Origin: Ectocarpus siliculosus
Taxonomy: Eukaryota > Sar > Phaeophyceae > Ectocarpales > Ectocarpaceae
Direction: 5' to 3'
DNA: 64,000 nt
Assembly: GCA_000310025.1 (NCBI GenBank)
Contig: FN649149.1
Location: forward strand, 205,681-269,680
The notes beneath the pieces were generated by a model, which did not search any database, was not told where the DNA came from, and saw nothing but the letters and a program-made list of their open reading frames with translations. A program made the position numbers and the translations under genes. Below, one piece after another: positions 1-64,000 of this stretch (position 1 is the first letter of the stretch; each line of letters starts with the position of its first letter).

Positions 1-3000
1 AAGTTGGAGGTGTGGAGACTTCAGGTGAAGAAAGCTCGGGTGTCTTGTTTAATAATTGCTCACGATATTTGCAACCTGACGTTTGAAGCCTTTCTCACTC
101 TCGCAGGGTGCGTTTCACGCCCGAAGTAACACGTACCATCCGCACTAACCCTGCCACTATATAGTGTAGTCACCCTGTGATATCGCTTCTGTCTCAACTT
201 CTGCAACTTGTGCTAACATTTGTACTACCACTGTAGTGCTTATGCCGCTGTTGCCTGCAATTATCGACGCTTTTACCCACCTTGACTACAATTAGCGGTC
301 TGACAATTTTGGTTTGCTGGTGAGACACGCCCGCTCTTGGAAGAAGACCAACGGAAGGCCACCAATTAAGCTCTTGCTGAACTCGTTTCATGAAACAGGA
401 GAACCTTAGAGAGACCACAGGAGAGGCAGAGCGTGTGGCCTCTGATCTCCTTTGCACGGAACCGGAAACTGCTCAGACGTCCTGCCAGAAAGGCGAGAGC
501 GAAGCGGAGTTGGCGTCTGCCGCCGACTTGGCGACAGCCACAGCAGAAGCACGAGAGATGGCGTCACGTCTGCAACTTGCTGAGGACCAGGTGTGTGTTT
601 GACCTCACTCTAAGTAAGACCATGCGGTGGTTGACTTGGTCCATGTGTTTGCTTGTCAATCCTCCTTGTAACCTCTGGTCGTTGCTTCTACCTGCATGCA
701 GGTGGATCGTCTTCAGGCGAGTGTACAGGAAACGATGACAAAATTGGTGGACTCTCAAGGCATCGCCGCCTCGTTGCAGGTCAGATTCGAATGGGCTACT
801 GTTGTCCAACATGGCCTCTAAGGTAGCCATTATAACGTAACATGGTTTGAGAACGACCCCCAATCCCTACCACGCCACTGGCAGGAAGAACTCGACGAGG
901 CACGTGGATCCGAGAAGGACACCGCGCAACATCTGGATGAGGCACTTTCCAGATTTGCCAAAGCAGAAGAGAACCTAGCAAAAGCTTGTGACGATCGGGT
1001 GTCTCTTGAACACGCTTTGAGAGATGCTAAGCGTACAACAGTGACGGACAAGCAGTGTTCTGACCTGGAGCAATCCCTTCGGCGGTCGCAAGGGGACTTG
1101 GAAAAGGCAAAGGAAGATCTCGTTTCAAGCAAACAGCAGGCTGCTGATCTGCAACAGAGGTTAACGGATTTGACTGCTGAAGCCAGTAGGGCGATGAAGG
1201 AGGCTCGACACAACCGTGAGATGGCGTCCGCACGCCAAAAAGAATTCGTTAGTGTTTCCGAGCGGGAACAGGTGAGAGCCAATATGAGGAGCTGCTGAGC
1301 GGTTTTACTAGCCCATTCTTCGGAAACCGAAATTGCAGATATACCATCCTAAGCCAAGACAGAGGGCGGGACCATTTCAATAGCCACGTGGAACCTACGA
1401 CGCATCGTTCGTAGTAGGAAGTATTGACACAGGTCATGTCCGATGGCCTCAATCTAGGCCTATGTTGGCCATGATTTCCAAATCTTCGGAAAGATTGCGT
1501 ACTCGGTCAAATTTTTTTCTGGCACGTTTTTTGTTGGGGCGCTCGCTGGTGATTTTCGGTAGAGCTATACTACGGTCTACTATCCATCTTTTCGCGTGTG
1601 TAACAGAAGCAAGGCAGGCAGCACGTTGCGAGTCTCTACCAAATTTATGCTGAGCGTTTCTTTCTCCTCAATGTAAATAGAGGGAATCGTTCTCGACAGA
1701 TGTTGCGGAGATTGTACCCTTTATGAAGAGGACCTCCCTCGTTGAGTCTTCTCGGTCGCAAGGCGAAAAGTCTTCTAGTGGTAACCGGAACCCGACCGGC
1801 TGGCGGCGATTCACTTCTTCACAATATTCTGTGCGTGAATACATGGGTAAATCGAAAGCCTGTCTCGTGGTCTATTATTTTCCAAATGCACCTAGCATAC
1901 TGCTGTTGAGCTGTCCATACCTTTTAGTGCACGCTGACACACGGGGCTCTTCGCTTCCGCTCTGTTGCGCCCAGGGACTTCAAAGAGAGTTGCTTGAAGC
2001 GCGTACCAGCCTGCACACACGCGAGAGGGATTGCGAACGCCTAACTGTTGCTGCTGAACAAGCGAAGCGTGACCTCGCGAATGCCGACATCGTCTGGCGT
2101 GAAGAGACCGGTGGCCTACAGATTGCTCTCGAGGAGGCACTGGCAACTGCTGGCAAAAAGGATGAGAACAACGCGCGTTCAGCAACGCACAAGGAAACAT
2201 CGCAACGATCTCCAGTTGTGAGTGAAGCACAAGGACTTTCTCCGCCCCGGCCTGGATTTGCCGTCGACGGCGATCCGACCCTGGCAGATGAAGGTCCCCA
2301 ACGGTCAGCTAGTGGTGCATCCGATGCAACGAGCAAAGGCTTGGCGGACGAGCTGATGCAGATCTTGGAGAACGATGCAAATCAACGGTGTAGTAATGGG
2401 CCACCAGCCTTGAGCGAGAAGGTGAGTTAGTATTTTTAGGGTTGAAGTCAATACACGCTCGCCGGCAGACGGATTTAGTACATGGACTTATCTCCTATGT
2501 GTCGCTATTTATCATCCATGTCGTGGTGCGCCAGCACCGTTGCACCCAAATTTTCATCCAGCCAACCAATACTGTGTTTCTCGGGTGTGTACAACCAAAA
2601 GCAACATCGGATCCACCGGACGAAGAACAACACTCGACACATTTCACATAATTTTTCAGTGACTACTTACGTTGCTCGACAGGTCGTGGTTAGTTCTTGA
2701 TCCGGTGGCTAGGTAACCTGCACCTTTTTCCACACAATACTCAAGCGATGCATACATCTTGTTTCGCAATGTGACCGCGTGTGTGCCTTATGTCTTGGCC
2801 CATTTCTACTGTCTTTGCGGGTGCCCCAAGGCTTCAAGATCATGGAAAAAGAAACTGATGGAAGAGAGGCACATGTTGGCACAAGCGAAACAAGCTGTGA
2901 GACATCACAAGGAAAGAGTGAAAAGGCGCCAACAGCGTATTTTGCTCTTCCAAACTCGGTGGCGACAACAATCTGAGTAAGTGCCCCACGCAATCGCTCA

Positions 3001-4228
3001 TGAGAAGTGTAGCGAATGTCCTGGCACATTCGTTGTTACCATTTCAATCTGTGCTCGGTTTGCATGTATACTTATCCATGGCATGTAAGGAAGCTCGGGT
3101 TGAAGTGTGTGGATGCGCATTTCTATCTGTTTCTATCATATATGCTTGCGGGTGTGTACCCAGAACGCACTTTCGAGCTGCGCAAGCTTTTCTATATTTT
3201 CTCGTTTTCATGGTCTAAATTTGCACCCCATTGGTACAGGTCACTCTCACCGACCAAGGCAAGGCCTCGCCATTCTGCTCGACGCCGCTCATTGGAGGAT
3301 TCCAAGCGCGAACTCGACAGCGAGGTGCACAAACTGAATCAATTTGTTCAGCAGTTGCGCTCCAGCAAGTGCTGGCTCGACCAACGCGAAAAGAAGGTCT
3401 CCGAGTTCGAGACACTCCTGGCAGCTGACTCCTCTGGCTTGGCGTCCAGCCAGGAGCAACATCCATCGAGAGTCGCCACCTCTGGCGAGCAGACATCATC
3501 TCCTGAAAGTAGCAACAGCGGCGGCAGCACCCGCAGCAACGCATCACAGTTTCGTTCTCTTGAGGCCATGCAGCAGGTGGGTGTCCGATGGGACGGTTCG
3601 TTGATCCTAAATATCCTCGACATGCCTCAGATTCTCCCTTACTTCATGCCTGAATCCACCGAAGCCTACGTAATCTCCTCCCGTCGCCGCTGCCCCCAAC
3701 TTTAAATCACAGGACCTCGACAATGAATGTTCAGACTTCACTGCGGGTAGTTCCATTGGAGACATCAACCGACCGCGTGCCATGCGTGGAGACAGAAAGC
3801 CAACTCGAACTCAATGGCATGCACCAAAACAAGGCAAAGAGAACACTTTGCCAGGGTCTCGGTCGGCATTCCCAATTGGGTACCCGTTCTCCGCATTCCC
3901 AGCTTCCTCAGGATTTTGGATTCACCCATCGCACGCGTTCCTCGGAGAGTTTTCGCCACCTCCAGCCGGCATTCCTTCCCGATCCCGGGCGTCACGTCCA
4001 AAGCACAACGCCCGTCATCGAGGTCTTGGTCTTGGTAGCGGTTTCCAGATCAATAACTGCAATCAAGACTCAGAACTAGATTTTCAGCGATGGTTGAATC
4101 GTCCGGACCTCGACACTCGAGACGAAGTACTCAGCGGCATTGCTGCTCGAGAGAGGAGGGAGCATTTCGCCAAGGTGTCTGTGGAGGGCAAGCAAGCTCA
4201 AAGTACCGTGGCTCTTCATGTGGAGTGA
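1..4228 (+). CDS. Coiled-coil protein, 5'-partial, multi-exon, function unknown
   Basis: Exons read from GT-AG borders and open frame: 1-24 (tentative), 399-590, 702-779, 885-1271, 1975-2421, 2831-2976, 3240-3576 and 3713-4228 (stop TGA 4226-4228). Joined they give about 708 residues without a stop. All junctions are phase 0 except 2976/3240, which is phase 2. The first two thirds are rich in E, K, Q, R, A and L with heptad-like spacing (for example EELDEARGSEKD, LEQSLRRSQGDLEKAKEDL), as in a long parallel coiled coil. The C-terminal exons turn Ser/Pro-rich and basic and end in a mixed tail with WLNRPDLDTRDE. The open frame at the left edge and the lack of a convincing initiator suggest that the gene begins outside the window. 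I do not recognise the family; a centrosomal, cytoskeletal or golgin-like scaffold is possible but not shown. Exon borders are inferred without transcripts. Confidence 0.7.
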
Positions 4229-5139
4229 GTCAGATCCTTTGGTATGTATCTCATATCCTTATCTGTGTGACCTATCGCGGCTTGTTCGTCCATTAAAGGT
4301 AACAAACATTGGCGGTTCAATATAGATGAGATGACAATGCACACAAAGTGGGTGTGTCGGCTGGCGCACGAGTGCAAAGTCGAAGGATATAAATAGTTGT
4401 CACATTAATTTCTGTCGGTACTAGAACAAACATCTGATACCTTCTTTCTAACTTTGATCTTCAAAACGCTTGCCCTTCGCGCGCTTCGTTCGATGTTTGC
4501 AGCTGGTTGAACAGCCTAAGGGAAGAAATGGGACTTCTTGGCTTCCACTCTGCCAAAAATCCAAGTATTTCAGCTCATGTGGAAGTTTAGCGCCCCCAAG
4601 ATGTTTGAAGTGACTCCTGGGGTGTGCATTTGTAGAAGGGGTGCGTTCAAGGTTTGGTCGAGTTGCGGGTAGACTTTAGCAGTTCACGCAAAGGTCTTAA
4701 TACAACATCCATGAAGACAACAAGTGTTGAGCGGCCATGTCTCCTCTGCTGTCTTGTGTATTAAAAGGGGGTTCGTGCTCGGCACTCCCGCTCTGTCTGT
4801 TGGCGTTGTCCCATCGCACTTCAACAAAGCAGTCATGGCCGTTGCGGTATCTGTTGGTGTTGGTGGTTCTTGCTGCTGCAGTTGTTGTTGTTGTTGTTGT
4901 CCTCATGTAAAACACCCGTCCCCATTTCTGCTAATCATCTTCTTCTATCCTCCGTACCGGTTCAACCGACTGGGTCACTGTCCACTACCTGAGTCGTGCC
5001 AGTTACACACGAATCAAAGAGCAAAGTACGAGGACCCATTATGATCAACATCACACACATAATAATAAAAACAAGGTCAGAGACTCAGACAGACCTCGTC
5101 GGCGACTTATAGTGTGTCTGGCAAAGGAGAAACTCACGG
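4229..5139. other. Intergenic, no gene seen
   Basis: Downstream region of the coiled-coil gene. It has short ORFs without coding character and a (TTG)n tract near 4881-4900. I see no domain or splice-consistent exon. Confidence 0.5.
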
Positions 5140-5412
5140 CCGGTCGCCCCGATAGTCTAGTTGGTATCCTCACAACCTTCTAGTGGTCAGTCAGGGTCAG
5201 GGATTCGAATCCCGACCTAAGAGAGCTTTTCTTGCAAAGTAAGTTTTTCTCTCGCTTCTGTTCTTGGCCTGGGTGGAAAGTGTCAGTTCGTGGGTACACA
5301 GGGAAGAGAGTGCTGCACTCTTCTCCCATTAAAGATCGAAGGCAAAGTACCGCAGGAGGGGTGGGTAGGGGGCCTCAGGGAAAGGAACCCTTCTGTGTGT
5401 CCATGGGTTTGG
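5140..5412 (+). repeat. tRNA-derived SINE, copy 1
   Basis: The head carries a Pol III A box (TAGTCTAGTTGG, about 5153-5164) and a B box (GGATTCGAATCC, 5201-5212) spaced as in a tRNA gene; the stems are too decayed for a working tRNA. The body and tail match a second copy at 22954-23175: both start CCGGTCGCCC, share an AACCTTC block before the B box, an AGTGCT...CTTCTC block, then ACCGCAGGAGG and a CTGTGTG end. Promoter-bearing head plus a shared unrelated body is the hallmark of a SINE. Confidence 0.6.
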
Positions 5413-6095
5413 AGTAAACGGCACAAGTGCTGTGAGCGCTGATATGAAGTCAAGACAAAAAAAAAACACCACTCAGCTCATGATGCCAAACAACAGGCCA
5501 ACAAGAACAAACCCTCAAGGATCAAGACGATGTAATACCATGATTTTATTAGCTAGGCTTTGTGTTTCGGTGCCGGGCTGACGCCTTCCCAAACATTCAC
5601 ACAAACTAATTGTGGGGGCTCTAGATCAAAACGACAACGGTGGTACGTGTACGCCTGGTTCCAACACAGACAAATACACCCGCCCTCTTTTTCTGTGCAA
5701 ATTACCCCCCACACACCTATATGCCTGAACATTTCCATGTCAGGTTCTCGCCGGCCAGGCCCACCCTCATCGTACGCAGACACATATATTACGCAAGTGG
5801 TGCAATGGCGCAGATCGAGGATAAGTACTAGTTTGAAAGGGACGCATATGGAGGATGTCCTGCGACGTCATCATATTCATACTTTTGCCATCTCCCTCCT
5901 CCTGATCAGCCCCCGTCGTACATCGGATCTTTCGTGCTTACTGCTCCTCCCCGCTTGGTTATCGTTTTGGTCATTGTGGTTCCTTTTGCTATTTCGATTG
6001 GCTTCAAGTAGTCTTCCTCCTTGCGCCAGGGGATCGTTAACCTCTTTGTTCCCCGTAGCCTCCCCCCCGTGTACTACAGCATCCCCTGCTCCACC
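5413..6095. other. No gene seen
   Basis: Contains an ORF of 183 codons (5560-6111) with no recognisable domain and no codon character. I regard it as chance. Confidence 0.4.
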
Positions 6096-6367
6096 TGCTC
6101 ATAGGATTTAGATGTGTAGACGACAGAACATAGAAGATAATTGTTCCTTCTAGAAGGAGCGGGGGGATGTTACTCCCTGGGGAAGATAAAACAGGGGACA
6201 GGATCTTAGTAGCCCCTGCTTGAGCAGAGGATCCTGCCCCTCCCGAATTCAGTTCTACCGATACCCAAGGCAACAGCTACTGCTGCTGCTGTTCCACACA
6301 AGTAATAACAAGTGAGTTCTTCTTCACGGGTCTCCCAGATTGCACCACGCATGTGCGTACCTTTACA
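6096..6367 (+). mobile_element. Lone LTR of Ty3/gypsy family A
   Basis: This 272-bp stretch is the reverse complement of the LTR at 16310-16573. Matching blocks include ATAGGATT-AGATGTGTAGAC, CCTTCTAGAAGG, a GGATCCT/AGATCCTG block, and ACCCGTGAAGAAGAACTCACTTGTT read on the other strand. It starts TGCTCATAGG and ends TTTACA, close to TG...CA. No clear target duplication and no coding region follow, so it is either a solo LTR or the 5' LTR of a deleted element. Confidence 0.6.
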
Positions 6368-7087
6368 CTGCGCTGCGGGATCCCAGATAACGCAAGGAAT
6401 TCCGAATGTTCGCTGATCGTCTTTCGTAGATTCATCTGTGTGTGCCTCCGAACGCTTGGAAGTTGTCCCTCAAGCGCTTCAGTCAGTTCTGCTTCGGGCA
6501 CCCCTTGCCTAGATTTTCCTTCCCCATGAGCTCCCCACACATGACTCGCAACGGGAATCGCGTCGAGAGTCTCTCATCCGGCTTTCTGTGGCCAAGGCTC
6601 CTGCCAACAGCAGTCTTCATGGACTCGACTTTCATAATGGTCTGTGCAGAAGGAGATGCAGACTTGGGCCCCGCTGGGGGTGTGGAGTACATCTGGAGAC
6701 GATGTCACCTGTGGACCTGGCTGGGCTCTGCTGGGCTTGGATCGTAGTATTTCGGTGATGAAATTGTTACCCTGTCCCATCTGGGTGGCCTCTGTACTCG
6801 CCACAATATAAGTTTAGGCCTCTTGACCTCTCTCTACCGGGGTTTGGTACCGCGGCCTCTCCCCTTTCACCCTGGGGGCGGCCGTACGTTAGAGATGAGT
6901 CTATACAGAGGGCATGTGGATCTCCAGTCCATTTACCCCCCTGTTTCCACAACAACGAATATATACTAGGAGTACGTCTTTCCGTCTCGGTACCGGGGTT
7001 TGGTTACACGCCTCCTCCCTTCTTACTGCGGAGGGTATGCGGATTTAAGTGCCACAAACTGAACTATCGGAGGGGGGGGGGGGGGAG
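6368..7087. other. No gene seen; low-complexity G/C runs
   Basis: Two related GC-rich stretches containing ACCGGGGTTTGGT (near 6837 and 6994) suggest old duplication. I see nothing coding. Confidence 0.4.
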
Positions 7088-7153
7088 CACTCATAGTAGT
7101 ACATGCCATAGTCGTTAGACCATCGACCTCGCATCCCTACAAAGCCGGGACGG
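7088..7153 (+). repeat. tRNA-Ala-like repeat, copy 1
   Basis: Matches 53801-53865 on the opposite strand with only a few differences. The block TAGTCGTTAGACCATCGACC followed by TCGCATCCC resembles the D arm and anticodon arm of a tRNA with a CGC loop, but no proper T arm follows. It lies beside a poly-G run, and the other copy lies at the edge of an assembly gap. Confidence 0.5.
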
Positions 7154-9138
7154 ACTACGCCGGGTTCTCACCGAACCAGGCTCTCACATCACAAAGCGCG
7201 AAGCGCCGTGAGCTATTCGGCGAGTCGCACGAAGGGTGCGCTGCATCCTGCTAAAGGGTGTTCGGCATCTTGTGCTTACTTCTTTGCGTGCGGATGACAG
7301 CTGCGTATGACATTATATATTTTCTGGTGCGCTTCCAGAGACAGTTATAAGCACTGTGTAACTGCCTCGAGGATGCTTGACCATTTTAACACAACGTGGT
7401 GCGATCATCCCCCTTGCGCGGAGTGAGGGTTCTCGACCCCGCACAACATGATCTACTCGACCACTATTAATGGTTACCGAAAAAAACAAAAATCAGAGGT
7501 AAAACAAAACCCCGGTAACCTGGTTGCCGAGTTCACGAAGTGAATTGGCTTGTTTTACAACGTCGTTGCCAAGCGACGAAAACCCAACCCCGATGGCAAA
7601 CACCAGGGGGGGGGGGGGGGGTTAGTTTTCTTCCCTAAATGGGACTTCNNNNNNNNNNNNNNNNNNNNNNNNNNNNNNNNNNNNNNNNNNNNNNNNNNNN
7701 NNNNNNNNNNNNNNNNNNNNNNNNNNNNNNNNNNNNNNNNNNNNNNNNTAAAATTTGTATAGAGGTAGCTTACTTGTGATACTTTTGTATTTGTGTACAC
7801 ATATTCCCATACACTCGTCTTAGCATGTTTCTTAACTACGATACTAAATCCTACCAGGTCAACAATAAGGAAGTATGCAGACTTCAATATAACCATAGTC
7901 AATCCTATACACTAAACGCCTTGAACCAACTGGATTGAGCGCCGGAAAAAATGGGGGTAGGGGGGCGGAGGGGGGGAGGGAGGGAATAGGATTCTTCCAC
8001 CTATTTGAATTCGCGTGCCCTCGTTTTACAGCCTGGGGGGCGTGCGGGCAGGGCTTTGCTGGGGGCTTAGATATGGTAGTTGGAGATGTTGATGGTACCC
8101 CCTTGTTCTCCCGTCCAGGGGGACTCTGTTGACGTCTGAACATAACATACTCTCGTCCTCTTTCTTCCCTCCTTCTACCTCTCTCTATGGGGGCTTTTAG
8201 GGGCCTAGCCTCCCCCCCTACACCATCGGGTCAACGGAGGGCATATGACTCTCTTGTCCATAACACTTAACATTTCCGGTTGACTGGGCACCTGTGAGCT
8301 GTTTGTTTATCCAGGGTTTTTCCGAGCGTTCAAGCGGCAGAAGCAACTACATCGGATGTACGCGTCAAGGAGCGGGCTCCGGAGGCGCATCTGTTGCAAT
8401 ACGCCGTGTGGGCGTGCGGATCTGTGTTGGTTCTGCACTGTACCGGAGGGGAAGCTGCCAAGTCTGGCGTTCGGGAGGAGCGTCACGGCGATAGGCGGGA
8501 TTCATCAACAACCTCTTCGCGGTGCGCACGCGAGACTAAATCTCTTTCAGGCGGGGGTTGCGCAATCTCATCCCTGCCGTGCCAATATCTCTTAGTTATC
8601 GCGCAAGGGTTTGAGCGAGATCATCAGTGGGGTGCAAATTGACATTTGACGAGAGGTGCGCCAGCTTGTTGTGTGTGGACGCAGCGCACCTGGGTAGCAG
8701 TAGTTCACGGTGGGAAGCTGCCGTTGGATATGAATGCATGTCAAAGATATGGTAGGTTGGGGTTTCTATCTGCCTGGTGGGCATGTTGGCAGGAGAGAGA
8801 GATAGATGGAGAGGGAGAGAAGAGACTCGTGTGCAATAATAATACACTGTGTTTACCATCACCAAGGAGGTGAATTGACCAGACCCCCGAGGCCACGGGG
8901 GGGAGGGTACTGGTCCTAGGCCCTGCCTGACTTCAGGCGTGTCTACAGTTATCGATAACTCAGGCTGACCGACCAGGGTCAGTCGTCAGGGTCAAATACC
9001 ATTTTCGTGACAACAGCAGGACGAGCTATTCCTCCGCGTTTTTCTTGCTTCGCTGAGTGCGAGGCTGCGATCTTGGAGCTGCTGTCCTGATCTCCCGCGG
9101 AGCTGCTGTCTTGATCTGCCCGGGCGTCGTACGGCGCG
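7154..9138. other. No gene seen; 100-N gap at 7649-7748
   Basis: The gap follows a poly-G run at 7608-7621. Around it are short ORFs only. The stretch 8900-9138 leads into element C and may hold the rest of its 5' untranslated region, including AAATACCATTTTCGTGACAA at about 8994. A 5' LTR could not be delimited. Confidence 0.4.
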
Positions 9139-10130
9139 ATGGCTCAGAGACGCTCCAATGTTGGCAAGGGGGCGCTTGGCGGACAGCAAGGTTCTGCTGG
9201 AGATATTGGTGAGCTCGGGGCGGGGCTTACTGACTTGGTTTTGGGCAACGGGCCCAAGCCGCCCGAGTATGGACGTACTTTTTCACGAGCTTCGTCCTTG
9301 CGTTTCTAAACGCAATACACCGAGTACGAGCGGAGCATGGGTCTCTGCAACAGTGGGCAATCCATCAGACGCCCGCTGCTCACTGTGTCTCAACTGCTGC
9401 GCCAGTCTATCCGGAAATGCTTGTCGCGCACCTACTTTGATGGCACTGAACTTGAAGAAGCTGACCGGCGCGAGGCCCTGGCCAAACATGCTGAATGCTG
9501 GACGGATGATACCCTTGAGCTTCGATTGCGGCCGCCTTCGTGTCCCGTATGGTAGTCATGGGGACTGAGACTACTGCTGTAGATCGGATAGACGCTGTCC
9601 AAAGCCGCCTCGAGCAATACTTCGAAAACCCGAGTGCGGAGCGTGTTTTTCGAGACTCCAGTGGCGCGTTCAAGAAAGGTCCGGCTGCTGTCCTCAGCAA
9701 AGCAGTTGTGGCAGGTCTGTCTCCGCCCGAGTTCAAGGTCAAGGTGGAAAGCAAGCTCGACATGCAAGGTGTCTGGAAGGACAAACCTGAGCTAGTCTTT
9801 GAGATCGTTCGGGATGTTGCGGTCGAGTGGCGCACGGTTAGTTGGCAGACAGGCAGTGCGGGCAATCGCGTGACGATGGCGTTCATGCTCGTAAAACACC
9901 GTCTCAGCAACAGACATGGGGCGAAAGCGAAAGCGCCTGATGGGGCTGAAGGTGCAGGTGCGTCTCCATCTGCCGAGCTTGTCACATGTTTCAGGTGCAA
10001 GAAGCCCGGCCACGCCCCGCAGAACTGTCTGCTTCAGCGATTCCCCCCCCAAGCCTCTACCCAGCACGCTGGGCATGGGAGGCATTTTCGCGGCACCGGG
10101 GACGCCCGTGGATACCAGCAGCAGCAGTAG
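9139..10130 (+). pseudogene. gag: Element C Gag (frameshifted) with CCHC knuckle
   Basis: An ATG at 9139 opens MAQRRSNVGKG..., which stops at about 9307. Gag-like sequence continues in another frame (about 9311-9555) and then in the frame of 9540-10130. The last part carries a zinc knuckle CFRCKKPGHAPQNC (C-x2-C-x4-H-x4-C) near 9988 and ends in a Gln run. Gag would coat and package element RNA. Two frame changes break it. Confidence 0.65.
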
Positions 10131-10394
10131 CAGCAGCAGCAGCCGCACCGCGCCCAGGGGCAAGCGCCGCAGCAACAGCGCCCTCCCGGTCCACAGCAGC
10201 AACAGCCGTCTTCAGGAGGGGGACGAGGCTCCGGGGGGGCATCGTCCACCAATTTTCACCAATGCCATGTCGACGGTAGGGCTGTTTTTTCCGGGGAATC
10301 CCAGGGGGAGGCCGCTCCGACGCCTTTTCTGCCGCCCGACCCGTTTCGGTCCGCTACCACTGCCCCCACATCTTTTCCAGCGCCGTCTGAGGGT

Positions 10395-11369
10395 GTGGGG
10401 GTGCCACCAGGCCCTGCGGGGCCATTCGTGCCGGCGTTTCGTGGGGCTCAGCCCGGAGGTTTGTCTGGGTTTGATTCTGAAGGTATCGCGGTTGATTCGC
10501 AGGAAAAATGGTACCAAGTGAGCTTGTCGGTGCCAGGTGCTGCCGATATGACTGCCATAGACGCCGTTGCGATTCTGGATTCTGGATCAGGGCTCACCAC
10601 TATGTCAGCCGGTATCGTGAGTAGGCTGCAAGCTGCTTTTCCTGATGTGCAGGTCGTGGGGGGCATGCAAAACCCCGGGAAGCTGAAAGTCGCGGACGGC
10701 CGCGTGCTTGCGGTCACACAGAAAACCTGCCCCGTGCGGATCGCTCTGCACACCAGCTGGGGGCTGGTATCGGTGGACCCGCTCTCGTTTGCGGTCATGC
10801 CTGGCAACGATGAGGTGGTTATTCTTGGCAACCCGACGCTGAAGGCGTTGGGTATCGATGTGTACGAGAGCTTGGGGGCCTGTGCGCGTTCGCGCGCTAG
10901 CTTCGCGGGTGTTGAGACCGCGGCGTACAAACAATGCCGCCGAGTTACGCTTGCCGTTGATGCTGCCCTGCAGCAGCGAGAAGGTCCGGAGCAGGTCGAG
11001 CCGGATCCCGCGGTCGAGCGTTTGGTGGCGCGAGGCCCCGACATGGACATGAGCCCGGAGGAGGAGGCATCGGCGCGGTCTGCGTCGTTGGACAGCGCTG
11101 TCTCTTCCGCTGCTGCCGCCGGCTTGGAGGCACCGCATGTAGGGCGTCTGCGAGGCATCATCAGCAAGCGCTGGAATGCGTTCCGCCGTGGCTTACGCCA
11201 TGGTGACCCTACCACGAACGTCGAGCCTCTACGGGTTACCCTTAAGCCCGGAGCGCGACTGGTTAAAGCACGACCGCGGGTGTACAACCCGATCAAGACC
11301 GCGTGGCTGGCGGGGTGCATGGCGTCGCTGGTCGCGTTGGGTTTGGTGTTCCTCAACATGCGACCATGA
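10395..11369 (+). pseudogene. Element C protease and start of reverse transcriptase
   Basis: The retropepsin active site AILDSGSGLTTMS lies at about residues 60-72. The frame runs on to the RT amino-terminal motif (LKPGARLVKARPRVYNP) and stops at 11367-11369, just where RT continues in another frame from about 11350. Retropepsins cut the polyprotein. The frameshift separates protease from polymerase. Confidence 0.7.
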
Positions 11370-12255
11370 GGGTCAGCGCCGCGATGGCAACTCTGAAGAA
11401 AGGGGGATACCGGCTGGTGAGTGACTTTCGTGCGGCAAACAAGCAAGTAGAGAAGGTGCCTGGTGTGATGCCGAACCCTGAAGCCAGTATGGCTCAGCTC
11501 AGTGCGGCCAAGTTCGATGGGAGCTTGGATCTGTTGCAAGGGTATTGTCAGTGCCCGTTGGCTCCGGAGGCGCAGGAAATTTTCACGATTGCTACGCCGG
11601 GCGGCCTCTACACGCCCAAGAGGGTACCGCAAGGTTTTGTGAACGCCACGTCGTATTTCCAGGCCACCCTTACGCGCATCTTGGACGGGCTGAATTGCTT
11701 CGTTTGGGTAGACGATGTCGTGTATTGGGTGATGGATGAAGACGACTTGCTTGGCACCCTTGATTTGATTCTGGATCGTCTGGAGGGGGCTGGCCTTTAC
11801 GTGGCCGCCCACAAGTGCACATTCTTTGAGACCAGCATCACTTGGTGCGGGAAGGTGTACTCGGAGGATCAGGTCGAGCATGATCCCGAGGGGCTCAGCG
11901 GGTTGGCTACAATGCGGCGTCCTGAGACGGTTGCCGAGCTGATGCAGTTCCTGCAGGCGGTAAACTGGCTGCGCACGTCTCTGCCGCGGATGGCGGAGTT
12001 TGTGTGGCCGCTTCGCGTGTTTCTGGAGCAGCATTTGGTTGGTTGGTGCCAAGAGCCGGACGAAGCGCGTGGCCGAGAATCGCGCGATCGCTGAGGATGC
12101 GTGGACGCCCGCGCTCGTCGAAGCGTGGGATGCCGCGCAAGACCTTGTTGCCCGTGCCGTTGCTCTGTCTCACCCTCGCCCAGGTTGCGCCGTCCTCTTG
12201 TTTCCCGATGCATCCGATGAGCATTGGGGGAGCTTTCTCACGCAAGTGCCCTAAC
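11350..12255 (+). pseudogene. Element C reverse transcriptase and start of RNase H
   Basis: Carries YRLVSDFRAANKQ, PQGFVNATSYFQ and the catalytic FVWVDDVVYW (x-x-DD) of Ty3/gypsy RT. A frame change near 12040-12060 moves into the frame holding LFPDASDEHWGSFLTQVP, the first strand of RNase H with its catalytic Asp, which ends at a TAA at 12253-12255. Confidence 0.75.
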
Positions 12256-12704
12256 ACCAGCTGGATCGTGGCGTTCTTGTGGAGGATATGGCTCATTAAT
12301 CGATGGGGTTTCTGAGCGGCACTTTCAAGGGCGCGCAGCAGCGTTGGGCCACGGTGGACAAGGAAGGGTACGCAATTGTAAGTACGTTCAAGCGGTTGGA
12401 ATATTTGCTTTGGGATGGCGTGCACATTTTTACCGACCGCCGTAATCTCGCGTACATCTTCGACCCGGAGGCTTGCGTGTCTGTCGTAGCGAAAACCACG
12501 GCTCAGCGTCTGGACCAGTGGAAAGCTGTCTTGGGCCAGTACGATAACACCATCAGGCACATTTCGGGTGAGCGCAATTGCTGGGGGGACCTTCTGTCGC
12601 GATGGGTCTCTGTCCCGTCGGTGAGTGTTCGTGCTGCCGCGGGTTACGCCCCCAGCGAACCTGATGCCGCCATGCCATCGAAGCAAGAAGTATGTGATGC
12701 TTAA
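12256..12704 (+). pseudogene. Element C RNase H remainder
   Basis: Same frame as the preceding RNase H start but after in-frame TAA stops near 12253 and 12297. Motifs include FTDRRNLAYIFDPE (TDxxNL) and GERNCWGDLLSRW, the usual end of RNase H in Ty3/gypsy elements. Confidence 0.7.
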
Positions 12705-13640
12705 CAAGCAGCGCGGAGTAAGCTCGGCGCGCTTGCCGGGCCTGCCACGTCGTTGCCGACGGCGGTGGGGACAGCGACTCTGGATGACGAGGGATTGTTT
12801 TGCGTGGGCATGAACGGGCGAGACGTGCTTTGGATTCCAGATCAGGCGAGTGCGTTGCAGGTACGACTGATGGTCTGTGCACACATGAAAGAAGCCGGGC
12901 ATCGTGGCGCCGTCGCCACCTTGCAGCGCCTGTCCGAGTACTGTTGCTGGTTTCGGATGGAAGAGCATGTCACTGACTTCGTCAAGCAGTGCCTGCATTG
13001 CATGGACTCTAAGGCGGGAGGAAAGGTGCCTCGCCCGCTTGGGGAGACCGTCCATGGCACGCGCCTTGGAGAAGTTGTTCATTTTGACTACCTCTACGTG
13101 GGAGCGAGTGGCCCGCTGGGGGATGATGGCTTGGACGAGGAGGAAGGGTTCAAGTACATTTTGGTCATGATGGACGACATGTCCAACTGGGTTTGGCTGG
13201 AGCCCACCGGGGCATGCACTGCCCGCCGGACTGCGCAACATCTCCTGACGTGATGTAAGATCTTGGGTGTGCCGGAGGTTTCGGTAAGTGATACCGCTTC
13301 CCATTTCAAAAACCACCTGATGGCTGCCCTTGAGACTCCACTCGGTGTTGACCGGAAATTTTATTTTCAGTCGCCAACTCTCCCTGGTCTAACGGTTCGT
13401 GCGAGCGCATGATGCGCGGGTGGTTCGTACGCTCAAGGCCATGATTCAGGAAGAGCGGAGGAGTACTCGTGACTGGGTTGATCTGGTACCAGCTGTGCAA
13501 ATGGGCGTTGAACACCGCTTTCCGCGAACGCTACGGTTCGACGCCGTAGCACGTCATGTTTGGCAGAGCGCCACGCACTGCGCTTTCCACTTTGGCGTCG
13601 TCCACAGGCGCCGAATGGAAGGTAGACGTCCTGGATGAGA
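12705..13640 (+). pseudogene. Element C integrase
   Basis: The zinc domain appears as AGHRG...CLHCMDSKAG. Core Asp residues lie in VVHFDYLYVG and, after a TGA at 13251-13253, in VSDTASHFKN. The catalytic Glu sits in NGSCERMMR, but in yet another frame near 13395. All three catalytic positions survive in sequence, though not in one frame. Confidence 0.7.
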
Positions 13641-13682
13641 AGTCTTTACGGCTGAAGGTGCAACACGTCGGTTCTCGACAAG

Positions 13683-14201
13683 GTGCAGGCGAGTCGGAGT
13701 AAGCACCGGGCGTCTGCGCGAGTTGGGAGCCTGCCTGACTTCGTGGTGGAGGACTACGTGTTGGTGGCGCGTGTTCGCCGGCGTGGTTCGACACCGAAGC
13801 TTCTCATGACTTGGACGAGGCCGTGGGCGATTGTCGCCGCCGAGAGACCGCATGTGTACGGAGTCCAGAACATCGTGTCGGGGGAAGTTCGGGATGTCCA
13901 TGTCGCGCGTTTGCGGTTCTACGCCGATGCCGCTCTCGAAATCACGGCCGAGTTGAAGGAGTCTTTCAGCATGCTTTCACTCACGCAGGGGGAGTTCGAG
14001 ATGGCGGCGATCGTGGACATGTCGGTGGCGGAAGATGGCCCTGGGTTCGACGTGGACGTAGAGTGGGTCGGATTCGACAAGGAAGACAACACCTGGGAAG
14101 AGTTGTCCAAGGTGTGGGATGCCTCGCCGCAGTTCGTCAAATCCGAGCTGCGGCGGCTGGGTCTACCGAAAAAGGTTCGGGCTCAGTTGAAGCCACAATA
14201 A
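13683..14201 (+). pseudogene. Element C integrase tail with chromodomain
   Basis: The last frame has LLMTWTRPWAIV and RDVHVARLRFYAD, typical of the integrase carboxy end, then a chromodomain DVDVEWVGFDKEDNTWEEL at about residues 123-141 with the aromatic cage positions. In chromoviruses this module steers integration to marked chromatin. The frame stops at 14199-14201. Confidence 0.75.
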
Positions 14202-16309
14202 GGCATTGCCTTGTAAGTGATTCGTTTTGGTCGAACGAGGGTCGTCTTGTTTGCCTATTTATGGCATTTCTTCGCTGGCTTCTTTCGCATTTGTGTTTCA
14301 TTTGTTTTAGTCGAGTGAAGGCTTTCTTATCGAGTATTGATATTTAGCATTTCTTCGCTGACTGCTTCCTGTGTACTCTCTCAGCATGTCGCGCATTGAT
14401 TTGGTTATAGCATGTCTGAATCTTGCATGTGATTGAACTGCGTGGAGCCTTATGACAGCGTGTTGGTGGTATTTCTTCGCGAGCTACGTACGTTTGTCTA
14501 ATTTCGCGATATTGGCTAGTTCAACGATCATGCCGATCGTTTCGCCATGTGTGTTTGGTATTTCGAGATATTTCAACTCTACCCTGGAAGCGCCTCGTAA
14601 CAGCTTTCAGCGTTGCCTCTGGGTTGTTGTTTTTTTCATCATTTTCTTTGCGTGTAGCACCTTTGCCCAGTTCGCGTTGTTTGCGGTGTGTTGGTCATCC
14701 ATCCATTGCGTAAGTTTCTCTGTACGCGTGTCTACCGGACTTAGCCAATCTTGTGTGGTCGTCCGACACGTGCGTGTTTGTCGTTTGAAGCGTCGAGGTC
14801 CTTCACTGTTGAATGGGGGCATTCTACGTTTTGCATGGGAGGTTGGACACTTGCGCTGACTGACGAATTGGTGTGGCATGATTTAGTCAGGCATGATATC
14901 GCCGTGTACGGGTGTTTATCATTCACAAACACCGCTGTCGTTTTCTTCTTGAGTACAACCAGGTGCCTACTGCTGTTTGAGTTCAAGCTGATTAGTGTCT
15001 ACTCGTGTCTTTCTCTTTGTCTCTCCCTTTTCTCATCTGCTCTCTTTTGTTTTCTTTTTCTTTTTCTTTTTCTTTTTCTTTATTTTTTGCTGTCTGTCGT
15101 CATCTCGCATAGCGTTTAGAGGCGAGCGGAGTGTCCTGGACTATTTCGTTGATTTCTATAGTAACCCGGGGTTAGCCCCGGTCTCGTCTGAAGCTATGTG
15201 CTCTTTTTCCTCAAAGAGGCGACCGTCTGCCTGTGTAGCTATTGATGCTACATGATCGACGTTCGGAAGATGAATTTGGGTGAGGTTGGATACAAGAGGG
15301 AGGATCCATGAGATGCATAACGAATACGAAAGAGGGAAAACAAAAGGAGGCAGTTCACACTGTAGGTAGGGTTCAAACCCCTGACGACGTTAACCACCCG
15401 ACGTTCGCAGATATTAACTAACCGCAATTATCATTAGTGGTGTCGGTAGGGTTCTTGCTCATAACAATCAGAGCGCGTGGTCTGCAGTCTGAGAGTAGAG
15501 AGGGGCTGTTGCTGCTACTTAGACAGATGCGATACATACCACTATCGAGTGAGTTGAGTCAGAGTCTTGGGCAACGAACGACTGGAGGGAGAGACCCCGC
15601 CTGTCCGTAGTTAGTTATATAGTGTTCGATACTTGGTTACCATCTTTTTTTCAGTTGATAGCTCGCATAGCGCGCAAAGGGAGTGGAGGATTCCAGGATA
15701 TCTTTCGTTGATTTCTATTGACTTGCGGACCCCTCGGGGCCAGTTTATTTGAAGGTACCTTTTTAGCGTAAGTTGACCTGTGACCACGGGAATCGACCGC
15801 GTCGAGTGTTGGATCAGTACGGACATACGAAGGTACTGGGTAGAGAGAGATCGGAACGGTTTTTAATTTGAAGACAACAACAACAACAACAACAACAACA
15901 ACCATCGTCTACCAGATATTTTTGTGCATGGTGCACATACGGGGGGTGGGTGTGAGTCTTTTGACTAGATTACATGATATGCACAAAAGGGAATACTTCG
16001 AAGTATTAAATATGCAGTCAGAAATAATACTGCCACACCACCGATCAATCAATGCATAGTTGTTTTACTGCTCTGCTGCTGTAGATCGAGAGATCGAGTC
16101 TGCACACAGACAGCAATCCGTCCTGTTCGTGGCGCCATGCCGTGCGGTCTGCCAAATATAATTACGCAGACCTCATCATATCGGCATCAGTCGCGCGGGA
16201 AGAGAGACAGCGCCACTACACGACAGAAAATACACCCCGCACGGCAGGCACACGCCCATCAGAAACCGTACAGAGAGATGAGGTCTTACACAATGAAATA
16301 GCCTTCCTG
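14202..16309. other. No gene; possible element C remnants and microsatellites
   Basis: Pyrimidine-rich tract (CTTTTT)n at 15050-15085, (AAC)n at 15873-15901, and the related blocks 15102-15163 and 15660-15719. A B-box-like GGTTTGAACCC is present on the - strand at about 15371. Nothing coding was recognised. Confidence 0.4.
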
Positions 16310-16573
16310 TGTAGTGGTATGCACGCGTGATGAAGTCTGGTTGACCCGTGAAGAAGAACTCACTTGTTGTTACTCTTGTAGAACAGCAGCAGCAGTAGCT
16401 GTTGCCTTATTGGTAGGAATGACACCAAGGGGCACAGGATCCTCTGCACAAGCAGGGGCTACTAGATCCTGTCCCCTGCTTTTTATCCTTCCGCGGAGAG
16501 TTACATCTCTCCGCACCTTCTAGAAGGAACCAAGCTCTTCTATGTTCCGTCTACACATCTGAATCCTATAACA
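16310..16573 (-). mobile_element. 3' LTR of Ty3/gypsy family A
   Basis: On the - strand it runs TGTTATAGG ... CCACTACA (264 bp) with TG...CA ends. It is preceded (to the right, 16574-16585) by a tract TAGCCCACCCTG whose complement is the same polypurine tract as in element B (28758-28769). It also matches the lone LTR at 6096-6367 in inverted orientation. No 5' LTR was found to the right, so the element is 5'-truncated. Confidence 0.7.
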
Positions 16574-16585
16574 CTAGCCCACCCT

Positions 16586-17120
16586 GGAGGTTCTCATACG
16601 CAGATACTGTAAAACCTCGGAGTCTTGACAAGCAATTGTCGAGTCTCTAAATGAAAGTATCGAGGATGTGGACCTCCAAAACAGCACAATTCACCCTCCC
16701 ACACCTCTCACTCGATGAGTCGCAAGACCATCGTTTGACTTCTAAAACGACAAAAAGACACAGACAGGAAGGAACTGACGGGGCTAAGAAAAGCCTACGA
16801 CGACCGGAAGAAGGTCGGAACCAAAGAAAGGAAAACACAAAGAAGGAAGAAAAACAGAAAAGAAAAACAAAGGTCGTCAAAACGACAAAAAAGAAAGGAT
16901 CACTGTAGGAACAACAACAAGACCGGTATCGTAAGAAAACGATCAGATACGCCATTCACGCAGTCGCCACGGCAGTGTAGAAGGGGCAACAATGGGCGCG
17001 AAACACCTACAGGTCGTGACCAAACGCTAAAGGCACAAAATAAAGCGAGGAGAAAGCGAAAACCAACCAAGGTTAAAAAGCAACCCAAACAACGCTGAAA
17101 ACAACGGAAAACCAAGACAA
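16586..17120 (-). other. 3' untranslated region of family A element
   Basis: A-rich on the + strand, lying between the polypurine tract and the integrase stop. Its layout parallels 28770-29997 of element B. It has no ORF of interest. Confidence 0.5.
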
Positions 17121-17133
17121 CTAGCATGTCGTC

Positions 17134-18398
17134 TTAATGGGGGCGCGCAACGTTATCAGGCAACGAATCAGTCCCGGGGTCACCACGCGACATGTCGACG
17201 TTGCGAAGGATCCCCTTAAAAAGGGCACTGCCGCTGTGAACTTGGAGGCACCAGGATCCGGAGACGGCGGTTTCAGCGGTGGAGTAGCGAACATCAGGAA
17301 GGGCGAGCTTGACAGGGCCAGGATCGTCCAAGAAGCGGACGACGTAGAAGTCGGACGGTAGAGGCGGTCCAGTAATCTTGCCCAACCACCAGAATCCATC
17401 GTGAGCTTTGTACCAGAAGAAGGCGCCTGCAGGTAGCGGAGTATTGGCGAAGCGATGGTCCCAAGTTGAACGAGAGACGAGCGAATAACCCGAAGGCAAA
17501 GCCCGCTCCCCTTTAGCGCGCGCCATCTCGCGGGTGGCCGCACCAATACGCATCGCCCGATAGCGACGATTCGTTTGGCGACGTTGATCAGGCGAACCCG
17601 TCCAGTACCGGAGAATGTGGGGCTTGGAATGCTGGAGGTCCATCTCACGTTCCCAAGAAGGATGAAGAAGACCTTTCCAATGCGTTTGGTATAAAACAGC
17701 GATGGTGCCACCACGGCCACGAACAGACTGATGGCCACTAATGCGGTCAACCTCGAGACGTTCGACCGGAGTCGACACGTCGTCTTCCGTAACATGGTAG
17801 GGAGGAGATTTATTCGCATAGGAGTTTAGCACATACGGTGTAAGGCCGGCAGGCAGGAACCGAGGCAAGTCTTCAGTGTCATGCGGATTAGCGCAAGGCT
17901 TGCAACGCGCAACTGACACACGGTTTTTCGAGTCCGGACCCGGCAGATCCGATGGAAGATCCAAATACAGTAACTTGGAAGCCAGAGGACAACCGTCGGG
18001 AGCGTCAGGACACGGACCCACGGCCAAGATCTTAAACGGACCAGTCCAAAGGAAAGACAACTTAGCCTTGAGGACCTTGTCATCCGTGCCTGAACGAACA
18101 CTTTGGCGAATGGTAGATTCGGTGTTGTACACCTAAACCCATCCACCGACGGTGTATGAGGGGACCTCGCGCAAAGCATCCGATAGAGCGGAGTTACGCC
18201 GCTCAATCCTCGAAACGGACAGGTTGTGCTGTTCGCGAACTAAATCGTAAGAACGACGTTGGCGATCAGCAGCAAGATCGCAATACTCAAGTTGATCGCG
18301 ATGCAAGCTTTGGTGGCCTCGAGCATATGGATGCTCAAAAACCGTCATCGGCATGCGTGGCAGTCGGTTCATATGCACCTCGTTGGGCGCGTGTGCAA
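17134..18398 (-). pseudogene. Family A integrase carboxy-terminal part with chromodomain-like module
   Basis: Begins abruptly at APNEVHMNRLPRM (about 18398) and runs in two frames (18378-18133, then 18132-17134) through LSFLWTGPFKILAVGPCPD, a GHQSVRGRGG...THWKGLLHPSWERE chromodomain-like segment and a WYKAHDGFWWLGKITG tail. It is collinear with the end of element B's integrase. An in-frame TAG near 18133 breaks it. The first two thirds of Pol are missing. Confidence 0.75.
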
Positions 18399-18790
18399 GG
18401 CTTGCAGCGTTCGACCGTGACGCGTGGTTTTGCTGAAGCTCCGGGCATGTCGGAGGGGAGGTTCAAGTAGAGGACCTTGTCGGCGAGTCGGCGCTTGTCT
18501 GGCTCGGAGGCAGCAGGCCCGACTTCGAGGATCTTGAAAGGCCCCGTCCAGTTCAAGGATAATTTCACCTTGAGAACGGTGGCATCAGCGTCGGTGGAAG
18601 CCGTGGGTCCCACCTTGGGGCCCTGGGTGATGGTAGATGCCGAGTAATAAATCCACACCCAATCGCCCATTTTGTAGGTAGGCGTATGGTGGAGGGCGTC
18701 CGAGAGGGCAGAGTTGCGCCGGTTGATGCGCGAAACGGTGAGCCGGTGTTGTTTGCACACCAAGTAGTGCCAAAAAAAACAACTTGCGGG
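18399..18790 (-). pseudogene. Second family A-like integrase fragment (A2), fused head to tail
   Basis: Encodes CKQHRLTVSRINRRNSALSDAL, LSLNWTGPFKILEVGPAA and ends at VERCKPC, then is joined directly to the APNEVH start of the neighbouring fragment. The two fragments therefore overlap in content: the same integrase interval is present twice, from two diverged copies. The 5' end fades out at about 18770-18790. Confidence 0.7.
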
Positions 18791-20151
18791 ATCAACTTTG
18801 AGCGACACAGTCGGTCCGCGATGATGTTTTATGGGAACCTGGGATACAGGCTTCAACAGGCAGTGTGGGGCGAACCCGACCACTGTAGGGCAGGCTGTCG
18901 CTCACAAGTCTCCCTCACGTTTGTTCGTTCTCTCAATCAGCAGGGTAGAACCTAGGTAAGTGATTCCAGGGGATGAATGCTGTTTGCATTCATCCGTGGG
19001 TCTGTCCTATGTTCCGTGGCTCTTTCCTATTCTCAAGACACACGCACAATACCGTGCCTGTATCTTTGAGTACGGATCCACATCGCTATATCTAACGGGT
19101 GTATCTCTGTAATACCATAACATACTGCAGCGAGGAAGGCCTCGCAAATTCATCGATGGGCTGATGTTGGAGCTGTCCCCAAACTCAAGCCTCTACACGG
19201 AGTTCGGCCAAGCAACTCCGATGATGGACCGATTGAATCTGCTCTAGAACTCTTTTCTACACACACAGCAGTTGTAGCAGCCCCGGTTTAGAACTTTGTT
19301 CGGTTAAATGCCTTTCGCTAGGAATGTTTTGGTAGGGGGGGATGGACTTACTTCGCGAATGGGTGTCTAGTCTTCAAGTTTGGCTGCCGCTGGCTTGATC
19401 ACCTTTTTTTGCCTTTCGTCAGCCCCCAAGCTTGCCCCCCACACGGCGGTGGCCGAGGCTCATCTCGGCGAAGATGCTTTCGAGACAACCCTCCCGACCC
19501 CCCGCCCTAGGCCAGACCTAGCTACGATCACATGGTGCGCTCTCAGTCAAGCCTACATATTGTGGAAAACCCCCGCCCCCTCACAAACTTATCTCCATCT
19601 TGGCAAAAGGGGGGCGGGTCTCCACCTGGGAGGATGAAAAAATTAAGTGCAATACGCCAAGCTTCATGAAGTTACAGGATTTAGTTTCAAGCCATCGGGA
19701 ACCTCGTACAGAGCGAACTCGTCGCCCATATGACAGCTTTAATCTTCACACAGCCGAGCAGAAACTGATGAGCGTTTCGCCAAGTCATAAATATGACTGT
19801 TTTTCTCCAAGGCCGCCATCGCGAATGATATTTTTCAGATGCACAAGGCTTCAGACTGTACCTGTCGCGATCCGAACGACTCTCGGCCAGAATTAAGGGC
19901 CGGTCCTTTAACTGAATCCAACATCTTTAGTTAAGGTGGGGGAGAGTAGTAGTGCCGTAAACATCATCGCCGAAAAACGGATTTCAAACCCTTTTGATCA
20001 CCACAGCGATATTGTTGTGAGCTCTATCTACTGCCCCACGTCGCTGCCGCCAAAAACAATAACCTGGCTTCAAGTACCGCTGAAACAACACCGCCGTGCT
20101 GCGTTATACTGCCGAAACATAACGCCATGTATCTTGAAAAGTTTTGAAGGA
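18791..20151. other. No gene seen
   Basis: Contains short ORFs only. No repeats that I could pair within the window. Confidence 0.4.
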
Positions 20152-21641
20152 CTACAACGGCAAACATCTGATTGCAAGAACGCATACACCACACGAGGAC
20201 AGAAAATCAGTACTTGCTCCCGGCAGCCAACACTTGCTCAACACCTTTGACTTCTCAAATGTGGTGCCCTCTGGGACAACGAAAACTAGAACACATTTCT
20301 TGACTGGTACATCCTCGGATGCAACAGCTGCGTCCCAGAAACTCTGTACTTTAGATCCTTGCTCGACAGGCTCTGCGCCTGTATACTTCATTTGAAAAAG
20401 TACAAGGTATCATCACGACTGTCCAAAGCGAACGCATCAATCCCTGGAAAGACAAGACTGTATGGTCTTTAATAGATATCACTGTTATACTTAAAAGCAG
20501 TGTCGTTGCCCTTGAATACCTCTATCTCGTTGAAACTAAAATCCCATTTTTTTCTTTCCCCCGATAAAACCTCACTACTTGTAGCGTTGAGGATTGCTAT
20601 ATCGAACGGTGCTCCGTCGGCTCGGCGCCCACTGATTTCGAGGTGTGCAGCTTGTTCGAACATGTTGTCAACCATACTTCCTCCTCCAAGCATTCTGGAA
20701 ACATCTGGATTGCGGATAGCTTCTCCCACAAAGGCTAGCAGTTCATCTCTTCCTCTCTCGGCAATTCCTATTGCAATCGAATCACGCGTGTAATTGCTGG
20801 CGAACGTGACCGTGTAATCCTTGAAATTATCGTCAGAGTTCGACATGATATGAAAGAGCTTATCGCCGATCTCGTCGGTTCGAATCCTGTTCTGCCCAAT
20901 CGAGAGCCTAGCTCCCCGTCTCAGCAAAGCCACATCTGCTTTGCCCACCGCCTCCAATATGCCATCTTTGAGAAGCTCAAACTTTTTCGCGTTAAAGATT
21001 GCTCGTGCCACACCTCCAACCAGGCCAAAAGAATTCACCACGTCGGCACGTAGTACATGAGGGAAAACAAATCGCCGACATTTCAGAAGCTCTCCCAGGC
21101 TCCACACTGGCATGAATATTCGCTCGGAATTGGCGAGCTTCAAGAACTCCTTAATTCTTTCAAAGTCAGGCGATACTAACACAACCGTTGTGCCTGCGAA
21201 ATTCCGCTTAGGCGGGCCCTCCGGGTCACTCAAATACCAAGCTGTTGGGTCCTGGGTAAACCCAGCACGACGGAATTCGGAATACGTTCCTTCCTGTGCC
21301 CCCTCATCACCAAACCGGTACCAGTCGTCCTCTAGTTGAAACACAACAGTTTTCCCTTCGCAGCGAAGCAGGTACAGAAGATAGTATCCGAACGTCGACT
21401 TGCCGATTCCGGGAGTGCCAGTGACCACAACATCCTGCACTTTACCGCTCAAGATGAGGTCTGCCATTTCCTTGTAACAATGACGGATGAACAGCTTGGA
21501 TCCCAAGTCACTGTTGCCGAGGAAGAAAGTGCCGTTTGCGAGTTCCAGAGTGTCCTCAGTTACCACGGCTCCGGTTAATGCCGCCGCAAAATCCGATACG
21601 TTCTTATTGGCTGCAACGGGAAGACGATAAAAGACGGCCAT
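20152..21641 (-). pseudogene. Crinkler/RHS-like P-loop NTPase, broken at the 3' end
   Basis: The likely start is the ATG at 21641 in a good context (GCC ATG G); the open frame extends further upstream but with non-coding character. From that start, 390 residues run to a TAA at 20469-20471. A Walker A motif GTPGIGKST lies at residues 75-83, preceded by GTFFLGNSDLGSKLFIRHCY and followed by YYLLYLLRCEGKTVVFQLE, a layout typical of Crinkler/retrotransposon-hot-spot type NTPases. Beyond the TAA, the same frame continues with FPGIDAFALDSRDDTLYFF. After a one-base frame change next to a T run (about 20392) it continues with MKYTGAEPVEQGSKVQSFWD and VLVFVVPEGTTFEK, the usual end of this family. One stop plus one frameshift point to a pseudogene; short introns are an alternative, though none fits phase well. 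In oomycetes relatives are effectors; here no role can be assigned. Confidence 0.7.
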
Positions 21642-22953
21642 GGCGAAATAGAAAAGTGTTGGACAGCTTTGATGAGCAACATTATTCCGCCGGCGAAGTC
21701 GATTACAGCAATCGCACAAAAGAAAAATGACGGGCATCTGCATCAAGCATATACAGCCTGACTGGCCCTGCTTCGCCAACGTCAAGAGACATGAACATCT
21801 CAAAAAGCTCGTCAACAAATGAAGATGAGCATGAAAGATAAGAAGGACTTCCAAGATCCGAACGCATGCCATGCTTACTGACCAAACTCACTTTCGAGCA
21901 AGTTCGGTGACATTGAAAGCACGCCCAACACACACGGGTAGAATGCCCGTGTATGAAAAAGGCTAAGGACACCGCTTTTGAAGCGCAGAGCACGAAACAC
22001 CCTACATTGAGTTAACCCTACATTGAGTTTACGGCAAGAGACAGGAGCGAATATCGCGAACCCGTCCTTGTGGAAATCGCAAGGGGGCAACGGAAGAGCC
22101 CAGCACAGGGTTGGACAGGCAGCCGTTGTGGCTGCACTACTCCTACCGAAGCACCTGCTCCCTTGCAATACCTTGCAATAAATCGCAATACATGCGACCC
22201 ATATCTGTGTACCGGAACCAGCAAACATCCCCGGAGTCGGGTCTCACAAAGTTGGCATTCTTTTCAAACGTTCCAAAATTTCATCGCATCCTAACAATGC
22301 GTCCGTCCGCGAGGATCTGCTGAAAGACTACATTCATACAAAGATTGTTGTCAAAGGTTGTTGTGAAATCACGTGCCACGAGCGCCCTTTCCTCCTGCAG
22401 CCACATTCATGTGACGGCGTGTCGTCACAATCAACATTTGAAAAAGCACCGGCACAAAGACAGCTTCAAAAGAGACACAAGCAAGTGCTCTCCGAAGGGA
22501 GGGCGTGAGGAAGGCTGTGGGTGCATGTGCTCAAAATTCTTGAGCAGCTCATTTAACTCTTCTGTCAAGAAAGCACGATCCCCCGAAAACCTGCTCGGCG
22601 TACACAACCAGAGTGGAACTACCGTATATGACACAGGATAACACACCCCCTTGGCCGTTTTTCAAAGCTCGATTTCTCAACAGCAGGAAGAGTCACAGCG
22701 CCGAAAACGGCGGCGTTGGAACCGTCTCGTCGAGAGCTGTTCGAAAACGTATTGTTTCATTTATGCATCCTCTTCGTCGTGGAGTAATCGAGCTTTGAAA
22801 ATCGGTCCAGGGGGTGTGTTATCTTGTGTCATATACGGTAAGCATGCGGTGACTTTTAGACCGCAGGCGTTCGCCAAGACAGTAGTGCTTCGATTGTTTT
22901 GCGGTATGCTGTCAATTTTCCTTCCCGGCAAACAAATGACCACGAGGGTACAT
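21642..22953. other. Between CRN-like pseudogene and SINE; no clear exon
   Basis: Possible - strand coding scraps (FVDELFEMFMSLDVGEAGPV near 21800; FLTEELNELLKNFEH near 22545) could be exons linking 23533-24172 to 20152-21641. Splice borders could not be settled. Confidence 0.3.
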
Positions 22954-23175
22954 CCGGTCGCCCTTCCCGCAACCTTCCAGAACCAGATCATGGGTTCGAG
23001 CCCTGACGAAGCGAGTTTTTTCTCACATTCGTTCCTGGAAATTGAAAGCGGTTCGTTACTAAGCATCTGGACTTCGTTGAGGGTGGGGAGTGCTAAACCC
23101 TTCTCGCGATCAAAAAATAACAGGCAGGCACCGCAGGAGGGGGTCCACACCCCCCTCCCTCCTGTGTGCCCCTGG
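22954..23175 (+). repeat. tRNA-derived SINE, copy 2
   Basis: Shares the CCGGTCGCCC start, the AACCTTC block, a perfect B box GGTTCGAGCC (22993-23002), the AGTGCT...CTTCTCGCGATC block and the GCACCGCAGGAGG...CCTGTGTG tail with 5140-5412. The A box region is deleted, so this copy is dead. Confidence 0.6.
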
Positions 23176-23532
23176 TTGGGTCGTCTAGCTAATCGAGGTA
23201 GAGGATGGGGGCCAGTGGGGCAGACAACAAAATCCAATAATGGGAGGAAATAATGTAGGAGCAATCCTTGTGTAGCAGAGGAGGACTTATCACAGCGTTC
23301 TGCAGCCAGGTGGGACAAGAAAACGTCGCACGTACTGTAGATCTACCATAACGTCAGCAGGTTGCTTTAAAAAAGGAGGCGAATTGACGGTGCAAAACGA
23401 CAGGACTACAACGTACCAGCCACAAGGAACTCCTCGAATTGTTTCAAATGGTCTGCTTTTATAGCGGGCGACCTGCATCCCCAAATCTGTACACTGTTGT
23501 GGATCTCCACATATAATAGGACGCTTCTATAC
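23176..23532. other. Probable intron or downstream flank of the plastid-targeted gene
   Basis: Follows the GTATAG donor at 23532-23527 on the - strand. No acceptor with a convincing downstream frame was found. Confidence 0.35.
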
Positions 23533-33555: not shown

Positions 33556-36500
33556 CTACTCTTGCTCCAGCGCGGCGCCGAGACCGTCGGAGCTGGCGTC
33601 ACAGCAAAGACGTAAAGGGCGTGTACCGTCCGCAATAGCGTCCCAATCAGGAAACACTAAAATGGGCGGTTTCGCGAGCTCAGCCAGTAGGCTGCGAACA
33701 GTTGTTTCCATGTCGCTCGTGAAAGCGAAGGGAACATCTTTTTTGAGCAAGTGCGTAATGGACTTCACACGCTTGGCCATGTCTCTGAGGAAACGTCGGT
33801 AGTAGCTCAGACCACCCGTGAGTGACCTGAGTTGCTTGACGGTCGTCGGCATGGGCATACCTGCCAGGGCGGCTACTTTACGGGCGTTGGGGAGGACACC
33901 TTTCGAAGATATGGTGTTCCCCAAGAAGTCAGCCTTGGTGGTACCGATGGTGGCTTTCGAGGGAGAAAGTTTGAGGTCGTACTTTCTCAACCGTTCGAAG
34001 AGCGTGCGCATATTACGGACATGCTGCAGTGGGCCTTCGTCAAAAACAACGACGTCATCGAGGTATGCCTCGACTCCATCGAGTCCTTTGATTACTTCGT
34101 TAATCACTTTTACAAAGTGGCCTGCGGATTGGCTAGCACCCATCGGCATGCGGAGCCATTCGAACAAACGAGTGGGGGTCGCAAAAGCCGTAAGGGGGAT
34201 AGTGTCCTTGTGGACAGTGATCTGGTGGAAAGAACCCGTGAAATCGAATAACGAGAAAATCGAACCTCTGTTGAGTTTCGTTAGAATCTCGTCGACTCGG
34301 GGGATGGGAAGTTGACCAAAGCTGCTGATATGGTTCAACTTTCGGTAGTTAACCGTGATGCGTATTCCACCAGACTTCTTTGGTATAACCGCGATGGGGC
34401 TGGAATAAGGAGAGGTCGAGTGCTGAATTAGGCCAGCAGCTAGATACTGGTCCAAAATGGCATCGACTTGCTTCGCAACCAAAGGATTCATACGGTACGG
34501 TTTGGACGTCACCGGGGGACAATCCGGAGGTACTTTGATCTCAAACGGCATCAGGGAACAGGACCCTAAATCCGTCGAGGATGTGGAAAACACGTCTTGG
34601 AAATTATGCCAAAGATCACCAAGTTCTGTGATGACCTCTGGTGACCAACCAGGACCGTGTAAATCAAACTTAACCAACTTCAGGTGAGGCGGCAAGCGAT
34701 TCCACAATGACTCAAAGCTAACTCGCTGTTCAGCGCTCAACCGCTCCATCACATGCTGTGGTGGCGGCGAGGGCGAAGTGTGAGCGGGGGCAGGGGCCGC
34801 AGGGGGTGATTTCCCTGGGTCCGGCACAGGAGGATCGGTGGATCGTAGGTTGTGCACGAAGGGATCGTGGCAACGCACCTGCGGATCGACGGTCCTGTCC
34901 GCGTTATCCTCGGTAGAACCCAAAATAGGTCCAGGCACCGAACATGAAGTGTCAGCTTCGTCACTAAACTGTTGTTCTAAATGCTCTACCGGGACGCGCA
35001 TCAGCGGGGCGGCAGCAGTACCGAGCAAGTCTCCTGGCTCAAGTTCTGCAGCGCCCGCGAGCGGCACAAACTGACGTCCGTCGGAGACAAAGATCTCTTC
35101 GTTCGACGAAACATCAGGCAACATGTCGACAAGGTATTGACCGGTCAGAGCCGGTGTACCGTTGGAACGCACCAAGTTGACTTCAATCATTTGGTGGTCG
35201 TCTGACAATGAAGTACCCGTTGGCCCTGCATAACGGAGCTGGAATTGGTCCGCCGGGGCTGTGAAATCGGGCACATACGCGACCGCATCAGAATCATCCT
35301 GGTGGGCAAGCGTATATTCACCAAAAACGCGATTGTCCAGTGGCCTCGGAGGCAACATACGGTACGTGCGAGTGTTAAATCGCATGAAACTATCGCGTCC
35401 CAATAGGATGGGAAACTGCATGGTGTTTGCAGGGACGATGTGCGCCCAAACGGCAAGAGAAGCCGAAGGCGTATCACCGTGGAAAAATTGCACACTCAGA
35501 CGGACTGTATCAGACGTCTGAAGAGACTCGGATTTACCAAAACCTCCCCAAGAACGTGAGTTACCGTGCGAGATGCAAGCCTCTGAGATGGCTCCCATGG
35601 CTTTGAGGGTACCGACAGCGTTGCTGTTGATGAACGTGGCCGGTGATCCTGAATCGAGCAGAGCGGCGCAACCATATTGTGATTTGGCTGGCCCAGCGTG
35701 GATTTTGACTCGAGTCGTAAATGAAGCGTCGTCAACTGTAACAACACCACCTACGAGGCAAGGACCATGCTCAGCGAGCAACGGTACACGATCTTCCTCA
35801 TGATACTCAGCGGACGTAACCGCGAGAACTTCAGCGCTGTGATCCCTTGGAACATGCGCTGATTTTATGCGGTAACCTGACGACGGGGCGGCCTCCTCGG
35901 CGGCAGCCGTCGAAATACGCTCTTGCGTTGCAGGGTTAACCTCATGTATTGTATTCCGGAGCTGAGCGTCGGACGAAACTTGTGGTGGAAGTGTCGGCGT
36001 CGGCGCGTGCTCTCGGAGTAGGTCTCGAACAACCTGCAGGCTTTTGCCAAGCAGATTGGAGCCCCGCCATAAAGAGGGTTGGATTGCAGCAGGATCATCC
36101 GCGCGATGTCCAATGCCCCATATGGCATCGAATGGGCTAGCTTCGACGAGCATTTTGTCGCCGGTGCCCAAAAGATGTTGTCGCATAGCGGGATTTTGCG
36201 AAAATTTGTAGTAGGAGGCGACACGCACCACGTTTTCACGCTCGCGCTCCCAAACAGCTTTATTAAACCCTTTAACTTGGCGTCCGTAACGCTTATGTTT
36301 AATCGGGTCAGAAACACGCATAATCCGCCGCAACGTATCTTGGTCGCCAAAGAGACGAGCCTTGGCAGCCGCGAAGAATTGTTCTCCACAAGAGTATTCC
36401 ACACCATCTACAGTAAAGATGGACGGCGTCCATTGCGAGAAAACCGACGGGGCTTGCCAGAACAACACCATGTCAGGTGTGCAGTACTCCTTGCTCGGAT

Positions 36501-37611
36501 CAAACGCTGGTGGTGAACACCTGGCGTCGGTCGGAGGAGGAGGGTAGATACGAATACCAGCTATAGCGGAGGAGGGGGATGTCTGTTTCCCCAAGTCCTC
36601 TACTCTTCCAACAGCGCAACCCGGTGGGGGTGTATAGTCTGTAGTGCTTTCGCTAGAATCCATCACGTTGGAGACATGACGGACCTCCCTTGACGAGGGT
36701 CGCGAGTTTTTCGCTGTTTGTTCAGCGAGGGGCGCAATCGGAGCGTCCTCCGAATACGGTGTTGTCAGCACCTCCGTGGTCGTGGTTGGGGACCGCTCAG
36801 TTTTGGTACTCCGCGAATCGCAAACCACGGGAAATCGACGCGTATTTCTTTCAACGCAATCGGTCATACTCGCTTCACCGTGCGGCGAGTGACTTTTATT
36901 ACCGTCTCGAGTTCCATCGGCTGTATCGCCGCAGGCTGTCGATGACCCGTACGCAGTGGACATGTCCAAAGCATCGCTCGAGGTGGCTAAACCCGGCGAC
37001 ACTTCATGTATTGTCGACAACGTAGGTGTCCTAACGGTCTTCCACGAGGACGTCTGAGCGGACCTCTTGGGCATGCTCGACAATCCCGACCTTCCGTACC
37101 CGCACCTCAAACCGACCCTTGCATTCGTGTAGCCAACACGTAATGGTTCAGGCTGGTTTGCGGGCGGCAACGTGGTGTAATCGTGCGTTGTGCAAGCTGC
37201 TCGAGCCGTGTTTAAGCTCGGGGAGCCGCCTTCAAGACAGGTCGCTCCTTGAGTTCCTAACCTTGGGGTATATTTACTGACGACAGCGCTGAAGCTGCCG
37301 TGTGTGCAAGCTGCTCGAGCTGTGTTAAAACTCGGGGAGCCGCCTTCAAGACAGGTCGCTCCTTGAGTTCCTAACCTTGGGGTATATGCATTGACGACAG
37401 CACTGAAGCTGCCGTGATCGGGAGTATGGGCTACACCATCTTCACCCGATGAGGCCGAAGCACTACCGCTTGTAGCGGAAGTGTCGGTTGTAGGAACAGG
37501 AGTGGTATACTCGACCGTACCTACTATACGCGCATCCTGCGACACATATCTAGCTGCTCCCTGTTTTGCCATCGGCGGGTCGGGGAGTAACGACAAGCCG
37601 CCGTTGGGCTG
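33556..37611 (-). CDS. pol: Element B Pol, part 1: NADAR domain, protease, reverse transcriptase, RNase H start
   Basis: In frame with Gag across the UGA at 37614-37612; the first Met is at 37596 (residue 1, 1346 codons to the UAG). A Ser/Thr-rich lead contains a 38-residue duplication. Residues about 376-526 form a NADAR/YbiA-like domain: FWQAPSVFSQW, GVEYSCGEQFFAAAKARLFG (Glu405), FDAIWGIG and GSNLLGKSLQVVRDLL match the family's successive signature motifs. Retropepsin follows (ALLDSGSPATF, about 645-655), then RT from about 1035 (KPYRMNP) with VNYRKLN, MPMGASQSAG and the catalytic YLDDVVVF at about 1180, then RNase H beginning LCCDASSDGLGAALEQE at the stop. RT and protease active sites are intact. 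Accessory enzymes are uncommon in Ty3/gypsy Pol, and the position ahead of protease means it could be released as a separate protein or travel as a Gag-Pol part. Confidence 0.9.
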   Translation of the reverse strand, partial: QPNGGLSLLPDPPMAKQGAARYVSQDARIVGTVEYTTPVPTTDTSATSGSASASSGEDGVAHTPDHGSFSAVVNAYTPRLGTQGATCLEGGSPSFNTARAACTHGSFSAVVSKYTPRLGTQGATCLEGGSPSLNTARAACTTHDYTTLPPANQPEPLRVGYTNARVGLRCGYGRSGLSSMPKRSAQTSSWKTVRTPTLSTIHEVSPGLATSSDALDMSTAYGSSTACGDTADGTRDGNKSHSPHGEASMTDCVERNTRRFPVVCDSRSTKTERSPTTTTEVLTTPYSEDAPIAPLAEQTAKNSRPSSREVRHVSNVMDSSESTTDYTPPPGCAVGRVEDLGKQTSPSSAIAGIRIYPPPPTDARCSPPAFDPSKEYCTPDMVLFWQAPSVFSQWTPSIFTVDGVEYSCGEQFFAAAKARLFGDQDTLRRIMRVSDPIKHKRYGRQVKGFNKAVWERERENVVRVASYYKFSQNPAMRQHLLGTGDKMLVEASPFDAIWGIGHRADDPAAIQPSLWRGSNLLGKSLQVVRDLLREHAPTPTLPPQVSSDAQLRNTIHEVNPATQERISTAAAEEAAPSSGYRIKSAHVPRDHSAEVLAVTSAEYHEEDRVPLLAEHGPCLVGGVVTVDDASFTTRVKIHAGPAKSQYGCAALLDSGSPATFINSNAVGTLKAMGAISEACISHGNSRSWGGFGKSESLQTSDTVRLSVQFFHGDTPSASLAVWAHIVPANTMQFPILLGRDSFMRFNTRTYRMLPPRPLDNRVFGEYTLAHQDDSDAVAYVPDFTAPADQFQLRYAGPTGTSLSDDHQMIEVNLVRSNGTPALTGQYLVDMLPDVSSNEEIFVSDGRQFVPLAGAAELEPGDLLGTAAAPLMRVPVEHLEQQFSDEADTSCSVPGPILGSTEDNADRTVDPQVRCHDPFVHNLRSTDPPVPDPGKSPPAAPAPAHTSPSPPPQHVMERLSAEQRVSFESLWNRLPPHLKLVKFDLHGPGWSPEVITELGDLWHNFQDVFSTSSTDLGSCSLMPFEIKVPPDCPPVTSKPYRMNPLVAKQVDAILDQYLAAGLIQHSTSPYSSPIAVIPKKSGGIRITVNYRKLNHISSFGQLPIPRVDEILTKLNRGSIFSLFDFTGSFHQITVHKDTIPLTAFATPTRLFEWLRMPMGASQSAGHFVKVINEVIKGLDGVEAYLDDVVVFDEGPLQHVRNMRTLFERLRKYDLKLSPSKATIGTTKADFLGNTISSKGVLPNARKVAALAGMPMPTTVKQLRSLTGGLSYYRRFLRDMAKRVKSITHLLKKDVPFAFTSDMETTVRSLLAELAKPPILVFPDWDAIADGTRPLRLCCDASSDGLGAALEQE
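37178..37410 (-). repeat. 114-bp in-frame tandem duplication in Pol lead
   Basis: The 38-residue unit (KYTPRLGTQGATCLEGGSPS...) occurs twice with few differences, 114 nt apart, so the frame is preserved. Recent duplication in a spacer between Gag and NADAR. Confidence 0.75.
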
Positions 37612-38580
37612 TCAGTTACCAGCATTATACGTTCCAGGAGTGCGGGCATTTGGGTTGGAGTCTACGGGGAGTCGGCTGTTGATTCTTAACGCCGGCTGCG
37701 CGTGTGTGGCAGACGCTGGAGCAGTACCTGCATGAGGCTGGTATGCTACCAATGTGTGCTGTTGGGCTGGTGCACTAGATTGCAGCAGGCCCTGTGGTGG
37801 CGGTTGATGCCACGTCTGAGTGTATTGTTGCGGGTTTGGAGCGTTACCAGCGTATTGAACTCTATGAGCTGGTCTGTGTGAACGGGGCCGGTTTTGTTGG
37901 CCATTCGAGTTGCGTGAGCCGTGTGTTGTGGCAGTCGCAGGCTTAGTCCTCCAGGACCGCAAGCGCTCTTGCCACAGGCGAAACGTGTCATCACCGTCAG
38001 TCAGTGCACCTAAATCTGGGTTCAGGACACCACTAGCATTGGTGAAAGGCTGCTCACAGTGTTTCATGGAGTGGCCAGACCCGTGACAGTTTAAACAACG
38101 GCCAGCATTCGCGCTGAACGCTTGTGCTCGGTCAGCTCTAGTCCTAAGGAGTGGTGTCCAAAGGGGGGGGAGTTGACGTTTGAAACCACTGGAAACAACA
38201 GCATGCACTGTCTCCCAATGATCATCGGTGGCCAGCGGCCAAGCATCGTAGCTAACACAAAACACATCATGAATTGGCTCTGCCTTAACACGCATGACCG
38301 ATTTGCCACGTGCTCCCTGGGAGCTCCAAGGCTGCTGCGATTGCGTCGTCGAACGTCCTTGAGAACGACTACCGCCTTGCGAATGCAACGGTAATCCACT
38401 AAGCGAGAGCGCAGCATATTGCTCGCCATTCTCTGCCTTAACCTTAGAGGTCGTGAACTCATTCAGCACTCGCCACATCTCATCCAGACTACTGTAGGGT
38501 TCTGCAGCGGTACGCTTTGCACCCGGAAAACAGTCAGACATCATCACAGAAAACTGGTCGTTGATCTTATTCCGTACCCC
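37612..38580 (-). CDS. gag: Element B Gag carboxy part with zinc knuckle
   Basis: The frame opens around RNKINDQFSVMMSDCFPG (first Met 38547) and ends NAGN then UGA at 37614-37612. The zinc knuckle CLNCHGSGHSMKHC (C-x2-C-x4-H-x4-C) lies at about 38,060-38,100, followed by a His/Gln/Pro-rich tail typical of nucleocapsid ends. It would bind element RNA. The same frame continues into Pol after the UGA. The upstream repeat region is in another frame, so the full Gag is split. Confidence 0.75.
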   Translation of the reverse strand, partial: GVRNKINDQFSVMMSDCFPGAKRTAAEPYSSLDEMWRVLNEFTTSKVKAENGEQYAALSLSGLPLHSQGGSRSQGRSTTQSQQPWSSQGARGKSVMRVKAEPIHDVFCVSYDAWPLATDDHWETVHAVVSSGFKRQLPPLWTPLLRTRADRAQAFSANAGRCLNCHGSGHSMKHCEQPFTNASGVLNPDLGALTDGDDTFRLWQERLRSWRTKPATATTHGSRNSNGQQNRPRSHRPAHRVQYAGNAPNPQQYTQTWHQPPPQGLLQSSAPAQQHTLVAYQPHAGTAPASATHAQPALRINSRLPVDSNPNARTPGTYNAGN

Positions 38581-39093
38581 GCAGGGCCGGCGTGCTGGGG
38601 CTCGGAACCAAGCTTATTCGAGCCGGTGAGCGCCATGTGCTGCGAACCAAATCCCGAAGTACCGGTGAGCGTGTGCTCCTCACCGAACCCCTGTGGGTCG
38701 GTGGGAGAGTTTCGCGTCGAACCAAATCCCGTAGGATCGGTGAGCGAGGGCTCCGCACCGAACCCCTTAGGGTCGGTGGGAGGGTTTCGCGTCGAACCAA
38801 ATCCCGTAGGATCGGTGAGCGAGGGCTCCGCACCGAACCCCTGTGAGTCGGTGGGAGGGTTTCGCGTCGAACCAAATCCCGTAGGATCGGTGAGCGAGGG
38901 GCTCTGCCAACCATACCTCGAAGGGTAAGTGCGAGCCTGCTGAAAACCAGGCTCATTAGAGCCGGTGAGCTGGGAGGGTTTCGCGTCGAACCAAATCCCG
39001 TAGGATCGGTGAGCGAGGGGCTCTGCGAACCATACCCCGAAGGGTAAGGGCGAGCCTGCTGCAAACCATGCTCATTAGAGCCGGTGAGCTGGG
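38581..39093 (-). repeat. Gag repeat region: 75-bp units and a 119-bp duplication
   Basis: About four 75-bp (25-codon) units at 38641-38915, carrying GTCGAACCAAATCCCGTAGGATCGGTGAGCG in one orientation at exact 75-base steps (38716, 38791, 38866). A longer 119-bp duplication follows (GAGCGAGGGG at 38892 and 39011). On the - strand the most natural reading is SLTDPTGFGSTRNPP, Gly/Phe/Pro-rich, but indels between the longer units shift frame relative to both Gag ends. Confidence 0.8.
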
Positions 39094-40568
39094 TCAAGGT
39101 CCAACAGACGAGGTTGCATTACCATGGGGTACAACTGGGTGTAGTCGTTTTTCGGTAATTTCATGGGCAGGCACAGGACGCGTTGGAGCGGCCGTTGACC
39201 GTGCTAGATCGAGAGCGTCAGATGGTGGTTTACCAGCTAGACGCCGTGACCGTCTAACAACAGGCATACTCGTAGTTTGCACGGGTGTGGGCGCAAATGG
39301 GAGAGGAGGGGCTGCTGCAGGGGTACGATCTTCGTCTACGGCGGGTAACGATACACTAGATACAGGTTCTACGTCTCTGCCTGCAATTGCATCGGTACTA
39401 ACAGGGGCAGAAGCATGGTTGCCAGTCGGAACATATTCGCTGTCTGTGTATTCACGTGATTGTGGACGCGGGTACACAAGTGCAGCGTCGCGTGCACCAT
39501 GCGCGGCACCAGGCGGGGCAGGGTTGCTGGAAGCAAATGCGCCGCTGGTGGCTTGCGGTGTCTCACCATCAGCGGATCTCAGGGTATCCGACTGCTGTGA
39601 GGTCGCAGTGGTTCTCAAACTTTGACAGCGAGAGCCATCTCCATCCATCTCCGAAACATTTGTGGTGTTCTCGGAATGCGATAAAGAAGGGGTGTCGGCA
39701 TGCAGCCGAGAGAACGTTTTGATAGTTTCTCGGGGGCTTGCGACAGCGAGACCAGGGGCAGAATCGCTCGAGGTGACCGCTCCGCTGGTGCGTTCTGACG
39801 TGCGTTCGACGGAGCTGCTAACTCCAACCGAGTGCGTGTGTGAGGCATCGATCAAACTCGTGGAGTGAGAGCCAACACTATATCCACATTCGGCACATAT
39901 CCGCGCTCGGAATGGGATGCAGCCGGGCTGGCGTCGAAACAATTCAAACCCTGAGGTTCAAACATGCCGACAGCGACAGCTGGGCTACCAGGGGCAGGAG
40001 TACTAGACTCGACCACGCCACTGGGGGCGTCCGACACGCGCACAATGGAGCTGTGAGCTTCATTCGTGTGCGTGGGTGAGGCTTCAATCAAACTCGGAGA
40101 GCGAGAGCGTTCACCATCCAATTCCGGCACAGTGCTGTGTTCGGAATTGGATGCGGGGTGTGAGTGTGCGCCTTGAACCACCGAGCGCATCTGCATTTCT
40201 GCAGGTGTCTCAAGGCGGTGTGCCACATCTGATGACCAGCGTTGAGCTGAATCACGAGAGGGCACAGACCTGGAGCGCGGCGCGCGACCAAGGCCTTCAG
40301 TGTGCGATCGTGCAACATCATCTTCCTGAGAGTCTACGTCTGCTAACGTGCGTTCGAACTGCGATCGCGATCGTGGCTGCTGCTGCTGCTGCTGCTGAAA
40401 AGTCCGACCGCGAACATGCAAGAAGGCATTCAGCGAATCCTTATCAACACGGAGCGAGCTACGCGAAGCATGCGAATCATCATCATCAGGAGTGTTGTGC
40501 GGCGACAAAGGGACCGGGGTCGAGACAGCAGAGTCGCTGCTACCTCGCGGCTCATCAGGAGCCGACAT
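39094..40568 (-). pseudogene. gag: Element B Gag amino-terminal region, frameshifted
   Basis: The likely Gag start is the ATG at 40568 (MSAPDEPRGSSDSAVS). The frame runs to about 39852 and continues without similarity loss in another frame from about 39880 to a TGA at 39096-39094. The lesion is a small indel near 39870-39885. The protein is Ser/Thr/Pro-rich with a (Gln)7 run and three diverged repeats of about 78 residues starting near 40145, 39911 and 39675. No canonical capsid motif is recognised. With LTRs nearly identical, the frameshift must be recent, an assembly error, or programmed. Confidence 0.65.
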
Positions 40569-40674
40569 GCTGAAGCAGGGCCAAGGCTGTTGCCCTGCCG
40601 CTATTCAGCAGACTGCAAAAAAGCGAAAAAAATCAAAATCAATTGAACGCAAGAATCAAGCAACACGACCAAAA

Positions 40675-40686
40675 CCAACAACGCCA
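40675..40686 (-). promoter_or_regulatory. Candidate primer-binding site of element B
   Basis: Just inside the 5' LTR, after one spacer base, the - strand reads TGGCGTTGTTGG. It starts with TGG, complementary to a tRNA CCA end. The matching tRNA was not identified. Confidence 0.45.
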
Positions 40687-40687
40687 G

Positions 40688-40996
40688 TGTAATGGTATTT
40701 GACCCCTTCCTTCAGAATCAATCACCTTTGAGCTGTGTGGAACTCTCTTATCCGACCACAGTAGCAGGTTGTTGTTGCTTTCCGTTGTTCTCTTTCTCTT
40801 GATTAACGCTTTCCAAGCCAACTCACAATATCCCACGCACACGCGATCATAGATCACCTGTACGCACACACTGAACAGAAGGGCACATGTCTCGGCATAA
40901 AGCCCTGATCTAGCATGACGTCACGTCATAGCATCCGACGGCGCCAAATAACCATGATCAACCACTATCACATGTCTACCTCCAAATACCATAACA
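40688..40996 (-). repeat. 5' LTR of element B
   Basis: 309 bp and virtually identical to the 3' LTR. It should carry the promoter of the element, reading leftwards. The outer flank 40997-41000 is AGTG. Confidence 0.9.
40916..40928. promoter_or_regulatory. bZIP-type site TGACGTCACGTCA in the LTR
   Basis: Contains the palindrome TGACGTCA plus a further overlapping TGACGT on the - strand. The same site is at 28676-28688 in the other LTR. TGACGT is the core bound by many bZIP factors, including stramenopile aureochromes (established knowledge). Use as an LTR promoter element is inference. Confidence 0.4.
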
Positions 40997-43841
40997 AGTG
41001 TGCGTGCATGCATGCGTGTGCGTGTCTGTGTGGCCCCCTCAACCCCAGCACACGAACTCGCACCAGAACAGCGACAGGACGTACACATAGTGCCCGGCGG
41101 CCCTGTACGAAGTGCTGTGTATCGCATTTCAAGCGTTGGGGAGAGGGTGTTTTTTTGGGGCGGGGGCACATCGAAGTCAAACACGCTCTCTCAAGTAGAA
41201 GCAGAGAATACTCTTGCGGCGTGTCACCAGAAGGCAACACTGCGTGCTCTTCCTCCTCTCTGCCCTTTGCTGGCGGTGCTGCCACCTCCTCTACGTCGTC
41301 GGTTGCCGCGGTTCGTTCCGGCGCTCTTTCTCCCCCTTGCTTCAACCTGTGTGTGACGGGCGCGTGTTGCTGACCTAAAGCCGCGCAACAACCAACCCTA
41401 ACTTGGTTTTCTGACCGTGCAGCCTCCCCCTTTCTGTGTTGGTGGCGCGCCAACTCCAGGGCCTTTGCGCTGGGCGCTGGGTTTTATTTGGGCGGCCGCT
41501 GGGCATGCTCCTGCAGACTGTGTGTGTGTGCGTGTGGGTGGTGCCTGATGATGTGTTGTGTGTGGTGCCTGATGTGCTATTTCAAAGAAAGCTGCTAAAT
41601 CGAAAAGTTGGCAAAATTTTCCACAAAACGAGCCTCCCTCCGCTGTTAAATCTGATTGTTTTTCCCTTATCTTGGGTTCTGGCGAGACTGTCAGGAACGA
41701 TCCTCAGAACGATGGCTTAACTCAAAATAAATTTCCTTATTTCAGCTTTTTTTTGGTTCCGAAGCTGTCTATTTATTGACGTACTTTGTTTATTGCCGTG
41801 GGAGGTGCGCATCGGTACCGAGAGTGAGGAAGGCGTTAACCCGTCGCATAGCTTCCTACGCACATGAGTGTGCCGCCGTCGACCCTATCCCTCGAGCTCA
41901 CACACAGCCATACCCGATGCACTGCAAGAAAAACATCCCCCAACAAAAGCGAAAATTATTTGGTGAATGGGCGAATGAATGGAGGACCCCAAAAAACAAG
42001 GCATGAATACAAGAAAGTATGCTTACAACCATGAACAAGAGCCAGACCCAACCGCGACCCAACAGGCTTCAGCGAGGAGGCAGAGGAGAGTATAGAAAAA
42101 GCACCCTCGCCGCTCTAACCCTCCGGAAGCTTTCACACAGGCATTTCAGCAAATAAACGTTATGGCGACGCCCGTTACCTGGCAGCGCCCATTGTGTCAC
42201 ATGCAGCACCCGGGTGCACGGGTAGCCTCGTTTACTCAGACAGCAACAAACACAACTACAGAATCTACGGATGGACTTTAGTGACAACAAACACAATGAA
42301 CATGACTAGAGAAAAGACTAAGCACCACGGACGAACTACACCTCCATACCCCAGCCGTCCGTGTTAGCTGTGCACCTCTACTAGACAAGCGTCAACCGTT
42401 CTCATAGCTACCATCGACCTCTTCGCTCAAGTTCCCAATAAAGTACGCAGCAAACCATGCTTGCGGTGGACTTGCTGTTAAGTCTTTGTCTCGAACTGCT
42501 GTTGTTTTATTCGTGGATGATGACACAGGAAAAAAGCAAGAGACGCGCGTCGTTACCTATACGCGAGCAACTCGCTGCCTACGCGAGCAACGCGCGCAAC
42601 CTACAGAGACGATTAGATTACCTCACGAGCTTTGCAGCACATTTCGAGCATCACTCAGCAAGAAATAAATGACACACAAACGCAAACCAAAAAGGAAGAT
42701 TGTGGCGCGCAGCACACAGGACCCTCTTTCTCTGTTCAACCGGCCGTTCCCATTGCGAAACAGAAAAGGAAAAGTCAAGGTCGAGTCGTGGCGGCCACAG
42801 GAGGTGGAAGCTGCTCAAACTCGGGGGTCATGGATTGCGATTCCTTACCGAACCATACTCGAGGCGCCACGAGAGTTGCACTGCAGCTCGAGATCAGCAT
42901 TTGAGACCCTGTCGGGCAAGGGGTGGGCTATGCGAGTGAAAATGACAGGCCGAGCTTGGGAATATTCCGAAGAGTGAAGTTTTAGGAAATAAAAGCTGCC
43001 CTGTCAGGCGTTCGAGAGATAGGCGGGGGAGCGCTGAGAGAGCAGGGTAGTCCGACAAAAAAAAAGAACAATTCCAGCTCAATCGGTTGGAAACTAGGAC
43101 GGACTATTCAGAGGGATCTGCGGAAAAAACATACCCCATGGGGTGACATCATTCATCAGATTATTTTAGTCGCGCATACACGAGACTACCGTATGATCCC
43201 TGTTGCACGTGGTTCGACATCGGCAATCTCTTGCTCACCCGCATCAGCCAGTACAGCGTGGTGTGCGTCCACGAGTGCGTGGGTTATCCATCTGCACACC
43301 ATCGCATGTGCCCCGTTCGGGAAAAAAAAGGGAATTGCGAGAAAACCAGCACAATTATGAAAAAGAGTGCCGTGTGCCAGGCCGCTTCCCCAATTGAATT
43401 GAACTAGACACTTCTCGACCACAGACTAGCCACGCAAGATTTCGTGCCCCGTTGCCGGCATGGTTACTCACGCGCGGTAACCACCAAGAGGCAACAGCTT
43501 CAGACTTCATGAGATAAGATAAATCACAGGCAGTCACTTCGCGCTCCGAAAGCTGTGTTTGCCCTGGTCAGGGCTGCCTCCAATCCTCCACTTTGATCGA
43601 AATATTATTGTCGCCGTTTGTCGGTACGTACGACGGCGTCACACGCTCGTGATGTGATAAAGAAAGTAAACAACATACAAAGATCTTCGATTGTTCCTAC
43701 GATTGAATGACAAACCCAGGCAGCTTCCTGCACGTAATTGAGCACCGAAGAGAACGGCCATGCATGCACATGTGATTCCCATGCTACAGACGAAGACGCT
43801 CGACATAGGTCATGACCTTGTGGGCCATGGCGGCAGGCTCA
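40997..43841. other. No gene recognised; right flank of element B
   Basis: GT-rich tracts near 41000-41040 and 41520-41575. The 69-bp repeat copy 2 is at 42880-42948. ORFs of up to 161 codons have no recognisable content. Confidence 0.45.
42880..42948 (+). repeat. 69-bp dispersed repeat, copy 2
   Basis: Partner of 27627-27695. The conserved frame reads FETLSGKGWAMRVKMT. Confidence 0.6.
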
Positions 43842-46800
43842 CTACCTTCGGCTCCTCCTGCCAGCGTCCCCACGGTCGTGACGCCTGTCTCCATTTCGTT
43901 CCTTCTCGCGGTCCCGGTCCCTTCCCCAATCCCTCCCCCGTGCTCTCTCCCTGTCTCGTTCTCTCGGCCTGTCCCTGCCCCTCTCTCTGCTGTCCCCTCT
44001 GCGGTCTCTGCGATTTCGACTCCAGCTTCGACTTCGACTCCGGCTGCGCCGGGATTCCCTCTCTCGAGGTCGTTTTCGATCTCTCTCTCGATCCTGCACT
44101 CTTTCAGACGGTCGCCCGTTCGCTTCTCGGTCGGCACCATCCTCGCGTCCACGTTCACGTTCGATACCTAGTGCGCTGCGGCTTGCGCTGTGGCTCCTGT
44201 TGCTTCGACTTTCACTCCTGCTGTCACTCTCCCGCTCTTGGCTTTTGTTGGTAGATGGTTCTTCAGCGCCATTGCTGTCAGGCTCGTGGACATCAGAAGG
44301 ACCAGGCGCTTCAGGAGTATTGTTGGCAACACTGACAGAGTTGTTACATACTGGTTCAGCAACCACCGCCGAAACACTCACGGAGTCACGTGTGCAGGGT
44401 TCATCTCCAGGTTGTGTTTCGGATGGAGCAGCCGCCGGAGTTTCTTCCACTCCGTCAGCTGGCGCGTAAACCTCCTGGATATTCTGCACAACCGCATCTA
44501 TTCGCAACGGACCTCCTCTCCTGAAAACGCTGTTATCGCAAAGCGGTTCTAAGAACGCCACTTTAGGTCGATGGTAGAGGGCTAGGATGGTGTTGCAGAT
44601 CTCCCCCATTTCTTGCATGTCTGCGTTGAAGAGGACCCACCACGGCGGGTTGTCAGGCAACTTGATTCCAAGCGAACGCGAGGCCATGTAGATTGCTGCG
44701 CACGCGATGACTTCCGAGCGAAAACGCAGGGACAGGTCAGTGCGCAGTGAGTCGTTAACGTAGTTCCAAGCACGTTGTGAAACATCTCCTTCAATGTCCA
44801 ATTCCAGCACTCTCAAGTAATAGAGGATGAACTTGTGTGGGTGATCCATGATGTTGTAGAATCCGAACCCAAGCTCCTTCAGGACGTGGAGCTCAACACG
44901 GAGCATTTCGTCTCGCAAAACCCTCAGCGACTCCGGCGGAATAACAATCGCCGGGTCGACGCCAATTCGCCGTTCAAACATGCGGTGAAAGACAAGCACC
45001 ACCGCCCGAGGCTGGCGTGGGTCCTCTTCGATCTTCATCGCCAGTAGCATGCACCCCATCGCTACGCTGAAAGCGTCAAACTTGGTCAAGGGCTTCCGGT
45101 AAAAAAATCTCTGAAGCAAGTTTTGCGCGGTGCACATGACTACCTGGGGCAACCTGCAAAAGGCAAACACCGGGATAGGGGAAAGCTTCGTTAGGAGTAC
45201 GGTCCATGAAAGAATGACATTTTCCAGTAGTGCCCGCCTAGAGCCGATCAATTGGAAGGCGATTCGACCACGAAAGAAAAACGATTAACTGCCTTTGAAA
45301 TATCACTAGTCATACCTTTCCACGGACTTGTGCTTTTGGTCATTTCTCTCTACTTGAAAGCAACAAAAACAAACTACAGTATGAGTAAGGTGCGTCTTGT
45401 GTCGTGGCTGATAGAAATAGAAATCAATAGCGATAGGAAGCACAGAAACTGAGTTTACGAGGGTCGGTACCCTGTGACAAAAAGAACCGCGGCTTGGAAC
45501 AGATTTTTGTACTTGTGATAGGTTTGGTTTTCCGGTGATCCATCCCCATTGGCTCAAGTGACAGTACGGACAATGCTAACCCCCACGAGCCGGGCGTATG
45601 GTGCGTCTTGCATATGATTGGTAACACACCGATAGAGGGCTCAGAAATTGAGTTGGCAAGAGTCTACGAACATGCGAACGAAGACCCACACGGCAGCTGC
45701 TTGCAGCTCTTTAGCCCATGCCAACAGTGTGTTTCCCGGCGATCCCTCTCCACTAGCTAAAGCAGCAATGACAAACCTGTCCTCTCTGAGCTTCGTGAAT
45801 GGTGAGTCTTGTGTGGTGGTTGATACAGACCGGAAGGCCATGGGACGCTCAGATATTGAATTAGCGACAGTTGAACACCTACAGTACACATCACAGTGGT
45901 TGCCTTTCCGAGTCCGGCCAAACGAATAAAGCAACGCCTCTAGTGATGCACTGGTACTCGTTTGGCCAACGTCGGAGGTTGCGAGGATGAAATGTGGAGA
46001 GATTCAAGTTTAGTTTGTAGGTGAGTCTCTCATCGTGGGTTGCGGAAGAGTCGATGGACTTGGACAAACTAGGGTAGCAGCTTTGGACAGTCCCACCGTG
46101 TCCTAAGAGTTCCTCAAAAGAGGGCAGGATGGGGCTGTCCAAAAGGATTGTCCAAAACTTGATCAAACGTGACCTTCTTGGGCAGTTTATCAACGGGCAA
46201 CAATGTAAGAGCGTGAGACAAAGTAATAACGACCAAAAAATTATTTCTCTCAAGACGATAGACAAGGATCTACCTCTATGTGCAGACTGCACGCCCGTGG
46301 GCCAATAAAAAGCGTCTGCAATTACTGTTAGTGCACTGCCGCCCTCAGCGGTCTGTGGTGTTGAGACTGGGGACTATGTTATCCCAGGAACAGCTGATAA
46401 AAAAGGACCATGTATTGTATATATTCGTCACGCAAGCCCCTCAGGCAAGCTGGTATTCGACACGCAAGCCCCTCAGGCAAGTGCCGGGAGCACACCGCCG
46501 TGTGCTCCCGGGAGGCCCCCGCACTTGGACCACAACCGCACACATACCCTCACACCCATACTTCCCATACGCGTATCCCCCACAGAGGATGCACAGATCG
46601 GACTCATATCCAAGTACCACAAACAGCCCCCCTACTTGATACGATGTACGATCTTGCAACCAATGCAAAAACGCAATCAGCAAACATAGAAAAACACCCC
46701 TTGAGAAAAATTATTCAACAAAACTGGCTACGCATCCAACACAAAGCGTCTCCATCAGTTTATTCACGAATCCAAAGCGTTCGTCTCTGGAAATAATCTC

Positions 46801-48462
46801 AAACCGTTGACACAAAATAATCATCCTCAGAAAAGTACCCAACAATTATTTGTGCTACATCAGAAAGGCGTCGGAACGAAAACGGACATTTCTGGAAAAA
46901 AACAACTTCCAAAAGAGTTGGCACCAAATCCTCAAACAAAACAAAAACTCAACTTCTTGACCAATCAAAACGAGAATTCGGAAAGCACAATGGCCCCAAC
47001 CATTAATCGTCAAAACATGTCAAACCCTTCCTCCAATACAGTGTCCGAGGACCAATTCCTAAACAGCGCGCACCCGCTAATCAGTACCGTCGCTGTTGTC
47101 CAAGAAACGATAGAAAATATAAGCAAGCATCCACGCAAACAGCCCCCCTGCTGTCAGCTCCCAAAATTCACCCCGAGCTAATATCTCGATGTCAACAGTC
47201 CCCCCTGCTTTGCCGTTCACCTAAAACACAAATAGACAAGGCCAGAAAACGAACCAATTCGATTGCTGCTCACGCCCTCTAGAATCATGGTCATACATGA
47301 CATCCCCCCCCATGATTTTCGATGCAAGAGCAGCAAAACATGCGATACAAACCAAAAACATGAAAACACGGTACACTCATGGCATCAAACTCCGGAAAAA
47401 TTCGTACCGTATGAACCTGTATTTGCAACTAGAACTCCAAAAGCTACCCTGCTCCCTGAGCCACATGCCTTCACGCACGTCAAGCAACGCGCTATCATCC
47501 CATTTCTTGCGCGCGGCCAAAAACACACCGCAGAGAGCGACCTCTTAACTCAGGACCTAACATAAAAAAATAAAAAAATAAAAAAGTATCGAAACACCCT
47601 AAGCGCACGCGCGGCCCTCCTGCTGTTGCAGCTGCTGCTGCGGCTCCTGCTGCTGGGGCACACCACCATAGCCGCTGCCGCCGGGACCCTGCCATGGCTG
47701 CACACCTCCGCTGGAACCATCCTGATGTACCACGGCAAGGTGCTGCTGCGGAAGAGGCGCCGACACGGGCCAATGGTGCGCTATCGACCCGTCTACACAA
47801 CTTGCCGAATACCCCGGCTCCGCGCTGTTGAGATGGGAGTGCTGGGGGAAGGGATGCTGCGAGAAAGGCTGGTAAGGTGGGGGCATTACGGCGTTGAGGT
47901 GGGGTGCCTGAGACGTGTTGGTCGCCGCGTGTTGGCGCGGCGGCTGCTGCAGATTGTTGGATGTGTTAAATTTGCAGTTGCGCGCCGTGTGGCCGGGTTC
48001 ACCACAAATAGAACACCTACCATAAAATCGCGGAGGAGCCTGGCAGATGATGGCCGTGTGCCCGACATGACCGCAGCGACCACACATGGGCACGGCGCAC
48101 ATCGGTGATCCCGGGGGAATGGGGGACGCCTCCTGCGGCCACGCTGCGTTCCGCCCGGGGTCCCTGGGACCACCCGGAACGAATCCCATCGCCATTGCGG
48201 GAGTGAACTCCTGGGGCTGCTGCTGCTGCTGGGGCAGCTGCTGCTGAAACGACTGCTGCGGAAAATGCTGAGGGAATCTCCGTTGATACCGCTGCTGCGG
48301 CGCCTGCTGATGAAACGACTGTTGCGGCTGATGCAGCTGCGGGCGATATCCCCCGTTGTACTCTCCCTGAGTTCCCCCTCCCCACCCCGGCTGCTGCTGT
48401 CCATCTCTACCCTGTTGTCTGCCTTGGGAAAACCCACCGGTCCTCCGCTGCGGACCACCACC

Positions 48463-48496
<34 letters not shown>

Positions 48497-51400
48497 CCGT
48501 TGGGCCGTGAATTTCCGCCGAAACGGAGAGCGTGCGGATCGCTAGCCGGCGCGGCCGTCCGCTGCGCACGATCACCGAGATTTTTCTCAACGTGGTGGCT
48601 ACGCACAAGAATCTCTAAGCTTCTGCGTGTGAGCGTGTGATCATGCATGAGAACGGTCTTGACCTGTTCGTAGTCTGCCGAGAGGCTTCTACGTAAAGCC
48701 GCAAGGACCTCACTTTCCGGGATTTCATAACCGTTGACAGCGCGAAGCGTATTCAGCACTTTGTTAAACCTCAGAAAGTAGTCTTGCGGGTCCTCTCCGA
48801 GCTGCATCTTCATGTTAGCGAGAGACAACTTCAGGGCCTCCTTCTCAGAGCTACTCATCGGAAGACAAAACTCCTGGGCAGCCTCCCATGCCCCCGACAC
48901 ATTCCCTACAGCAAGAATCGTCGATTGGAATTTCGCCCCCTTCGTGGCTCGCTTCAAGTAATCGAAAGCACGCTCATGATCACGCACACGCTTCTCACTG
49001 TGGAATCTTATGTTCTCGCTCCTGGAGGTGTGGATGAGCCAGATGCGATGATCAGGACTCGCCGGCGGAGTGAGTGTGTGCCCAAGATCTTCGCCGGCGA
49101 GGAAGACCTCGAATATCATTTTGAAGAGCGGGAAGTTGCCGTCGTACACTGGTGGCTTGCGGTCCCTGTACTGCTGTTGCACTGGACCATCTCGAAAAGA
49201 AGTAGCCGCTCCCCCGGCTCCAAAGGTGTCCGCCACCCCGGCTGCTCCACCCCTATAATACCCCGACGCGTACCCAGCGCCATCCACCCTATCTCTCGTA
49301 GCGTCCCCCGCTGAACTGCGCTCCCCTGCCTCCTCAAGTTTCCTCCGTAGCTCCGCATTCTCGGCTTGCTCTTTCTTGATTCCTTCTTCCAACTCTCTCT
49401 CTCTTTCCGTCATCGCTGTACCAACACCTGGCCTAGCTAGGCTCCATGATATCGTGTTAGTGCACTGCCGCCCTCAGCGGTCTGTGGTGTTGAGACTGGG
49501 GACCATGTTATCCCAGGAACAGCTGATAAAAAAGGACCATGTATTGTATATATTCGTCACGCAAGCCCCTCAGGCAAGCTGGTATTCGACACGCAAGCCC
49601 CTCAGGCAAGTGCCGGGAGCACACCGCCGTGTGCTCCCGGGAGGCCCCCGCACTTGGACCACAACCGCACACATACCCTCACACCCATACTTCCCATACG
49701 CGTATCCCCCACAGAGGATGCACAGATCGGACTCATATCCAAGTACCACAAACAATTACAACCATACTGCGGGACGACGGGAAATAGATCCTGCGAAGTA
49801 TGTTTTGCTCAGAATTCGAAAAGTGATGATCCCGTCCAGGGCATAAAAAAGCAGTAATTTCTCGAACGCTCTCGTGTAGTGGCCATCCGAAACTATGCAC
49901 AGATGTAGTAACCTCTCGTCATGTCTCATTGCCAGAGCCGTTGGTGCACATCCTTCGAGCACCAGAATCTCGACAGTAGGAATGTCTTCGATGGAATCGA
50001 AGGTGGTCCTATGCAGTGTATTAGGCCGTTAACTTTGCCGGTGTTGAATTGTTTGTTGCAGTTGATGTCAAATGTGATCCTCGAGATGGCGCTCAAAAAC
50101 GTGCAACCCGGACGGTCTTTTGGATAATCCGGAGTATGTATCAAGCTTTGGTCTTTCGTCAAGCCACAGCCGACGCGCCCAGTTCTTCTTGGGCTGCTGT
50201 ACGGGACCTTCGATGCAATGGGCTGTCGCGTTGCCTCGAGTTACCGCTACTCAACTGTGTTAAGAGTACAGTAAAACCACGGCGTATGAATTATTCTGGG
50301 GCGAAGAACAGGGCCGCGTTTGAGACGGCCTCTGTTTCAGTGCGACTGTGTAATCTGTGTGAGGAGCATCGAGACGGTGAAAGTGATAGGCCCACAGGCG
50401 CATCGGAACCAAAAACTGGGAGGGGCTGCAAGACGTTTTCCCGGTTCCGGCAGTAAGTAAGCCTTCGATGGTGTAATACAGCGGATTTTCAATACTCTAG
50501 ATGCAGATGGCTATACTGATCACAAATGGGTTGAGGGCACCACACAAGTGCAAATGCACAAGCTTGGTACTTGGTACTGTACAAGCAACGAACACTTGCT
50601 TCTTCCAGAGGGATAAATCACGCTCCACACAATCAGAAAACGTGACCATGCGAGACACCATAGAAGAAAAAATTGAACGTGGGCCACATCAACCCAGTAG
50701 AATGAACGCGAAGAGCCCTCACGTTATAATCACTGGTGTGCGAGCACTATTCGTAGGAGAAAGGAATAAGTTTATGTTAGCTTTATCTCTCACGTACAGC
50801 GCGCATCAACCACCAGCCGCAAGCATACTGATGCGGAGGTCTTCCGCAGTCACAGCCTAACGACGTCCAAACAGGGTCCATTTTCAAAAATGGTTGAGTG
50901 CGGCCGATGCTCCCGTACGACGCCTTCACGACCTACATCTAAATATATAGTATGCGAATTCAAGTCACAACTCTCTGGGATACAGGGGTACCGCGTGTGT
51001 TCTATTGTGATCGTACACATCCAGGATCGACTTTCGTACGGGGAGCTCGACTAAATAGACTTCCTCTGCCACCCCCCAATTTGGGAAGTACCGCATGCGC
51101 CGGAGAGAGGTGGCACACCCTTGACTACCCTTGGCCGATTCTCGTATCAGATTGCTCGATCGCTCCACAACCAAGTGGGTGCGGAAAAAGCCGGATAATT
51201 CTACGGAAGACCCTCGACCGACGAGATGATTCCCAGACTAACTGTTGTATTGGTGTTGACAATCTTGGTGGTGGAGTATGGAGCAATTTGGAAAACGGTC
51301 TGGGGGTCGGTTTGTCGTGGCGCGATCGAGGTACTTGCTACGAACTACTTAGGGAGGGTGCAATCACTTGGCGCCATTGTTCCCTGTGGGTTACCAGAGG

Positions 51401-51858
51401 GATTAGGCTAAAACCAGATTACGTGACTGGCTTGGCTTTCGCACGGACGTCCTGGCAGAGACTGAGCTGCCAGTGATGAGTAAAATAGAGGCTAATAGGG
51501 AGATAGATGTCAGTCCCAGGGAGGGCGACGGGGGACCGTGCTGAGCCTTACTGATGTACACCTATGTGCTAAACAAGAAGTACCCAGCACAAGTCACTCG
51601 GCGCACAATCGTTTCAAATAACAGGAACCCCTTTCTATTTTTCGTTGGACAAGCGAACGAGACACACCTCAGTAATACCCCAGCCTCCTGGAGAAGCTCG
51701 CAACCCCAAATGCGGTGGGAGGACTCCGTTTCCCAGTCCACCTCGTGCTCGCCAGACGGTGGGTTATCCAATATATCGCGGGGGAGAATAATAGTTCTAT
51801 GCCACGCTTCGTCGTCCGGGATTTGACCCAAGGTCCTCGCTACTGATCCATCCGCCAT
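43842..51858 (-). CDS. Cyclin L with RS domain
   Basis: Two exons: 51858-51668 and 45153-43842, joined across a 6514-bp GT-AG intron in phase 2 (AG|G). Together they encode 500 residues from MADGSVARTL. An in-frame ATG at 51924 would add an (Ala-Pro)n run; 51858 has the better context. The first exon gives the cyclin L signature RIWGCELLQEAGVLLR, continued by LPQVVMCTAQNLLQRFFYRK in exon 2. The cyclin box continues with MKIEEDPRQPRAVVLVFHR, LKELGFGFYNIMDHPHKF and AWNYVNDSLRTDLSLRFRSE. From about residue 365 on the protein is an Arg/Ser/Glu/Asp repeat domain, as in SR-type splicing proteins. Cyclin L partners CDK10/11-type kinases (CDKG in plants) in nuclear speckles and links transcription to splicing. 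The intron contains a full LTR retrotransposon in sense orientation. Family identity is firm; the exact start is not. Confidence 0.88.
45388..45900 (+). repeat. Three decayed coding-like repeats in the cyclin L intron
   Basis: Blocks at about 45388, 45600 and 45801 share GGTGCGTCTTG / GGTGAGTCTTGTGTGG and downstream CTCAGAxATTGAxTT. The third still reads FVNGESCVVVDTDRK...SDIELATVEH on the + strand; the first two contain stops. They look like remnants of a repeat-containing protein gene, opposite in strand to cyclin L. Confidence 0.45.
46326..46625 (-). repeat. 3' LTR of element D
   Basis: 300 bp, with two CACGCAAGCCCCTCAGGCAAG direct repeats and a 12-bp perfect stem (CCGGGAGCACAC, loop CGCC) at 46484-46511. 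Confidence 0.9.
46626..47598 (-). other. Element D 3' untranslated interior
   Basis: About 970 bases of AT-richer sequence between the Gag stop and the 3' LTR. No Pol motif in any frame. It could carry packaging or RNA-export signals. Confidence 0.5.
47599..49413 (-). CDS. gag: Element D Gag, Copia-type, two zinc knuckles
   Basis: 604 codons, uninterrupted. Residues 1-30 are a charged coiled coil (MTERERELEEGIKKEQ). About 85-265 is a capsid-like alpha-helical domain with DYFLRFNKVLNTLR and SLSADYEQVKTVLM, the arrangement of Ty1/Copia Gag (UBN2-type). A Gly run (about 315-330) and a long Gln/Pro-rich stretch follow. Zinc knuckles CGRCGHVGHTAIIC (about 443) and CSICGEPGHTARNC (about 465) are both C-x2-C-x4-H-x4-C. 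A Pro/Gln-rich tail ends at the stop. Gag would form particles and package RNA. Its integrity next to near-identical LTRs suggests selection or very recent copying. No Pol follows. Confidence 0.88.
49455..49754 (-). repeat. 5' LTR of element D
   Basis: Twin of 46326-46625 at 299/300 identity by eye. The stem is at 49613-49640. Confidence 0.9.
49760..51667. other. Remainder of the cyclin L intron
   Basis: Decayed coding-like scraps on the - strand near 49760-50160 (VEILVLEGCAPTALAMRHDERL) with stops and frame changes; a 174-codon + strand ORF (50952-51476) without recognised domain. Confidence 0.4.
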
Positions 51859-51865
51859 GTCGTAT

Positions 51866-51919
51866 GGTGCTGGTGCTGGTGCTGGTGCTGGTGCTGGTGC
51901 TGGTGCTGGTGCTGGTGCT
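51866..51919 (-). repeat. Hexanucleotide microsatellite (GGTGCT)n
   Basis: Nine or so units just upstream of the preferred cyclin L start. If the upstream ATG (51924) is used, they encode (Ala-Pro)n. Confidence 0.8.
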
Positions 51920-52093
51920 GTCATGGATGGCATGCGCATCCATCGCCAGGTCCCACGGGTCAGGTGGCTCCGTGGTTTGAACATACCCTCCCTCGGGTGA
52001 AATGGGGAAACGTTGAACAGCTGATGGTTGCGCCGCATGAAACCGCGAACGAACGTGCAGGGTGAAGCGACCAAACCAAATACCGGTATGCGC

Positions 52094-52095
<2 letters not shown>

Positions 52096-52145
<50 letters not shown>

Positions 52146-52175
52146 AGACAGACAGAGACAGAGAGACAGAGAGAG
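52096..52175. repeat. (GA)n microsatellite with GACA variants
   Basis: Pure (GA)n at about 52096-52141 and then imperfect GACAGAGA units, upstream of cyclin L. It could lie in its promoter or 5' UTR. Confidence 0.85.
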
Positions 52176-53498
52176 AAAATTACCGCATTGCCCGGCGTCC
52201 AAACCTGGAAAGTTACAAAGCATGCAGCGCTTCTCATGAATAGGATTATTCTCTCCGGAGGTATTCTCCTGTCGTTCGTTGCTGTTCATTCGCAATCTGA
52301 CGGAAGTCGAGGGCTGTGCTGGGCAATCGCAGTGTTCGCGTTCATGTGGGCCATGACGAGTGAAATGTGACCTTTGGGGTCTATCGACAGGAACAGGAAC
52401 CCCGTGTGGGCGTTCAAGGATCGCAAAATCGGTGAGGATTTACTTTTTTTTGCCTACACTGCTACTGCTGTCACTGCTTGGCTGCTTGATCATGATCAAT
52501 GTGGGGTTATTTTTCACCATCATCATCGTACGCTGTCCGACGTAAACCACTGCAAGTAGCAGTCCACCTTGCTGCTTGTGTTCTTGGCCGGGCTTGTTAT
52601 ATACCCTGAGCAGGGAACGGGACGGTGGCAGACGAAGAATGTTTCTATGTTGACTGTAATAAACGCAAGAGCACCAGAAAATGCACACCACCAGTCGAAA
52701 GGTATCGCGAAAAACAGAAATCGGTGATTCTCGCACAGGGCGGCACTTGAGGCTGCTCAAAACATGCATTTCACGCGTCTACCTCCCCACCAAGCGCACA
52801 AAAAAAGTCTTCCCGCACACCTACCCGCCCCCCCCCCCCCCCCCTCCCCGGGAGGACGAAAAAGTTGTTTTTTTCTTGGTACATTTTTGTAGAGGTTTGT
52901 TGGTTTCCTCCCTCTCCATTGCTGGTGTTCACGGCACGCAGAGGTGCACAAGGACCTTGTTACCAGGTAGTTGTTTGATAGGTTTGAGATAGTTAATGGT
53001 GTGTACATTGGGCGCCGGGAAGATTGTTACTTCGTACAAATAGCTGTGATGGGCTACTAACTTCTATGCTACAAAAATGTTTTCAAGTCTTGGGAGTACA
53101 GTGCTTGGGGAAACCCCCACAAAAAAAACAAAAACTTAGGACCTCTCAATGCTTCTGCGACAAGTCCGCGACATTTGACCTTGGGCGAATATGGCGACAT
53201 AACACACGACACACCAGAACCGAAGGACGCATAAATACCATGCGTCAAAAAGTCATCAATCCAAGCATACTCAAGCCGGCAACATGCCGAAGTGGGGCTG
53301 CCGATGAGCCTACGGCGTTGGCATCACCTTCACCACATGCAACACCCGTCCACAATTGCAATTGCCGTCGTTCAAGTACTTACTCCCTCCCCCAGGCCCC
53401 TCCACCTCCCTCGACAAGACTAAACCGCCGTTTCTTCGAGCGCTTGTTCGCCCCGAGTGCCTTCGCCCTCCCTCCTCGTCCCCCCTCCCCCTCACAAG
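52176..53498. other. No gene recognised
   Basis: Upstream of cyclin L. Poly-C at 52829-52845. Frames that run into the N gap are not reliable. Confidence 0.45.
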
Positions 53499-53798
53499 NN
53501 NNNNNNNNNNNNNNNNNNNNNNNNNNNNNNNNNNNNNNNNNNNNNNNNNNNNNNNNNNNNNNNNNNNNNNNNNNNNNNNNNNNNNNNNNNNNNNNNNNNN
53601 NNNNNNNNNNNNNNNNNNNNNNNNNNNNNNNNNNNNNNNNNNNNNNNNNNNNNNNNNNNNNNNNNNNNNNNNNNNNNNNNNNNNNNNNNNNNNNNNNNNN
53701 NNNNNNNNNNNNNNNNNNNNNNNNNNNNNNNNNNNNNNNNNNNNNNNNNNNNNNNNNNNNNNNNNNNNNNNNNNNNNNNNNNNNNNNNNNNNNNNNNN
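53499..53798. other. Assembly gap of 300 N
   Basis: No sequence information. It adjoins the tRNA-Ala-like repeat copy 2. Confidence 0.99.
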
Positions 53799-53800
53799 GC

Positions 53801-53865
53801 TCCGTCCCGGCTTTGTATGGGATGCGAGGTCAATGGTCTAACGACTACGGCACGACTATGAGTAC
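53801..53865 (-). repeat. tRNA-Ala-like repeat, copy 2
   Basis: Reverse complement of 7088-7153 with few changes. It starts 2 bases after the N gap, so its extent is unknown. Confidence 0.5.
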
Positions 53866-56850
53866 ACACACACACACCCTCCCCCCCGGAGAGGTCTGAA
53901 AAGAACTTTTGTAGGGTAGGTGTCGGAAACAATAGTTTCTTGCGCCCTTGTCCCCACGCCTCCTTTGCAATCAACATAAAATATTTACACCAATCTAAGT
54001 TCAAGTCAAAGAAGCCAAGACCGCAGGCGCTCAAACAAGGTCGGTTGGTTTCGCACGAGGTTTTATGCACATTGTACGATTATCACTAGAGGACACCCTA
54101 TGGCAGCGGGGGGGGGGTGTTAGCGCGTTCAAATCTGTTTCTGTGGTGGTGATATCGAGTCGTACTAGTGGCCTACAATCTCCGCAAATCTCCGCAAATT
54201 AGACCGACACCCAGCTTCTTTTACTGCTTGTGCTCACCGGCACTGACCCCAATTAATGTCACTAATGTAGCTACAGCTGACGGTCCGTGGCGGTGAGCAC
54301 GGCTGTGATAAATGTTGGATTCCACGTTGTTCCGGCCCGGATGTCGGGGTGTTGTCAGAGGCTTCTGCGACCTTCGATATTTCAGCTCCAGTAGCAACCC
54401 TGAACGTACCAACACGAACGACCCCTCTCCATGGTGTCCTCTACTGATGACAGTAGAATGCAACAGATACTTCCGGCGGGAAGGTTGTTTTCTTCTTTAG
54501 ATTGGATATAATTATGAAAATAGAGCCAGCGTCAAAATAACTTGTTCTTCAACCCCTTAATGTGAAGACACACGCTCGGTCACATTGCAGCAAGCAGTAG
54601 ATTCGTAAGACCTACGGGCTGTAGCCTCCAGGCTGTTGTGGGTGCGGGCCTCCCAAGATGCATATTGTAAGTCCAAAGCGCGTTCATACACTCACAGCCT
54701 CCTTTGAAGCCAAGCACCGCAGGAGTAAATACGGAGAAGAGTAAGAGTCTTCTGTGTTTCCTTCCTTCCGCATGACCCTGCTGGTGTTATCGTGGTTGTT
54801 TTCTTGACATTGAAAAAGCGAATATAACGTCCCGATCTCTGTTTACTGCGGTGTTCCAACTGAAGCTGACGGACGCCTTCCGTGGTCATATGCCAAATAG
54901 TGCCAACCACCCAAAAGACCAGGTACTTCATCATTATGGTATAAGGACCGACACAAACTAATGTGGCGTGGTACGAATTAGAAAAAACTAAAACAAGCCC
55001 TCAGACAGTCATAGACCTGGCAGGCGTCAAACATAACCGAAAGGTGTGGTATCTACTGGTACTGCTGTAGGCTGGCGACCGCATTATTAGATGGGACGAA
55101 ACCATATGCCTACCCCGTCGTCCTGGACTTTGACATAGGTTCGCATTGATCAACCATTCCTCACGTGTCTACCTACGTTACGGCTTTACCTCTTCTACTA
55201 AAAAGATCTCTGAACCGGGGTCACCCGGCAAAAACCCTCTACGGTTCATGCCTGCAGTCTTTAGACAACTCGAGAGGGTGTGAGGCGGTTTTCTCCAGTT
55301 TCTGCCCTAGAGTCTTATGTTGATTCATTGGCGTGTGGAGTACACACCAATATCGACCTCATGAGAGAGGGGGGGCGGTACGAAACGGGAACTGGTTCGG
55401 GATAAGATTTTGAGTTGGACGGGCGCACCGGCTCTAACCTATGGCAACACCTTGAACGGAAGTCTCCGCCAGGTTGTCTAACATGTCGATGTCCTACGAG
55501 TTATTCTGTGTGGAGGTTCAAAAAAAGTTGTTTTGGAGTTGCGTTCCTTCGCAGGCGGTGGGTTGTTCTCTCGTTCATCTCGCGTGTACATTCGTTCGCG
55601 TCTGGTCATCTTGTTTACGAGATGGCAACTTTGATCATAAAGATCACTCTCGGAACATTCGTTCCAGACGGAAATGCAAGTTTGTCCAATTATTATGTGA
55701 AACTTCGCACTTACCAGCACAAGTTGAATAGATTGATACTCTTAGTACTTCGACCACAACAACCTTCGGTATCTTGGTCAAAGTAGTTGGTTTATGCACG
55801 ACCACAACAACCTTCCATATCTGGTTGGTCAACGTTTCCTCAGGGCTCAGTGATCGGCTAGAGAGTATCCCCGTGGGCCTGCCACACATGAACGGCAGAA
55901 AAACGCAGAGTGTCGAGACCATTTTACAATGGCGTCGACGAAGAGATGTCAGAGTGTCTGCTTTTGGTTGCAAACGACACGGGCTCGAATCCCGCCGCTC
56001 ACCAAATGTTCTTTATGAAAACGGGAAATTAAGAAAAGCGGTGTGTGGGCCAAGAAGGACCCACTGGCTATCGAACTCGGAACTTCTGATGACGTGGCGG
56101 ACGTAGCGAACCCGTGTAATCACGCACAGAGGATTTGTGAAGGAGAAAATCGCCCCGCCGCCAGCCGGTCGGGTTGGTTACCCCTAGTAGACTTTTCTTG
56201 CCTAACTAACAAGGGGAAGTCTCAAAAAGGGGGGGGGCGATGTGCAGACCACCTTCCATCATAAGGTACTATCTGCTACAATGTGGAGACCACCCTTCAT
56301 AAAGGTACTATTTCGCCAACGTCCGTCGAGGACGATTCCCTCTTTTCACTAGAGTGCCTCACATGTTGTGGGGGAGAGGCTTTCAGCGTATGTGTTTGCA
56401 ACCAAGATGTCTCCGATGCCAGCCTTCATCCAGGGCGCAGTACAACACGACGCAAGACCACCCCAAGGGCTTGAGCCGCTCTCATGTCTCACCCGTCCGT
56501 ATCGTCAATTTCACCTCTTTCTCTCTATCTCTCTGTCTCTCTCGCTTCCTCCTAGCTAGAGAGCCGTTGATTGTGATGGTGCTATTCATTGCTTCACAAG
56601 TAAATCACCATGGATTCCGTCTGTGAGAAACTAGGTAGTAAACTACACACAGACGGAAGATGGATGAGAAAGAATCCACCATCATCATCGTCAACCAAGA
56701 TCGAACGCCGATCAGCCGGCCGAGATGGCCCATCCCCTTCGCCCGCCCGTGGAAATCTCTCTCTTCAGAGGAGAAGTTGGCCACATTTCTTTCATCCATC
56801 AGTTGTCTCAGGATCCCGGCCTTTCGACCCTGGATGACGCTGCCCGTTGT
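53866..56850. other. No gene recognised; repeat fragments
   Basis: 54712-54760 repeats the SINE tail (GCACCGCAGGAG...CTTCTGTGT). 55930-56008 is tRNA-like: a Leu/Ser-like GTCAGAGTG...GTCTGCTTT followed by a B box GGCTCGAATCC. The DNA word CGACCACAACAACCTT occurs twice near 55750-55815. Confidence 0.4.
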
Positions 56851-57070
56851 CCAGGGATCTTCGGTCGTGCCTTTTTTGAAATTCCGCCGCAGTTTTTTTT
56901 ACCAATCAGGGAACTGCGTGCCACAAATGTTTCTCTCTCTGCGTGGCATAAATGTTTCTCTCTCTCTCTCTTGCCCAGGGATCTTCGGTCGTGCCTGTGT
57001 GTTTGAAATTCCGCCGCAGTTTTTTTTTAACAATCAGCGAACTGCGTGCCACAAATGTTACTCTCTCAAA
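56851..57070. repeat. Tandem duplication, unit 124 bp
   Basis: CCAGGGATCTTCGGTCGTGCC occurs at 56851 and 56975, each followed by TTGAAATTCCGCCGCAGTTTTTTTT and AACTGCGTGCCACAAATGTT. About 90 percent alike by eye; non-coding. Confidence 0.75.
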
Positions 57071-60000
57071 TGTTTCTCTCTCTCACGCCTAGGGCCAAGC
57101 GCTCATGCTGGACCATGTTGATTTTTTGTCATTCCTACCATGAAAATATGGACTCTTTGGTGCTCCTCTGAATGCGAGCTGCTCTCGTCTCCCGTATCTC
57201 GCTCCTTCACGAGGCGCTCACTCGTTTCGTCTCTTGCCTTCGCGTATATCTCGACTCTTTCCGCTACCTGGTTGGTGCTTATGTTTGAAACGGTCTGCTA
57301 CTTTCTCTGGCACTCTCACCCAATTTTTCCCAACCGCGAAAGCTTCACAACGGAATGTTTACAACGAAAGTGCCAGTATCGTTGCCGCTCCAAGGTTTCA
57401 AGGCTGTTCCTCCCTCGCGAGTAGAACCAGCAATCCCTAAAGGGTCTTAACATGGCGTAGAAGGGAGGATTCATTTCACATTCCCCGGTCATAAACTCTA
57501 CTTGTTTTACTTGTTGTGCCTATTGGGCAATCGATCTCTCCTGTTCCTTTTGTGGATGTTTTTTTACTTGTCGCCCCGATTAAGCTGTGTCTCTTGAACC
57601 CCAATTTCTTGGTGTTCTGGGCAATCTGGGGGTCTTGGTCCGGACGTGTTTTTTTACTGCAGGTCTCACACCTTCTTTATGGCCATGCTACACCTGGGCT
57701 TCCACACTGGCGTCAGTAGAAGAGACCCTATCTGTCGGGCAAAATCTCCGTGTTTCAGCAGCAGGGTCCGCTTTTAGACCAACGTGAGCACTGGGAAATC
57801 TGTTATTGGATTATCGTTGTTGGTTTTTCCATGTAGGTCCTTCTGGGGGAGACAGAACGTCAATGCGTGCGTTGTTGATGACACCGACATCAGTTGGCGG
57901 TGGGCTGGTGTCGAGGCAGGGGTACGTTGAAAGTTATTGGTGATACTTTACGATACTCTCCACTCGTTTCGCTGCCCTCCCTACATCGAACGGAAGATAT
58001 GCGAAAACGTGCGGGATGTGCAAGTATGATCACTGGCCGACATCGAGACACCGCGGATTCTTCCGGTTCCAGCGCTGGTCGCTCAATTCATTGTATACCC
58101 CGGCAGTTCATGGCAGTGCACGGTTGACGCGAACAATCCTCCTCTCACTTACACGCGTAGAATCCTCCAGTTGGCGCCGCTTGTTCGTTGTTGTGTCCTT
58201 TCGACCATTGAGCAAACTACAACGGGTTGCATGTTTACGAAAAGTGATGTGTCCCCGAAACTAATAAGGTGTATTTCTGCCACGAAGTACACTACAGAAC
58301 GTGCCATCTTCTATTGGCTGAGGCTGGGGTTGTTGGTACCTCTTTGGCCTGCCTGTAGCCACTTTTTAGTTTTTGTTTGTTTGTCTATTTCCGGTACGTG
58401 CTAGATTTTATTTTAACGTCGAAATGTGAGCCTGGAAATCTTACGTACCTGCCACGTTCTTGAGTGATGGCGCGTTCTGCAGCCGTTGAAAATTGTGAGG
58501 GAACGGCGTGTTTTTGGCATCGCTGTCTCGCTGTGTGCTATCGTTTGTGGAAGATCATGGTTCAGATCTAGAGGAATGTCCCACACCGCCTAGCTAGGTG
58601 CTGCATCGGCACAAGATCATGCACCCTTTGGTGCACGTTCGGCCGTACCATCACAGGGATATCTCGGCACTACCTATTCCAAAGCCAACTTGTAACACCT
58701 CTCTCTGCTTTCCTTGTTCTCCCAGGTTCAGTATGGGCGTCTGTATCGAGGAAGTGGCCGCTGCGGGCCGCTATCGGAAATACTTCCACATCTTTGCGAA
58801 CGATTTCTTTACACGATCGATATCTTGTTGAAAAAGTTGGGTGCGGCAGGTTAGGTACGAATTGATTTTATCCAGCTCTCGCGCGGTGATTTGAAACAAA
58901 CATGTTTTTTGCGTTCTACTACGTATCCGACATTCGAAGGATGTTGACTGTTGGTGTTGGCATGTTCGCTCGCGAACGTAGGAGACATCGTTCAGTTGTG
59001 ACTCGTCCATTCGTTTGACCCTCTGGGTGTAGGTCCGTGAGCTCCGATTGAGGCAAAATACGATTGCCCTGTGTTTTGGAGAGCTGGCGTCTTTGGTGTG
59101 GTTCCTCTCATTGTGCTGTGAGTATCAGTCCTGATGAACGTACGAACAAAATTCATGCTGCATGTTGCTGGGGATCGCCAACAAGCCGATTGCGGAGGGT
59201 GTTCATGCTTCGTGTGTGTGTATCCACTATCACGATATACATTTTGGAACCTGTCAGAAACAGGAAATCGACGGAAGACCGACCCGAAGCGGATCAGAAC
59301 GATATGGGGGCCGTCATGGCGCGTTCAAGTAACCTAAACGGAAAGGTTTGGACCTGGACGGGTGTGTGGTGTACTCAGGCAGAATAGGAGAAGACCCAGC
59401 GGGAACAGTTGTACATAATTGAATGTAGCTGTCGTCCATCGTTCCTCTGTTGTTCGTGTTATTGCTACTGCTGCTGCTGCTACTGCTGCTGCTGCTGCTG
59501 CTGCTGCATTTTTTCTGTAGGTGTTACTGTTGTTCTTGAGTTTGCTGATGGCGACGTTTTCTGTCTCTCTTTGATGGATCGACTCGTTCGAATTTCTTGG
59601 CCTCTCGGACAGCGAACACATAATAGACAGCAATAAATGAGGTGCAGCAGTCCCGGCCCGCTCGTAGGAATTGGTACGTTCGTAAGAAACCGAGGCTCAG
59701 ATTTTGGACAATTAAGGAAAATGCCCTAAGAAACTGAGAATAATAGCGGCCGACGCTACATGAACTACTATATATATATACAGCAACCGTTGCTCAGAGG
59801 TCGGGACAAAATAAGGTTTGAGCCTCGCTCGAGATAGACTAAAAAGATAGATATTTTAAAATAAAGGTGTTTGTGATGAGCGGGCCGACGTTGTACTTCT
59901 TCTATGCTCATGTCATCTGTGCTTGGTTTTTATAGCGAAGAACGCTATGGACTCCGAAATACTTCGCGAAAATATCCTTATTTCGTTACGTCGGCGGCAG

Positions 60001-61086
60001 TTCTGTGGTGTGTGGCATCCATCAGACACTTACTTGTTGTCATGATAGAGACAACTTGTTTTCTTGTGGTTGGTTGCGGTAGGGACCGACACTAGAGAAG
60101 AAAGTATTTTTGTTTGGTGTTTGTTGTGTGTCCTTGATGAAGAAAAACAAGCAGTTTTTTTAAATAGGAGAACGAACGGTAGACCATACCCTACCGCTAT
60201 AGCTGCGTTGTTGCAAATCATCCCTCTGCATGATGAAGTCCGTCCCCGCAAGATGATGGGGGGAGGACTACATACATACAGGTCTTGGAAATGAAAAGAA
60301 AGGCCGCGTCGTAGTTGTTACAACGTACCTATCTATCTGTGTACGTACATCGTATCAATCTGTCTACTACACACGCACACTATGTGTTACGTTCCATATT
60401 GTTCGGATTTCACTACGAGACTAGACTACTCCAGCTAGCTGTAGATTGACGTTTACGAATATATATATATATAATATATATGCATACATTGACATGTAGT
60501 CTTCTATGTGTAGGAGGCAGACAGAGAAGAACGACCCCAACTAATTATTCTTTATGTTCTCCACCGAACATAAAAGAAAGGTTGTTGTTAATGAAGAAGG
60601 CGAGCTAACTGGTACGTACGCGTGCACGCACACGTTTTCTATACATTACATGCACATCGCTGATGATTGTTGTCAACATCCCGAGCACCCTACCTAATAA
60701 TAGCTCTATTTGGTATGGTACGAAGTATAATGCATTTACTCCGTACTTACATATGGATTGCCATGTCGGTGTTGGTGTTCGGTATAAACATACTCCAACC
60801 AGTATGTATGATACTCAACGATGAAGTACATACAGCAGTAGAATACGAAGAACTAAAAACTCCCACACACACAACAAACCGCAACGAACAAACTAAAATA
60901 CCGGGGTCCTCGCAGACATATATACGGGTAAAGAGATATCCTCCTTAGACATAAAAAAATTGATGCGGCGCCCCCTCAGTGCACAGCATTGTACGGCAGA
61001 CGGCAGAGACAGCCCAACACAAGCAGAGCCTACAAGTAGAGCTTAGCCGTAGCGCCTTGGCCCAGCTGTTGCTCCTGCGAGAAATC
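57071..61086. other. No gene recognised
   Basis: About 4 kb with only short ORFs. (CTG)n at 59466-59507; (TA)n near 59770 and 60460-60480. Splice-like signals occur, but no frame carries a domain I know. A gene with small exons could be missed here. Confidence 0.4.
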
Positions 61087-61808
61087 ATGTTCGCTAGACG
61101 ATGTACGATGCTTTCTTCCTCTGCCGTACGAAGAGTTAAGCTGCGGCCGCTGGCGGTGCTACTAGCACCTAATTGCCGAGAACTGAGCTCGTCGAACTTG
61201 ACGAAGAAGCAACAGATCGAGGGGTTCACGATCAAGGACCGGAGGCCTCCACGACCTCGTGTAGCAAAGCAAAAACGGAAGCAGTACCTGGCAGAGCGAA
61301 AAGATGCTTTCGAGGCAGAGCAGGAAAAAGCGACGAGTCTTGGTCTGGATTGGGGTATCAGGAGTGCCCTGTGAGTTCAGTACGATCCCTCACACACCAA
61401 GCACTGCTGTAGAGTAGTTGTAGGATGATCCCAAACGGTAGGTGCACACGGATGGCAAAGCGGCCGCAATAGCGTGCTGCTGTAGAAGAATGTGTGTTAA
61501 GGTAGGCGTGCTTTGGTATAAGGTACAGCACCAAACCTCGTAACACCCTCTCGCCAAAAATTCACGCTGTCCTGCTCTCACACACGTTTGTGTGTCATGC
61601 CGGTTTATGTAGGATTCTGGAGCGCCTCCCCGTGATCGTAGAGGAGTACACTGATTGGCAGCGTGACTTCTGGGATCTTCAGACCAAGCAAGCTCACTAC
61701 GGCGCGAAATTCCCCGCCGAAATGGGCTTCAAGTACGATGACGAGAAGTCTCTGACTATGGAGCAGGTCCTGGAGCAAAGCCCTGTCCCTCTCGCGCCTC
61801 GACGGTAA
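61087..61808 (+). CDS. Probable mitochondrial ribosomal protein mL46, amino-terminal exons
   Basis: Exon 1 is 61087-61370 (donor GTGAGT) and exon 2 starts at 61613 after TTTATGTAG. The junction gives SALILERLPVIVEEYTDWQRDF in one frame. The start at 61087 opens MFARRCTMLSSSAVRRVKLRP, basic and Ser-rich like a mitochondrial presequence; an ATG at 60979 is less likely. Motifs resemble the N-terminal domain of mL46: a basic stretch, then (I/V)LERLPV, then a YGAKFPAEMGF segment. If translation ends at 61806-61808 the protein is only 159 residues, without the Nudix-like half expected for mL46 (usually about 270). The TAA lies within ACG|GTAAGA, a good donor at 61804/61805, so a further exon is likely but was not found before 64000. 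mL46 belongs to the large mitoribosomal subunit. Confidence 0.5.
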
Positions 61809-62513
61809 GAGGGTCAGCAAGCACGCATGCCTTGGATTCGAAGATCCAAACTCATGCTGTTGCTGGACTTTGGATTTGAACAAGCTGTATTTCGGAGGTG
61901 ACGGATGGTGACGGTTGTTAGCACACTCGAACTTCGAGTTTACTTGGTATACATTCACAACAGCAGTGCCCTGATAAGGCAGTAGCCTTCGCAGAGTGTT
62001 TCGACTAAGTAAGGCCGTGTTTTAACGAAGCGCCAACAAGGCCGTACATTAACGAAGTCCCAAAAATAAAAATAAAAAAGTAACAATCAAGATTGAGATC
62101 TGATCGGTCGAATATCTGCCACCTCCTGACGACGCCCTTTGATTTTATGAAAGTTCCTCTGTCTGGGAAGAAGTCCCCGGGGGACTTTTTTTTATCAAAA
62201 TCAAAATCAAAGAGGCAAGGAGTTCAAGACTTCGAAGGCTTGGAGCACCTGCGGCGAGGCCGCTGCAAAGCAAGTGTACGACACGACCTGCTGTACACTG
62301 CTCATAGAAGGGCTATCGGCACCCTACCACCGACACCATGGCCGTTATTTGTAGCCAGAAGACTCTGCTAGCCGGCAAGTCAAAAACCGGGCCGGCTCGT
62401 TGGGCGCTCGAGGAGGAAATGCCGATCGTGACAAGCGGTGCACGGACTGACGATCACAACAGGGCTGCGCGGCTTTTTCGGGCTGTTCCGTGCGGGATAG
62501 GGTAGTTGCAACC
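61809..62513. other. Probable intron or downstream region of the mL46-like gene
   Basis: No exon with the expected continuation (Thr-x-Ala-Asp type motif and Nudix fold) was recognised. Confidence 0.35.
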
Positions 62514-62960
62514 TTTTTTCTCCGCACTCACGATACCCCAAGGCATCTAACCTTCTACGAGAAAATGGTGGGTAGAGCTACCTCCCGTCGCGTGGCATTG
62601 CTTATGCTGTTGCTTACTCCTTCGAAGAGGTATCGCTGAAAAACTAAACTGTGAGCAGACATTCGGCGCGAACTTGAACCAACCGCTCTCTGACGTGGAT
62701 ATTTTAGGGTCAACCAAAACTTTTTTCCCTAAATTATACGCACGATACCCCACGGTAGCAGACCTTGGGCTTGAAAGATGGAGCAGAGAGGTACCTCCCG
62801 CCGCGTGGCGTTGCTGTTGCTGTTGGTGCCTCCTTCGAAAAGTTATCGGTGGATATCACAACCCGTGGCGGCCCAAAACACCGAACCTGAAGACCGCTTG
62901 CGACCGTTGGCATTCTTGCTTCAGTGCAACCTTTTTTGTCCGGCGCATTCGGCACCTCAC
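62514..62960. repeat. Degenerate tandem repeat, unit about 208 bp
   Basis: CTTTTTT-CC...CACGATACCCCA occurs at about 62512 and 62719. Each is followed by GTAGAGCTACCTCCCG / AGAGGTACCTCCCG, CGCGTGGC(A/G)TTGCT and CCTTCGAA(G/A)AGGTATCG. A third partial start is CCTTTTTTGTCCG at 62930. Confidence 0.6.
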
Positions 62961-64000
62961 GGCGCCAAACCTTGACATCGCCCAACATCCCATGGTACCA
63001 GCTCCCTCCGGATACCGTTTTTGAGTCAACTCGTTCTTTATTTGGCGAGACATCGGCTAACACGTGAACAGAAGAGCGCAAAACCTACCCTAGAAAATCA
63101 CCTCTTCGCTGCTGGCTCTTCCCCTGGCGCCAGGTCTTTTTGATTTTTCGCCCCATCTGTCTCCTATCCATGTTAACATGGTCGACCCCCTTTTTCAGTT
63201 TTCCACGATAACGCATTTTGATTTGAATTTTCGGCCCATTTCGATTTTGATGTTCGACGCTTCGTTAATACACGGCCTAAACATGTTGGATAAAGCATGC
63301 AAATCAGGGATAAGGTGGGTTACGGCTTGAGTCTGCGTACCCCCTTCCTGGTCTATTTCCTCATATAACACACCGCTGGGGTTCATCCTGATCCTTGAGC
63401 TAGAGCTGCATGAAAATGGCTTAACACTGGCTTCTTCGTCGAGAGCAGCTCTTCAAGTTTTGAGTGTTGCTGCTGCTGCTGCTGCTGCTCCTTGCTGTCG
63501 ACGCACACCCTCACATCACGAACGGAAGCAAGGACTCTGCTGCGCTGCTGAACTTTGCACATTGCTTGTTTTGGTGTGGTTTGTTAACCCGGTCCGTGTA
63601 TGGTCTTGCGAGGCGTGGGATGACATTTTATCGATTAGTCGGTTCTGAGCGGTCTTGACACGTGGCATGTACTGACATTCATCTCCTACGACATGACCTC
63701 GCTAGCTGTGTTAGACTTTGGGAGCAGCGCTTTGTAAAGGCTTTCTGTGACTAACCATTCCGCTTCAGGCGAGACATCTTAAAGCGCGGACTGACATTTG
63801 AACTACGATGCATGTTTGCCCCGCCGCCTTCTGCAGGTGTTTGCTGCGAACAAGTGTAGTTGTGCGGCTAGGTACGCTAGCTCCTAGTTCAATTCCCACC
63901 AACTGTAGCTAGGGAATTCGTCCAGGTTTTCCGGTATTCTTCAGATCAGTCCTCGACGCGTTGAACCAGGCGGGTTTTGGTGTGCATCAAATCGCGATAT
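62961..64000. other. No gene recognised
   Basis: (TGC)n at 63467-63488. Short ORFs only up to the window end. Confidence 0.4.

Follow-up and report, generated by a model that had tools for sequence, protein, structure and literature searches.

A YbiA-type NADAR domain in the Pol polyprotein of a Ty3/gypsy retrotransposon lineage of the brown alga Ectocarpus siliculosus

The window, a 64,000-nucleotide stretch of Ectocarpus siliculosus contig FN649149.1, contains on its minus strand a 12.5 kb LTR retrotransposon (28448-40996). The two LTRs, each 309 bp and also read on the minus strand, lie at 28448-28756 (3' LTR, TG..CA, with ends trimmed by eye to these dinucleotides) and 40688-40996 (5' LTR, one mismatch to the 3' LTR), and both are flanked on the outside by the same 4 bp, AGTG, a short target duplication as expected of Ty3/gypsy elements. 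An open frame of 1351 aa (33559-37611, minus strand, as are all features of the element given below) encodes an N-terminal Pol linker, a NADAR domain, a protease, a reverse transcriptase (RT; RVT_1, 33910-34386, Pfam E value 5.1e-23) and the start of an RNase H. The aspartic protease was recognized by the motif LLDSGS (35644-35661), which lies between NADAR and RT, and by a sub-threshold Pfam match (Peptidase_A2B, the Ty3 peptidase, E value 0.079). The RNase H region (33316-33723; RT_RNaseH/RT_RNaseH_2) is split by an in-frame stop at 33556-33558, and the next frame past this stop carries the remaining RNase H followed by the H2C2 zinc-binding and rve core domains of the integrase (31390-31911, Pfam). 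A chromodomain-like segment is found toward the C terminus at 30436-30588 (Pfam Chromo, E value 0.0032). Since a close relative, protein P0001 from another record, shares 99% identity over the NADAR region and has no stop within its RNase H, we regard the Pol of the window copy as broken at that point. The domain order protease (by motif and sub-threshold match), RT, RNase H and integrase is that of the Ty3/gypsy elements (Metaviridae), and the element is a Ty3/gypsy LTR retrotransposon.

The C-terminal part of Gag is encoded by a 333-residue frame (37615-38613) in phase with Pol, which had no Pfam match and in which a motif search located a zinc knuckle of the form CX2CX4HX4C (CLNCHGSGHSMKHC, 38056-38097). 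The remaining Gag upstream is spread over several frames around tandem repeats. Repeats within the element comprise a 114-bp unit at 37189-37416 in the Pol linker and 75/119-bp units at 38578-39093 in the Gag region. Between Gag and Pol lies an in-frame TGA followed by C (37612-37614), the presumed readthrough site. An earlier note on this DNA had placed a NADAR-like domain between the Gag zinc knuckle and the protease of a Ty3/gypsy Pol, in one open frame with protease and RT. That description is correct: the three domains share the 1351 aa frame, and the knuckle lies in the same frame, one TGA before Pol.

Several other features were present in the window. A related Pol fragment at 17182-18769 (minus strand), consisting of an integrase and a chromodomain-like end, showed 62-68% identity to the element, and no NADAR was found beside it among the matches listed. 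Another reverse transcriptase frame at 11267-12091 (plus strand; RVT_1, E value 9.8e-17) was 22% identical to the RT of the element. Two 300-bp direct repeats (99.7% identical) at 46326-49754 surround a 624-aa frame with sub-threshold matches to a copia-type Gag and a zinc knuckle, an arrangement resembling the gag-only copia elements that have been noted for Ectocarpus (PMC12477816). A cyclin frame with an Arg/Ser/Glu-rich tail (43842-45284, minus strand; Cyclin_N, 38.1 bits) lies near the retroelement, and a 472-aa frame at 20469-21887 (minus strand) had weak NTPase matches (nSTAND3, 18.5 bits, under the cut-off of 27.2).

The NADAR domain occupies Pol residues 384-533 (36013-36462). A Pfam search against PF08719, the check proposed in the earlier note, gave a highly significant match (E value 9.1e-46; 156.5 bits against a curated cut-off of 35.1) covering the whole domain (profile positions 2-163 of 163), and the structure predicted for the domain, at high confidence, had a YbiA-like fold. 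All five peptide signatures quoted in that note are present as written in the translation. The NADAR of Phytophthora nicotianae (PDB 8bau), used here as a reference, is 34% identical to the window copy. Using the pocket residues listed for this protein (PMC11543638), ten positions were mapped onto the window copy, with codons running from 36384 down to 36118 (minus strand, span 36118-36384): eight of the nine ADP-ribose contacts and the nearby K75 are identical, while the equivalent of D86 is K. The position of P. nicotianae E125 is occupied by the Glu characteristic of the YbiA type, which assigns the domain to the YbiA subfamily. Comparison with viral structure models using Foldseek returned many phage and giant-virus NADARs. 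Together the profile, the predicted fold and the pocket residues bear out the identification as a NADAR/YbiA-like domain, and a chance match or misannotation was rejected on the same grounds.

A profile search of the source genome (189 Mb in 492 contigs; 150 of 230 candidates scored) found at least 150 NADAR matches, a lower bound, from which 43 loci were analyzed, the window included. The sample consisted of the window, two loci from a first search, twenty of the highest-scoring loci, and twenty picked because they were diverse or had frames of unusual length; six 3.4-kb loci were dropped as duplicates of longer loci. At 85% identity the 43 loci formed ten clusters, seven of which contained two or more loci. 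Counting motifs in any frame, and with some loci too short to hold them all, an upstream zinc knuckle was present in 28 of the 43, a downstream D(S/T)G in 39 and (Y/F)xDD in 38. In 35 loci the NADAR ran for 150 residues or more without a stop, and in 21 the NADAR, protease and RT motifs lay in a single uninterrupted frame. The explanation of the window element as a single odd copy was ruled out by these many genomic loci, and the NADAR characterizes a retroelement lineage throughout the genome.

The pocket is also conserved across this sample. The usual residue was kept at E43 in 41 of the 43 loci, at K50 in 40, K75 in 38, R79 in 41, W89 in 41, R93 in 39, E125 in 42 (so that nearly every locus carries the YbiA-type Glu), D130 in 42 and W133 in all 43. 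The ribose contact D86 varies, being K in the window and E, Q, P, Y, H or M in other loci, and the same position is variable among 120 other NADARs that we compared. In all seven multi-locus clusters the representative copy kept eight of the nine ADP-ribose contacts; in two diverged copies, L029 and L030, the pocket is partly lost. The earlier note had named as grounds for abandoning its claim the absence of a significant profile or structure match, or a domain confined to this one copy with pocket residues not conserved in related elements, and neither was encountered. Conservation of the ADP-ribose contacts suggests that the encoded domains are catalytic or, at the least, bind ADP-ribose.

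Constraint on the domain was estimated from six single copies from different lineages (6 of the 43 loci), with region borders set by hand and an upstream linker that was only partial in two of the six. Mean pairwise identity was 68% for RT, 62% for NADAR, 56% for the protease region and 50% for the protease-RT spacer, and dropped to 38% and 24% in the linkers after and before NADAR, respectively. The corresponding pN/pS values, calculated over saturated synonymous sites, were 0.31, 0.38, 0.42, 0.49, 0.59 and 0.81. Since synonymous differences are saturated, it is the comparison from region to region that constitutes the evidence and not the ratios themselves; dS was not finite for 374 of the 703 pairs formed by 38 NADARs. 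Closely related pairs (49 with dS under 0.02) gave a dN/dS ratio of means of 1.12 from few changes and were uninformative, while 15 pairs with dS of 0.1-0.3 gave a ratio of 0.74. The two of these that were inspected, L010-L030 and L025-L029, have a high dN because they include the damaged copies L030 and L029. On these comparisons the NADAR appears to be kept under purifying selection, with conservation close to that of RT. A gene fragment captured by the element and carried along neutrally in Pol would account for the broken copies, the eight of 43 loci in which no NADAR of 150 or more residues is free of stops. Such a passenger is rejected as highly improbable, because the NADAR surpasses the protease, and the linkers by far, in conservation between lineages that are saturated at synonymous sites, and because its pocket residues are nearly fixed.

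In order to compare the histories of NADAR and RT, trees of both domains were produced from 16 of 47 sequences (the 43 loci and four proteins). The same main groups appeared in both, and the trees differed in the position of L009 and in the joining of the Ectocarpus proteins. Two Pol proteins from Ectocarpus sp. CCAP 1310/34 (P0003 and P0004) fell inside the element set by both NADAR and RT, and P0003 was 95% identical over 411 residues to one genomic locus. In a wider tree, built from 28 NADARs of retroelements and 40 others, one group (support 97/96) lay among bacterial and unnamed sequences, with a bootstrap that had not settled. This group consists of the 28 retroelement NADARs together with six short ENA proteins (P0005-P0008, P0010 and P0012) and P0009; because these seven proteins fall among the retroelement NADARs, the sequences labeled as retroelements do not by themselves form one clade. 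The nesting agrees with the idea of horizontal transfer proposed by Dinatale et al. (PMC12477816), without pinpointing a donor. We suggest that the NADAR may have been acquired once, before the present subfamilies split.

P0009, from Pylaiella littoralis, is a stand-alone NADAR protein of 248 aa that lies inside the retroelement NADAR group and has a Cys/His-rich N terminus that was not seen in the elements. It shares with the retroelement copies the motif FDxxxEY ahead of the domain. Alignment of P0009 with four loci did not extend before residue 60; a looser alignment with L036 reached residue 3 and left the Cys/His-rich stretch unmatched. P0009 could represent a retroelement domain captured by the host, or a relative of the domain's donor. 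No clear P0009 orthologue was seen in the source genome (150 of 265 candidates scored). In a viral collection, three loci carried NADARs that were 39-44% identical, and no RT was recognized by eye in the ORFs of one of them, L053.

The stop between Gag and Pol recurs in other copies. TGA-C was the nearest in-frame stop upstream of NADAR in 17 of the 43 loci, representing four clusters, and in the other 26 there was a nearer, different stop or the frame was open. Within the 43-locus sample no TGA-C Gag/Pol site was seen in the L009/L008 and L010/L020 clusters. Patterns in which the stop triplet was left free retrieved TGA in all 23 matches for the window lineage (with C next in 22), in all 35 matches for a second lineage and in 51 of 52 matches for two further lineages, where the one exception contained a mismatch and where a reversed control pattern also matched once. 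As the pattern flanks derive from copies that carry TGA, and as many copies hardly differ from one another, the counts indicate fixation of TGA and not many independent events. Nine copies of the four lineages could be aligned after the stop and share GG, P and then SQD(A/V)R(V/I) at codons 23-29. The first AUG after the stop in these nine copies lies at codon 14, 32, 221 or 381-387 depending on the lineage, so that no AUG is conserved.

Conserved residues after the stop in combination with the lack of a conserved AUG favor readthrough over re-initiation, and this analysis of sequence suggests that programmed UGA-C readthrough is probable in this Ty3/gypsy lineage. Ribosomes would read through the UGA-C after Gag to give a Pol product with NADAR as its first recognizable domain, near the start of the product. 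Translation of Pol and NADAR by re-initiation or from a separate transcript would likewise fit a stop between Gag and Pol, as well as the AUG at codon 14 in the window's own lineage and our failure to find a stable, stimulatory RNA structure 3' of the stop (z between -1.24 and +1.02; five copies, three lengths). We consider that alternative unlikely, since in three of the four lineages the conserved post-stop residues lie upstream of the first AUG, and since the window copy and several others have Gag in phase with Pol. NADAR is probably made only upon UGA-C readthrough and would then be produced at the level of Pol, and we propose that it enters the virus-like particle together with Pol, where the protease may cut it out as the earlier note suggested.

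The earlier note knew of no described NADAR-bearing Ty3/gypsy family; in this it was mistaken, for such a Gypsy lineage is already in print for Ectocarpus. Dinatale et al. 2025 (PMC12477816) report in Ectocarpus sp. 7 a Gypsy lineage (e.g. Gypsy-12_Ec32) with a YbiA-type NADAR at the Pol N terminus, and propose that the domain was acquired horizontally and has a role in processing the RNA intermediate. Compared by description, the families are alike in the N-terminal Pol position of NADAR; for a C-terminal chromodomain, also looked for in this comparison, the window element gave a sub-threshold Chromo match (17.8 bits, cut-off 25.1). The available part of that report contains no pocket or selection analysis, both of which are added here, and its main text does not use the terms readthrough, stop codon or frameshift. 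A literature search returned no other description of NADAR-bearing retrotransposons, judged by title or abstract start among the matches listed. New here are the near-complete ADP-ribose pocket, the apparent RT-like constraint, the broadly matching NADAR and RT trees, and the UGA-C stop in four lineages.

NADARs have been built into other mobile or viral proteins, namely ORF1 of Tx1 LINEs in the Pacific oyster, Crassostrea gigas (PMC12477816), also a retrotransposon protein, and the replication polyproteins of eukaryotic RNA viruses (PMC9503650); both belong to different element classes, and their sequences are outside our trees. Among the characterized members of the family, E. coli YbiA (PDB 2b3w) is bacterial and linked to riboflavin intermediates, and the P. 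nicotianae NADAR comes from an oomycete and has no reported link to DarT (PMC11543638). The NADARs of DarT1-NADAR toxin-antitoxin systems belong to the same superfamily as the window NADAR but have Asp in place of the YbiA-type Glu and a partner DarT (PMC11543638). The window NADAR, with its Glu and with no DarT match in the frames of the element or in an exon-wise genome search, does not fit the BC4488/DarT-associated type.

We also searched the genome exon by exon, a procedure that can miss genes, for enzymes of ADP-ribose metabolism. No matches were found to DarT (PF14487; matched in one of 14 control genomes), which was also absent from the frames of the element, or to Tpt1/KptA (matched in three of 14 controls). 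One Macro match was found (eight of 14 controls). Four short, exon-size PARP matches, the best with an E value of 4.5e-6 and two with an internal stop, came from a search in which 0 of 14 controls matched and which therefore had no positive control. The host genome may encode ADP-ribosylating enzymes, and this exon-wise search for DarT and PARP pointed to none that would place ADP-ribose on guanine.

Published work describes the removal by NADARs of ADP-ribose from guanine, both in DNA (PMC11543638) and in RNA (PMC11833690). The reading that we prefer, with a probability of roughly 0.45, is that this brown-algal lineage encodes a YbiA-type NADAR, made by readthrough, packaged in the particle and held under purifying selection, which clears guanine ADP-ribose from the RNA or cDNA of the element. 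Inside the particle it would act as an ADP-ribosyl N-glycosidase, presumably to the benefit of the element. Points against this reading are the variable D86 contact, the outcome of the DarT and PARP searches, the link of E. coli YbiA to riboflavin intermediates, the failure to find a stable RNA structure after the stop, the 26 loci in which TGA-C is not the nearest upstream stop, and the damaged pockets of L029 and L030. An active N-glycosidase might instead act on a small molecule, for example an ADP-ribose derivative that signals in host defence or a riboflavin intermediate, and not on nucleic acid. This we regard as doubtful: the pocket is kept, Pfam and fold cannot separate the substrates, and phage NADARs have been argued to meet mainly soluble ADP-ribose derivatives (PMC9503650), but the NADARs of eukaryotic RNA virus polyproteins, which have a similar layout, have been argued to target primarily macromolecular ADP-ribose (PMC9503650), and expression within Pol would put the enzyme beside nucleic acid in the particle. 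The domain might also serve in processing or binding the element RNA, with or without catalysis, as suggested by Dinatale et al. (PMC12477816). The same may be true of SNA-3, a nematode trans-splicing factor whose function is impaired by mutation at positions homologous to the YbiA catalytic residues (PMC9303266). Retention of eight of nine ADP-ribose contacts in the representative copies of all seven multi-locus clusters argues against this role, which we consider rather improbable.

Extending the preferred reading, in which NADAR clears guanine ADP-ribose from element RNA or cDNA, one can speculate that ADP-ribosylation of guanine in retroelement RNA or cDNA is an undescribed anti-transposon defence of brown algae, and that a whole Ty3/gypsy lineage counters it with a de-ADP-ribosylating enzyme of its own, produced within Gag-Pol by reading through the UGA; we hold this to be a long shot. 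What NADARs do physiologically in eukaryotes, and where no DarT operon is involved, has been called unclear (PMC11125620). Retroelement subfamilies that keep almost every ADP-ribose contact constitute a natural experiment on this question, and the kept pocket suggests that nucleic-acid ADP-ribose, or an ADP-ribose signal, matters during brown-algal retrotransposition.
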